This document shows, in pieces, positions 1 to 49,295 of a stretch of 49,295 nucleotides of DNA. This DNA is from Myxococcales bacterium (GTDB lineage Bacteria; Myxococcota; Myxococcia; Myxococcales; JAKAPL01): contig JAJXUD010000030.1 of the NCBI GenBank assembly GCA_021783235.1, positions 1 through 49,295 of the forward strand. Reading direction: 5' to 3'. Both the position numbers and the translations under genes were made by a program. Below the pieces are notes generated by a model that was given only the letters and a program-made list of their open reading frames with translations, ran no database searches and was not told the DNA's origin. Numbering within the stretch: the first letter of the stretch is position 1; each line of letters starts with the position of its first letter.

Positions 1-1097
1 GGGGGCGCCTCCGCGCGCGGTGAGCGGCGAAGCGCGCGCAGGGCTGCGGCGCGCACCGCCGGCTCCTCGTCGTTGCCGAGGCGGCGCAGGACCGATTCGT
101 GCGGCTCGGCGAGCGCGGCGGCGCAGCCGGCCGCGAGCCTTCGGACGGCGGCCTCGGGATCGGCGGCGAGCCGGTCGAGCAGCGCCGGCGCCTCGTCCGG
201 GCGCGAGAGGGCGGCCCCGAGCGCCGCGGCGCGGCGCACGCGGGGCGAGGGGTCTTCGAGCGCCCGCTCGAGGAGGTCGCCCCGGCCCTCCGCCTCCCCC
301 GGGAGACGGAGCAGCGCCCAGAGGGCGGCCGCGCGCACGCCGTCGGCCGAATGGTCGAGCTCACGCTCGACGAGCGGCCGCAACGAGCCGACGCCCGACT
401 GGCCCGCGAGCCGCAGGAGCTTGCAGAGGAGCCCGGGCTCGCGCAGCCGGCCGAGCGCGGAGGCGACGATGGGCGCCGCGTGCGCGGGGGAGACGGCCGC
501 GAGCCGGCGGCAGGCGGCGTCTTGGAGGACCGGATCGCCGCTCGCGAGGTCGCGCAGCACGCCGGTGAGGAGGAGCCGTTCGGCCGAGGCGCCGGTGGCG
601 AGGGCGGGCGTGAGCTCCCCGAGGCTCGCCCCGGGCGAGAAGAGCAGCCCCTCGCGGGCGAGCCGCTCGGCCCACTCGACGGCGCTCCGCGGCCGCGCCT
701 CCGACTGGAGGCGGCGAAGCTCGGCCGAGAGCTCCACGTTCTTGCGGGCGGCGAAGTCGCGGCCCCGCTGCACGTCGGCGAGCTCGGAGCGCAGCTCGGC
801 GATGAAGCCCGCGAGGTCGACGTCCCCGTCGGGGTCGCCCTCGCGCTCGAATCCGGCGCGGACCCGCTCGGCGGCGAGGATCTTTCCGAACAGCCGGTCG
901 AGCTTCGACTCGGCGGCGCGCGCCCGATCCTCGGCTCGGCGCAGATCGTTCTGCAGGAGCTCCGGCGCCGGCGGCTCGGCATCGCGCCCGCCGGGCTGGC
1001 ACTCGAGGAGGACGAGCCGCTCGAGCGCCGCGCGCAGGAGCGCCTCGGCGCCCGGAGGGGCGCGATCGGTCACGGCGGGGCCCCCGGCGATCGGCAT
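1..1097 (-). CDS. HEAT-repeat-like protein, 3' end outside window
   Basis: The gene starts at ATG 1097 (MPIAGGPAVTDRAPPG) after an AAGGTGG ribosome binding site and stays open to the window edge, so at least 365 residues are present and the C-terminus is missing. Residues 1-110 are charged and helical, with a possible coiled coil (QNDLRRAEDRARAAESKLD). From about residue 150 onward it shows repeated pairs of Ala/Leu/Arg-rich helices such as DPSPRVRRAAALGAALS and DPEAAVRRLAAGCAAAL, the pattern of HEAT or PBS-lyase-type repeats. These usually form protein-binding solenoids. No catalytic motif or signal peptide is visible. It is divergent from radA. The exact role is unknown; a scaffold or checkpoint function is only inference. 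Confidence 0.7.
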   Translation of the reverse strand, partial: MPIAGGPAVTDRAPPGAEALLRAALERLVLLECQPGGRDAEPPAPELLQNDLRRAEDRARAAESKLDRLFGKILAAERVRAGFEREGDPDGDVDLAGFIAELRSELADVQRGRDFAARKNVELSAELRRLQSEARPRSAVEWAERLAREGLLFSPGASLGELTPALATGASAERLLLTGVLRDLASGDPVLQDAACRRLAAVSPAHAAPIVASALGRLREPGLLCKLLRLAGQSGVGSLRPLVERELDHSADGVRAAALWALLRLPGEAEGRGDLLERALEDPSPRVRRAAALGAALSRPDEAPALLDRLAADPEAAVRRLAAGCAAALAEPHESVLRRLGNDEEPAVRAAALRALRRSPRAEAP

Positions 1098-1117
1098 GGT
1101 ACCACCTTAAAGCAGAA

Positions 1118-1132
1118 CCCTCTGTCAGAGGG
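1118..1132. repeat. Small inverted repeat in divergent intergenic region
   Basis: CCCTCTG and CAGAGGG flank a single T, giving a 7-bp perfect dyad 20 bp upstream of the HEAT protein start. It could be an operator half-site pair or chance. No regulator recognition sequence is known to me for it. Confidence 0.3.
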
Positions 1133-1161
1133 GCGTGCCCACTGTCGAACGCTCGCCCGAC

Positions 1162-1214
1162 GGCTGTCAACCGCGGCCCCGCTCGTCGGGGACGGAGCGG
1201 GGCCGCTGTCAGCC
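1162..1214 (+). promoter_or_regulatory. Stable stem-loop in the radA leader
   Basis: A perfect 12-bp stem (GCGGCCCCGCTC at 1173-1184 with GAGCGGGGCCGC at 1195-1206, 10-nt loop) lies about 30 nt upstream of the radA start. An outer GGCTG/CAGCC arm (1162-1166 with 1210-1214) extends it across an internal loop. CCCCG at 1177-1181 could alternatively pair with CGGGG inside the loop at 1187-1191. There is no U-tract, so it is not a classical terminator. It may be a leader regulatory structure; function is inferred only from the fold. Confidence 0.4.
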
Positions 1215-1237
1215 CAAGCGGGCATCCTCCGCGGGTC

Positions 1238-2590
1238 ATGGCGCGTCCCAAGACCGTTCACGTCTGCCAGGCCTGCGGCTACCAGACCACCAAGTGGCTC
1301 GGGCAGTGCCCCGACTGCCGCGCCTGGGGCAGCCTCGTCGAGGAATCCGCCGCTGGCCCCGCGCCGCGCGGCCTCGGGAGCGTGGGCGCCGCGGCGAAGC
1401 CCGTGCCCATCGCCGAGGTCCCGGTCGAGGCGCAGCTGCGCGCCCAGACGGGCATCGGCGAGCTCGACCGGGTGCTCGGCGGCGGCGTCGTGCCGGGCGC
1501 GCTCATCCTGCTCGGCGGCGATCCCGGCATCGGCAAGTCGACGCTCCTGCTCGCGGCGCTCGCCGGCCTCTCGCGCGAGGGGCCGGTCCTCTACGTCTCC
1601 GGCGAGGAGTCGGCGCGCCAGACCAAGCTGCGCGCCGAGCGGCTCTCCGTCCGGTCGCAGACGCTCCAGCTGCTCTGCGAGACCGACGCCGAGCGGATCC
1701 TCGCCGCGGCCGCCGAGCTGCGGCCGCGCGCGCTCGCGGTCGACTCGATCCAGACCCTCTACCTGCCGGACGTCGCCTCCGCGCCCGGCTCGGTGACCCA
1801 GGTCCGCGAGGTCGCCGCGCGGCTCCTGCGCTACGCGAAGACCTCCGAGGTGCCGACCTTCCTCGTGGGCCACGTGACGAAGGACGGCGCCATCGCCGGC
1901 CCCCGCGTCCTCGAGCACCTCGTCGACACCGTCCTCTACTTCGAGGGCGACCGCGGCCACGCCTACCGGGTGCTGCGCGCGCACAAGAATCGCTTCGGCT
2001 CGGTCTCGGAGATCGGCGTCTTCGAGATGCGCGGCGCCGGGCTCGCCGAGGTCCATGACCCCTCGGCGCTCTTCCTCGCCGAGCGGCCGGAGGGCGCCTC
2101 GGGCTCGGCGGTGGTCCCCGCGCTGTCGGGCACGCGGCCCGTGCTCTACGAGATCCAGGCGCTCTGCGCCCCCGCCGCTTACGGCACCGCGCGCCGCACC
2201 TCGGTCGGGATCGACGGCAACCGGGTCGCGCTGCTCGCCGCGGTGCTCGAGAAGAAGGGCGGGCTGGATCTCGTCGGCAACGACGTCTTCGTGAACGTCG
2301 CGGGCGGGGCCGAGATCGACGAGCCCGCGGCCGACCTCGCGGTCCTGGCGGCGCTCGCGAGCTCCTTTCGAGAGCGGCCCGTCGACGCGCGCACCGTCGT
2401 GCTCGGCGAGGTCGGGCTCGCGGGCGAGGTGCGGGCGGTCTCGCAGCCCGAGCTGCGGCTCGCCGAGGCGAAGAAGCTCGGCTTCCGGCGCGCCGTCCTG
2501 CCGCGGGCGAGCGCCGAGCGGGCGCGGGCCGCGGGCCTCGAGCTCGTCCCCGTGGGCGACGTCGCCGCCGCGCTCGAGGCGCTCCTCTAG
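1238..2590 (+). CDS. radA: DNA repair protein RadA (Sms)
   Basis: A 450-residue protein, the usual RadA length. An N-terminal zinc finger is formed by C10, C13, C24 and C27. The RecA-like ATPase core has Walker A GDPGIGKST near residues 94-102 and the RadA-specific KNRFG motif at 250-254. The C-terminal third is the Lon-protease-like domain typical of the family (GNDVFVNVAGG, EVGLAGEVR). RadA is a hexameric DNA helicase that drives branch migration of recombination intermediates and helps repair stalled forks. ATG 1238 is chosen because translation from it begins exactly at the zinc finger; an obvious ribosome binding site is lacking. The Sec-candidate gene follows 51 bp downstream on the same strand. 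Confidence 0.97.
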   Translation: MARPKTVHVCQACGYQTTKWLGQCPDCRAWGSLVEESAAGPAPRGLGSVGAAAKPVPIAEVPVEAQLRAQTGIGELDRVLGGGVVPGALILLGGDPGIGKSTLLLAALAGLSREGPVLYVSGEESARQTKLRAERLSVRSQTLQLLCETDAERILAAAAELRPRALAVDSIQTLYLPDVASAPGSVTQVREVAARLLRYAKTSEVPTFLVGHVTKDGAIAGPRVLEHLVDTVLYFEGDRGHAYRVLRAHKNRFGSVSEIGVFEMRGAGLAEVHDPSALFLAERPEGASGSAVVPALSGTRPVLYEIQALCAPAAYGTARRTSVGIDGNRVALLAAVLEKKGGLDLVGNDVFVNVAGGAEIDEPAADLAVLAALASSFRERPVDARTVVLGEVGLAGEVRAVSQPELRLAEAKKLGFRRAVLPRASAERARAAGLELVPVGDVAAALEALL

Positions 2591-2641
2591 AGGCGCCGGG
2601 GCTTTTCGCCCACCGGCGGGGGGTGGTAGGCGTCGGTCACG

Positions 2642-3988
2642 ATGCCCCGACCGACCGGCCCCGTCGCGCTCGCCGCCGCCGTCGCGCTCGCCGCCGCCTG
2701 CCGCACCTCGGCGCCGCGGCCCGCGGCGGCCGCCGCGAAGGCCTCGGCGATCGCGATCGCCTACACGGGCGACGTCTGGGGCGAGCTCGAGCCGTGCGGC
2801 TGACCGCGCCACCCGCTGGGCGGCTTCGCCCGGCAGGCGTCGCTCCTCTCGCGCTGGCGCGGCGCCGGGATCCCCGTCCTCCTCCTCGACGGAGGCGACC
2901 TTCTCCTGCCCCCCTCCGCGGCGCCGGGCGACGAGGCCCTCTGGCGGGCCGCGCTGATCTACGGCGTCCTCGCGAAGCTCGGCGTCGCCGCGGCGGTGCC
3001 GGGCGAGGCCGACCTGTCGCTCGGCGTCGAGCGGCTGCGGGACCTCGCCGCGGGCGCGGGCGTCCCCCTCATCGCCGCGAACCTGCGCGACGGCGCGGGC
3101 GCGGCGCCGTTCCCGGCGGCCACCTCGGTCGAGCTCGGCGGCCTGCGCGTCGGCCTCGTCGGGGTCCTCTCGCCGGCGCTCGCCCCGGCGGGGTGGCGCG
3201 CCCTCCCGGCGGCCGAGGCCGTGCGGCGCGGCCTCGCCGAGCTCTCCCCGGTCGACGTCGTCGTCGCGCTCGCGCACGAGCCGCCCGAGGAGGACGCGCC
3301 GCTCGCCGCCGCGGTGCCGGAGATCGACCTGCTCGTCGGCGCCCACGGCGGGGTGGCCCGGGCCCCGACCCGGCTGCCCTCCGGCGCCATCGCCGTCCGC
3401 ACGGGGAACAAGAACCGCTTCCTCGGCCGGATCGACCTGGACGAGGCGCTCCTCGCCCGGGGTCGCGCCGGCGCCTGGGCCGCGGGCACGCTCCAGCCGC
3501 TCGACGCGTCGCTGCCGCCGGACGCGGAGATCGAGGCGATGGTCTCGCGCTACCGAAAGGCCGCGGACGCGCGCGAGCTCGCGAGGCTCACCCCCGGCGG
3601 CGAGGCGCGCCCCGAGGCGAGCGGCTACGCCGGCGAGAGGGCCTGCGAGCGCTGCCACGGCGCGGCGGCGCGGAGCTGGCGCGCGAGCCGCCACGCGCGC
3701 GCCTTCGAGGCGCTCGCGCGGGTCGGCTCGTCGCTCGACCCGTCCTGCGTCGGCTGCCACACCACGGGCTTCGGCGAGCGCGCCGGCTACGAGCGGCCCG
3801 CCGCGGTCGGCTTCCTCGCCGAGGTGCAGTGCGAGGCCTGCCACGGGCCGGGCAAGGCGCACCTCGCGAACCCGGCCGCCCCCTACCCGCCCCCCGCGCG
3901 CGGCGAGGCGCTCTGCCTCCGCTGCCACGCGGCCGAGCGGAGCCCCGACTTCGCTTACGCGGCCTACCTCGAGCGGATCCGGCACTGA
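2642..3988 (+). CDS. Candidate selenoprotein: tetraheme cytochrome c / 5'-nucleotidase-like lipoprotein
   Basis: A 448-residue reading frame contains one internal TGA (2801-2803, residue 54). A TAG at 2627-2629 forces the start to be ATG 2642. Residues 1-20 are a lipoprotein-type signal ending LAAAC, so the product is probably membrane-anchored and periplasmic. Residues 37-300 resemble a 5'-nucleotidase/UshA-like metallophosphatase-derived domain (YTGDVWGELEPCG, DGGDLLLP, HPLGGFARQ). The C-terminal part has four CxxCH heme sites at C335, C369, C397 and C425, as in cytochrome c-554-like proteins. In this family, as I know it, the N-terminal motif is EPCGC followed by GGLARR; here the UGA occupies precisely the second Cys, and homology continues in frame after it. 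Codon use is the same on both sides. I infer read-through as selenocysteine. A nonsense mutation or base error is the alternative. The true stop is also TGA. Confidence 0.82.
2801..2803 (+). other. In-frame UGA, predicted selenocysteine codon (residue 54)
   Basis: The codon reads TGA within GAG-CCG-TGC-GGC-TGA-C, giving Glu-Pro-Cys-Gly-Sec. The Cys-Gly-Sec spacing mimics the Cys-Gly-Cys redox pair of Cys-containing relatives. The base after UGA is C, a weak termination context. Confidence 0.75.
2812..2837 (+). promoter_or_regulatory. Putative bacterial SECIS element
   Basis: CTGGGCG (2816-2822) pairs with CGCCCGG (2827-2833) to make a 7-bp stem (one U-G pair) capped by the loop GCUU. The stem extends through G2815-C2834 and, past one mismatch, C2812/C2813 with G2836/G2837. 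The loop begins with G and lies 19 nt beyond the UGA, within the distance known for bacterial SECIS apical loops recognised by SelB. The fold is seen directly; SelB binding is inferred. Confidence 0.6.
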
Positions 3989-4147
3989 GAGCCGTTGAAC
4001 CCGAACCCCTTCCCCGGGGAGACCGGGAGCGACGCCCAACGCGGCGAAGGGGGGGCCTTGTCCGGGCCTCGAACACTCGGGTAGTCTGCCGGGCGCTTGA
4101 TGGCCGGGCTGCGGATGGCTAGCTTCGGCCGCGCGAGGGAGGTGCTC

Positions 4148-4483
4148 ATGGACCACTCGATGACCGACCTGCGGCGGCACCCGCGCAGGAGCCTCGCCTG
4201 GCTCGTCCAGTACCGCTTCGACGTCGGCGAGGGCTACCGGGTCGAGTACGCGCAGGACCTCTCCGAGAGCGGCCTCTTCGTGCGGACCGACCAGCCGCAC
4301 CCGCCGGGCGCCGTGGTGCAGCTCCAGATCACCCCGCGCGGCGGGGCGGGCCTCATCGAGGGCATCGGCCGCGTCGTGCGGCGCGTCGATCCCGGCAGGG
4401 GCGAGCCCGCCGGAATGGGCATCGAGTTCCTCCAGCTCGACCTCGAGACGCGGCGGGAGCTGCAGAGCCACCTCGCGGCCTAG
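4148..4483 (+). CDS. PilZ domain protein (first of tandem pair)
   Basis: A 111-residue protein made almost entirely of one PilZ domain. It has the RxxxR element (RRHPR, residues 9-13) and the D/NxSxxG element (DLSESG) that together bind cyclic di-GMP in PilZ proteins. It resembles the small myxobacterial paralogous PilZ family (TIGR02266 type, from memory). ATG 4148 is preferred over upstream ATGs at 4097 and 4100 because it follows GGGAGG at ideal spacing and the extra residues are not conserved-looking. The next gene, 42 bp downstream, is a paralog. Probable role: cytoplasmic c-di-GMP receptor affecting motility, development or surface polysaccharide; the target is unknown. Confidence 0.88.
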   Translation: MDHSMTDLRRHPRRSLAWLVQYRFDVGEGYRVEYAQDLSESGLFVRTDQPHPPGAVVQLQITPRGGAGLIEGIGRVVRRVDPGRGEPAGMGIEFLQLDLETRRELQSHLAA

Positions 4484-4525
4484 CCCGGTTGCCCCGCGCC
4501 GGCCCCCGCGGCTAGAGTCTCGGCG

Positions 4526-4921
4526 ATGGCCGAAGACGCCGCGAGCGATCCGGAGGAGAGCGAGGCCGAGAAGCGGCGCCACCCGCGCGCGCCGCTCCAG
4601 CTCCTCGTCCAGTACCGCTTCGACAGCGTCGGGGAGTTTCTCGCCGAGTACTCGAGCAACATCTCGCTCGGCGGCATCTACATCCGCACCGATCGGCCGC
4701 GCGAGGAGGGGGCGCTCATCTACCTCCAGTTCGCGCTCAAGGACGGCTCGCGGCTCATCGAGGGGCTCGGACGCGTCGTCCGCTCGAACCCGCCCGGAGA
4801 CGGGCTCCCCCCCGGCATCGAGCCGGGCATGGGGGTGGAGTTCGTGAACTTCGACCTGGAGTCGGTCGAGCTCATCGAGAAGATCGTGCAGGACCGGCTC
4901 GAGCGGGCGAAGCCGGCGTAG
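4526..4921 (+). CDS. PilZ domain protein (second of tandem pair)
   Basis: A 131-residue protein with a 15-residue acidic leader and one PilZ domain. The RxxxR motif (RRHPRA) and the NxSxxG motif (NISLGG) are both intact, so c-di-GMP binding is expected. It shares the order LVQYRFD ... LFVRTD/IYIRTD ... LIEGxGRVVR with the preceding gene, so the two probably arose by tandem duplication. It also carries a C-terminal helix (ESVELIEKIVQDRLERAK). It ends 3 bp before the convergent stop codon of glpK, leaving no room for a terminator between them. Confidence 0.88.
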   Translation: MAEDAASDPEESEAEKRRHPRAPLQLLVQYRFDSVGEFLAEYSSNISLGGIYIRTDRPREEGALIYLQFALKDGSRLIEGLGRVVRSNPPGDGLPPGIEPGMGVEFVNFDLESVELIEKIVQDRLERAKPA

Positions 4922-4924
4922 CGA

Positions 4925-6406
4925 TCAGGCCTTCGGCACCGCGGCTCGCCAGCGCGCGAGCAGCTCCTCTCGGACCGCGGGCGCCATCTTCGGCGAGAAA
5001 CGCCGGTCGATCTTGTGCGCCTTCTGGATCTCGCCGCGGTCCTTCCAGACGCCCGCGGCGAGCCCGGCGAGGAAGGCCGCCCCGAGCGCCGTGCTCTCGA
5101 CCATGCGGGGCCGCTCGACGGGGATGCCGCAGAGGTCGGCCTGTAGCTGCATGAGCAGCCCGTTCTGCGAGGCGCCGCCGTCGACCCGCAGGCTCGCGAG
5201 CGGCCGCCCGGCGTCCTTCGCCATCGCCTCGGCGAGGTCGAAGATCGAGAGCGCGATGCCCTCGAGCGTCGCGCGGGCGAGCTGTGCGGCGCTGGTGCCG
5301 CGGTGGATTCCGCTGATGAGCCCCTTCGCTTCGGGGCGCCAGTGCGGCGCGCCGAGCCCGGCGAGCGCCGGCACGAAGACGAGCCCGCCCGAGTCCTTCG
5401 CCTTGCGCGCGAGCGGCTCGATCTCGGCGGCGCTCCCGATGATCCCGAGCCCGTCGCGCAGCCACTGCACCGCCGCGCCCGCGACGAAGGCGCTCCCCTC
5501 GAGCGCGTAGGCGGTCTCGCCCGAGATCCGCCAGGCCACGGTGGTGAGCAGGCCGAACTTCGAGGCGACCGGCGCTCCGCCCACGTTGAAGAGGAGGAAG
5601 GCCCCCGTCCCGTAGGTGCACTTGCTCTCCCCGGGGGCGAAGCAGGCCTGGCCGAAGAGGGCGGACTGCTGGTCGCCCGCGATCCCGGTGATGGGGATCC
5701 CGTCGGGGAGCCCAGGGACGCCCTTCGTGCGCCCGACCTCGCCCGAGGAGGAGACGACCTCGGGGAGGACCGCCTTCGGCGCCTCGAGCAGGCGGCAGAG
5801 CTCGTCGTCCCAGGCGAGGCGGCCGATGTCGAAGAGGAGCGTGCGGCTCGCGTTCGTCACGTCGGTCGCGTGGCGCGCCCCGCCCGTGAGCCGGTGGACG
5901 AGGAAGCTGTCGATGGTGCCGAAGCAGAGGTCGCCCGCCTCGGCGCGCGCCCGGGCCCCTTTGACGTGATCGAGGAGGAAGCGCAGCTTCGTGCCCGAGA
6001 AGTAGGGATCGAGCACGAGGCCGGTCCGCTCGCGGAACAGCGGCTCGAGCCCCTGCCCCCGCAGCCGCTCGCAGTCGGGCGCGGTCCGCCGATCCTGCCA
6101 GACGATGGCGTGGCCGACGGGCTTGCCGCCCTTGCGCTCCCAGAGCGCGGTCGTCTCGCGCTGGTTCGTGATGCCGAGGCAGGCGATCTCGTCGGGGCGG
6201 ATTCCGCTCTCGTGCAGCGCCGCCGCGAGCGCCTCGCGGACCGAGCGCCAGATGTCCTCGAGGTCGTGCTCGACCTCGCCCGGCCTGGGGAAGATCTGCC
6301 GGAACTCGCGGTTGACCCTCGCCTTGACCTGGAGACGCCGGTCGACGACGAGCACGGTGGTGCCGGTCGTGCCCTGATCGATCGCGACGACGTGCTGGCG
6401 CGCCAT
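4925..6406 (-). CDS. glpK: Glycerol kinase
   Basis: A 493-residue FGGY-family kinase that converts glycerol and ATP to glycerol 3-phosphate in the cytoplasm. It begins [17 protein letters not shown], the phosphate-binding DQGTT loop, and carries the family landmarks [32 protein letters not shown] and [13 protein letters not shown]. The length matches the usual 490-505. A GGGAGGC sequence precedes ATG 6406. No glpF or glpD lies next to it; the neighbour downstream on the same strand order is an unrelated esterase that starts further right. Everything looks intact. Confidence 0.96.
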
Positions 6407-6431
6407 GGGAGCCTCCCGTACGAAGGCGACT

Positions 6432-7184
6432 CTACCCGGGCGCCGACCGGAAGTGGGCGGCGACCGCGCGCGCGACCTCCGTGCGCTCGAGGTCCACCGC
6501 GAGCTGGTGGCCGCTCTTCGGGAAGACCCTGACGCGCACGGGTCCCGCGAGCTCGCGGGCGAGGGCGCGGGCGGCGCGGCCGTCGACGGTCCGGTCGTCG
6601 CCGCCGAGGAGCACGAGCGCGGGCGCGCGGGCGCGCGGGGCGAGCGCCCGCGCCTCGACCTCGAGCCGGTAGAGCTCGGCGAGGCCGCGGGTCGGGATGG
6701 TCGCCCCTGTCCAGAGCTTCACCGCGCGGTCGCGCAGGTCGCTGCCGCGCTTCGGCAGGGTGGGGACGAGCCGCGGGAGCCACGAGAGCCGCGCGAAGGC
6801 GCGGGCGAGCGCGTTGCCGGGCTCTGTGAGCCTCGCCGCCGGGGCGAGGAGCGCGAGCGAGCAGACCCGATCGGGCCAGAGGGCCGAGAGCGAGATGGCG
6901 AGGAGCGCGCCCATGGAGAGGCCGAGGACGCGCACCTTCCCGTCGAGCCCGAGGAGGGCCGCCTCGGCGGCGCGCAGCCACTCCTCTCGCCGAGCCGGGG
7001 CGCCGTGGGAGGCGCCGTGGCCCGGCAGGCAGGGCGCGACGGCGAGGAAGCCCGCGGTCGCGAGCGCCTCGCCGAGCGGCCGCAGCTCCGCGGGGGAGCC
7101 GGTGAAGCCGTGGAGGAGAAGGCACGGCGGCCCATCGCCCAGCCGAAACGGTCTAAAAGGCTCTTCGGGCACGAGGGCGAGCAT
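6432..7184 (-). CDS. Alpha/beta hydrolase, carboxylesterase / monoacylglycerol lipase-like
   Basis: A 250-residue single-domain hydrolase. The oxyanion-hole segment HGFTGSP, nucleophile elbow GLSMGA, acid site GGDDRTVD and final SGHQLAVD supply a complete Ser-Asp-His triad. The HGFTGSP signature is typical of the small Est30-type carboxylesterases. There is no signal peptide, so it should be cytoplasmic. ATG 7184 is preferred: GGTGGAG lies upstream and the frame further upstream looks non-coding. It sits 25 bp upstream of glpK on the same strand, so the two may be co-transcribed; glycerol released from monoacylglycerols feeding GlpK would make sense, but that is inference. Confidence 0.85.
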
Positions 7185-7243
7185 CCCACGAAACTCCACC
7201 CGCGCGCAGCCGAGAACGCCCCCCTCCGTCCCCGGCGCGTTTC

Positions 7244-7273
7244 TTGACAGCCCGACTGGCCCTCTGTTACTGC
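7244..7273 (+). promoter_or_regulatory. Candidate promoter for the DUF4398-OmpA operon
   Basis: A perfect -35 box TTGACA (7244-7249) is followed after 17-18 nt by the weak -10 candidate TTACTG/TACTGC (7267-7273). It lies in an unusually AT-rich patch about 65-90 bp upstream of the lipoprotein start. Confidence 0.45.
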
Positions 7274-7297
7274 TCTTCAAGTTACTCGCTTGAAGAG
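7273..7297 (+). promoter_or_regulatory. AT-rich 9-bp hairpin in the operon leader
   Basis: CTCTTCAAG (7273-7281) and CTTGAAGAG (7289-7297) are perfect reverse complements around a 7-nt loop. The hairpin overlaps the expected transcription start, and a T5 run follows at 7303-7307. It could be a dimeric repressor operator, a 5' stabilising hairpin or an attenuator. Confidence 0.45.
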
Positions 7298-7337
7298 ACT
7301 GCGTTTTTCGCGCGTCTCGGGGTTCGCCGGAGGTCCG

Positions 7338-7637
7338 ATGAGGCTCGTACGCGTCGGCATTGGTTTGCTCGCGCTCGCCAGCGCGGGTTGCATCGCGCCC
7401 GTGATGACGCTCGTCGATCTCTCGGACGCCGAGGCCGAACTCGCCGCCGCCAAGGTCGCCGACGCGCCCAAGTGGGCGCCCTACGAGTACACCTCGGCGA
7501 CGCTCTACCTGCACCAGGCGAAAGACCGGCTCGGCTACTCGGGCAGCTACTACCAGGACGCCTACGAGTTCGCGGATAAGGCCTTCGACTTCGCGAAGCT
7601 GGCCAAGGAGAAGGCCGAGAGTCATCCCAAGGAGTGA
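7338..7637 (+). CDS. Small lipoprotein, DUF4398-like
   Basis: A 99-residue protein. The start at ATG 7338 follows GGAGGT with ideal spacing; an upstream in-frame ATG at 7290 falls inside the leader hairpin. MRLVRVGIGLLALASAGC is a lipoprotein signal peptide with lipobox ASAGC. The mature part is a charged helical hairpin with the pattern AEAELAAAK ... ATLYLHQAKDRL ... DAYEFADKAFDFAKLAKEK, as in DUF4398 proteins. In myxobacteria such proteins commonly sit beside OmpA-type proteins. The next gene begins 2 bp after its stop, so the two are an operon. Likely role: periplasmic or outer-membrane structural partner of the OmpA protein. Confidence 0.8.
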   Translation: MRLVRVGIGLLALASAGCIAPVMTLVDLSDAEAELAAAKVADAPKWAPYEYTSATLYLHQAKDRLGYSGSYYQDAYEFADKAFDFAKLAKEKAESHPKE

Positions 7638-7639
7638 TC

Positions 7640-8854
7640 GTGGTCCGCCCCCTCCGCGCCGCCTCCCTCACGCTGCTGGCCCTCGCCGCCTGCGCCTCGC
7701 CCAACGCGGTGAGGGCGCAGGACGAGGTGATCGCGCACGACGTCAAGACGGCGCGCCACGACGGCGCGTACCGCTGCGCCCCGAAGGAGCTCGCGACCGC
7801 CGAGGCGAACCTCGCCTTCTCGGAGCGAGAGCTCGCGGACGGCCACTCGATGCCGGCCGAGCACTTCACCGATCTCGCCGCCGACGCCATCAAGAAGGCG
7901 CTCGTCCTCTCGAAGAACTGCGGGCCGAAGGAGGTGCTCATCGCCTCGGCGCCGAAGCCGCCTCCGCCGCCGGTGATCGTCAAGATCGAAGAGAAGGACA
8001 CCGACGGCGACGGAATCCCGGACACCGCGGACAAGTGCCCGACGACGCCGGGCCCGAAGGAGTGCCAGGGATGCCCCTGCCCGCCGAAGGACACGGACGG
8101 CGACGGGATCCCCGACGACATCGATCGCTGTCCGACGATCCCGGGCCCGAAGGAGAACTTCGGCTGTCCATGGGGTGACCGCGACCACGACGGCATTGCG
8201 GACAACGTCGACAAGTGCCCGGACGTGCCGGGCATCCCCGAGCTCTCGGGCTGCCCCGACAAGGACACCGACGGCGACGGCATCCCCGATCGGCTCGACA
8301 AGTGCCCGACCGTGAAGGGAATCCCCGAGCTGCAGGGCTGCCCGGACACCGACCGCGACGCCGACGGGATCCCCGACCGGCTCGACCAGTGCCCGGACGT
8401 CCCGGGCGTGCCCGAGGAGCACGGCTGCCCGCGCAAGTACAAGCTCGTCGTCGTCAAGAAGGACCGGATCGAGATCAAGCAGCAGGTCCACTTCGCGACC
8501 AACCGCTGGAAGATCCTCCACGACAGCTACGACCTGCTCGAGCAGGTGGCGCTGGTGCTCAAGGACAGCCCCAAGATCAAGGTTCGAGTCGAGGGGCACA
8601 CCGACAGCGTCGGCTCCCTCTCGCACAACATGAGCCTCTCGCAGCACCGCGCCGAGTCGGTCGTCGAATTCCTCATCGAGCATGGCGTCGACGCCGACCG
8701 GCTGCGGCCGAAGGGCTTCGGCCCGACGCGGCCGCTCGCCTCCAACGCGACGGCGATGGGGCGCGCGCAGAACCGGCGCGTCGAGTTCCACATCGTCAGG
8801 GGCGACGACTTCACGCACGACGCCGGCTCGGACACGACGAGCGACGCGAACTGA
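7640..8854 (+). CDS. OmpA-family protein with five thrombospondin type-3 repeats
   Basis: A 404-residue exported protein. GTG 7640 is favoured over GTG 7634 because AAGGAG is spaced correctly for it and overlaps the preceding gene's end. The signal ends either at lipobox LAAC or at VRA-QD. Residues 30-105 are DUF4398-like helices. After a PPPPP linker, residues 119-255 hold five Asp-rich calcium-binding repeats of the form DTDGDGIPD...DKCP, each closing with a Cys-Pro. The C-terminal domain is a peptidoglycan-binding OmpA domain (EGHTDSVGS, LSQHRAESVVEFL, GPTRPLASN, NRRVEF). It probably tethers the outer membrane to the cell wall. Confidence 0.93.
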   Translation: MVRPLRAASLTLLALAACASPNAVRAQDEVIAHDVKTARHDGAYRCAPKELATAEANLAFSERELADGHSMPAEHFTDLAADAIKKALVLSKNCGPKEVLIASAPKPPPPPVIVKIEEKDTDGDGIPDTADKCPTTPGPKECQGCPCPPKDTDGDGIPDDIDRCPTIPGPKENFGCPWGDRDHDGIADNVDKCPDVPGIPELSGCPDKDTDGDGIPDRLDKCPTVKGIPELQGCPDTDRDADGIPDRLDQCPDVPGVPEEHGCPRKYKLVVVKKDRIEIKQQVHFATNRWKILHDSYDLLEQVALVLKDSPKIKVRVEGHTDSVGSLSHNMSLSQHRAESVVEFLIEHGVDADRLRPKGFGPTRPLASNATAMGRAQNRRVEFHIVRGDDFTHDAGSDTTSDAN

Positions 8855-8865
8855 CGGTCCGAGCG

Positions 8866-9762
8866 ATGTCCCCGGGTGACGATCGGCGCGAGCTGGGCTA
8901 CAGCCAGAACGTCGCGACCACCCCCGACGACCTCGGCCTCACCTACCGGATCTACGGCGAGGCGGGCCCCTTCCTCGTCTGCACGAACGGCCTCGGCGTC
9001 TCGACCTTCTTCTGGGAGGGCTTCGCCCGCGAGCTCTCGCGCGACTACCGGGTGGTCGTCTGGGACTTCGTCGGCCACGGCCGCTCGAGCGACCCGCCGG
9101 ACCCCTCGCGGGCGACCATCCCGGCCTTCGCCGCCGACCTGCGCACCATCCTCGACGCGGTGGGCGCCGAGCGGGCGGTCCTGCTGGGCCACTCGCTCGG
9201 GGCGCAGGTCGACTTCGAGCTCTACGCGCAGTCGCCGGAGCGGGTGCTCGCGCTCGTACCGACGCTCGGCACCTACGGGAAGGCCATCGAGAGCTTCTTC
9301 GGAATGCCGCGCGTGGCGCGGCTCTTCGCGAACCTCGGCATCGCCGGCCTGCCGCGGACCCATCGGCTCGTGCCCGCGCTCATGAACCCGCTCATCCGCA
9401 CGACGCTCGTCGAGCGGGGGGCGCGGCTGCTGCGGATCGTCGACCCGAAGGCGCCTTCGATGGCGGGCTACTTCGAGCACCTCGGGCGGCTCGACTACCG
9501 CGTCTTCGCGAGCCTCCTGTCGAGCCTGATGACCCACGACGCGACGAACGTCCTGCCGACGATCCGCGTGCCGACGCTCGTCGTGGGCGCCGACCGCGAC
9601 CGCTTCGTTCCGCCAAAGGTCGCCGAGACCATGGCCTCGCTCATCCCGGGGGCCGAGCTCGAGATCCTGACGCGGGGGACCCACGCGGCGCTCTTCGAGC
9701 AATCGGCGCGCTACGAGGCCCGCGTCCGTCGCTTTCTAAGCGAGCGCGTCTTTCGCGAGTGA
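8866..9762 (+). CDS. Alpha/beta hydrolase
   Basis: A 298-residue alpha/beta-hydrolase-fold protein. It has the strand-loop VVVWDFVGHGRS, nucleophile elbow GHSLGA, acid site VGADRDRFVPP and terminal RGTHAALFE, so the Ser-Asp-His triad appears complete. The order and length match the broad haloperoxidase/esterase group; substrate cannot be told. The chosen start, ATG 8866, lies 11 bp after the OmpA gene and has only a weak ribosome binding site, which suggests translational dependence on the upstream gene. Its last 27 bp overlap the convergent EamA gene. Confidence 0.85.
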   Translation: MSPGDDRRELGYSQNVATTPDDLGLTYRIYGEAGPFLVCTNGLGVSTFFWEGFARELSRDYRVVVWDFVGHGRSSDPPDPSRATIPAFAADLRTILDAVGAERAVLLGHSLGAQVDFELYAQSPERVLALVPTLGTYGKAIESFFGMPRVARLFANLGIAGLPRTHRLVPALMNPLIRTTLVERGARLLRIVDPKAPSMAGYFEHLGRLDYRVFASLLSSLMTHDATNVLPTIRVPTLVVGADRDRFVPPKVAETMASLIPGAELEILTRGTHAALFEQSARYEARVRRFLSERVFRE

Positions 9763-10632
9763 CGGCGCCGCCCGGGCAGGCGTCAGAACCGAGAGGGCGC
9801 TCGCGCCGAGGATGAGGCCGCAGCCGACTCCCTGCGCGAGATCGAGCCGCTCGCCGAGGACGAGCCGCCCCGCGAGCGCGCCGAAGGGCGCCTCGAGGAG
9901 GAAGATCATGGCGGCGGCGGTCGGCGGGAGCTGCTTCTGCGCGCGGAGCTGGAGAGTGAAGGCGACCACCGAGGAGAGGATCGCGAGGTAGGCGGTCGCG
10001 CCCCAGACCGCGGCGGTCGAGCGGACGCTTGGAGCGCCGTCCCAGAGGAGCGCGGCGGCGATCGAGCAGAGGGCGATCGAGGCCATCTGCACGCCGTTCA
10101 GCGCGAGCGGGTCGGCGCCGGGGGCGAGCTTGTCGGCGAGCAGGATCTGCCAGGCGGTGGCGACGGCGCAGCCGATGGTGAGCAGGTCGCCCCGGTTCAG
10201 CCCGGCGAGGCCGACCGCCGTCGGCCTCGCCAGGAGGTAGAGGCCGGCGAGCGCGAGCCCCACCGCGGCGAGCTGAGCCGTGCGCAGCGGACGGCCCAAG
10301 AGCCGGCCGAAGAGGGGCGTCAGCACCGCGTAGAGCCCGGTGAGGAAGCTCGATCGGGAGACCGAGGTGAGCGCGAGCCCGGCGGTCTGCGCGCTGAAGC
10401 AGAGGAAGAGGAGGAGGCCGAGGCCGGCGCCGCCCCAGAGCTGGGCCCGTGAGAGCGCGGGCCGGCGGCTCACGGAGATCGGCAGGAGGACGAGCGCCGC
10501 GGCGCCGAAGCGGAGGGCGTTCGCCCAGAGCGGGGTCATCCCCGAGAGCTGCTCGCGCGTCGCGACGAAGCCGACGCCCCAGATGAGCGGCGCGACGAGC
10601 AAGAGGCCAGCCTCGCGCAGGGAGCCCCTCAC
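9736..10632 (-). CDS. EamA/DMT-family transporter
   Basis: A 298-residue inner-membrane protein with about ten hydrophobic segments arranged as two EamA repeats (LLLVAPLIWGVGFVATRE in the first, TIGCAVATAWQILLADK in the second, then FLLEAPFGALAGRLVLGE near the end). The family exports small metabolites or amino acids; substrate unknown. GTG 10632 overlaps the preceding GT39 stop codon as GTGA, which fixes the start by translational coupling. It is the last gene of the carD-led operon. Its 3' end overlaps the convergent hydrolase by 27 bp. Confidence 0.88.
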   Translation of the reverse strand: MRGSLREAGLLLVAPLIWGVGFVATREQLSGMTPLWANALRFGAAALVLLPISVSRRPALSRAQLWGGAGLGLLLFLCFSAQTAGLALTSVSRSSFLTGLYAVLTPLFGRLLGRPLRTAQLAAVGLALAGLYLLARPTAVGLAGLNRGDLLTIGCAVATAWQILLADKLAPGADPLALNGVQMASIALCSIAAALLWDGAPSVRSTAAVWGATAYLAILSSVVAFTLQLRAQKQLPPTAAAMIFLLEAPFGALAGRLVLGERLDLAQGVGCGLILGASALSVLTPARAAPSLAKDALA

Positions 10633-12287
10633 GTCCCTGGGCGCCGGTAGACCGTGATGTTCGGCGACTCGTCCAGGTAGAGGCCGTCCGCGGGCCGGTT
10701 CGTGCCGAAGGCGTTCCAGACCTGGTACTCCTGGTCCCGGAACTCCTGCATGTACTGGTAGGGGACGAGGTCGGCCTGTTGCGGCCCCTGGACGTACTGG
10801 ATGTCCGGCCGGAGCATGCCGTTCAGCCGGTAGGCCTGGTAGCTGCCGACGGTGACCTCGTGGAAGTAGACGCGCGCGCGGGGAGGCGCGTTCTCGTTCA
10901 GCCAGGGGAGGACGCCCGAGACGTCGTTGCTCCAGTACTGCCGCTGCATGCCGAGCTGCGCGGCGCCGGCCTCTCCGCCCGCGAGCTCGTTGTAGAAGCA
11001 CTCGCCGTAGCCCTCGATGTGGACGCAGCCGACGAGGGCGGGGGCGAGGCAGAGCGCCGAGAGCCCGGCGAGGAGCGGCCGTTCGAGCGCCGGCCGGCGG
11101 AGCCAGACGGCGAGCGTCGCCGCGGCCGAAATCAGCGCCTCGGCCCCGAAGAGTGAGAGGTAGGGCAGCCCGGGCATCCAGTGCTTGATGCCCCCGAAGT
11201 GGGGCACCGTGGGCCAGGAGATGAGCAGGATCGGCATGAGCCCGTTCGCGAGGAGGAGGGCTGGGAGCGAGCCCAGCCTCCCCTCGCCCCGCCGCGGTAG
11301 CCGCGCCAGCGCGCGGAGGGTGCCGAGGGCGATCGGAACGAAGAGCGAGATCGGGATCGTGAGCGCCGTGACGACGACGACGTAGGCGAGGGGGAAGGGC
11401 GGCTCTCGCAGGAGCGTGCCGAGGTAGTACCAGGGGTAGTTGACGTGCTGGGCGTGGAAGGCGAGGTAGGCGCCGATCCGCTCGATCGGGTGCGGCCAGA
11501 GCCAGGGCCAGTGGAGGAGGAAGATCACGGGGCCGATCGCCGCCATGAAGCCCCACTGCGCGGGGAGCGAGCGGGCAACGCCGCGCCATCGCCCTTCGCG
11601 AAAGGCCCGCGGCGCGATGGCGACGGCCCAGTGGAAGAGGAGCGCGGCCGGATAGAAGAACGAATTCAGCTTCGTCGCGAGCGCAAGCCCGTAAGCGACG
11701 CCGCTGAGGGCGGCCCAGCGGCGGCTCGAGAAGCCGCGCCAGTAGGCATAGACCACGAGCAGCCAGAGCCCGGTGATCGGCATGTCGAAGCAGGCGAGGT
11801 GGCCATGGTAGAGGTGGCGCGGCGCGAGCCAGAAGAGCGCCGCGGCGAGGAGTCCCACGATCCGTCCGCGCCCCTCGGACGGCTCGGGCGACTGCCTGCC
11901 GAGCTCGAGGCCGAAGAGGTAGAGCAGGGCCGAGATCATCCCCGAGACCGCCCAGGCCGGGGCGCGGTAGCCGGCGGCTGGCCGCAGAAGCGAGAGCTTC
12001 TCCGTGAAGAGCCAGTGGGAGAGGCCGAAGAGGCTCTTCATCAGGATCGGGTGCTCGGTGTTGTACCAGAAGTGGCGCTGCAGGTTCGCGTCCGAGAACC
12101 AGTCGAGGAGCCGGCCGTGGACGAGCGCGCCCCAGAGGCCGAAAAACCAGGGCGTGTAGAGGTCGGCGGCATAGAAGTAGAAGCTCTCGTCGCGCGTGAA
12201 GCCGATGGCGCGCTCCGTCAGGAGCATCGCGAGGAAGGTCGCGAGGAAGAGCGCCGCCGCGACGACGAGGTCGACGCGCCGCCTCAT
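10629..12287 (-). CDS. Membrane glycosyltransferase, GT39/ArnT-PMT-like
   Basis: A 552-residue polytopic protein with about eleven membrane spans. The first periplasmic loop carries the acidic pair in FTRDESFYFY expected of GT-C polyprenyl-phosphate-sugar transferases, followed by AADLY and an HPILMK segment. Such enzymes move a sugar from a lipid carrier to a protein or lipid on the outer face of the inner membrane. Its ATG overlaps the stop of the preceding gene as TGATG. The preceding gene encodes a single-span protein with a lectin-like C-terminus, a plausible partner. Acceptor and sugar are unknown. Confidence 0.85.
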   Translation of the reverse strand: MRRRVDLVVAAALFLATFLAMLLTERAIGFTRDESFYFYAADLYTPWFFGLWGALVHGRLLDWFSDANLQRHFWYNTEHPILMKSLFGLSHWLFTEKLSLLRPAAGYRAPAWAVSGMISALLYLFGLELGRQSPEPSEGRGRIVGLLAAALFWLAPRHLYHGHLACFDMPITGLWLLVVYAYWRGFSSRRWAALSGVAYGLALATKLNSFFYPAALLFHWAVAIAPRAFREGRWRGVARSLPAQWGFMAAIGPVIFLLHWPWLWPHPIERIGAYLAFHAQHVNYPWYYLGTLLREPPFPLAYVVVVTALTIPISLFVPIALGTLRALARLPRRGEGRLGSLPALLLANGLMPILLISWPTVPHFGGIKHWMPGLPYLSLFGAEALISAAATLAVWLRRPALERPLLAGLSALCLAPALVGCVHIEGYGECFYNELAGGEAGAAQLGMQRQYWSNDVSGVLPWLNENAPPRARVYFHEVTVGSYQAYRLNGMLRPDIQYVQGPQQADLVPYQYMQEFRDQEYQVWNAFGTNRPADGLYLDESPNITVYRRPGT

Positions 12288-13261
12288 CAGAACGCCACCG
12301 CGTCGAAGCAGAAGTGGCGCATCGCGGGGTTTGGCGTCGCGATCCGGAGCGCGACGTCGTGCGGGCCGGCGACGAGGCCCGGCAGGTCGATCTCGAACGG
12401 GTGGAAGCCCGGCTGCCCGGGCGAGAGGGTCAGCGTGGCGGCGGGCGCGCCGTCGACGAGAAACGCGAGCTCCACGGGCGCGAGGTTCGGCGAGTCGGCC
12501 GCCGCGCCGACGAGCCCCATGCCTCCCCGGAAGCCGTGGGCCAGCTCGGCCTTCGGGAAGCGAAGCTCGAGCGGCTCCGGGCCCACCGGGTGGGCCCAGA
12601 GGCAGCGGCGGGCGAGGAAGTCGAACTCATGCCACTCGGGCCGGACGTAGCTCCAGCGGCCCCGCGGGCAGAGGAAGCCCGAGCCGTCGGGGGCGGCCTC
12701 GCAACGCTCGGGGGGGTCTCCCCGGATCGAGACCGTGGCCTCGCCGAGCTGCGCGACGAAGTCGGTGCGGGTCCGCCGCCCCTCGCGCGGCGCGTAGAGC
12801 GAGAGCGAGAGCGGGCCGAAGCGGCGCGGCTCGCCCGTCCGGGCGAGTCTCGCGTCGAGCGCGCGGAGTGTGGCGGCCGCGTCGCTCCGCGGCAGGTCGG
12901 GCTCTGCGATCAGCCAGAGCCGCGCGTAGCGCTCGGCCTCCGGCTCGAGCGCGAGGTCTGGCAACGTCACGGTGGGAAGGCCGCCCACGAAGAGCTTGCC
13001 GCGCTCGGCCCAGGCGGGCGCAAAGGCGACGCCGTCCCCCGGCCGCGCCTCCGCGGAGATCGCGCGCCCGAGCGACTGGTAGTCGGCCTCGCTCGGCAGA
13101 CGGCCGGGAAGGCGGACCCAGAAGACGATCGCGAAGAGCGCGGCGGCGACGATGGCCAGCGCCTCGGCGCGCCGCCCGAGGCCCGGCCGGGCGAGCGTCT
13201 CGGGCGCGTGCGGGGAGTCCGGTCTTCCGATCTCACTCGTCCGGGAGGCCGGAACACTCAT
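12287..13261 (-). CDS. Membrane-anchored hypothetical protein with beta-rich C-terminal domain
   Basis: A 324-residue protein I do not recognise. One hydrophobic segment lies near residues 34-52 (EALAIVAAALFAIVFWV), followed by a region that resembles the soluble loop of some PMT-type glycosyltransferases (GRAISAEARPGDGVAFAPAW, then ARLWLIAEP). The C-terminal 120 residues are beta-rich (FPKAELAHGFRGGMG, PVELAFLVDG, HDVALRIATPNP), in the style of carbohydrate-binding modules. The start ATG 13261 overlaps the carG stop as ATGA, and the stop overlaps the GT39 start. The tight coupling suggests it works with the GT39 enzyme at the periplasmic face. Function is inferred only from context. Confidence 0.75.
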   Translation of the reverse strand: MSVPASRTSEIGRPDSPHAPETLARPGLGRRAEALAIVAAALFAIVFWVRLPGRLPSEADYQSLGRAISAEARPGDGVAFAPAWAERGKLFVGGLPTVTLPDLALEPEAERYARLWLIAEPDLPRSDAAATLRALDARLARTGEPRRFGPLSLSLYAPREGRRTRTDFVAQLGEATVSIRGDPPERCEAAPDGSGFLCPRGRWSYVRPEWHEFDFLARRCLWAHPVGPEPLELRFPKAELAHGFRGGMGLVGAAADSPNLAPVELAFLVDGAPAATLTLSPGQPGFHPFEIDLPGLVAGPHDVALRIATPNPAMRHFCFDAVAF

Positions 13262-13800
13262 GCCGGCGCGGTCTTCATCCGGCGCTCGCTCTTCTCGCGG
13301 CAGAACGCGCAGAGCTCGGGCTGGTTGCTCTTCGCCCAGGCGACGCCCCAGGGAGGCGCCATCGCGCAGCGGGCATCGAGGCAGTGGTGCAGCTCCCAGA
13401 GGTGGCCCACCTGGTGGACGGCGAGCTTCGCGATCGCGAGGGTGCGGGCCAGCGTCGCGGCCTCGCCGTCGTCGCGCCCCGGAAGCGAACCGGCCGAGGC
13501 CACCGCCCGGTCGCCGCCGTAGCGGGCGAAGCCGTGCGTGGGCAGAGGGCCGACGGGGCTCGGGCGAGGTGCGAGCGTCCGCTGAACGAGGTAGAGGACC
13601 TTGTCGTCGGCGAAGGTCTTCACCTGCTCGGCCTCCGACAGGAGCTTCTCGGCGTCGAGCCCCTCCGGACCCTCGGCGTCGTCGGGGAGTTCGAGCTCGC
13701 CCGAGAGCTCGCAGCCGACGCCGTAGGCCGTGAAGAGCGCGCGGCAGATCGCCTGCGAACGATCGGCGTCGAACGGCTCGAGGGTGACGACATGGATCAT
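13258..13800 (-). CDS. carG: CarG-like archaemetzincin-type zinc protein, catalytic Glu replaced by Gln
   Basis: A 180-residue protein with the archaemetzincin metal-site layout: H129-Q130-x-x-H133-x-x-E136-x-x-H139-C140, then C145-x-M147 and C164-x-x-C167. True archaemetzincins have HExxHxxGxxHC; here the catalytic Glu is Gln130 and the conserved Gly is Glu136, while the three zinc His and the Cys set are kept. From memory, M. xanthus CarG has the same Glu-to-Gln exchange, lacks protease activity and acts as the obligate partner of CarD in light-induced and ECF-sigma-dependent transcription. Its ATG overlaps the carD stop as ATGA, which strongly supports the CarG identity. The product is cytoplasmic. 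Confidence 0.88.
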   Translation of the reverse strand: MIHVVTLEPFDADRSQAICRALFTAYGVGCELSGELELPDDAEGPEGLDAEKLLSEAEQVKTFADDKVLYLVQRTLAPRPSPVGPLPTHGFARYGGDRAVASAGSLPGRDDGEAATLARTLAIAKLAVHQVGHLWELHHCLDARCAMAPPWGVAWAKSNQPELCAFCREKSERRMKTAPA

Positions 13801-14690
13801 CGGCTTCCCCTCTTTCCGCGGGTCGGTGCGCGCTTCGCGGGCGCCTTGCCGGGCGCCTTCGCTCCGGTCGGCTTCTTCGAGGCCTTCGCGCGGGGCTTCG
13901 GAGCGCTCTTCTTCTTCGAGCTGGGGCTCGGGCGCGGCGCGGGGGCCGCGGCCTTCGACGCTCGCTTGGTCGCCGGACGGGCCGCCACGGGGGGGGGCTC
14001 TTTCGGGCTCTCGGCGCCGTGCTCCTCCGCCTCCACGGCCTCGGCGGGGAGACCCGAGAGCGCTGGCTCTCCCTCGCCCTCATCGAGGCCGAGGTCGGGG
14101 CCGAGATCGAGATCCTCGTCCAGCGCCTCGGCGAGGCGGCGGGCCTGCGCCTCGGCTCGCGGGCTGCCGGCGGGCGGGGTGAGGCAGAGATCGATGGTGT
14201 CCTCGGCCGAGCAGGCGGGCCGGCCCAGCGACACCGCGACCTCGCCGACGAGCAGGTGGCGGGCGCTGTCGTAGAGCTCGCGCTCCCGCTGGGGGAGCGG
14301 CCGGAGCAGCGCGAGCGAATGGAGCCCCTTGAGGACCTCGGCGGTGCCGAGGAGACTCCCTCCCACCATCTTGTCCGAATGGGTCCGGTGGCGGACCTTC
14401 CAGTCGAGCTCGGGGTCATCCGCCTGGGCCTCGAGATAGGAGAGCAGCTCCTCGACCTCGGCTCGCGCCGCGACGTGGCGAAGTCCGATGGCGGCGATCT
14501 TGGCGCGAGGGACCATCACGGTGGCGCCGTCCTCCTCGCGCTTCATCGTGAGGAACTCGCCCTTCGTGCCGCCGATCTCCTTCACCTCGATGCCAGAGAT
14601 GCGGCAGACGCCCTGATTCGGGTACACCACGCGCTCGCCGACCTTGAGAGTCGCGCCGCCGATGGAGATGGGCTGGGTCCCCGGTTCCAT
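13797..14690 (-). CDS. carD: Global transcription regulator CarD
   Basis: A 297-residue protein. Residues 1-165 form a CarD_CdnL_TRCF domain (KVGERVVYPNQGVCRISGI, REEDGATVMVP, LDWKVRHRT, RPLPQRERELYDSARHLL) that contacts RNA polymerase beta and CarG in M. xanthus. An acidic stretch (about 183-205) and a Lys/Ala/Pro-rich basic tail (about 240-297) follow. M. xanthus CarD has a tail with RGRP AT-hooks (HMGA-like); here no RGRP is present and the tail is more like histone H1. The start ATG 14690 follows GGAG with good spacing. It heads a five-gene operon (carD-carG-membrane protein-GT39-EamA) and has its own candidate promoter. Confidence 0.92.
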   Translation of the reverse strand: MEPGTQPISIGGATLKVGERVVYPNQGVCRISGIEVKEIGGTKGEFLTMKREEDGATVMVPRAKIAAIGLRHVAARAEVEELLSYLEAQADDPELDWKVRHRTHSDKMVGGSLLGTAEVLKGLHSLALLRPLPQRERELYDSARHLLVGEVAVSLGRPACSAEDTIDLCLTPPAGSPRAEAQARRLAEALDEDLDLGPDLGLDEGEGEPALSGLPAEAVEAEEHGAESPKEPPPVAARPATKRASKAAAPAPRPSPSSKKKSAPKPRAKASKKPTGAKAPGKAPAKRAPTRGKRGSR

Positions 14691-14753
14691 TGAACGCTCC
14701 GGCCTATCGGCCTCCGCCCATTGTCCAGCGGAGCGGCCGCCATTCGGCACGCG

Positions 14754-14783
14754 GGTTTAGCACGCGCGAAAGCGGGGGGTCAA
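14754..14783 (-). promoter_or_regulatory. Candidate promoter for the carD operon
   Basis: On the minus strand TTGACC (14783-14778) is followed after 18 nt by TAAACC (14759-14754) preceded by TG, an extended -10 form. The start of transcription would fall near 14747, leaving a leader of about 57 nt before the carD ATG. Confidence 0.45.
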
Positions 14784-14801
14784 CGAAGCCGAGGGGCGGC
14801 C

Positions 14802-16394
14802 TCAACGGGCGCGCGCGGTCGCCTCGCCGTGCTTCTCGAGCAATTCGGCGTAAGTCCCCTGGAAGTCGAGGAACCCCTCCGGGGAGAGCGCAAAGACGCG
14901 GGTCGCGCAGTCGATGAGCCCGCGGTCGTGCGTGACGTAGAGGATGGTCCCCTCGTAGCGGCTGACGGCCTCACCGAGGGCCACGATGGACTCGAGGTCC
15001 AGGTGGTTCGTCGGCTCGTCGAGGACGAGGACGTTGTCCTTCGTGAGCATCAGCTTCGCGAAGAGCAGCCGGACGGCCTCCCCTCCGCTCAGGGCGTCGG
15101 TCGGCTTCTTTCCTTCCTCGCCCGAGAACAGCATTCGGCCGAGCTGGGCCCGGATCGTCTCGTTGTCGGCCTTGGGGTCGACGTCGTGGAGCCAGGCGTC
15201 GACGGTCGTGCCGTTCGGGATGCCTTGCCGGTGGTCCTGCGCGAGGACGCCCACGGAGGCTTCGTAGCCCCAGGTGACCTTGCCCGCGTCGCGCTCGAGC
15301 TCGCCGGTGAGGCAGCGGACGAACGTGGTCTTGCCGACGCCGTTGCGCCCGATGATGGCGATCTTCTCGCCGCGCGTGACGGTGCAGGAGACGTCCGAGA
15401 GGACGCGGTGCTTGCCGTAGGCCTTCGAGAGCCCCTCGACGGAGAGGGCGAGCTTGCCCGAGGGGCGCTTCTGCTCGAAGCGGATGTAGGGGCGCTGGAT
15501 GTTCGAACGGCGCAGGTCGGTGAGCTGCAGCTTGTCGATCTGGCGGATTCGCGACTGGACCTGGCTCGCGCGGGTGCCGGCGTGGAAGCGGGCCACGAAC
15601 TCCTGCAGCTGGGCGATCTTCTTCGTCTTCTCCGAGTTCTCGGCCTCCACCCGCGAGCGCAGCTGCGACTTCGCCATCACCATGTCGTCGTAACCGCCCG
15701 TGTAGGTGATGATCGTCTCGTAGTCGATGTCGGCCACGTGGGTGCAGATCTCGTTCAGGAAGTGGCGATCGTGGGAGATGACGACGAGCGTCCCCTCGTA
15801 GGCGCGCAGGAACTCGGTGAGCCACTGGATCGAGTCGAGATCGAGGTGGTTCGTCGGCTCGTCGAGGAGCAGCGCATCGGGCCTGCCGAAGAGCGCCTGC
15901 GCGAGCAGCACGCGCAGCTTCGCTCCGCCGGCGAGGGTCCGCAACGGCTCCGGGTGCGCTTCATTCGGGATGCCGAGCCCTTGGAGCAGTTCGGAGGCCG
16001 CGCTCTCGGCGCTGTAGCCGTCCTCCTCGGCGATCGTGGTCTCGAGCTCGCCGAGCCGCACCCCCATCTCCTCCGTGATCTCCGGGGCCGCGAGCAGCTT
16101 CTCCTTCTCCTGCAAGGCGGACCAGAGGATCGCGTTGCCCATCACGACCGTGTCCACGATCCGCAGCTCGTCGAAGCGGAAGTGGTCCTGTCGCAGGACG
16201 CCGAGCTTCTTCGGTCGGCTCACCTGCCCCGAGTCGGACTCCTCGTCCCCGGAGAGGATCTTGAGGAAGGTGGACTTCCCCGCGCCGTTTGGGCCGGTGA
16301 GGCCGTAACGGCGCCCAGGAGAGAACGCGACGCTGACGTTCTCGAAGAGCTTCTTCGGCCCGAAGGCCTTGGTGACGTTCGTGACCTGGATCAT
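14802..16394 (-). CDS. ABC-F ATPase, YbiT-like
   Basis: A 530-residue soluble protein with two ABC domains. The first Walker A is GPNGAGKST (34-42), the second GRNGVGKTT; both are followed by LSGG-type signatures and by EPTNHLDLxSI Walker B segments. A charged inter-domain linker (KSQLRSRVEAENSEKTKK ... RQIDKLQL) is the ABC-F P-site tRNA-interaction motif region. There are no membrane spans, so it is not a transporter. ABC-F proteins act on ribosomes in translation or antibiotic protection; the linker and the IRFEQK segment are most like the YbiT branch. The start ATG 16394 begins at MIQVTNVTKAFG, a standard family N-terminus. Confidence 0.92.
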   Translation of the reverse strand: MIQVTNVTKAFGPKKLFENVSVAFSPGRRYGLTGPNGAGKSTFLKILSGDEESDSGQVSRPKKLGVLRQDHFRFDELRIVDTVVMGNAILWSALQEKEKLLAAPEITEEMGVRLGELETTIAEEDGYSAESAASELLQGLGIPNEAHPEPLRTLAGGAKLRVLLAQALFGRPDALLLDEPTNHLDLDSIQWLTEFLRAYEGTLVVISHDRHFLNEICTHVADIDYETIITYTGGYDDMVMAKSQLRSRVEAENSEKTKKIAQLQEFVARFHAGTRASQVQSRIRQIDKLQLTDLRRSNIQRPYIRFEQKRPSGKLALSVEGLSKAYGKHRVLSDVSCTVTRGEKIAIIGRNGVGKTTFVRCLTGELERDAGKVTWGYEASVGVLAQDHRQGIPNGTTVDAWLHDVDPKADNETIRAQLGRMLFSGEEGKKPTDALSGGEAVRLLFAKLMLTKDNVLVLDEPTNHLDLESIVALGEAVSRYEGTILYVTHDRGLIDCATRVFALSPEGFLDFQGTYAELLEKHGEATARAR

Positions 16395-16480
16395 TGGGGG
16401 GCCTCTGCCTTCCGGGGCGCGCGGTCTTACAACAGCGCGGACCCGGAAGTCCAATCCGCCGGGTGATACAATCCGCGCGA

Positions 16481-16972
16481 ATGGGCACTCCCCCGCTTCT
16501 GCCCCAGCCGGGCGCATCCGAGGCGGCGTCCTCCCCGCTGCGCGAGAAGCTACGGCAGCTGCTCGTCGCCGACAGCCGGCCGGAGGCGCTCGCCTTCGCC
16601 GTCGCGCTCGGCATCTTCCTCGGCTGCTCCCCCCTCTATGGGTTGCAGACGCTCCTGGTCTTCGCCTTGTCCGCGGCGCTCGGCCTCAACCCGTTCGCCG
16701 CCTTCCTCGGCTCGCAGGTCTCCTTTCCGCCGCTCGGTCTCGCGATCGTCGGCGTCGAGGTCGCCCTCGGGGAGTGGCTCCGCTTCGGCCGCTGGACGCC
16801 CCCCGCGAGCCGGGGCGGGGCCGAGCTCGCCCATTGGCTCTGGGGACACGCTCTGCTCTCCTGGTGCCTCGGGAGCGCTCTCTTTGGCGGGGCGCTCGCC
16901 GCGCTCGGCGGCCTCGCGAGCTACGGCCTGCTCGTCACCGTGCGGACCGCGCGGGGGCGCCCGCGCCCGTGA
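16481..16972 (+). CDS. DUF2062 membrane protein
   Basis: A 163-residue protein with a cytoplasmic N-terminal helix (LREKLRQLLV) and three or four hydrophobic segments. The core (SRPEALAFAVALGIFLGCSPLYGLQTLLVF, here quoted in part as FAVALGIFLGCSPLYG) with LNPFAAFLGSQVSFPP is the DUF2062 signature, the same domain appended to some glycosyltransferases. The biochemical role of the domain is not established. The stop codon overlaps the start of endonuclease III as GTGA, so the two genes are translationally coupled. Confidence 0.82.
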   Translation: MGTPPLLPQPGASEAASSPLREKLRQLLVADSRPEALAFAVALGIFLGCSPLYGLQTLLVFALSAALGLNPFAAFLGSQVSFPPLGLAIVGVEVALGEWLRFGRWTPPASRGGAELAHWLWGHALLSWCLGSALFGGALAALGGLASYGLLVTVRTARGRPRP

Positions 16973-17685
16973 GCCGCGAGTCGTTGCGCGAGAAGCGCGC
17001 CCGCGCCCGCTGGCTCTTCGACCGCCTCGAGGAGGCGTACCCGGGCGCCACCATCGAGCTCTCCTATGAAGGGGATCTCCAGCTTCTCGTCGCGGTGATC
17101 CTCTCGGCGCAGTGCACGGACAAGCGGGTGAACCTCGTGACGCCAGCCCTGTTCGATCGCTACCCGACGGTCGAGGCCTTCGCGCGCGCCGAGCCGGCGG
17201 ATCTCGAGCCGTACATTCGGAGCTGCGGGCTCTTCCGGTCGAAGGCCCGGTCGATCATCGCGGCTTGCCGCGCCCTCGCGGCGGATCACGGCGGCCGTGT
17301 TCCCCAATCGCGCGCGGCCCTGCAGACGCTCCCGGGGGTTGGCGCCAAGACCGCCGGGGTCGTCACCATCCACCTCGCCGGTGGGGAGCCGGCGTTTCCG
17401 GTGGACACCCACGTGGGGCGGCTGGCCCGCCGGCTGGGGCTCAGCCGAGAACCGCTCCCCGAGAAGGTCGAGCGCGACCTGCGGCGATTGCTGCCCGAGG
17501 AGCGCTGGCCGCTCGCCCATCAGCTCCTCGTCCGGCACGGCAGGCGCCGCTGCACGGCGCGAACCCCCGATTGCGCCGGCTGTCCGCTCAGCGGCCGCTG
17601 CCCAAAGCGGGGCGTCGAGCCGGCGAAGGCTCGTCGGGCTTCTCGGGGAGATCCGCGACGAGCTGCCCGTGAAGAGGGCGGCTAG
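16969..17685 (+). CDS. nth: Endonuclease III
   Basis: A 238-residue base-excision-repair glycosylase/AP lyase that removes oxidised pyrimidines. The helix-hairpin-helix LPGVGAKTAGVV carries the catalytic Lys, and FPVDTHVGRLARRLG supplies the catalytic Asp. The 4Fe-4S cluster ligands are visible as C-x6-C-x2-C-x5-C (CTARTPDCAGCPLSGRC). A 25-residue basic tail follows. GTG 16969 overlaps the upstream stop codon as GTGA and gives the normal N-terminus (RARWLFDRLEEAYP). The 3' end overlaps the convergent def stop by 4 bp. Confidence 0.95.
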   Translation: MSRESLREKRARARWLFDRLEEAYPGATIELSYEGDLQLLVAVILSAQCTDKRVNLVTPALFDRYPTVEAFARAEPADLEPYIRSCGLFRSKARSIIAACRALAADHGGRVPQSRAALQTLPGVGAKTAGVVTIHLAGGEPAFPVDTHVGRLARRLGLSREPLPEKVERDLRRLLPEERWPLAHQLLVRHGRRRCTARTPDCAGCPLSGRCPKRGVEPAKARRASRGDPRRAAREEGG

Positions 17686-18236
17686 AGGGCCGGTTGGTCT
17701 TCGCCCTCGTCGAGCGGCCGACGCCCCTCGGCGATGTCCTGCTTGAGCTTCTTCATGCGGCGCCGGATCACCTCGCGCTTGAGCGCGGAGAGGTGATCCA
17801 CGAAAAGGGTGCCGTCGAGGTGATCGGTTTCGTGCTGCAGCGCCACCGCGAGCAGGCCCGCCGCGCCGACGATCTCGATCCGGCGCCCCTCCCGGTCGAG
17901 CGCCTGGACGGTCACGGACTCGGCCCGCTCGACCTCCTCGGACTCGCCTGGGACCGACAGGCAACCCTCGGTCCAGGTCGTCGTGCCGGTGGACGAGACG
18001 ATGACCGGGTTGATGAGCGCCAGCGGCTTCTGCTCCTGTTGCCGGGGAGAAACGTCGACGACCACGACCCGGTCGAGGGCGCCGATCTGCGTCGCGGCGA
18101 GGCCCACCCCTTCGGCGGCGTACATCGTCTCGAAGAGGTCGTCGACGAGGCTCTGGATCGCGCGGTCGACCCGCGCGACCGGCTTGGCCTTCTCCTTGAG
18201 GCGCGGATCGGGCCAGATGAGGATGTCTCGGACCAT
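17682..18236 (-). CDS. def: Peptide deformylase
   Basis: A 184-residue metalloenzyme that removes the formyl group from nascent proteins. Motif 1 GVGLAATQIG (43-52), motif 2 EGCLSVP with metal ligand C92, and motif 3 QHETDHLDG with ligands H135 and H139 and catalytic E136 are all intact. The C-terminus has a basic helix (KREVIRRRMKKLKQ). ATG 18236 (MVRDILIWPDPRL) matches the usual N-terminus; it has no ribosome binding site and a candidate promoter lies directly upstream, so the mRNA may be almost leaderless. Confidence 0.96.
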   Translation of the reverse strand: MVRDILIWPDPRLKEKAKPVARVDRAIQSLVDDLFETMYAAEGVGLAATQIGALDRVVVVDVSPRQQEQKPLALINPVIVSSTGTTTWTEGCLSVPGESEEVERAESVTVQALDREGRRIEIVGAAGLLAVALQHETDHLDGTLFVDHLSALKREVIRRRMKKLKQDIAEGRRPLDEGEDQPAL

Positions 18237-18243
18237 GGCGATC

Positions 18244-18272
18244 GTATTAACACTGCGGACAGCGGGTTTCAA
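18244..18272 (-). promoter_or_regulatory. Candidate promoter for def
   Basis: TTGAAA (18272-18267 on the minus strand) and TAATAC (18249-18244), preceded by TGT as an extended -10, are spaced by 17 nt. Transcription would start within a few bases of the def ATG at 18236. The -35 box overlaps the end of the upstream gene. Confidence 0.4.
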
Positions 18273-20041
18273 AGGGAGCGGTCCGAGCGCCGGTGGCGGG
18301 CGTACTGGAGCCTGAGCGTGTCGTCGCTGAGGACGTCCTTCGCCTCCGCGAGAACCCGCTGAATCTCCTCGAGTTGTGCCCGGAGCGTCGGCTCCTCGAT
18401 CGGCTCGAAGCGGAGTGGATCGAGTTCGCGGGCGAGCCTCCCGTACGCCTGGTCGACCTCGTAGCGGGTGGCAGAGGGGTCGATCCCGAGCACGTCGAAA
18501 TAGCTCGCCTCCCGGGCCTGTCGCAGCTTCTCGGCCACCCGGCCGGCATCGATGACGGCATCGAGCTCGTGCGAGAGTTCGGCAGCCAGGCCGCGCACCG
18601 CGATCTCGAGGTGGCCGCCGAGGCAGAGGGCATGGAAGATCTGCAATCCGGCGAGCGGGTCGAGCCCGGTCTCGAAGAGAAGCTCCTCGACGTTGCGCAC
18701 CCCGTCGACCGCCGCGGCGAGCCTCCGCTCCTGCGCGGTGAGCCCGAACTCCGAGATGGGCGGCGCAGCCTCTTCGACCGGGCGCAGCAGCGTCGCGGGT
18801 CCTCCGAGCGCGTCGACGAGCCGCTCCATCCGGTACTTGCGCCGGATCCCCTCGGTGAGCAGGGAGAGGGGCGAGCGGGCCAGCGCCACCCGCTCGTCCG
18901 TCGGCACGGTCTCCTCGGAGAGCTCGTATTCGCCGCGCAGGCAGCCGCAGCAGGCGTAGGCGATCTCCTCGACCCGCTCCTGGACGAGCGGGAACAGCTC
19001 GGCGGGTTTCAGATAGGCCCGCTCCACCAGGGTGAGCGCCGCTCGCCGGCCACCGCCGAGCCCTTCGGCGCGGACCTGTCGCTGCTGCTCCCGGGTGAGG
19101 AGCCCGCGCCGGTAGGCGAGGTTCTCGAGCCTGTCGTCCGCCGAGTTGGACGTCGCGCCACAGACTCTCCCGGAGTCCCAGAAGAGACGTCGGGTCGTGG
19201 CTCCCTCCCGGATCGCCAGCGAGCCGCTCCAGCCGCTCCGGTGACAGACGGCGAGAAGCCGGGCTGCCTCCAGCTCCTCCACCGAGCCCCTGGCTGGGAC
19301 GGGCGGCTTCGTCGCGGGCGTCTGCCTCGAAGCGTCCGCCGACCGGGGCGCCGCGCTCGCGATCTCGGCCGGCGCTCGCTCCTTTGGCGGGATCTCCGGC
19401 GAGGGCAGCCCGGGCGCCGGCGGCTCGATCGATGGAGGGGCGGGCTCGTCCTCCGCGGCCGAGAGATCGCCGAACAGCTCCGTCGCGAGCGAACTCTCCT
19501 CGGGCTGCTGGGGCGGAGCGCCGCCGGGGCCGGTCGCGCGCTCCGCCTGGAGCTCCTGTTGCCGATCGCGCGCGGCCTTGGCCGCGGCCTCGGCCTTCTC
19601 CCTTGCGGCGCGCTCTGCTTGCCCGCGAGCAGCGAGAAGGGCCCGCCGGGCGGCGAGGGCGGCGGCGCCGTCGGCGTGTGGCCGGGTCGCCGGGGTGGGC
19701 TCCGGCGCGTCCCTCGGGGCGGAGAGCGCGTCCCGCAACCGGTCGACGAGCAGTGCCCCGTCCACGGGCCGGGCGAGCTGTGGCTCGCGGGAGCCGGGCG
19801 CGCCGCCGATCAGGATGACGGGCGCCCGGATCGCGGCCTCGAGGCTCCGGCGGAGCTCCTCGCTCGAGCGATCCTGCAGATCGCCCGAGAGGACGATCGC
19901 GAGCGGCCGATCGTGCCGCGCGATGGAGAGGGCGTCTGCGCCGTTCGTCGCGACGACCACGTCAAAACCGGCTCGCCCGAGCGTTCGCTTGAGCGCTGCG
20001 ATCGAGCCGATCTCGTCTTCGACTAGGAGGATGCGATCCAT
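18269..20041 (-). CDS. Pseudoreceiver-DUF4388-J-like regulatory protein
   Basis: A 590-residue cytoplasmic protein. Residues 1-115 are a response-regulator-like fold (DRILLVEDEIGSIAALKRTL), but the expected phosphoacceptor Asp is Ser52 and the conserved Lys near the end is Arg (ARPVDG), so it is probably not phosphorylated. An Ala/Arg/Glu and Pro-rich linker spans about 115-250. Residues 250-400 are a DUF4388/PATAN-like region (GWSGSLAIREG, RRLFWDSGRVCGATS). Residues from about 511 are J-domain-like (SYFDVLGIDPSATRYEVDQA) but have DPL in place of HPD. Such architectures are common in myxobacterial motility and signalling. It lies 60 bp downstream of priA on the same strand. Target unknown. 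Confidence 0.78.
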   Translation of the reverse strand: MDRILLVEDEIGSIAALKRTLGRAGFDVVVATNGADALSIARHDRPLAIVLSGDLQDRSSEELRRSLEAAIRAPVILIGGAPGSREPQLARPVDGALLVDRLRDALSAPRDAPEPTPATRPHADGAAALAARRALLAARGQAERAAREKAEAAAKAARDRQQELQAERATGPGGAPPQQPEESSLATELFGDLSAAEDEPAPPSIEPPAPGLPSPEIPPKERAPAEIASAAPRSADASRQTPATKPPVPARGSVEELEAARLLAVCHRSGWSGSLAIREGATTRRLFWDSGRVCGATSNSADDRLENLAYRRGLLTREQQRQVRAEGLGGGRRAALTLVERAYLKPAELFPLVQERVEEIAYACCGCLRGEYELSEETVPTDERVALARSPLSLLTEGIRRKYRMERLVDALGGPATLLRPVEEAAPPISEFGLTAQERRLAAAVDGVRNVEELLFETGLDPLAGLQIFHALCLGGHLEIAVRGLAAELSHELDAVIDAGRVAEKLRQAREASYFDVLGIDPSATRYEVDQAYGRLARELDPLRFEPIEEPTLRAQLEEIQRVLAEAKDVLSDDTLRLQYARHRRSDRSL

Positions 20042-20101
20042 GGGAGCGTCCCCTAGTTTACCCTCTTGCAGCAGGCGACTCCAATGTGGTCGCCCACTCG
20101 C

Positions 20102-22135
20102 TCAAAGCATGGCGAGCGGATCGACATCGAACACCACGCGGGCGCCATGCACGTCGAGGGCGGCGCGCTGGAGCTCCAGCGCGAGCTTGCGGAGCTCGCC
20201 GGGGCCCGCCGCCCGCAGGAGGAGCTGCCAGCGAGTCTTGCCTCGCAGCCGCTCGAGCGGGGCGAGCGCGGGGCCGAGCAGGGCTCCGCGGACGCGACCC
20301 GAGCGAAGCAGCCGCTCCGCGGCGCTGCCGAGCAGCCGGGCCGCCCGTTCTGCCGCAGCCGGTTGGCTCGCATCGACGCGTACGGCGCACAGGCGGCCAT
20401 CGGGCGGCCAGCCGAGCGCTCGCCGACGGGACCGCTCGGAGGCGACGAAGGCCGCGTAGTCATGATTCGAAGCCTGGAGGAGCGTCGGGTGATCCGGGTG
20501 GTAGGTCTGAACGATCACGCGACCGCCAGCGCTGCCTCGCCCGGCGCGGCCGGCCACCTGCACGAGGATCTGGAACGTCCGCTCGGCGGCTCGAAAGTCC
20601 GGCAGGTGGAGCCCGAGATCGGCGAGCACGACCCCCACCAGTGTGACGTTCGGAAAGTCGTGCCCCTTCGCGACGAGCTGGGTGCCGACCAGCACGTCGA
20701 GCTCCCGGCGCGCAAACGCCGCCAGGGTCGCAGAGATCTTCGCCGCCGATCCCACATCGCTGTCGGCCCGTCCGACCCGGACGCCCGGAAAGAGGCGGCC
20801 GACCTCCTCCTCGACGCGCTCCGTGCCGGCGCCGAGCTCCGAGAGCGGTCCCCGGCAGAGCGAGCAGAACTCTGGAACCGGCTTCCAGAAGCCGCAGTAG
20901 TGGCAGGACAGCCGCCGGCCCGTGCGGTGGACGGTGAGACTCACCGAGCAGTTCCGGCACTCCTCCACGAAGCCGCAGGACTGGCAGCAGAGGCTGCCGG
21001 CGTGGCCGCGCCGGTTCAAGAATAGGATCGCCTGCTCGCCCCGCTCGAGCGTCTCGGAGAGTGCCTCTCGCAGCCGCTCCTGCAGGAGCCCCGTGGCGAC
21101 CCCGGCCATGGGTGGCCTCAGCCCCACGAGCTCCACCGGCGGCAGCCGCCGACCGTCGATCCGGTTCGGAAGGGTGACGCGGGCGTATCGGCCCGACTCC
21201 GCGTTCGCGTGCGACTCGAGCGACGGGGTCGCGCTCCCGAGCACGACGGCGCAGCCCTCCTCTTTCGCCCGGGCCACCGCGAGATCGCGCGCGTTGTAGC
21301 AGAAGCGATCGTCCTGCTTGAACGAGGGGTCGTGCTCCTCGTCGACCGCGAGCAGGCCCAGCTCCGGGATCGGCGCGAAGACGGCCGAGCGGACACCCAC
21401 CGCGACGCGGGCGCGCCCGGATCGCAGCCGCTCCCAGGCGCGCCCGCGATCGGCGCGGCCGAGGCCGCTGTGGATCACCGCGAGCGCGCTGGGGAAGCGC
21501 TCTTGGAAGCGCGCGACGAGCTGGTTCGTCAGCGCGATCTCTGGGACGAGCACGGCGGCGCCGCGCCCCCGCTCGAGCGCTCGCTCGATGGCGGCGAGGT
21601 AGAGCTCCGTCTTGCCGCTCCCCGTGACTCCGTGCAAGAGGAACGGCGCGAAGCCGCCCCGGTCGATGGCCGCGAGGATCGGGCGGGCCGCCTCCCGCTG
21701 CTCCACCGTCAGCTCGCGGGTCGGGGCCGGGACGACCAGCGGCTCCCCGGCCGCCTCGGGCCCCCGCGCTCGCGCCTTCCGCTTCTTCGCCCGAGGGACC
21801 GCCGAGGCGCCGGGGGGGAGCGCTGCCCGCAGCACCTCGCCCGGCGGGTAGAGATAGTACTGCGAGGCCCAGAGCAGGGTTCGGAAGAGGGCTCCCGGGA
21901 AGAACGGGCCCTCGTCGAGGAGAGCTCCCACCGGCTTCGGGGTCACCCCGGGGGGCGGTCGCTCCCCGTGGATGCGGGCGAGAAAGCCGATGGCCCGCCG
22001 GCGCCCGAGCGGGACGACGACGCGGCGTCCGATCTCGGAACCCTCCCGCAGCTCCTCGGGCAGCTCGTAGACGAGGAGCCCACCGACCGGTGCCAGGACG
22101 GCGACATCGGCGAAGGTCGAGCTGCCGGGGCTCAC
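20102..22135 (-). CDS. priA: Primosomal protein N' (replication restart helicase PriA)
   Basis: A 677-residue superfamily-2 helicase that reloads the replisome at abandoned forks. The N-terminal DNA-binding domain is followed by Walker A GVTGSGKTELY (near 168-177), Walker B VDEEHDPSFKQ and ATPSLESHANA. The Cys-rich zinc region contains CCQSCGF, CRNC, CHYC and CSLC, matching the family's two zinc sites. The later helicase motifs GTQLVAKGHDFPNVTLVG and QVAGRAGRG are intact. GTG 22135 overlaps the upstream stop codon as GTGA. It is third in the galU-led operon. Confidence 0.95.
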   Translation of the reverse strand: MSPGSSTFADVAVLAPVGGLLVYELPEELREGSEIGRRVVVPLGRRRAIGFLARIHGERPPPGVTPKPVGALLDEGPFFPGALFRTLLWASQYYLYPPGEVLRAALPPGASAVPRAKKRKARARGPEAAGEPLVVPAPTRELTVEQREAARPILAAIDRGGFAPFLLHGVTGSGKTELYLAAIERALERGRGAAVLVPEIALTNQLVARFQERFPSALAVIHSGLGRADRGRAWERLRSGRARVAVGVRSAVFAPIPELGLLAVDEEHDPSFKQDDRFCYNARDLAVARAKEEGCAVVLGSATPSLESHANAESGRYARVTLPNRIDGRRLPPVELVGLRPPMAGVATGLLQERLREALSETLERGEQAILFLNRRGHAGSLCCQSCGFVEECRNCSVSLTVHRTGRRLSCHYCGFWKPVPEFCSLCRGPLSELGAGTERVEEEVGRLFPGVRVGRADSDVGSAAKISATLAAFARRELDVLVGTQLVAKGHDFPNVTLVGVVLADLGLHLPDFRAAERTFQILVQVAGRAGRGSAGGRVIVQTYHPDHPTLLQASNHDYAAFVASERSRRRALGWPPDGRLCAVRVDASQPAAAERAARLLGSAAERLLRSGRVRGALLGPALAPLERLRGKTRWQLLLRAAGPGELRKLALELQRAALDVHGARVVFDVDPLAML

Positions 22136-22815
22136 CGGGCGACGAGACGAGCCTCCAGCTCGGCGGCTTCCTCGCCCCCGCGCCAGAGCTCGAGGCGGCC
22201 CGGGAAGGCCCCGCCCAGGAGAATCGCCCGGTACTCCCGGAAGCGCAGCTCCTCGCGGCCCGGCCCGCCGATCAGGCGCAGCGGCAGGAGGCGCCGCTGG
22301 GAGACCGTGAGCGCCGTCGCCTCCCCGCCGATGGCGTAGGCGACGCGGCCGTCGAACCGCGTGAGCGAGACGTTCGCCGGATCGCCGCCCAGCCGGACGA
22401 GCAGGCGGGAGAGCTGCGTCTCCGCCTCCACGCCATGGTAGACGAACGGGGCGCAGCCCTCGGAGGCGAGGGAGAGCGCCGCGGGGGGGACCGCGCCGCT
22501 CGAGGTCGTCTCCGCCCCCTTCTCCGCGACGCTTCCGAGTGGACGCCCCGCGTGCGAGAGCTCGAGCTCGCAGCGCCCCCCCGACAAGGAGAGCGTCGCG
22601 TCGAGCACCAGCCGGTCCAGCTTCGCGCCCTCGAGGGGAAGGCCCCGCTCCTGCGCGAAGCTCCGGGCGTCGGCGCCGATGAGCACGAAGACACCTTGGA
22701 TCGAGAACGACGGCGGGAGGGCCTCGGCCCGCCGTTGCCCCACCTGGCGGAGGAGGACCGGTCCGGGAAGGATGAAGGCGAGCGCGAGCGCGAGGGCCGC
22801 GGGGAGACCGGTCAC
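22132..22815 (-). CDS. Exported hypothetical protein between galU and priA
   Basis: A 227-residue protein I do not recognise. It begins with a hydrophobic segment (MTGLPAALALALAFILPGP) that is probably a signal peptide or anchor. The rest is beta-rich (FSIQGVFVLIG, LDRLVLDATLSLSGGRCELEL, VSLTRFDGRVAYAIGG, LRFREYRAILLGG), in the style of periplasmic LolA-like or lipoprotein-carrier folds, without a decisive motif. Two Cys residues (in GGRCELE and EGCAPF) could form a disulfide. Both ends overlap neighbours by 4 bp (ATGA with galU, GTGA with priA), so it is surely expressed with them. Confidence 0.7.
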   Translation of the reverse strand: MTGLPAALALALAFILPGPVLLRQVGQRRAEALPPSFSIQGVFVLIGADARSFAQERGLPLEGAKLDRLVLDATLSLSGGRCELELSHAGRPLGSVAEKGAETTSSGAVPPAALSLASEGCAPFVYHGVEAETQLSRLLVRLGGDPANVSLTRFDGRVAYAIGGEATALTVSQRRLLPLRLIGGPGREELRFREYRAILLGGAFPGRLELWRGGEEAAELEARLVAR

Positions 22816-23702
22816 CGGCGCTCGCCTCCGCCGTTCGTGAGGGTCCGCATGTACGCGAGGAGGGGCTCGCGCAGCTCGGGTCGCTTGAGCGCGTAGTGGA
22901 TGTTCGCGCGCAGGTAGCCCATCCGGTCGCCCGCGTCGAATCGCCGGCCCTCGAAGCGGTAGCCGATGAGTCCCTCGGTGCGGGCCAGCACGGCGAGCCC
23001 GTCGGTGAGCTGGATTTCGCCACCGACGCCCGGCGGGACCTCCCTGAGGACGTCGAAGATCGACGGCGGCAAGACGTAGCGGCCGATGATGGCCAGGCTC
23101 GAGGGCGCCGTTCCCGGCTTCGGCTTCTCGACGAGCTGCGAGATGGCGATGGTCCGATCGTCGAGCGCTCGGCCCGCCGCGATGCCGTACAGCGGTGCCT
23201 CCTCCGGCGGTACCTCCATCAGCGCGACGACGCCCTTTCCGTGTTTGCGGTAGGCGTCGATGAGCTGTTGGATGGCGGGCACCTCGGCGTCGATGAGGTC
23301 GTCCCCGAGGATGACGCCGAAGGGGTTCGGTCCCACCACCGAGGCCGCGCAGAGCACGGCGTGCCCCAGGCCGAGCGGCTGCTTTTGGCGAAGGCTGACG
23401 ACCCGGGTCATGTCGCTGATGGCATGGAGCTGATCGTACAGCTCCTTCTTGCCGCGCTCGCGCAGCACGGTCTCGAGCTCGAAGGCGATGTCGAAGTGGT
23501 CCTCGATCGCGACCTTGCCCCGACCGTTCACGACGATGACGTCCTTGATGCCCGCCCGGACCGCCTCCTCGACGATGTACTGGATCGTGGGCACGTCCAC
23601 GATGGGCAAGAGCTCCTTCGGGACGGACTTCGTCGCCGGGAGGAAACGGGTACCGAGGCCGGCGGCGGGGATGACGACGCGGCTCACTTCGGCGGCGCTC
23701 AT
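22812..23702 (-). CDS. galU: UTP-glucose-1-phosphate uridylyltransferase
   Basis: A 296-residue nucleotidyltransferase that makes UDP-glucose from UTP and glucose 1-phosphate. The signature PAAGLGTRFLPATKSVPKE is at the N-terminus; EEAVRAGIKDVIVVNGRGK, FGVILGDDLI, GVGGEIQLTD and YRFEGRRFDAGDRMGY are all standard GalU segments. UDP-glucose feeds polysaccharide synthesis, including the UDP-sugar dehydrogenase encoded nearby at 26551. The start ATG 23702 lacks a ribosome binding site, and a plausible promoter is only about 10 bp upstream, so translation may be leaderless. It leads the operon galU-unknown-priA. Confidence 0.95.
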   Translation of the reverse strand: MSAAEVSRVVIPAAGLGTRFLPATKSVPKELLPIVDVPTIQYIVEEAVRAGIKDVIVVNGRGKVAIEDHFDIAFELETVLRERGKKELYDQLHAISDMTRVVSLRQKQPLGLGHAVLCAASVVGPNPFGVILGDDLIDAEVPAIQQLIDAYRKHGKGVVALMEVPPEEAPLYGIAAGRALDDRTIAISQLVEKPKPGTAPSSLAIIGRYVLPPSIFDVLREVPPGVGGEIQLTDGLAVLARTEGLIGYRFEGRRFDAGDRMGYLRANIHYALKRPELREPLLAYMRTLTNGGGERR

Positions 23703-23711
23703 GGGCGCCGC

Positions 23712-23741
23712 AATCTAGCCCACGACCCCGAGGAGCGACAA
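23712..23741 (-). promoter_or_regulatory. Candidate galU promoter
   Basis: TTGTCG (23741-23736) and TAGATT (23717-23712) on the minus strand are separated by 18 nt. Expected initiation is within about 5 nt of the galU ATG. Confidence 0.35.
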
Positions 23742-23805
23742 GCCGTCGATCGAGGGAGGCTTCTGCGCTTTACGCTCGCCTGCCCCTCTGTCATCTTACC
23801 GGCCC

Positions 23806-24666
23806 ATGAGACTGCGGCTCTTCGGCGCGGCGGCGCTGGTCGGCCTCTCGGCGCTCGCGCGCGCGCAGGTGGCCCCACAGAACCCTTACTTGCCCGACGC
23901 GGTGGCGGGCCCGCGCTCGATGGCCATGGGCGACGCCTTCCGGGCCGTCGGTACGAGCAACGACGCCATCGTCGAGGACCCGGCGGCGCTGGCGGTGACC
24001 CAGCGCTACGAGGTCGACGGCTTCTTCGGCTACTCCTTCGGCGCGCCGGCCACCTACTGGAACGGCTCGATCGTCGACGCCAGCTCCACGCCGGTCGCGA
24101 CCGGGATCTCCTACACGCACCTCGCATCGGGGAGCTCCTCCGACCGCTTCTCGGGCGCGAGCCTGCGGCTCGCCCTCGCCGTGCCGCTCTCCGATCAGAT
24201 TTTCATCGGCGTCTCGGGCGAGTGGCTGAACTACGGCCTCTCCGAGACCGTCCACGCCATCACGGGCGACGCCTCCCTCGTCATCAAGCCGATCGACATG
24301 CTGACCCTCGCTGCTATCGGGTACAACCTCATCGGCATCGAGAGCCTGCTCGCCCCCCGGGAGGTCGCCGTGGCCGCGGCGTACGGCTCGGACGAAACCT
24401 TCCACGTCGCGGGCGACGCCGTCGGGAACCTCTCCACGCCCTCGCTCGTGCTCGACTACCACCTCGGTGGCGAATACCTGCTCGCGAACCTCGTGGCCTT
24501 CCGTGCCGGCTGGATGTTCGACGGCCTGCTCGACTCGCACTTCCTGTCGGGTGGCGTCGGCCTCGTCACGCCGGGCGTCGGCCTGGACGTCGCCTACCGG
24601 CAGCAGCTCGGCGGCCTCGACGACAAGCTGCTCATCGTCGACATCAAGTTCTTCCTGCCCACCTAG
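23806..24666 (+). CDS. Predicted outer-membrane beta-barrel protein
   Basis: A 286-residue exported protein. MRLRLFGAAALVGLSALARAQ is a cleavable signal peptide. The mature start (SMAMGDAFRAVGTSNDAIVEDPAALA) matches the MG-AF-A...DPAAL pattern of FadL/PorV/UPF0164-type outer-membrane barrels. The rest alternates amphipathic strands (FSGASLRLALAVPL, IFIGVSGEWLNYGL, GVGLDVAYRQQLG), ending LLIVDIKFFLPT with an aromatic residue near the C-terminus. No ligand can be assigned. It stands alone, divergent from galU and ending 1 bp before the convergent TPR gene. Confidence 0.75.
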   Translation: MRLRLFGAAALVGLSALARAQVAPQNPYLPDAVAGPRSMAMGDAFRAVGTSNDAIVEDPAALAVTQRYEVDGFFGYSFGAPATYWNGSIVDASSTPVATGISYTHLASGSSSDRFSGASLRLALAVPLSDQIFIGVSGEWLNYGLSETVHAITGDASLVIKPIDMLTLAAIGYNLIGIESLLAPREVAVAAAYGSDETFHVAGDAVGNLSTPSLVLDYHLGGEYLLANLVAFRAGWMFDGLLDSHFLSGGVGLVTPGVGLDVAYRQQLGGLDDKLLIVDIKFFLPT

Positions 24667-24667
24667 G

Positions 24668-26419
24668 CTAGCCCGTCGCCTGCGTGCGGACCGCGGCGGC
24701 GCGGGCGCGCAGCTGCTGGGCACGCGCCGCGTCCGAGAGCTTCTCCTCGCAGTGCTGGGCCAGCCGCTCGAGCAGCTCGGCCTTCTGCGCTGGGTCCGCT
24801 TGCGCGGCCGCGGCCGTCTCGAGGAGCTCCGCTCCCTCGCGGTGGCGTCCCGCCGCGGCGCCGTTCGCGAGGAGCGCGTCGAGCGCCTCGGACGAGGTCG
24901 GATCCTGTCGGAACAGCTTGCGCCATTCGGCGTAGGCGAGCTCCGAGAGCCCCCGCTCGCCGAGCGTCTGGGCGAGCTCGTGGCGCAGCGTGGGGGCGTC
25001 CGGCGCACGCGCGTCGCGTTCGAGCTCCGCCTCGAGCAGCTCGCAGAGGGACGTCAGCTCACCGTTGCGCCGGTAGCTCTCCCGCAGAAACGTCACCGCT
25101 TCGCGATCCTCGGGATCCTCGCGCCGGACGATCTCCCAGGCCCGGCGGGCCTCGACGGGCTTTCCGAGCGGCCCCGCGTAGAGCTGCGCCACGCAGCGCC
25201 AGCCGCGCGCGAGATCCGCCGGCGGGATGCCCGGTCGCTCGAGCGCGAGCTCGAGGGCCCGGGCCGCCATGGGCTCGCCGAGCTTGGCCCCGATCTCCGC
25301 CCGGTCGATGAGGGCGGGCCAGAAATCCGGGACCATCTCGATGGCTCGGTCGAGGTCCTCGGCGGCGGCGGGAAGCTCCCCCCCGGCGCGTCGCCACTGG
25401 GAGCGCAGGTGCAGCGCGGCGGCGCGGGCCTCTCCGGCCTGGGCGCGAGCGACCCCCTCGTCGAGCGCCCGCGCGGCGCCGCTCCGGTCGTTCGTCTCGC
25501 GGAGGATCCGCACCTGCTCGCGGAGCGCCGGCAGACCCATTCCGGCCGCCGCGGCGGCGCCGTAGGCCGCGCTCGCCTCGGGCTTCCGATCCAGCTCGTC
25601 CTCCAGGATCTCGGCGAGCCGGGCGAGCTGCGCGGCCCGGCGGGGCCCGTCGCTGTGCTCCGCCTGGAACTGGCGGAGCCCAGCGAGCTCGGCCCAGAGC
25701 GCCCGTCCCAGGCAGAGCGTCTCGAGCTGGGAGGCCGCGAGGGCGTCGGAAGGATCCCGCCGCAGCGCCTCGCGGAGCCAGCTCCCGGCGACGAGCGGCT
25801 CGTTTCGCTGCAACGCCCGCAGCCCGAGCAATCGGGCGATCGTCGCCGCTCCCTTGCCGGTGCCGACGGCGAGCGCGCTGAGCGCCTGCAAGACCTCGAG
25901 CTCTCGGCCGGTCTCGACTCCGAGCTTGAGCAGCTCGATCACCGCCGTCTTCGCGAGCTCGGCGTCGCCCATCCGGACGGAGATCTGCGCGAGCCCTCGC
26001 CAGGCGGCCAGGCAGGCGAGCGCGTCGCCGGCCTGTCGCGAGAGCTGGAGCGCGTGCTCGTAGAGGCCGCGCGGCGGCGCCCCGAGCGAGTCGTGCAGCC
26101 GGGCCCGCCGCAGCGCCAGGCGGTTTCGGTCGCGAAAGAAGCCGAGCGACTCCGCGCGGCTCGCGAGCTCGGCCAGCGTGAGGTCGACCGTCGAGGAGTC
26201 TCCCAGCCGATCGGCGAGGGAGGCGCGGATCGCGAGCGCTCGCCGGTCGCCGGGAGTGGCTTCGAGCAGCCGCTCCGCGACCTGCAGTGCCATCGCGTGC
26301 TCGCCGATGCGGCGGGTCGCGCGCAGCTGCCGGCGAAGCGCCCGGAGCGTTCCCCCGGTCCTCCGCGAGCGGACGTCTTCCACGTCGCCGATCTTCGAAG
26401 GTGGGCCCGCGCCGGTCAA
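24668..26419 (-). CDS. Tetratricopeptide-repeat-rich cytoplasmic protein
   Basis: A 583-residue Ala/Leu/Arg/Glu-rich helical protein without signal peptide or membrane spans. Helix pairs such as QVAERLLEATPGDRRALAIRA, LSELAYAEWRKLF and AAEDLDRAIEMVPDFWPALI have TPR-type spacing over most of the length. Such proteins scaffold other proteins; the partner is unknown. The start is assigned to TTG 26419 because GGGAGG precedes it at ideal spacing and no ATG occurs nearby; a GTG about 30 bp further in is the alternative. It is divergent from the UDP-sugar dehydrogenase gene. Confidence 0.78.
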   Translation of the reverse strand: MTGAGPPSKIGDVEDVRSRRTGGTLRALRRQLRATRRIGEHAMALQVAERLLEATPGDRRALAIRASLADRLGDSSTVDLTLAELASRAESLGFFRDRNRLALRRARLHDSLGAPPRGLYEHALQLSRQAGDALACLAAWRGLAQISVRMGDAELAKTAVIELLKLGVETGRELEVLQALSALAVGTGKGAATIARLLGLRALQRNEPLVAGSWLREALRRDPSDALAASQLETLCLGRALWAELAGLRQFQAEHSDGPRRAAQLARLAEILEDELDRKPEASAAYGAAAAAGMGLPALREQVRILRETNDRSGAARALDEGVARAQAGEARAAALHLRSQWRRAGGELPAAAEDLDRAIEMVPDFWPALIDRAEIGAKLGEPMAARALELALERPGIPPADLARGWRCVAQLYAGPLGKPVEARRAWEIVRREDPEDREAVTFLRESYRRNGELTSLCELLEAELERDARAPDAPTLRHELAQTLGERGLSELAYAEWRKLFRQDPTSSEALDALLANGAAAGRHREGAELLETAAAAQADPAQKAELLERLAQHCEEKLSDAARAQQLRARAAAVRTQATG

Positions 26420-26474
26420 GTGACCTCCCTCGAATGGCCGCGCGCCCTCGCGTCACGAACCCAAGGGGGGCGGC

Positions 26475-26503
26475 TTGACGCGGAGCGTTCGCGCCAATAC
26501 CAA
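26475..26503 (+). promoter_or_regulatory. Candidate promoter for the UDP-sugar dehydrogenase gene
   Basis: TTGACG (26475-26480) and TACCAA (26498-26503) are spaced by 17 nt. Initiation near 26510 would give a leader of about 40 nt. Confidence 0.45.
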
Positions 26504-26550
26504 TGGGCGGGAAGCCGAGGGGGAGTTCGCCCTCGCGAATCGAGGAAGCG

Positions 26551-27861
26551 ATGCAGCTCTTGGAGCGAATCCAGAAGCGCGAGGCGAAGATCGGGGTCGT
26601 CGGACTCGGCTACGTCGGGCTGCCGCTCTCCCTCGCCTTCGCGCGCAGCGGCTACTCGGTGGTCGGGCTCGACGTCGACGCCCGCAAGATCGAGAAGATC
26701 GCCGCCGGGGAGAGCTACATCCGCCACATTCCCGCCTCCGCCATCCGCGCGGAGACCGAGGCCGGCCGCTTCTCCGCCACCACCGACTTCGCGGCGGCCA
26801 AGGCGCTCGATTGCCTCGTCATCTGCGTGCCCACCCCGCTCACCGCCGCGCGGGAGCCCGACCTCTCCTACATCGTCGGGACCGGCGAGAGCCTCTGGCC
26901 GCACCTCAAGGCGGGCCAGCTCGTCGTTCTCGAGAGCACGACGTACCCCGGGACCACCGACGAGTGCCTGCGGCCCATCCTCGAGAAGAGCGGGCTCAAG
27001 GCGGGGGCGGACTTCCACCTCGCCTTCAGCCCCGAGCGCGAGGACCCCGGCAACCCGAATTTCCACACGCAGAAGATCCCGAAGGTGGTCGGCGGGACGA
27101 CGCCCGCCTGCCTCGAGGCCGCCATGGCGCTCTACGGCTCCGCGATCGAGCGGGTGGTGCCGGTCTCCTCGACGCGGGCCGCCGAGCTGACGAAGCTCCT
27201 CGAGAACATCTACCGATCCGTCAACATCGCCCTCGTCAACGAGCTCAAGATGCTCTGCCACCGGATGGGCATCGACGTCTTCGAGGTGATCGACGCGGCC
27301 GCGACCAAGCCCTTCGGCTTCCAGGCCTTCTACCCGGGGCCCGGCCTGGGCGGCCACTGCATCCCCATCGACCCCTTCTACCTGACCTGGAAGGCGCGCG
27401 AGTACGAGTTCTCCACCCGTTTCATCGAGCTCGCTGGCGAGGTCAACACCGGGATGCCGCTCTACGTCGTCCAGCGGACCATGGACGCCTTGAACGAGCA
27501 GGGGAAGGCGATGAAGGGCTCGAAGATCCTCGTGATGGGGATCGCCTACAAGCGCGACGTCGACGACATGCGCGAGAGCCCCGCCATCCGGGTCATCGAG
27601 CTCCTCGAGGAGAAGGGGGCCGAGGTCTCCTATCACGATCCCTATGTGCCGCAGGTGCCTCCCATGCGGGCGCACAAGGTCGAGCTCGCCTCGGTGCCCT
27701 TCACGCCCGAGGAGCTCCGCCGCCACGACGCGGCCGTCATCGTGACCGACCACTCGTCGCTGGACTACCAGGCGCTCGTGGACAACGTGCCGCTGGTCGT
27801 GGACACGCGCCGCGCAACCCAGAAGGTCACGCGGCACCGCGAGCGGATTCGGGTGGCCTGA
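26551..27861 (+). CDS. UDP-sugar 6-dehydrogenase, WbpA-like (nucleotide sugar dehydrogenase)
   Basis: A 436-residue protein of the UDP-glucose/GDP-mannose dehydrogenase family. The NAD-binding motif GLGYVG (18-23) is followed by [20 protein letters not shown] and the catalytic segment [11 protein letters not shown] with nucleophile C270. The C-terminal domain ([23 protein letters not shown]) binds the UDP moiety. Subfamily features are closest to WbpA/UDP-N-acetylglucosamine 6-dehydrogenases, but UDP-glucose cannot be excluded. ATG 26551 is preceded by GAGGAAG. The product would supply UDP-uronic acids for surface polysaccharide. The gene appears monocistronic. Confidence 0.92.
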
Positions 27862-27868
27862 AGCGGAA

Positions 27869-28660
27869 TCAGTTGAGAACGCGCCAACCCACCGGGATCT
27901 CCGCGTCCGAAGGCGAGAGCCGCGCCGCCGGCGGAACGGCCTGGTCGAACTCGATGCCCGCCGCGAAGTCCTTGCCCCAGGCGACGAGGAGGTTCACCTC
28001 CCGGGCGTCGAGCAGGCCGATCACCCGGGCCCAGAGCCGGTCGAAGCGCGGCCGCTCGAATGCCTCGAGCAGGCCGTCCACCGGGTCGTAGTCGGCGACC
28101 TCGGCCTGTGACCTTCGGTACTCGTTCCGATCCCACGGCGTGAGCGGCTCCTGCTTGGCGCGGGAGATGGCCGACTCGATGCTGTCGACGCTCGCCCGCC
28201 AGCGCTCGCCGATCTGGACGATTTCGAGGGCCTTCTCCTCCGGCAGTCCGCGCCGACGCAGCTCCTCGCCCTCGTCCCGCGTCAGGTGGAAAAGGAGGAT
28301 CCGCCACATCCAGTGCCACTTGGGCTCATGGGCGCAGGCGGCCTCGAACCAGGCGCAGAGGGCGCGCGCCTCCTCCGGGCCGCCCTGCTCGGCGATCTCC
28401 GCGAGGAGCTTCTCGGTGAGGCGACGCACCTTCCGTGCGTAGACCGGGCGGTCTCCGTCGTCCGGGAGGCGCCGCTCGGCCCGCACGAACCGGCGGAAGG
28501 CCTCGAGCACGAGACCCGGGAGGCGAAAGCTGAGCCCGAGCTCGGGCCAGAGCGGCATCACCCGGTCGAGCGCGAGGTACTGGAGGGCAAGGCGCCACTC
28601 CACCCGCTCGCTCGCCTCGGCGAAAGCCTCGAGCTGGGACGGCTGGACGATCGTTTCCAT
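27869..28660 (-). CDS. Hypothetical helical protein
   Basis: A 263-residue protein I do not recognise. It is predicted to be mostly helical and cytoplasmic, with many Trp and Arg/Glu residues (RVEWRLALQYLALDRVMPLW, HEPKWHWMWRILLFHLT, WRASVDSIESAISRAK). The C-terminal 90 residues alternate strands and helices (DYDPVDGLLEAFERPRFDR). No catalytic motif stands out. ATG 28660 (METIVQPS) is chosen because GAGGG precedes it; an ATG at 28681 is the alternative. It ends 7 bp after the convergent dehydrogenase gene. Confidence 0.7.
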   Translation of the reverse strand: METIVQPSQLEAFAEASERVEWRLALQYLALDRVMPLWPELGLSFRLPGLVLEAFRRFVRAERRLPDDGDRPVYARKVRRLTEKLLAEIAEQGGPEEARALCAWFEAACAHEPKWHWMWRILLFHLTRDEGEELRRRGLPEEKALEIVQIGERWRASVDSIESAISRAKQEPLTPWDRNEYRRSQAEVADYDPVDGLLEAFERPRFDRLWARVIGLLDAREVNLLVAWGKDFAAGIEFDQAVPPAARLSPSDAEIPVGWRVLN

Positions 28661-28764
28661 CTCGGCCCTCGAATCTAGCAAGGGCCCCGGACGCCCTCAA
28701 CTGGGGTTACATTCACTCCCCGCGAGGAGTGGCTATGCTCCGCTCGCCCAGCAGGAGGAATCCG

Positions 28765-29592
28765 ATGCCGCTCGACCTTCGCTCCACCGTCAGGCTGAAC
28801 AACGGGGTCCTCATGCCGCGCCTCGGGCTCGGCGTCTACCAGCTGGGCGCCGGCCGAGAGACCCGGGACGCCGTGCGGGCGGCGCTCGAGGTCGGCTACC
28901 GGCTCTTCGATACGGCGAAGCTCTACGGCAACGAGGCGGACGTCGGCGAGGCGCTGCGGGAGAGCGGGGTGCCCCGCGACCAGCTCTTCGTGACGACGAA
29001 GCTCTGGAACGAGGATCAGGGCTACGATCAGGCCCTGCGGGCCTTCGACGCCTCTCTCGACCGGCTCCGCCTCGAGCAGATCGATCTCTACCTCGTCCAC
29101 TTTCCGGTCCCGCGGCTGCGGCGCGAGAGCTGGCGCGCCCTCGAGCGGATCCTCGCCGAGGGGCGGGCCCGCGCCGTCGGCGTCAGCAACTACACCGTTC
29201 GCCACCTCGAGGAGCTCTACCGCGACTCCCGGCTCGTCCCGGCGGTGAACCAGATCGAGCTCTCGCCTTTCCTCCAGCAGCGCGAGCTCGTCGAGCACTG
29301 CCGCGCCCACGGCATCCAGGTCGAGGCCTACGCGCCCTTGACCGCGGCCCACAAGCTGCGCGACCGGCGCGTCGCGGAGATCGCCCGTCGCCACGGCCGC
29401 ACCAACGCCCAGATCCTGCTGCGCTGGAGCCTCGAGCAGGGGCACGTGATCATCCCCAAGTCTCGCCACCCGAGCCGCATCGACGAGAACGCGCGGATCT
29501 TCGACTTCGAGCTCTCGTCGGCGGACCGCCTCGCGCTCGGCGCCCTCGACGAGGGCTTCCGCAGCTCGTGGGATCCCACCGACGTCCCGTGA
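28765..29592 (+). CDS. Aldo/keto reductase
   Basis: A 275-residue NADPH-dependent oxidoreductase of the AKR superfamily (TIM barrel). The catalytic tetrad is visible: Asp and Tyr in FDTAKLYGNE, Lys in FVTTKLW and His in YLVHFP. The signature GVSNYTVRHLEEL and cofactor-binding VIIPKSRHPSRIDEN are intact. The length is typical of the 2,5-diketogluconate reductase-like branch. ATG 28765 follows AGGAGGAATCCG, an excellent ribosome binding site, and is preferred over ATG 28729. The gene stands alone, followed by a hairpin shared with the convergent gene. Confidence 0.93.
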   Translation: MPLDLRSTVRLNNGVLMPRLGLGVYQLGAGRETRDAVRAALEVGYRLFDTAKLYGNEADVGEALRESGVPRDQLFVTTKLWNEDQGYDQALRAFDASLDRLRLEQIDLYLVHFPVPRLRRESWRALERILAEGRARAVGVSNYTVRHLEELYRDSRLVPAVNQIELSPFLQQRELVEHCRAHGIQVEAYAPLTAAHKLRDRRVAEIARRHGRTNAQILLRWSLEQGHVIIPKSRHPSRIDENARIFDFELSSADRLALGALDEGFRSSWDPTDVP

Positions 29593-29606
29593 GCGGCCCG
29601 GCTTTG

Positions 29607-29630
29607 CGGGGCGGGCCCGAGGCCGCCCCG
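29607..29630. terminator. Hairpin between convergent genes
   Basis: CGGGGCGG (29607-29614) pairs perfectly with CCGCCCCG (29623-29630) around an 8-nt loop in the 40-bp gap between two converging genes. There is no U-tract. It could serve both directions as a GC-type terminator or mRNA 3' stabiliser. Confidence 0.5.
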
Positions 29631-29632
29631 GC

Positions 29633-30943
29633 CTACTGCGCCTGGCCCAGCGCGTTCACCGTGACCGTCGAGCTCGCGTACGACGAGCTCGTCGAGTTGT
29701 AGTCGCGCTCCTGGCAGCTGATGTTCCCGCCCGCCTGCTGGGCGCAGACCACGTAGCCGTACTGGTCGGAGGAGGAGCTGTCGAGCGGCGCCCCGCCCAC
29801 GCCGACCACGAGCTCGGTCTGGCCCGAGGCGGTCGTCTGGACCCGGTAGGTGTGGTCGTGGCCGACGAGCAGGAGCGTGTACGGGTACTGGTCGATGATC
29901 TGGTCGGAGGCGCCGCAGCCGGTGCACTTGCTGCCGTCGTAGTCGGGCTCGTGCCTGACGACGAAGGTGTAGGTCGTCTGCGGCTTCATCGCCGTGGCGA
30001 GCCAGGAGGCCTGCGCCGCGTCCCACTCGTTCGCCGCCACGAAGACGAACTTGGCCGTCCAGGGGTTCGCGGAGTCGCTCGAGGAGACGTTCACCGAGTA
30101 GTAGGCGTTCTGGCCGCCGAGCGTCGAGGCCGTGGACGGCGTGAGGCCGACGCCGCCGAGCAGGGTCGAGAGGAACGTCGAGTAGTTCTGGCTGATGCCG
30201 TCGGTGTTGCCGCTGCCGCAGTTCGACTTCGTGTAGCCCGTACACTCGTGGTTGCCCATGGCGAGGAAGATCTGGCCCGTGTAGGGGGCGGCGCCGGTGA
30301 GGTAGTCTTGGGCCTGCGTCTCGCACGTCGAGCCGCAATACATGTAGTCGCCCGTCGCCACGACGAAAGGTGGGTGGGGCGTCGCGCTCTCCAGGTCCTG
30401 GTAGATCTGCCGGACCACCGCGGTCGGGTAGGTTCCGTCCGAGTTGCCTGGGCGGGAGTCGCCCATCACGCCGAAGACGAGCTGCGGGATCTGACCGCCG
30501 CCCGGGCCGATCGGCCCCTTCGACCCGCCATAGCTGCCGGTCAGCCCGCCCGAGCCCGACGAGCCGCTCGACCCCGACCCCGAGCTCGAGCCGCCGCCGC
30601 TGCTGCTGCCGCCGCAGGCGGTATAGCTGCCGCTCTTGCCGTTGCAGGGATCCGACTGGCTGCAGCCACCGCCCGAGGCGAGGTCGCAGTACCAGCTCCC
30701 CCAGCACTTCGTCCCGCTCGGGCAGGTGAGGTAGCCGCTCGACCGGGTGGAGCTGGCCGAGGCCTGCTCCGAGCAGCAGGCGGAAGAGCAGCCGCACGAG
30801 GCGCCACCGGTCGAGCCGCCCCCCGAGCCGCCCGTGCCGCCGCTCGATCCCCCCGTGGTGCCGGCCGTGCCGAGCGAGGTCGAGCCGCAGCCGGCGAAGG
30901 CGACGGCGAAGGCGAGAAGAAAGAGATGGGCGGCGTGGCGCAT
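29633..30943 (-). CDS. Exported metallophosphoesterase lipoprotein
   Basis: A 436-residue protein with lipoprotein signal MRHAAHLFLLAFAVAFAGC. Residues 20-150 are low complexity: Gly/Ser/Thr linkers surround a Cys-rich module of about 65 residues (CGCSSACC ... CPSGTKCWGSWYC ... CNGKSG). Residues from about 155 are a calcineurin-like phosphoesterase domain with the metal-ligand motifs GDSRPGN, TGDYMY, GNHECTG, RHEPDYDG and GHDHTYR all present. It should act outside the inner membrane on an unknown phosphoester. The C-terminus is Ser/Thr-rich. Confidence 0.88.
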   Translation of the reverse strand: MRHAAHLFLLAFAVAFAGCGSTSLGTAGTTGGSSGGTGGSGGGSTGGASCGCSSACCSEQASASSTRSSGYLTCPSGTKCWGSWYCDLASGGGCSQSDPCNGKSGSYTACGGSSSGGGSSSGSGSSGSSGSGGLTGSYGGSKGPIGPGGGQIPQLVFGVMGDSRPGNSDGTYPTAVVRQIYQDLESATPHPPFVVATGDYMYCGSTCETQAQDYLTGAAPYTGQIFLAMGNHECTGYTKSNCGSGNTDGISQNYSTFLSTLLGGVGLTPSTASTLGGQNAYYSVNVSSSDSANPWTAKFVFVAANEWDAAQASWLATAMKPQTTYTFVVRHEPDYDGSKCTGCGASDQIIDQYPYTLLLVGHDHTYRVQTTASGQTELVVGVGGAPLDSSSSDQYGYVVCAQQAGGNISCQERDYNSTSSSYASSTVTVNALGQAQ

Positions 30944-31072
30944 GGGGAGGCCTCGTTCGATGTGCGGTCATCCTGCCAGGCCCCCCGGGGGCGGAGGCAA
31001 GCCCCCCTTTACGAGCCCTTCACACTTCGACACCCTCGCGTGACGAGCCGCCGCTAGTGTCGTCCATCACGC

Positions 31073-31261
31073 ATGATGAGCGAGCGCGATCGGGGAAAGG
31101 TCTCCGTCGACCTGCCGAAGGAGATGCTGCGCGAGCTGGAGCGGCTCGCGAAGCGGCTCGATCGGTCGCGCAGCTGGGTCGTGCAGCAGGCCTGGCGGCT
31201 CTCGCGCGAGCGGATCCGCACCCTGCCGTCGCCGCGGGACATGAGCCTGCCGCGTCGCTGA
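31073..31261 (+). CDS. Small ribbon-helix-helix DNA-binding protein
   Basis: A 62-residue protein starting at ATG 31073 (or 31076). The strand KVSVDLPKEMLRELERLAKR followed by DRSRSWVVQQAWRLSRER is the ribbon-helix-helix (CopG/Arc-type) pattern, so it is probably a dimeric repressor. Antitoxins share this fold, but no toxin gene follows: the next gene is convergent. It may regulate itself or a distant target. The ribosome binding site is not obvious. Confidence 0.8.
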   Translation: MMSERDRGKVSVDLPKEMLRELERLAKRLDRSRSWVVQQAWRLSRERIRTLPSPRDMSLPRR

Positions 31262-31291
31262 GGCGAAGGCCAAGCCCCCGTCACCCCGAGC

Positions 31292-31313
31292 GCGGCGAGG
31301 GAGCCCTCGCCGC
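31292..31313. terminator. Strong hairpin between convergent genes
   Basis: GCGGCGAGGG (31292-31301) and CCCTCGCCGC (31304-31313) are perfect reverse complements with a 2-nt spacer (realistically 9 bp with a 4-nt loop). It lies directly between the stop codons of the small DNA-binding protein gene and the GT4 gene, so it likely terminates both. Confidence 0.6.
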
Positions 31314-31315
31314 CG

Positions 31316-32812
31316 CTATCGCCCCGTCCGCAGCGGCCGAACCACGCCCGGATCGGCCGTGGCGCGGCGGGCCAGCCGGTCCACCGCGCTCGTCAGATGC
31401 TCCGCGAGCAGCTCGAGGGCGATCTCCTGATCGCGGTCCACCTCGCCACGTCCATTGCGCCAGCTGACCGCGAGCGAGCCCGCCTGCTCGCTGCCGAGCG
31501 GCAGCCGGACCTCCACCGGTGCGGCGAGGGGGCTCTCGTCGAGCTGCCAGGTGAAGAGCGCCGCCTGCCGGCTGCCGGGGGCCGCGTGGCTCCGGAGCTC
31601 GAGCCGCAGCTCCTGCGCCCCGAGCAGCGGCGCGAGCTCCTCGAGCGTCTCCCAGAGCTCCTCGCGCCCCTCCGCCTGCCGAATCCGCTCTCCGGCCTCG
31701 CGCACCGCCGCGCGCAGCGAGAGGTTCCGCTCGCGGATCTCGGTCAGCGTCGCCCCGGGCGGCGGCCGGATTCCATTCAAGTAGCCGAGCTTGCGGATCA
31801 GCACCGCGCAGACGGCCCCCACCGCGACGAGCAGCAGCGCCGACTGCATGCCGGACGAGAAGGTGAGGGCGAGCGCCACCGCGCCGAGGAAGAGGCAGAG
31901 GCCGTAGAGCATCAGCACGGCCCGCCGTTGGGTGTAGCCGAGCGCGAGCAGCCGGTGGTGGATGTGCTCCCGGTCGGCCGAGAACATCGAGCGGCCCCGG
32001 AGGAAGCGCCGGATCATGGCGAGCATCGTGTCCATGATGGGCAGCCCGAGCGCGATGACCGGCACGAGCAGCGCCACCGTGGTCGAGCTCTTCTGCGACG
32101 TCTGCAGCGAGGTGACCGCGAGCGCGTAGCCGAGGAACATCGAGCCGCAGTCGCCCATGAAGATCGAGGCGGGGTTGAAGTTGAAGATGAGGAAGCCGAG
32201 CACGGCCCCGCCGAGCGACGCCATGTAGAGCGACATGAGGAGGTCGCTCCGGAAGAGCGACATCGCGAAGGTGGTGACGATGCCGAAGAAGGCGACGCCG
32301 CCCGCGAGGCCGTCGAGCCCGTCGATGAGGTTGAAGGCGTTGACGAGCCCGACGATCCAGAGGAGCGTCACCGCGGGCGCGAGCGGCCCGAGCCGGAGGG
32401 TCCCCGCGAAGGGGAGCGCCACCTCCTCGATCCGCAGCCCCCAGTGCCAGCAGGCGAGCGCGACGGCGAACTGCACCGCGAACTTCGCCTTGGCGCCGAG
32501 CCCGCGCAGGTCGTCGACGAGCCCGAGTCCGAAGATGACGAGGCCGCCCAAGACGAGCGCGAGCGCCTGCGCCTTGTGGGCGTAAAACCGCTGCGAGATC
32601 TCGTTCGCGTGGAAAAAGAGCCCCACGAGCGGCGCGTAGAAGGCCGCCGCGATGGCGATGCCGCCCAGCCGCGGGATGGGCGCCGCGTGGATCTTGCGCG
32701 AGCTGCGGCCGTGGTCGACGAGGCCGAGCCTCCGCGCCATCGCCTTGACGACGGGGACGAGCGCGGTCGAGAGGCCGAGCGACACCAGAAAGGCGATGAG
32801 GAACGTCAGCAT
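31316..32812 (-). CDS. GT4-family polyprenyl-phosphate sugar-1-phosphate transferase (WecA-like) with C-terminal GAF-like extension
   Basis: A 498-residue protein. Residues 1-345 are a WecA/MraY-type integral membrane enzyme with about eleven spans and the motifs GLVDDLRG, NAFNLIDGLDGLAGG, FMGDCGS and HIHHRLLALG. It would start a surface polysaccharide by loading a sugar 1-phosphate onto undecaprenyl phosphate. Residues 355-498 form an extra soluble region: a coiled segment (LTEIRERNLSLRAAVREAGE) and a beta-rich part ending in a long helix (EIALELLAEHLTSAVDRLARR), similar to a GAF domain. The 80-bp gap from asnB on the same strand suggests co-transcription. Confidence 0.9.
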   Translation of the reverse strand: MLTFLIAFLVSLGLSTALVPVVKAMARRLGLVDHGRSSRKIHAAPIPRLGGIAIAAAFYAPLVGLFFHANEISQRFYAHKAQALALVLGGLVIFGLGLVDDLRGLGAKAKFAVQFAVALACWHWGLRIEEVALPFAGTLRLGPLAPAVTLLWIVGLVNAFNLIDGLDGLAGGVAFFGIVTTFAMSLFRSDLLMSLYMASLGGAVLGFLIFNFNPASIFMGDCGSMFLGYALAVTSLQTSQKSSTTVALLVPVIALGLPIMDTMLAMIRRFLRGRSMFSADREHIHHRLLALGYTQRRAVLMLYGLCLFLGAVALALTFSSGMQSALLLVAVGAVCAVLIRKLGYLNGIRPPPGATLTEIRERNLSLRAAVREAGERIRQAEGREELWETLEELAPLLGAQELRLELRSHAAPGSRQAALFTWQLDESPLAAPVEVRLPLGSEQAGSLAVSWRNGRGEVDRDQEIALELLAEHLTSAVDRLARRATADPGVVRPLRTGR

Positions 32813-32892
32813 GATCGAGGCGATCGGCCGGGCGCAAAGCGCCCCGACCCCCGAAGCTCAATCTACCTGGTGCCCGGGCGTGGGCACAACAT

Positions 32893-34863
32893 TCAGCCGG
32901 CCACGGCTGCCTGGGAGCGCGCACTCTCCTGGGCCTCGGCCCAGCTCTCGAAGTGGAGCAGCGCCCAGAGCGGGAGGCTCCGGTCGCGCCGGCCGCTGCG
33001 CTGCTCGTCCACGAGGCGGCGCACTGCGGCCGGCTCGAAGATTCCGCGCCGGCGCAGCCGCTCCTCCGAGAGGAGGTCGTCGAGCATCGGTCGCAGCGGG
33101 CCGTTCAGCCAGATGCCGACCGGGGGATTGAAGCCGAGCTTGCGGCGGCGGCGCACGCCGGGCGGCAAGAGGTCCGCCACCGCCTCGCGCAAGAGCGACT
33201 TCGCCTGCAGGCGCCGCAGCTTTTCGGAGGCGGGGATGCGGGCCATGAACTCCACGAGCGCGTGATCGCAGAACGGCACGCGGACCTCGAGCGCGTGGGC
33301 CATGCTCATCCGGTCGGAGTAGGTGAGGAGGTTCCCAGGGAGAAACGTGGCGAGATCGATCGCCTGGCAGCGATCGACGAGGCCGCGTTCGTCGCCGGGC
33401 GCGAGCGCCGCGCGCAGGTGCCAGAGCGGGTCGTGGCCCGCCGTGGCGCGGAGGATCTCCGGGGAGAGGAGCGCCGCCTGCTCCCTCTCCGTGAAGTAGG
33501 TGACCCAGCCCGCGTAGGCCTCGTCCGGCGGCAGGGTGCCCGCCGACAGGAACTCGCGGGCCCGCCGCAGCCCGTGCCGTCCGCGCGTCGACTCTGGGAT
33601 GCGGGGCGCGAGCGTCTCGGCGGCGAACGCGCGCGCCCTCCGCGGCAGCCTTCCGTAGAGCGCCGCGACCGCGGCCCCCTGGTAGCGCGGGTAGCCGAGG
33701 AAGATCTCGTCGCCGCCGTCGCCCGCGAGCGCCACCGTGACGTGCCGCCGCGTCTCCCGCGAGAGGGCGTTCACGAGCAGCGCCGTCGGGTTTCCGAACG
33801 GCTCGTCGAAGGAGCGGACCGAGGCGGGGAGGAGCTCCGCGACATCGGGGCGGACCGGGATCTCGGTGTGGTCGGTCCCGTAGCGGGTCGCGACCTCGCG
33901 GGCGTGCTCCCGCTCGTCGTAGAGCCCCGCCCCGGGCTCGAAGGTCATGCAGAAGGTCTTCACCGGCCGCGCGCCGGCGCGCGCCATCAGCGCCACCAGC
34001 GTGGTCGAGTCGAGCCCGCCCGACAGAAACGCGCCGAGCGGCACGTCCGAGACCAGGTGCAGCCGGACCGTCTCCTCGAGCAGCGAGCGCAGCTCGCGGA
34101 CGATCTCCTGGCGCGGCCGCGGCCGCTCCACGGGCGGCAGCCGCCACCAGCGGTCGATCGAGACGCGCCCCTTCTCCCAGATCAGCCGGTGCCCCGGCGG
34201 CAGCTGCGAGAGCCCCGCGTGGATCGAGCGGGAATAGGGGACGTAGAGGTAGGTCAGGTAGTCGCGCAGCGCCCGGAGGTCGATCCCGGGCCGCTCCGGC
34301 AGCAGCTCGAGGACCCCCTTCGCCTCCGAGGCAAACAGGAGCGGCGCCGGCTCCCCGCCCCCCGCCGCGCGCTCCCCCTCTCCGAGCGAGGCGCTGGCGA
34401 GGGGCCTCGGGGCCAGCGAATAGTAGAGCGGCTTGATCCCGAGCCGATCCCGCGCGAGCAGCGCCCGCCCCCGCTCGTGGTCCAAGAGCGCGAGCGCGAA
34501 CATCCCCCGCAGCCGCGAGAGGACGTCGTCCCCCCAGCGGCGATACCCCTCGAGCAGCACCTCCGTGTCGGTGCGCGTCCGAAAGCTCGCCCCGCCCCGC
34601 TCGAGCTCGGCTCGCAGCTCCGCGAAGTTGTAGATCTCGCCGTTGAAGACGACGCGCAGCCGCCCGTCCGCGCTCTCCATCGGCTGCTTGCCCGAAGGCG
34701 AGGGGTCCAGCACCGCGAGCCGTGCGTGCGCGAGCCCCGCCTCGGCCTCCCCGAGCCGCCCCCGCCAGAGCCCCGCGTCGTCCGGCCCCCGATGGCGCAA
34801 GGCCGCGAGCGCCCGCTCGAGCGGAGGCCGGAAGGCCCCGACGTATCCCACGATGCCGCACAT
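32893..34863 (-). CDS. asnB: Asparagine synthetase (glutamine-hydrolysing), AsnB type
   Basis: A 656-residue two-domain amidotransferase. It starts MCGIVGYVG with Cys2 as the glutaminase nucleophile, and has RLAVLDPSPSGKQPM, FNGEIYNF and RTDTEVLLEGY from the Ntn domain. The synthetase half has the PP-loop SGGLDSTTLVALM (near 278-290) and later GDGGDEIFLGYPRYQ. In polysaccharide loci such enzymes often amidate uronic acids rather than make free asparagine; the adjacent GT4 gene makes that possible here, as inference. The start ATG 34863 is fixed by the catalytic Cys. Confidence 0.93.
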   Translation of the reverse strand: MCGIVGYVGAFRPPLERALAALRHRGPDDAGLWRGRLGEAEAGLAHARLAVLDPSPSGKQPMESADGRLRVVFNGEIYNFAELRAELERGGASFRTRTDTEVLLEGYRRWGDDVLSRLRGMFALALLDHERGRALLARDRLGIKPLYYSLAPRPLASASLGEGERAAGGGEPAPLLFASEAKGVLELLPERPGIDLRALRDYLTYLYVPYSRSIHAGLSQLPPGHRLIWEKGRVSIDRWWRLPPVERPRPRQEIVRELRSLLEETVRLHLVSDVPLGAFLSGGLDSTTLVALMARAGARPVKTFCMTFEPGAGLYDEREHAREVATRYGTDHTEIPVRPDVAELLPASVRSFDEPFGNPTALLVNALSRETRRHVTVALAGDGGDEIFLGYPRYQGAAVAALYGRLPRRARAFAAETLAPRIPESTRGRHGLRRAREFLSAGTLPPDEAYAGWVTYFTEREQAALLSPEILRATAGHDPLWHLRAALAPGDERGLVDRCQAIDLATFLPGNLLTYSDRMSMAHALEVRVPFCDHALVEFMARIPASEKLRRLQAKSLLREAVADLLPPGVRRRRKLGFNPPVGIWLNGPLRPMLDDLLSEERLRRRGIFEPAAVRRLVDEQRSGRRDRSLPLWALLHFESWAEAQESARSQAAVAG

Positions 34864-34940
34864 GCGACGGCGAATCTAACAGAGCGGCCCTTCGACTGCG
34901 CGCCCGCGGCGCCGATGCGCTCGCACGCCCGGGCGGACCG

Positions 34941-35561
34941 CTACTGGGCGAGCGCGTCCAGCTTCGCCGGATCGAGCTTCGCGATCATCCGCTCGCCGAC
35001 CTCGACGCCATCGAGCCCCGTGCCGTCGAAGCCGATGAGGAAGCGCTTCTTCGTCAAGAGCTGGATGTCGACGTGCTTGCTCGCGGCGGTCCACTCCTCC
35101 GAGCCGAGCAGCCCCCCCGCGGAGTAGGGCTTGCGGAAGCCCTTCGAAGACTCCTCCGAGACTCCGGCGAGCATCGCGAGGCCGCTCGCCGCGGCGGCCA
35201 TGCCGTCCATGATGGTGAGCTTCATGGAGGCGTTTCCCTTCTGGTAGCGGCGCGAGGCCTGGCTGATCTGCATCTGCGGCGTGTTCATGGTCGACCCCTC
35301 GGGCTTGTCGGCCGTCCAGCCGGCGGGGGCGTCGGGCAGGAGGGGGGTGAGCTTCTGGAAGCCCACGATCGGGCGCGCCGGCGCCTGCGTGGCCTCCTGC
35401 AGCTGCTTCGCCGCGCTCTGCATGGCGCCGAGGTCGACGTGCTCGCCCCTCTTCGCGAGCTCGGCGTTGACGACGGCGTTCGCGAAGGCGCTGTTCGCCT
35501 CCTCCTTCGGCTTGCTGCAGCCGGCGGCGAGGACGGCGAGGACGACGGCGATCTGGCGCAT
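34941..35561 (-). CDS. Small lipoprotein, hypothetical
   Basis: A 206-residue protein. MRQIAVVLAVLAAGC is a clear lipoprotein signal with lipobox LAAGC, and GGGAGGG precedes ATG 35561. The mature part is helical near the N-terminus (AFANAVVNAELAKRGEHV, MQSAAKQLQEATQ) and mixed after (GFQKLTPLLPDAPAGWTADK, KLTIMDGMAAAASGLAML, RFLIGFDGTGLDGVEVGERM). The pattern resembles uncharacterised bacterial lipoproteins with a phosphate-transport-like beta domain, without a firm match. Function unknown. Confidence 0.78.
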   Translation of the reverse strand: MRQIAVVLAVLAAGCSKPKEEANSAFANAVVNAELAKRGEHVDLGAMQSAAKQLQEATQAPARPIVGFQKLTPLLPDAPAGWTADKPEGSTMNTPQMQISQASRRYQKGNASMKLTIMDGMAAAASGLAMLAGVSEESSKGFRKPYSAGGLLGSEEWTAASKHVDIQLLTKKRFLIGFDGTGLDGVEVGERMIAKLDPAKLDALAQ

Positions 35562-35796
35562 GGAATCCCTCCCCTTGGGGTGGTCTGTGAGCCGGCCCAG
35601 CCTACGCGATGACGGCGGTCGTTCGCCAGCACCACGAGCGGTCCCAGAGCCGTCGGACGAGGCGCAACCGCTTCGTCGTCGGGCTCGCGGCGGGGGAACT
35701 TGCCCGCCTTCGGCTCTCGCTTCGCCCGCGGGGTAGAGCGCGCTGCGGACGGCCGTCTCGACGAAGGAGACGGGGCTCACGAGGCGCTCTTCGACG
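35562..35796. other. Intergenic region without a recognised gene
   Basis: These 235 bp separate the ABC-2 exporter operon end from the lipoprotein start. No open frame looks coding. The only structure seen is the hairpin at 35753-35773, plus the GGGAGGG ribosome binding site of the lipoprotein at about 35567-35573. Confidence 0.6.
35753..35773 (-). terminator. Candidate terminator after the ABC-2 exporter operon
   Basis: CCGTCTC (35753-35759) pairs with GAGACGG (35767-35773) around a 7-nt loop, 24 bp downstream of the last permease stop codon. No U-tract follows. Confidence 0.4.
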
Positions 35797-36588
35797 TCAG
35801 CTCGAGGCCGAGCTGTAGTGCAGGATGGCTCGGCGCCAGATCTGCCGGGCGAGGACGAAGAAGGCGAGGGTGCCGAGCACGGCGAAGAGGCCGGTGCGGG
35901 CGTCGAGGCGGCCGAGGAGGGCGAGGGAGGGGTAGGTCGTGAGGATGGCGAGCGGGATCACGAAGGTGAAGAGAAAGCGCCAGGCGCCGCGGAAGACGCT
36001 GACGGGCCAGCGGGCGGCGTCGAAGACGGAGCCGAAGAGGAAGGCGAGGTTGTCGAGCCGGACGACCCAGAAGGCGACCGAGATGGCGATGAGCCAGAGC
36101 GAGTAGAGGAGCGCGACCGCGGTGCAGAGGAGGAGGAGCGCGGCGAGCACGGCACCGGGCGTGGGCCAGCGCTGGAGGCGGACGAAGGCGAAGGCGAGGA
36201 GGAGGAGGCCGCCCACGGAGTCGACGCCGCGCCAGGGGGCGAACTTGGCGGTGGAGACGAGGAACTGCGCGTCGGCGGGCTTGAGCAAGACGAAGTCGAG
36301 GGTCCCCTTGCGGATGTGCTCGACGATGGCGGTGAGGCAGGGGTTCACGGCGCCGTCGAGGATCCCCTTCAGCCAGGTGAACCAGCCGATGACGATGAGC
36401 GCCTCCGGGAAGCTCCAGCCGGCGAGCGTCTCGCGGCGGCCGTAGACGACGGCGAGCGGCGCCACGTTGACGCCGAGCCAGAAGAGCGAGAGCAAGCCGT
36501 CGGTGAAGAAGTCGGCCCGGTACTGGAGCGAGACGAGGCCGGCGATGCGAAGCTGCGCGCCGAGGAGCCGAAGGTACCTACGCGCCAT
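35797..36588 (-). CDS. ABC-2 type exporter permease (DUF990-like)
   Basis: A 263-residue inner-membrane protein with six predicted spans and the family pattern LQYRADFFTDGLLSLFWLG, LDFVLLKPADAQFLVS and FPVSVFRGAW-like segment (RWPVSVFRGAWRFLFTF). It is one half-permease of a three-gene ABC exporter. Its start overlaps the end of the second permease gene by 11 bp, which fixes ATG 36588. Substrates of this subfamily are poorly known. Confidence 0.88.
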   Translation of the reverse strand: MARRYLRLLGAQLRIAGLVSLQYRADFFTDGLLSLFWLGVNVAPLAVVYGRRETLAGWSFPEALIVIGWFTWLKGILDGAVNPCLTAIVEHIRKGTLDFVLLKPADAQFLVSTAKFAPWRGVDSVGGLLLLAFAFVRLQRWPTPGAVLAALLLLCTAVALLYSLWLIAISVAFWVVRLDNLAFLFGSVFDAARWPVSVFRGAWRFLFTFVIPLAILTTYPSLALLGRLDARTGLFAVLGTLAFFVLARQIWRRAILHYSSASS

Positions 36589-37393
36589 AGGCCGAGTAGC
36601 GACGCGCGCCGGCGCCGAAGACGAAGAGCGCGAGGGCCCAGCAGGCGAGGATCCAGAAGAGCTCGATGGCGAGGCCGTGGAGCGCCTCGGCGCGGCCGAG
36701 CCGGCCGATGAGCAGCTCGACGGGCAGGCCGAGCATGGCGCGGAAGGGGAGGAGGTCGAGGGTGGGGCGGAGCCAGGCGGGGAAGAGCGAGAGCGGGACG
36801 AAGTAGCCCGAGCAGACGAAGAAGAGGCCGAACCAGAGGTCGGCGACGGCGAGGCTGCTCTCGATGAAGAAGGCGAGCGCGCCGATGGTCGCCATCAGGC
36901 CGAAGCCGAGGAGCCAGGCGCCGGCGGTGGAGAGGCAGAAGAGGCCGAGCAGGGCGGGATCGTGGGTGACGTGGTCGCGGCCGGCGATGAAGAGGGCGGC
37001 GAGCGCGACGGGCAGCGAGAGGAGGAGCCGCATCGGCAGCACGGCGAGGTTCTCGGCGGCGTAAGCGACGAGCGGGTGGATCGGCCGGAGCAGCCGCATG
37101 GAGATGAGCCCCTCGCGGATCTCCCGGTTCATGTCCCAGGCCACCCAGACGCCGGTGAGCTGGCGGACGACGAAGGCGGCGAGGAAGTAGGCGGTGAAGT
37201 CGGCGCCGGAGAAGCCGCCCAAGGGGCCGCCCTCGCGGGCCACTTCGCCCCAGAGGGCCAGCATGATGAGCGGCATGGTGGTGGTGAGCAGCCAGACGAC
37301 GAACTCGGCCCTGTAGGCGACGGCCTCGGCGACGCCGACGCGCAAGAGAGACGGGAAGGCCCGCAGCGCGCGGGCGACGCCGGCGCCCCTCAC
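36578..37393 (-). CDS. ABC-2 type exporter permease
   Basis: A 271-residue membrane protein with six predicted spans, paralogous in layout to the next gene (VAYRAEFVVWLLTTTMPLIM, GLISMRLLRPIHPLVAYAAE, FPAWLRPTLDLLPFRAM). Loss of one permease would leave an incomplete exporter, so the pair probably heterodimerises. ATG 37393 overlaps the ATPase stop codon as ATGA. The start of the second permease lies within its last codons. Confidence 0.88.
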   Translation of the reverse strand: MRGAGVARALRAFPSLLRVGVAEAVAYRAEFVVWLLTTTMPLIMLALWGEVAREGGPLGGFSGADFTAYFLAAFVVRQLTGVWVAWDMNREIREGLISMRLLRPIHPLVAYAAENLAVLPMRLLLSLPVALAALFIAGRDHVTHDPALLGLFCLSTAGAWLLGFGLMATIGALAFFIESSLAVADLWFGLFFVCSGYFVPLSLFPAWLRPTLDLLPFRAMLGLPVELLIGRLGRAEALHGLAIELFWILACWALALFVFGAGARRYSAYGA

Positions 37394-38418
37394 GGCGCGC
37401 CCCCGGGGGCCGGCCCCTCATCGCGCGCCGAGGCGGCGAAGAGCTCGCGCATCACCTCCTCGAGCGGCGGGTCCTCGATGGAGAGATCCGCGAGCGGCAG
37501 CTCGGCGAGGATCCGCGCCACCCCGGCCTGCAGCGCGTCCTGCGGGAAGAGGAAGACCGCCCGGTCGCCCTCGGCGTTCTGCAGCTTGCCGAAGCGGCCG
37601 AACTCCGCGGGCGGGACGGGGGCCGAGAAGCGGACCGAGACGAGCTTCTCGGGCCGCAGCGTTCGTACGAGGCTCCCGAGGTCGCCGTCGTAGCGGATCG
37701 TGCCGCGGTCGATGACGACGACGCGCGGGCAGAGGGCGAGCACGTCGTCCATGTAGTGCGAGGTGAGGAGCACGGTGGCGCCGAAGCGCTCGTTGTAGGC
37801 GCGCACGAAGCGGCGCAGCGAAAGCTGCATCGAGACGTCGAGGCCGATGGTGGGCTCGTCGAGGAAGAGGACCTCCGGCCGGTGGAGGAGCGCCGCGCAG
37901 AGCTCGCACTTCATCCGCTCTCCGAGCGAGAGCTGGCGGGTCGGGCTGCGCGCGATGCGGCCGAGATCCAGAAGCTCGGTCAGTTCGCCGAGCGTCTCGT
38001 CGTACTGGCGCCGCGGGATCTCGTAGAGCGCCCGGTTGAGCTCGAAGGTCTCGAGCGGCGGCAGGTCCCAGAGCAGCTGCTGCTTCTGCCCCATCACGAG
38101 CGTGATCTTGCGCAAAAACTCGGCCTCGCGCCGAAACGGCTCGAAGCCCGCGACGCGCAGCCGGCCCGAGCTCGGGTAGAGCAGCCCCGCGAGCAGCTTG
38201 AGCGTGGTCGTCTTGCCGGCGCCGTTCGGGCCGAGGAAGCCCACCCGCTCGCCGGGGGCGATGGAGAAGGAGATGCCGTCGACGGCGCGCACCGTCTCGC
38301 GGGGGCGCCGCGCCACCGAGCGAAGCGCCGCCCAGAGCCCGGCCGAGCGGCGATGGACCTGGTAGTGCTTGCGCAGCTCCCGGACCTCGATGGAGGCCGC
38401 GCTGAAGGCCGCTGGCAC
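37390..38418 (-). CDS. ABC transporter ATP-binding protein
   Basis: A 342-residue ABC ATPase. Walker A GPNGAGKTT, Q-loop GQKQQL, signature LSLGERMKCELC (a variant of LSGGQ), Walker B LFLDEPTIGLD and switch His in LTSHYMDDV are in order. The C-terminal 90 residues match the extension found in ABC-2/DUF990-type ATPases (VSVRFSAPVPPAEF, LSIEDPPLEEVMRELF). It heads the exporter operon with two permeases. No regulator or biosynthetic genes are attached, so the substrate is open. Confidence 0.92.
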   Translation of the reverse strand: MPAAFSAASIEVRELRKHYQVHRRSAGLWAALRSVARRPRETVRAVDGISFSIAPGERVGFLGPNGAGKTTTLKLLAGLLYPSSGRLRVAGFEPFRREAEFLRKITLVMGQKQQLLWDLPPLETFELNRALYEIPRRQYDETLGELTELLDLGRIARSPTRQLSLGERMKCELCAALLHRPEVLFLDEPTIGLDVSMQLSLRRFVRAYNERFGATVLLTSHYMDDVLALCPRVVVIDRGTIRYDGDLGSLVRTLRPEKLVSVRFSAPVPPAEFGRFGKLQNAEGDRAVFLFPQDALQAGVARILAELPLADLSIEDPPLEEVMRELFAASARDEGPAPGGAP

Positions 38419-38434
38419 GAGGCGGGGCCGCGGG

Positions 38435-38695
38435 CTACCGCAACCGGCGCGTCGAGTCGCCCATGAGCCGGTCCTGCCGCTCCTTCCCGCTCCGCTGCCA
38501 GTTGTCGCCTGGCGGAACCTGACCGCCGCCCTGGTTCTGCGGGCCGATCCAGTCGCGGTCGGGGTAGAGGGGAATCGGGCGGTTCCCGGCGGGAGCGTCG
38601 CCGCGCTCCTCGACCACGGGCACGCCGGGCTGCCGGGCGAGGCCGTGCCCCTTCTTGCCGACTCTCCAGAACGGGTTTCCTGCGCCAGCGCTCAT
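38435..38695 (-). CDS. Small hypothetical protein
   Basis: An 86-residue polar protein rich in Gly, Pro, Arg and Asn (NPFWRVGKKGHGLARQPG, PIPLYPDRDWIGPQNQGGG). No signal peptide, membrane span or known motif. I accept it as a gene because ATG 38695 follows GGAGGAG at good spacing and it fills the space between two same-strand genes. It is likely disordered. Function unknown. Confidence 0.6.
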   Translation of the reverse strand: MSAGAGNPFWRVGKKGHGLARQPGVPVVEERGDAPAGNRPIPLYPDRDWIGPQNQGGGQVPPGDNWQRSGKERQDRLMGDSTRRLR

Positions 38696-38737
38696 CGGCT
38701 CTCCTCCGGCGTTTGTCCCCGCCCCTTCTAGCACAGG

Positions 38738-39733
38738 CTAGCCAATCGTCAGGACGATCTTCCCGAAGTGCTCGCCGCGGGCCATCCGCTCGTGGGCCGC
38801 CCGGACCTCCTCGAGCGGGAAGGCGCGGTCGACCACGGGGCGCAGGACGCCGCGGTCGAAGAGCGGCCAGGCCTCGCGCCAGAAGCGCTGGGTCACGCGC
38901 GCCTTCTCCTCGGGGGGGCGAGCGCGCAGGGTCGTCCCGAAGAGCCGCAGCCGCTTCGCGAGGAGCCGGCCGAGATCGAGCTCGGCCTTCGCGCCGCCGA
39001 GGAGCCCGACGGCGACGAGCCGGCCGCCCTCGGCCATGGCCCGCGTCGTCTCCGCGAGGTAGCTCGCCCCCACGAGGTCGACGACCACGTCGGCGCCGCG
39101 CCCCCGGGTGGCGGCGACCACGCGCTCGGCGAAGCGGCCGTCGGCGCCGACGAGGACTCCCGTCTCGAGCCCGAGCGCTCGGGCCCGCTCGAGCTTCTCC
39201 GCGCTGCGCGAGCTCCCGAGCACCGTGGCGCCCGCCGCCCGCGCGAGCTGGAGCGCGGCCGTGCCGACGCCGCTCGTCACGGCGTGGACGAGAACGGCCT
39301 CGCCCAAGGCGAGGCCGGCCTGGGTGACGAGCGCGTCGTGGGCGGTGAGGAACGCCTCGGGGATCGCCGCCGCCTCCTCGAAGGAGAGCTGCCGCGGGAT
39401 CGGCAAGAGCATCCGGAGCGGCGCGACGAGCAGCTCGGCCTGGGCGGCGCCCGAGGCGATTCCCATGACGCGGTCGCCCGGCCGGAAGTCGCTGACGCCC
39501 TCGCCGAGGCGGGCGATCTCACCCGCGAACTCGAGGCCGAGCACGTCGGCCCGCACCCCGGGCGGCGGCGGGTAGAGCCCCATCCGCTGGAGCAGATCGG
39601 CGCGGTTCACCCCAGCGGCGCGCAGCCGCACGAGCGCCTCGCCGGGCCCGGGGGACGGCTCGTCGATGGCGCCGATCGAGAGCTTCTCCGGTCCCCCGGG
39701 CTCCGTCACGATCACCGCTCGCATGGAGGACAT
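38738..39733 (-). CDS. NAD(P)H:quinone oxidoreductase-like medium-chain dehydrogenase (PIG3/QOR type)
   Basis: A 331-residue zinc-free medium-chain dehydrogenase. GVNRADLLQRMGLYPPPPG and LGLEFAGEI are QOR/PIG3 signatures; the nucleotide-binding motif is seen as VHAVTSGVGTAALQLARAAG. No zinc-ligand Cys set is present. It should reduce quinones or enones with NADPH in the cytoplasm. ATG 39733 (MSSMRAV) or the internal ATG 39724 could be the start. There is no clear functional link to its neighbours. Confidence 0.9.
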   Translation of the reverse strand: MSSMRAVIVTEPGGPEKLSIGAIDEPSPGPGEALVRLRAAGVNRADLLQRMGLYPPPPGVRADVLGLEFAGEIARLGEGVSDFRPGDRVMGIASGAAQAELLVAPLRMLLPIPRQLSFEEAAAIPEAFLTAHDALVTQAGLALGEAVLVHAVTSGVGTAALQLARAAGATVLGSSRSAEKLERARALGLETGVLVGADGRFAERVVAATRGRGADVVVDLVGASYLAETTRAMAEGGRLVAVGLLGGAKAELDLGRLLAKRLRLFGTTLRARPPEEKARVTQRFWREAWPLFDRGVLRPVVDRAFPLEEVRAAHERMARGEHFGKIVLTIG

Positions 39734-39766
39734 CCTAGCAGCGGCCCGCCCGAAAGAGAGCCCGCT

Positions 39767-40177
39767 TCACGGCTCCTCGTAGAGCGGGTAGGTCGCGAAG
39801 TTCGGCGGCAGCTCCGAGTTCGGGAAGCGGACGGCCGTTCGCTCGCGGGTGCGGAAGCGGTGGTGCTCGCCCCAGCGGACCCGCTCGAGCTCCCGGCGGC
39901 AGGTGACGGAGAGCCGGTCGCCAGCGACGTCGATGGCGGTCCGCAGGTCCTGGCCGCTCTCGGCCACGTGGAGCGTCTTGAGCCCCGGCATGAAGAGCGT
40001 CAGCCGGCACTCGGGCTGCAGGTCTCGGCGCGGAACCGGATGGCCGACGAGATCGACCAGGATCTCGGCCGCCTCGCTGTCGTAGAACCTGACGATTCGG
40101 CTGACGACGCGCCTTTCGACGAAGCTTCGGATAGCATCGTCGACCTCTTGCTGGATGCCTCTCACGAGAACGTTCAT
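39767..40177 (-). CDS. Ribosome hibernation factor-like protein (HPF/RaiA, S30AE domain)
   Basis: A 136-residue protein. Residues 1-100 follow the HPF/RaiA pattern: MNVLVRGIQQEVDDAIRSFV, CRLTLFMPGLKTLHV, and AIDVAGDRLSVTCRRELERV. HPF-type proteins bind the small subunit decoding region and silence ribosomes. The C-terminal 35 residues (RTRERTAVRFPNSELPP) are not part of the core fold, and the long-form dimerisation domain is missing. ATG 40177 follows GAGGAG on the minus strand. The start codon overlaps that of the divergent UDG gene. Confidence 0.72.
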   Translation of the reverse strand: MNVLVRGIQQEVDDAIRSFVERRVVSRIVRFYDSEAAEILVDLVGHPVPRRDLQPECRLTLFMPGLKTLHVAESGQDLRTAIDVAGDRLSVTCRRELERVRWGEHHRFRTRERTAVRFPNSELPPNFATYPLYEEP

Positions 40178-40925
40178 GCGTCTCCTCGACGGATCCCCAG
40201 GACTCGGACCCCTCTCTAATGTCGACCGACCCGGCCGTCCCGGCACGCGGCTCTCGGTCCTCTGCCGGGAGATCGAGCGCTGCCGGGCCTGCCCACGGCT
40301 GGTCGAATGGCGTGAGCGGGTGGCGCGCGAGAAGCGGCGCGCCTTCCGCGACTGGACGTACTGGGGCCGGCCCGTGCCGGGCTTCGGCGACGAGCGCGCC
40401 TGGCTCGTGATCCTCGGGCTCGCACCGGCGGCCCACGGCGCGAACCGGACGGGGAGGATGTTCACGGGCGATCGGTCGGGCGACTTCCTGTACGCCGGCC
40501 TCCACCGGGCGCGGCTCGCCTCGCAGCCGAGCTCCGTGCGGCGAGGGGACGGCCTGGCGCTCGACGGGGTCTACGTCACCGCCCCCTGCCGCTGCGCGCC
40601 GCCCGGCAACCGGCCGGCCGTGGACGAGCTCGCCCGCTGCGCCCCCTTTCTCGATCGGGAGATCGCGCTCTTGCCCCGGGCGCGCGTCTTCCTCGCCCTC
40701 GGCGCCATCGCCTGGGGGGCGGTCTGGGCCCACCTCGAGCGGACCGGCGCGCCGCCCCCGCGCCCGCGCCCCAAGTTCGGCCACGGTGCTCTCGCCGAGC
40801 TTCCGGGCGGCCGCGCGCTCGTCGGCAGCTACCACGTGAGCCAGCAGAACACGCAGACGGGAAGGCTCACCCCCGCGATGTTCGACGACGTGCTCGGGCT
40901 CGCGAAGGCGCGCGCCGGCTACTGA
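40176..40925 (+). CDS. Uracil-DNA glycosylase, family 5 (UDGb)
   Basis: A protein of about 249 residues. The N-terminal iron-sulfur Cys pair is in CRACPRLVEWRE, and the family-5 motifs YWGRPVPGFGD, GLAPAAHGANRTGRMFTGD, CRCAPPGNRP and GSYHVSQQNTQTGRLT are all intact. Family-5 enzymes excise uracil and some other deaminated bases and lack the polar active-site residue of other UDG families. The start is uncertain: ATG 40176 or ATG 40155 are the only in-frame choices, and neither has a good ribosome binding site. It overlaps the convergent hydrolase by 7 bp at the 3' end. Confidence 0.9.
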   Translation: MRLLDGSPGLGPLSNVDRPGRPGTRLSVLCREIERCRACPRLVEWRERVAREKRRAFRDWTYWGRPVPGFGDERAWLVILGLAPAAHGANRTGRMFTGDRSGDFLYAGLHRARLASQPSSVRRGDGLALDGVYVTAPCRCAPPGNRPAVDELARCAPFLDREIALLPRARVFLALGAIAWGAVWAHLERTGAPPPRPRPKFGHGALAELPGGRALVGSYHVSQQNTQTGRLTPAMFDDVLGLAKARAGY

Positions 40926-41701
40926 TCCAGGAAGCTGACGAGCGCGCGGTTGAAGGCGTCCTCGGCGTCCAGGTTCGAGAGGTGGCTGCCTCCCGGGAGG
41001 ATCTCGAGCCGGCCGAGCGACAGCCGGCTCGCCATCCGTGCGGACTCGGCCGGGGGCGTCAGCGCGTCCTCGGCGCCGCAGAGGACCAGCGCGGGGACGC
41101 GCAGCCGCTCGAGCGTCGCGTGATGATCGCGCCGCGCCGCCATCGCCCGCTGGGCCGTGGCGACGCCCTGGGGCGAGGCACGGGCGATGAGCCGCCGCGC
41201 GAAGCGGACCACGTCGGGCTCGGCGCTCGGCGCGAGGAGCCGCGGCAGCATCTCGCCCGCGACGAAGCCGATCCCCTCGCGCTCGGCCCGCGCCGCCATC
41301 TTCTCCCGCGCCGCGGCGCCCTCGGGCGCGTCGGCGCCGGCCCGGCTGTCGGCGAGCACGAGGCCGGAGAGCAGCTCTGGGGCCTGGCTCGCGAGCTCGA
41401 GGGCGACGTAGCCGCCCATCGAGAGGCCGATGGCCGCGAAGGGCGCGAGCCCGAGGTGGCGCGCGAGCTCGGCGACCGCCTTCGCGTGGGTGGCGAGGGT
41501 CAACCCCGGCCCCGCCGCCGGGCTCATGCCGAAGCCCGGGAAGTCGACGGCGACGACCCGCCGCTCGCCCGAAAAGAGGCCGAGCTGCGCCCGCCACATC
41601 TCCGAGTGGAGCGGAAAGGCGTGGAGGAAGAGGAGCGCCGGGCCGTGCCCGACGTCCTCATAGCCCAGGATCGGGCCCGACGGAGTTTGGTAGGTCGGCA
41701 C
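40919..41701 (-). CDS. Alpha/beta hydrolase
   Basis: A 260-residue hydrolase-fold protein with HAFPLHSEMWRAQL, VVAVDFPGFGMS, nucleophile elbow GLSMGG, acid site CGAEDALTPP and terminal PGGSHLSNLD, so the Ser-Asp-His triad is complete. The layout resembles 3-oxoadipate enol-lactonase and related esterases, but no catabolic genes are adjacent. The substrate is unknown. No signal peptide is present. Confidence 0.88.
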   Translation of the reverse strand: MPTYQTPSGPILGYEDVGHGPALLFLHAFPLHSEMWRAQLGLFSGERRVVAVDFPGFGMSPAAGPGLTLATHAKAVAELARHLGLAPFAAIGLSMGGYVALELASQAPELLSGLVLADSRAGADAPEGAAAREKMAARAEREGIGFVAGEMLPRLLAPSAEPDVVRFARRLIARASPQGVATAQRAMAARRDHHATLERLRVPALVLCGAEDALTPPAESARMASRLSLGRLEILPGGSHLSNLDAEDAFNRALVSFLDQ

Positions 41702-41795
41702 GGCAGCGTCCTACCGTCGGGGACCGCGGCGGGTCAATCGAAACTCCACCGGCCGCTTGACGGACGAGCGGCGGCGACCCAGGCTCCTTTGGACG

Positions 41796-42782
41796 ATGCC
41801 CCGCAAGACCGATCCCAAGAGGCCGGCCACCCGCCGCCGTCGCCCGAAGCGGGAGGCCGCGACGGTGGGCCTCGGCGCCGGAGAGCTCGCCGCCAGCCCG
41901 CCCCCGCCCGAGCTGGAGGAGCTCGCGCGGACCGTCGCGGCGGACGGCGGCGCGGTGCTCGCGCGCTATCGCGACCCGTACGGCGGCCGCTGGCTCCTCC
42001 TCTGCGCCCTCCCGATCGAGCGCGTGGTCGCGACCCCCTACCAGCGCGACCTCTCGGACCCCCACGTGCGGCGGCTCTCGCTCGCCATCGACAAGGTCGG
42101 ATCGTTCCTCGACCCCATCGTCGCGGTGCGCGCCGGGGGCGACCCCGAGCGGCCCTACGAGACGCCGAACGGCCACCACCGACTCGGGGCGATGCGCGCG
42201 CTCGGCGCGAGGACGATCGTCGCCCTGCTCGCGCCGGATCCCGCGCTCGCCTTCCAGATCCTCGCCCTGAACACCGAGCGGGCGCACAACCTCCGCGAGC
42301 GGTCGCTCGAGGTCGTCCGGATGGCGCGCGGCCTCGCTGCGCTCGGCGACGATCCCGAGTCTCGCTGGGCCTTCCAGCTCGAGGAGCCGGACCTCCTCGT
42401 GCTCGGCTTCTGTTACGAGGCGCGGCCCCGTTTCTCCGGCAGCGCCTACCAGCCGATCCTGCGCCGCAGCTGCGCCGAGTTCCTCGAGGCGCCGCTGTCG
42501 CGGGCGCTCGAGATCAGGGCAGCCCAGGCGAAGGAGCTGCTCGCGCTCGACGACGAGGTGACGAAGGCGGTGCAGGCGCTCCAGGCGCGCGGCCTCGAGA
42601 GCCCCTACCTGCGGCTCTTCGTCGTCGCGCGGCTGAACCCGCTTCGCTTTTCGAGGGGGGCGAGCGCCGACTTCGGCGAGACGATGGCGAAGATGCGCGC
42701 CGCCGCGGCGAAGTTCGACGCGGCCGCGATCCGCAAGGAGGACCTCGCCCGCACGCCGCCCGCCCATGGGGATGGGGAGTGA
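41796..42782 (+). CDS. ParB/Sulfiredoxin-like domain protein
   Basis: A 328-residue protein. After a basic N-terminus (PRKTDPKRPATRRRRPKR) there is a ParB N-terminal-like domain: IERVVATPYQRDLSDPHVRRLSLAID, DPIVAVRAGG and the nucleotide-site-like PNGHHRLGAMRALG. The C-terminal half is helical without the usual ParB helix-turn-helix. It is not next to parA and is not a standard segregation ParB; a stand-alone regulator or nuclease-like role is possible. ATG 41796 is preferred over TTG 41757. Confidence 0.75.
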   Translation: MPRKTDPKRPATRRRRPKREAATVGLGAGELAASPPPPELEELARTVAADGGAVLARYRDPYGGRWLLLCALPIERVVATPYQRDLSDPHVRRLSLAIDKVGSFLDPIVAVRAGGDPERPYETPNGHHRLGAMRALGARTIVALLAPDPALAFQILALNTERAHNLRERSLEVVRMARGLAALGDDPESRWAFQLEEPDLLVLGFCYEARPRFSGSAYQPILRRSCAEFLEAPLSRALEIRAAQAKELLALDDEVTKAVQALQARGLESPYLRLFVVARLNPLRFSRGASADFGETMAKMRAAAAKFDAAAIRKEDLARTPPAHGDGE

Positions 42783-42797
42783 GCGCGGGACGCCGCG

Positions 42798-43829
42798 CTA
42801 CTTCAGCGCGAGCTCGAGCAGCCGCGTGAGCAGCGACGGGTAGTCGATGCCCGCCGCCGCCGCCTCCTGCGGGAGGAGCGAGGCCGCGGTGAGCCCCGGG
42901 AGCGTGTTGGTCTCGAGCAGGATCGGCGAGTCGTCGGGTCGCAGGATGAAGTCCGATCGCGAGTAGGCGCGGCAGCCGAGCGCCTCGTGCGCGGCGAGCG
43001 CGATCGCCTGCACCGACTCCCGCGCCCGCTCCGAGATGCGGGCCGGGGTGATCTCGTCCGACTGGCCGGCGGTGTACTTCGCGACGTAGTCGAAGAAGGC
43101 GCTCGACCTCGGCACGATCTCGGTCGCGGGCAGGGGCGAGGTCTTCCCGGTGGCCGGCTCCTCGAGCACCCCGCAGGTGAGCTCGCGCCCGTGGATCAGC
43201 TCCTCGACGAGGAGCGGCTCCCCGCGCCCGAGCGCTCGCTCGAGCGCGGGGGCGAGCGCGGCGTCCTCCCGGACGATCTCGACCCCGACGCTCGAGCCGC
43301 CGTCGCGCGGCTTGACGACGCAGCCGCCCGGGAAGGCGGCGCGCAGCCGCTCGATGGCCGAGGCGAGCGGGGTCTCGCTGGCGAGCTCGAGCTCGCGGGC
43401 GAGCGGCAGCCCCTTCCCGCGGAAGATCCGCTTCGCCGCCAGCTTGTTCATGGCGTGCCCGCTCGCCTCGGGCCCCGAGCCCGTGTAGCGGATCGCCCGC
43501 TTCTCGAGGATGGCTTGCACCTCTCCGTCCTCGCCGTAGATGCCGTGCAGACCGATGAAGCAGACGTCGGGCCGCCAGGGCATGGGCGTTTCGTCCTCGG
43601 GCCGCCAGGCCGTCGCGTTCGGCAGGGCGTCGCGCCACGAGCGCTCCCTCGGGTGCGGCAGCGGGGCGAAGTGCCAGACCCGCTCGCGATCGACGAAGAC
43701 GGGTGCGGCGTCGAAGCGGCTCCGGTCGAGCCGCTCGAGGATGAGCGAACCGGTGAGCAGCGAGATCTCGTGCTCGGAGGAGGGGCCGCCGAGCAGGACG
43801 GCGACGAGGGGGCGAATGGGAGAGGCCAC
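42798..43829 (-). CDS. ddl: D-alanine-D-alanine ligase
   Basis: A 343-residue ATP-grasp enzyme for the D-Ala-D-Ala terminus of peptidoglycan precursors. GGPSSEHEIS, GLHGIYGEDG, YTGSGPEASGHAMNK, VVKPRDGGSSVGV and ETNTLPGLT are the family signatures in order. It is unusual in standing away from a division/cell-wall cluster, and no murC or ftsQ is adjacent. An additional region (TPMPWRPDVCFIG) is normal. The upstream gene on the same strand is separated by a strong hairpin, so it probably has its own promoter. Confidence 0.92.
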   Translation of the reverse strand: MASPIRPLVAVLLGGPSSEHEISLLTGSLILERLDRSRFDAAPVFVDRERVWHFAPLPHPRERSWRDALPNATAWRPEDETPMPWRPDVCFIGLHGIYGEDGEVQAILEKRAIRYTGSGPEASGHAMNKLAAKRIFRGKGLPLARELELASETPLASAIERLRAAFPGGCVVKPRDGGSSVGVEIVREDAALAPALERALGRGEPLLVEELIHGRELTCGVLEEPATGKTSPLPATEIVPRSSAFFDYVAKYTAGQSDEITPARISERARESVQAIALAAHEALGCRAYSRSDFILRPDDSPILLETNTLPGLTAASLLPQEAAAAGIDYPSLLTRLLELALK

Positions 43830-43873
43830 CCCCGAACCATAGCCGAAAGCAGCCGAAAGCCCACGCGGAAGGA

Positions 43874-43904
43874 GAGCGCCCGGCTCCTTCGAGCCGGGAC
43901 GCTC
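43874..43904 (-). terminator. Strong hairpin downstream of the repetitive secreted protein gene
   Basis: CCCGGCTC (43879-43886) pairs with GAGCCGGG (43891-43898) around the tetraloop CTTC, and GAGCG/CGCTC extend the stem past one bulged A. It lies 12 bp beyond the stop codon of the 43917 gene and upstream of ddl. Confidence 0.65.
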
Positions 43905-43916
43905 CCCTCACCGCCC

Positions 43917-44324
43917 TCAGTAGTTGCTACCGCCCGGCTGCGTCGTGCCGTTCGGACTCGCGCCGGTGCCGGGCTGCGTGGTGGAGCCCGGGGGCTGGTT
44001 CATCTGGCCCGGAGGCTGGTTCGTCTCGCCCGGGGGCTGGTTCATCTGGCCCGGAGGCTGGTTCGTCTCACCCGGGGGCTGGTTCATCTGGCCCGACCCC
44101 GTGCCGGTTCCCGGCTGGTTGTTCGGGCTCAGCCCGTTGTTCGGGTTCGCCGACCCCGGCGCGTTGTTGTAGCTGCCGGTCCCGGGGCTGGTCCCCTCGT
44201 TCATCCCGCCGCCCGGGCTACCGCTACCCTGGTCCTCGGTCCCACCCGCGCCCTGGGCGAACGCCGCCGGCGCGAGGAAGAGCCCGAGGGCCATCGCTGC
44301 GAGCAAGCTGACGAGCTTTTTCAT
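43917..44324 (-). CDS. Secreted low-complexity repeat protein
   Basis: A 135-residue protein with signal peptide MKKLVSLLAAMALGLFLAPAAFA. The mature part is Gly/Asn/Pro/Gln/Thr-rich and contains five 7-residue units alternating MNQPPGE/S and TNQPPGQ (DNA 43990-44094). A few Asn/Pro and GTGxG stretches flank the repeats. No Cys and almost no hydrophobic residue occur in the mature region, so it is probably disordered and exported to the periplasm or surface. GGAGGGA precedes ATG 44324. Function unknown. Confidence 0.75.
   Translation of the reverse strand: MKKLVSLLAAMALGLFLAPAAFAQGAGGTEDQGSGSPGGGMNEGTSPGTGSYNNAPGSANPNNGLSPNNQPGTGTGSGQMNQPPGETNQPPGQMNQPPGETNQPPGQMNQPPGSTTQPGTGASPNGTTQPGGSNY
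43990..44094 (-). repeat. Five 21-bp coding repeats
   Basis: Five tandem 21-bp units alternate between two sequence types, so the real period is 42 bp. Each encodes seven residues of the form xNQPPGx. Unit boundaries fall at 43990, 44011, 44032, 44053 and 44074. One unit differs by a single base (CTCACCC for CTCGCCC). Confidence 0.85.
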
Positions 44325-44397
44325 CTTTCCTCCCTCCTGTGCGAAGCATTGGGTGAAGCATGACCACGCGGAGGGACGCCGCCAACGCCGCCCGGCG

Positions 44398-47300
44398 CTA
44401 GCTCGGGAGCGCGCAGCCCGAGAGATCGGAGAGCAGGCGGCGGGCCGCTTCGAGGAGGTCCGCGTCCTTGGGCTCGCCGTCGACCCGCGCCACGAGCTTC
44501 ATGTCGGGGGTGAGCCGCCAGGCGCCCTTGCTGCGCTGCACCTTCGCGGCGAGCTTCCCCGGGTCGAGGGTCGGGCTCGGTCCGAGGGAGACGACGAGCC
44601 GGCCGGGGCCGCTCTCGAGGCCGCGCAGCCCGAGCTTGCGCAGGCCGATCTTGAGCGAGGTCTGCGCGGTGAGGAGGTCGACCTCGACGGGCAGCTCTCC
44701 GCAGCGATCGCGCAGCTCGCCGCGCACATCGTCGATCTCGTCGTCGCTCTGCGCCTGCGCGAGCTTCTTGTAGAAGAGCAGCCGCTGGTGGACGTCGGGG
44801 AGCAGCTCCTCGGGGAGGAGCGCGGAGACGGGCAGCGAGATCTCGGGCTCGACCTCCTCGCGCGGCGGCTCGCCGCGGATCTCGCGCACGGCCTCGTCCA
44901 TGAGCTGGCTGTAGAGATCGAAGCCGACCGCGGCGATGGTCCCGGACTGGTCGGGGCCGAGCAGGTTGCCGGCGCCGCGGAGTTCGAGGTCGTGGGAGGC
45001 GATGCGGAAGCCCGAGCCGAGCTCGGTGAACTCCTGCAGCGCCTCGAGTCTCCTCGACGCCTCCTTCGTGATCTGCCGCCGTCGCGGGATGAGGAGGTGG
45101 CAGTAGGCTCGCTCGTTGCTGCGGCCGACGCGCCCGCGGAGCTGGTAGAGCTGCGCGAGGCCGAACGTGTCGGCGCGGCTCACGACCATCGTGTTGGCGG
45201 AGGGGATGTCGAGGCCCGACTCGATGATGGAGGTGCAGAGCAAGACGTCGTGCTGCCGGTCGATGAACTCGCTCATCACGCGATCGAGCTGGTGCTCCTC
45301 CATCTGGCCGTGGGCGACCGCGACCCGGACCTGCGGCAAGAGCTCGTGGAGGAACTTCTCCATGGCGCCGATCGAGCGGACCCGGTTGTGGACGAAGAAG
45401 ACCTGCCCGCCGCGCGCCAGCTCGCGCTCGATGGCCTCCTTGACGACGCCGGGCTCGAAGCGCTGCACGAACGTCCGGATGGCGCGCCGGTCCTCGGGCG
45501 CGGTCGCGATGATCGACAGGTCGCGGATGCCGGCCATCGACATGTGGAGCGTCCGCGGGATCGGGGTCGCCGACAGCGTGAGGACGTCGACGAGCTTGCG
45601 CAGCTTCTTCAGCCGCTCCTTCTGGGCGACGCCGAAGCGCTGCTCCTCGTCGACGACGACGAGGCCGAGGTCCTTGAAGGCGACCTCCCGGGCGAGCAGC
45701 TTGTGCGTGCCGATCACGACGTCGATGCGCCCGGCGGCGAGCTCGTCGCGGATCTTCCGCGTCTCCTGCGCGTCGCGCAGCCGCGAGAGCATCTCGATCC
45801 GGACCGGGTAGTCCTTGAAGCGCTCGCGGAAGGTCCGGAAGTGCTGGGCCGCGAGCACGGTGGTCGGCACGAGCACCGCCACCTGCCGCTTGTCCTGGAC
45901 CACCTTGAAGGCCGCCCGCAGCGCCACCTCGGTCTTGCCGAAGCCGACGTCGCCGCAGACGAGCCGGTCCATCGGGCGGGGCCGCTCGAGGTCGCGCAAG
46001 ACCTCGTCGATGGCGCGCGCCTGGTCGGGCGTCTCTTCGAACGGGAAGTCCGATTCGAACTGGCGGAAGTAGGGGTCGGGGGCGGAGTAGGCCGGGCGGG
46101 CGTGCGCCTCGCGGGCGGCGTAGATGTCGAGGAGCTCGGCCGCCATCTGGAGCAGCTCCTCCTTCACGCGGGCCTTGGTCTTCGCCCAGCCCTGGCCGCC
46201 GAGCCTGTCGAGCCGGACGAGCGCCGGGTCGGCGCCCTGGAACTTCTGGACCTGCCGGAGCTTCGTGACGGGGAGGTAGAGCTTGTCGGCCCCTTCGTAC
46301 TGCAGGAGCAAGAACTCCTGGTCGACGCCCCGGATCGGCATCCGGACGAGGCCGGCGTAGCGCGCGATGCCGTGGTCGACGTGGACCACGAGGTCGCCGT
46401 CGTTCAGCTCGCGGAAGGCGTCGATGAACGGCTGCTCGGGTCGCCGCTGCCGCGTCTGCCGGCGCGCCTGCTGGCCGAAGATCTCCTCGTCGGCGACGAC
46501 CGCGATTCCGGCGGGGCCGTCGACGAAGCCCTGGCTGACCTCGCCGACGAAGAGGTGCGCGTGGATGGCGGCGTCGTAGAGCGGCTCGTGGGCCTCGGCG
46601 AACGGCTCGGCGTGGAGCTTCACCATCAGCCGCCGATCGAGGAGGAGCCGCTTGAGCCGCTCGGCCTGCGCGGCGCCGTGGCAGGCGACCGCGCCGGCGA
46701 CGCCGCTCTCGCGCCAGCCCTCGAGCCGCGAGACGAGCGGCGTCAGCGCGCCGGTCTCGCCGTGGTGTTCGACGATCGCCTTGCGCAGGGAGGCGGTCTC
46801 GCCGAAGGAGAGCCGGATCGGCTCCGGGGCGCCCTGGCCGCCCCCGAGCCAGAGCCGGTGGGCCCGCAGCTGCCGGCGCCCCTCGAGCAGCGGCGCGACC
46901 TCGGCGAAGTGCTGCTCGGGAGGCAGCGCGATCTCGCCGCGCGAGCGGACCCCCTCGAACTCGGCCGCGAGCTGCGCCCCGAGCCGCTCGAGCTCGGCCG
47001 AGATGGCCGCCGGGTCGTCGAGGAGGAAGAGCGCGTCCTTCGGGAGGTAGTCGACGACGGTGGAGAGGCGGCCGCCGAAGAAGCCCGGGAAGAGGCCGTG
47101 GATGCCGGGGGAGAGGCGCCCCTCCTGGATCGGATCGACGAGCTCGCGCAGCCGCTTCGAGGGGAGGTTCACCTGATCGGCGGCGTCGCGCAGCGCCGCG
47201 ACGGCGGCCTGCTTCGTCTCGACGGTGAAGAGGATCTCGCGCGCGGGCGCGACGTAGAGCTCGCCGAGGTCGCCGAGCGTCCGCTGGCTCTCCGGGTCGA

Positions 47301-47979
47301 AGAGCCGCATCGACTCGATCTCGTCCCCGAAGAGCTCGAGCCTGGCCGGCCGCCGGTAGACGGGCGAGTGGAGGTCGACGACGCTGCCTCGCACCGAGAA
47401 GGTCCCAGGGTCCTCGACGAGCGGCACGCGGGCGTAGCCGAGCTCGACGAGCTTCTGCGCCAGGGCGTCGCGGTCCACCTCGCCGCCCTTGCCGAGCAGC
47501 TCGGCGCCCGCGTCGAGCCGGCCGCGCGGCAGGACCCTGCGGCCGAGCGCGCGGGCCGACAGCACGAGCGCCGCCGGCCGCTTGCCGAGGCCGCGCTGGG
47601 ACAAGAGGAAGAGCGTCCGCAGCCGGGCGAGCTCGAGGCCCCGATCGGGAGAGAACTCGTCGTAGGGGAGTTGCTCGTCGACGGGAAGGCGCACGACCGC
47701 GGGGGCGTCGTCGGCCGCGTCGTCGCCGAGGAAGAAGCGCAGGTCGCGCTCGAGGAGGTCGGCGGCGTCCTCGTCCGGCGCGACGGCGACGAGCGGGCCG
47801 AGGCCGCGCCGCAAAAGCTGGCGCGCGAGCTGGCCCCGCGCGGCGCCGGAGAGGCCCAGGAGGTCGGCCGATCCCTGCCGCTGGAGCGCCTCGACGAGGC
47901 GGGGGAGACCGCCGTCTCCGCCGGCTTGCCCGTGCGCTGCGATCTCGAGCGAGCTCGTCTGGGCGTCCAAGGTGTCCAC
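44398..47979 (-). CDS. mfd: Transcription-repair coupling factor
   Basis: A protein of about 1193 residues (E. coli Mfd is 1148). The UvrB-like N-terminal part is followed by a CarD-like RNA-polymerase-interacting domain (LNDGDLVVHVDHGIARYAGL) and RecG-like translocase motifs: GDVGFGKTEVALRAAFK (near 675), VDEEQRFGVAQKE, SATPIPRTLHMS, and STIIESGLDIP-type segment (TSIIESGLDIPSANT) with QLRGRVGRS. The C-terminal TRCF domain is present. Mfd removes RNA polymerase stalled at lesions and recruits UvrA. No ATG is available; GTG 47979 is the best start, with TTG 47970 as alternative, and both lack a clear ribosome binding site. It follows the methyltransferase remnant by 46 bp. Confidence 0.95.
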   Translation of the reverse strand: MDTLDAQTSSLEIAAHGQAGGDGGLPRLVEALQRQGSADLLGLSGAARGQLARQLLRRGLGPLVAVAPDEDAADLLERDLRFFLGDDAADDAPAVVRLPVDEQLPYDEFSPDRGLELARLRTLFLLSQRGLGKRPAALVLSARALGRRVLPRGRLDAGAELLGKGGEVDRDALAQKLVELGYARVPLVEDPGTFSVRGSVVDLHSPVYRRPARLELFGDEIESMRLFDPESQRTLGDLGELYVAPAREILFTVETKQAAVAALRDAADQVNLPSKRLRELVDPIQEGRLSPGIHGLFPGFFGGRLSTVVDYLPKDALFLLDDPAAISAELERLGAQLAAEFEGVRSRGEIALPPEQHFAEVAPLLEGRRQLRAHRLWLGGGQGAPEPIRLSFGETASLRKAIVEHHGETGALTPLVSRLEGWRESGVAGAVACHGAAQAERLKRLLLDRRLMVKLHAEPFAEAHEPLYDAAIHAHLFVGEVSQGFVDGPAGIAVVADEEIFGQQARRQTRQRRPEQPFIDAFRELNDGDLVVHVDHGIARYAGLVRMPIRGVDQEFLLLQYEGADKLYLPVTKLRQVQKFQGADPALVRLDRLGGQGWAKTKARVKEELLQMAAELLDIYAAREAHARPAYSAPDPYFRQFESDFPFEETPDQARAIDEVLRDLERPRPMDRLVCGDVGFGKTEVALRAAFKVVQDKRQVAVLVPTTVLAAQHFRTFRERFKDYPVRIEMLSRLRDAQETRKIRDELAAGRIDVVIGTHKLLAREVAFKDLGLVVVDEEQRFGVAQKERLKKLRKLVDVLTLSATPIPRTLHMSMAGIRDLSIIATAPEDRRAIRTFVQRFEPGVVKEAIERELARGGQVFFVHNRVRSIGAMEKFLHELLPQVRVAVAHGQMEEHQLDRVMSEFIDRQHDVLLCTSIIESGLDIPSANTMVVSRADTFGLAQLYQLRGRVGRSNERAYCHLLIPRRRQITKEASRRLEALQEFTELGSGFRIASHDLELRGAGNLLGPDQSGTIAAVGFDLYSQLMDEAVREIRGEPPREEVEPEISLPVSALLPEELLPDVHQRLLFYKKLAQAQSDDEIDDVRGELRDRCGELPVEVDLLTAQTSLKIGLRKLGLRGLESGPGRLVVSLGPSPTLDPGKLAAKVQRSKGAWRLTPDMKLVARVDGEPKDADLLEAARRLLSDLSGCALPS

Positions 47980-48025
47980 GGTCCGTCGAAGGGAACGCGC
48001 ATCTAAGGTCCCGCCATCCGCCCCG

Positions 48026-48361
48026 TCAAGGATCGGGGAGGCGCGCCCAGGCGAGCAGGCGGGGGAACGGGTACAGGAGGGGCCGCCCCGGCGGCAGACG
48101 CGACGGCAGCCGTTCACGGTAGGCCGAGAGGAAACGCGGGAACAGGGGGCCGAGCCGCGCCTCGTAGGCGGTGAGCAGGGTGCCGCGGACCCACTCGACC
48201 ACCGCCTCGGGGCCGTCGAGGAGGTGGGGGTAGACCTGGAGCCGGACCGCCTGCTCGGTGAAGCCGAGCCGGAAGAGGAGCTCGGCGTAGCCGACCGGCG
48301 AGAGGACCGGCGAGCGCCGGACGAAGCCCTCGAGGGCCCCCGCGAACTCGGGCTCGGCGTG
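48026..48361 (-). pseudogene. C-terminal fragment of a trans-aconitate methyltransferase-like enzyme
   Basis: This 111-residue frame ends at TGA 48028-48026. It reads FAGALEGFVRRSPVLSPVGY, LLFRLGFTEQAVRLQVYPH, EAVVEWVRGTLLTAYEARLG and YPFPRLLAWAR, which matches the C-terminal half of Tam-type class I methyltransferases. The SAM-binding N-terminal half is absent: in frame, TGA at 48364-48362 stops it, and the sequence beyond is the 42-bp repeat element. No start codon or ribosome binding site is visible. It is either a genuinely truncated gene or the product of misassembly across the array. Confidence 0.75.
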
Positions 48362-48422
48362 TCAGGGATGTATTGACCTGTTCCAAGGGCTCGAAAGAAC
48401 TCGGAACACCCTCCTGAAGAGG
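48362..48422. other. Low-GC boundary segment between methyltransferase remnant and repeat array
   Basis: About 60 bp that belong neither to the methyltransferase nor to the 42-bp unit and are poorer in G+C than the neighbouring genes. It resembles a unique end of the repeat element. No promoter or coding signal was recognised. Confidence 0.45.
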
Positions 48423-48898
48423 CATCACCGACCGGTGAAGCCTCCTGACGGGTTGGTGAAGAGCCATCACCGACCGGTGAAGCCTCATGACGGGTCGGTG
48501 ATGAGCCATCACCGACCGGTGAAGCCTCATGACGGGTCGGTGATGAGCCATCACCGACCGGTGAAGCCTCATGACGGGTCCGTGATGAGTCATCACCGAC
48601 CGGTGATGCCTCATGACGGGTCCGTGATGAGCCATCACCGACCGGTGAAGCCTCATGACGGGTCGGTGATGAGTCATCACCGACCGGTGAAGCCTCATGA
48701 CGGGTCCGTGAAGAGTCATCACCGACCGGTGAAGCCTCATGACGGGTCCGTGATGAGCCATCACCGACCGGTGAAGCCTCATGACGGGTCCGTGATGAGC
48801 CATCACCGACCGGTGAAGCCTCTTGACGGGTCGGTGATGAGTCATCACCGACCGGTGAAGCCTCTTGATGGGTCCGTGATGAGCCATCACCGACCGGT
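48423..48898. repeat. Array of about 11.4 tandem 42-bp hairpin repeats
   Basis: Units start at 48423 and then every 42 bp (48465, 48507, 48549 ... 48885), eleven full copies and a 14-16 bp partial one. Each opens with the fixed block CATCACCGACCGGTGA, containing TCACCG and CGGTGA as inverted halves. The end of one unit and the start of the next form a second inverted repeat, GGTCGGTGATG and CATCACCGACC (11 bp, 3-nt loop), perfect in several junctions (for example 48495-48517 region) and with one or two mismatches in others. The second half of the unit carries nearly all variation. G+C is clearly lower than in the flanking genes. There are no spacers, so it is not CRISPR. Confidence 0.93.
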
Positions 48899-49295
48899 AC
48901 AGGCTCTGCACCAGTCCGTCGAGGGGCTCGAGCTCGCCGTCGTGGCTCTGCGCCCACCGGTTGCGGCCCTCCTTCAACCCGCCCAGCCGGTGCCGCCAGG
49001 GCGAGGGCCTCTCGACCTGCCGCTCGAGGCTCACGAGCCCTCGGTCTTGCTCGCCGACCTCGAGCTTCTCGTCGTCGACGTCGAGGGGCAGCCCCTCTTC
49101 GAAGCGCTCGTCCTCGAGCGGCTCGTCGCTCACCGCCACGACGACGAGGAGCTGCCCCTTCGGCGAGCGGTCGAGCGTCACCCGCGGGCGGAAGTGGCCG
49201 CAATCCTTGCCGCAACGCGTCTCTTCCTCGCCCGAGTGGGCGAACTCGGCGTCGACGTGCAGCGCTTCGGGCCCGACGGCCGCGTGGAGGCCGCG
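48899..49295 (-). CDS. Unidentified protein, 5' end outside window and 3' end fused to the repeat array
   Basis: From the window edge the minus strand encodes a frame with strongly GC3-biased, native-looking codons: LHAAVGPEALHVDAEFAHSG, RCGKDCGHFRPRVTLDRS, GQLLVVVAVSDEPLEDERF, LPLDVDDEKLEVGEQDRGL. I do not recognise the family. A close Cys pair (RCGKDC) might bind metal. At about 48899 the frame enters the 42-bp array, where it would add 14-residue repeats of the type RSVMAHHGPVMRLH, and stays open until 48114 in the wrong frame for the methyltransferase. The natural C-terminus is therefore probably lost or altered. Confidence 0.6.

Follow-up and report, generated by a model that had tools for sequence, protein, structure and literature searches.

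Gene structure at the locus

The window, a 49,295-nt stretch of DNA with a GC content of 72.6%, contains on its forward strand a frame of 448 codons (2642–3988) with a lone internal TGA at 2801–2803 (residue 54), closed by the stop TGA at 3986–3988. Translated with the internal TGA as selenocysteine (Sec), the residues around position 54 read GELEPCGUPRHPLGGFARQ. Since long spurious ORFs are common at this GC content, the open frame by itself is little evidence. Composition is informative, because 2642–3988 is the only one of 48 TGA-interrupted frames of the window (at least 45 codons upstream and at least 250 downstream of the TGA) in which GC3 exceeds 0.95 on both sides, with values of 0.98 upstream and 0.99 (0.987) downstream. 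The translation and these values bear out the preliminary description of the locus, which had claimed a single TGA in an otherwise open frame and a uniform codon bias across it. Homology also spans the TGA: the match to the NCBIfam profile NF041198 has an E-value of 1.2e-73, with its best stretch at residues 23–266.

Upstream of the TGA lies a probable lipoprotein signal peptide (2642–2701; MPRPTGPVALAAAVALAAAC, Cys20), read by eye and plausible as originally proposed. Downstream are the four CxxCH heme motifs that had been counted there: CERCH (residues 335–339, 3644–3658), CVGCH (residues 369–373, 3746–3760), CEACH (residues 397–401, 3830–3844) and CLRCH (residues 425–429, 3914–3928). As had also been anticipated, a start call at GTG 2996 loses both the signal peptide and the motif containing residue 54; callers that end a gene at UGA would leave out this protein's signal and active motif.

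Genomic neighborhood analysis identified radA, two PilZ genes and an FGGY-family kinase around the gene, and the neighbors gave no functional hint either at this locus or at that of a deltaproteobacterial relative (L085). The two PilZ-domain genes adjoin each other (4097–4921) and follow the selenoprotein gene directly, in the same orientation; they are probably unrelated to it.

Domain architecture and family assignment

The N-terminal part of the protein is a UshA/5'-nucleotidase-like domain of the metallophosphatase fold (approximately residues 35–267, 2744–3442), which matches 5'-nucleotidases and SoxB in the PDB by sequence and by fold; the SoxB thiosulfohydrolase model TIGR04486 matches with 47.5 bits, below its cut-off of 550. 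The C-terminal part is a tetraheme cytochrome c554-like domain (approximately residues 284–446, 3491–3979), matching PF13435 with 57 bits, above the gathering cut-off of 20.8 (E 3.8e-15), and Nitrosomonas cytochrome c554 (1bvb; 1.7e-16, profile A1). The tetraheme C554 domain is alike in the two proteins, but the Nitrosomonas cytochrome stands alone, without a UshA-like part.

Both halves are covered by NF041198, ‘UshA-like (seleno)protein, PCGU’, a family of PCGU/PCGC proteins that unites a UshA-like and a cytochrome part in one chain, as here. Of the 519 model positions, 10–265 match the N-terminal part and 352–519 match the cytochrome part, the latter on its own with an E-value of 2.7e-35, which places the fusion within the known family. 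The suggestion that novelty might lie in the cytochrome fusion was therefore rejected; the combination of Sec and four hemes is also found in L085 and in a planctomycetotal relative (L086). At 248.5 bits the window protein stays below the curated NF041198 cut-off, 275 bits, and so ranks as a divergent relative. Full-length Cys relatives in the order likewise score below the cut-off (235 bits). The window gene further differs in carrying GGCUU instead of GGUCU in its SECIS candidate. The PCG[C/U] UshA-like family is widespread, with a match to the model in 145 of 145 genomes of the order.

The tentative remark in the preliminary description that UshA-like selenoproteins had been catalogued before was correct: COG0737 UshA-like CxU selenoproteins are listed in the GOS survey of 2008 (PMC2398784) and in two reviews (PMC13188914, PMC9312934). 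They share the Cys-x-Sec arrangement seen here, and hemes go unmentioned in the relevant portions of these sources. PCGU proteins without hemes, for example L034 from the same phylum, and likewise the paralogue L011 of the source genome, have the same motif, UshA-like domain and UGA position, but are without the cytochrome domain. The ExtKL multiheme c-type cytochrome (seleno)protein, NF040886, is another multi-heme selenoprotein, although its match is weak (E 0.1). Judged by its sequence, the window protein is thus a heme-fused UshA-like selenoprotein of a catalogued family, and the kind of protein is already known. It adds a firm further case in this order and is useful for annotation. The literature searched yielded no function for the PCG[C/U] UshA-like family.

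Divergence of the active site

Aligned to the Thermus 5'-nucleotidase 2z1a, the PCGU motif (2792–2803) falls in the loop following the first metal motif, a loop that in 2z1a is without CG[CU]. The window protein has the fold and the GG-x-x-R and LDxGD segments in common with SoxB and the 5'-nucleotidases (UshA, CD73). However, those enzymes keep the two-metal ligands, which the PCG[C/U] family has largely lost. Across 21 aligned sequences (a count that leaves out the paralogue L010), C52, G53, C/U54, G60, D83 and G85 are invariant, so that CG[C/U] is present in 21/21, and G61 and R64 are nearly so. In the same sequences the motif I His is absent, while the motif I Asp, the GD Asp, the GNHE Asn/His and the later His vary or are lost. 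The window protein itself has an incomplete two-metal ligand set (D-x-H, GD, GNHE, H, H), as the motif I His and the GNHE Asn/His are absent; D86, H212 and H235 are what is left of the metal pocket. The invariance of CG[C/U], set against variable or missing metal ligands, suggests a loss of the metal site throughout the family, with CG[CU] serving as the working site. This pairing makes a redox role directly testable. A structure predicted from four sequences has low confidence, with pLDDT values below 50, in the motif loop and in the cytochrome.

The most durable competitor to a redox role is a Sec-containing hydrolase resembling SoxB or a nucleotidase, in which Cys-Gly-Sec would provide metal ligands to replace those lost and the hemes would serve just for anchoring or electron disposal. 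The nearest folds are those of SoxB and the 5'-nucleotidases, the active-site loop contains CGU, and the three pocket residues mentioned above remain. Yet the positions of these residues vary across the family and CG[CU] does not, and Sec normally substitutes for a redox Cys. We regard such a hydrolase as unlikely.

Selenocysteine machinery and Cys/Sec exchange

The source genome (G000) is a draft of 4.58 Mb in 133 contigs, 97.45% complete. It encodes a tRNA-Sec (74.5 bits; ARAGORN agrees, calling tRNA-SeC(tca)), SelB (297.7 bits over its frame), SelA (548.9 bits) and SelD (373.6 bits). A search for selA, selB, selC and selD, the check that the preliminary description had proposed, thus recovered all four genes. 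The SelD gene (L022, G000:C96:27542-28468) has its own in-frame UGA within GGGUACKL, which makes SelD a selenoprotein itself. The molybdopterin domain PF00384 has three matches in the genome (L107 and L108 on contig C48, L106 on contig C126), and as none has an internal stop, Sec use here is seemingly not based on a formate dehydrogenase of the PF00384 type.

The UGA was expected to occupy a column where relatives carry Cys, and the exchange is found both between paralogues of the same genome and across the phylum. One paralogue (L010) has APCGC and four hemes; the other (L011) has APCGU and is heme-less. Elsewhere in the phylum, genomes have either Cys or UGA at this position. L011 (1045–2361, minus strand; G000 contig C8, about 13.8–15.1 kb) has a GGUCUG SECIS loop at +18 nt.

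At least 72 genomes of the order carry a UGA-bearing match, and among the matches listed selA is present in 71 of 72; the one exception (G049) is 80% complete. Within genus g21, G077–G082 all combine UGA with selA, whereas their congener G076 has PCGC (L057) and a selA match that is only sub-threshold. Compared with its congeners, G076 has apparently lost selA, Sec has given way to Cys in the orthologous protein, and the SECIS loop of L057 is now GGCTTG. Farther afield, L085, from a Deltaproteobacteria MAG, has Sec and four hemes, and a tRNA-Sec was found in this MAG, where the search for selA gave no match. L086, from a Planctomycetota MAG, also has Sec and four hemes, accompanied by both tRNA-Sec and selA. 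At L086 (4466–7369), two heme-fused relatives are neighbors, the first with CGU (Sec) and the second with CGC (Cys).

On the strength of the complete Sec machinery, the invariant CG[C/U], the PCGC and PCGU paralogues, the 71/72 co-occurrence with selA and the Cys form of G076 without it, the UGA at 2801–2803 is very likely decoded as Sec.

The SECIS candidate

A hairpin following the UGA, where the preliminary description had located bacterial SECIS hairpins in general, was found at 2806–2843, with its core at 2815–2834 and a GGCUU apical region from +18 nt. Its minimum free energy is −25.1 kcal/mol on 48 nt, with a z-score of −1.82 against shuffles that becomes weaker on longer stretches. The bacterial SECIS (bSECIS) consensus is a hairpin with a G at the loop start, 16–37 nt after the UGA. 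The candidate has a GGC loop at +18, but its z-score is just −1.82 and its loop is unlike the GGUCU of its relatives.

In 25/25 other Sec forms, Gly-Leu is encoded downstream of the UGA as GGT CT(G/T), starting at +18 nt, against 1/11 of the Cys forms with Gly-Leu (Fisher p 4e-8, kinship ignored). Escherichia coli fdhF likewise has GGTCT 18 nt after its UGA. Read at the nucleotide level, GGTCT at +18 nt in Sec forms is a synonymous-site signature of the SECIS. Where these 25 Sec relatives and the paralogue L011 carry GGUCU, the window gene has GGC TTC (GGCUU). This loop is the weakest link in the Sec case. It may nevertheless be acceptable to the genome's own machinery, since the SECIS candidate of SelD is also a GGC-loop hairpin. 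Raw folding energy, unlike the loop sequence, does not tell Sec forms (mean −17.4) and Cys forms (mean −17.7) apart, and an Rfam scan of the whole window gave no match.

The deviating loop and the weak z-score are what would be expected if the UGA were a genuine stop in a decaying gene that had lost its SECIS loop and whose downstream part was no longer made as a fusion. However, the downstream frame keeps 394 codons, all four hemes and its GC3 of 0.987, so no decay has followed the UGA; the 18-nt spacing is kept as well, and the GGC loop recurs in SelD. We consider decay improbable. The TGA might instead be a misread or misassembled TGC of a Cys form, as the genome is a draft of 133 contigs and one base change would restore Cys. 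Yet many independent genomes carry UGA in this column, as does a paralogue, and the Sec machinery is present, which makes such an error very improbable.

Proposed function

The reading that we prefer, at a probability of about 0.78, is an exported, probably lipid-anchored tetraheme selenoprotein in which Sec54 derives from the UGA and a metal-less metallophosphatase fold carries a Cys-Gly-Sec redox site working with the hemes. Its first step has strong support: the UGA at 2801–2803 would be read as Sec by the complete Sec system, creating the Cys-Gly-Sec sequence. Its place is the loop downstream of what in 5'-nucleotidases is the first metal-ligand motif, and the c554-type tetraheme domain is next in the chain. 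The fold may have lost its two-metal site and work instead through the Cys-Gly-Sec pair, which could cycle between a selenolate/thiol and a selenenyl-sulfide state or bind the sulfur or selenium atom of a substrate. Electrons would then be exchanged with the four hemes and thence with other periplasmic cytochromes. The substrate would most likely be a sulfur, selenium or thiol/disulfide compound. Functionally, we infer an exported Cys-Gly-Sec redox center, built on a metal-less metallophosphatase fold and coupled to c554-type hemes.

More tentatively, and with somewhat less than even odds in our estimate, the protein could stand for a class of exported selenoenzymes in which a 5'-nucleotidase/SoxB scaffold, deprived of its metal site, has been turned into a Cys-Gly-Sec redox center wired to four hemes, with a SelB that accepts both GGC and GGU loops. 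The GGCUU loop of the window gene offers a possible test of how strict SelB recognition is.
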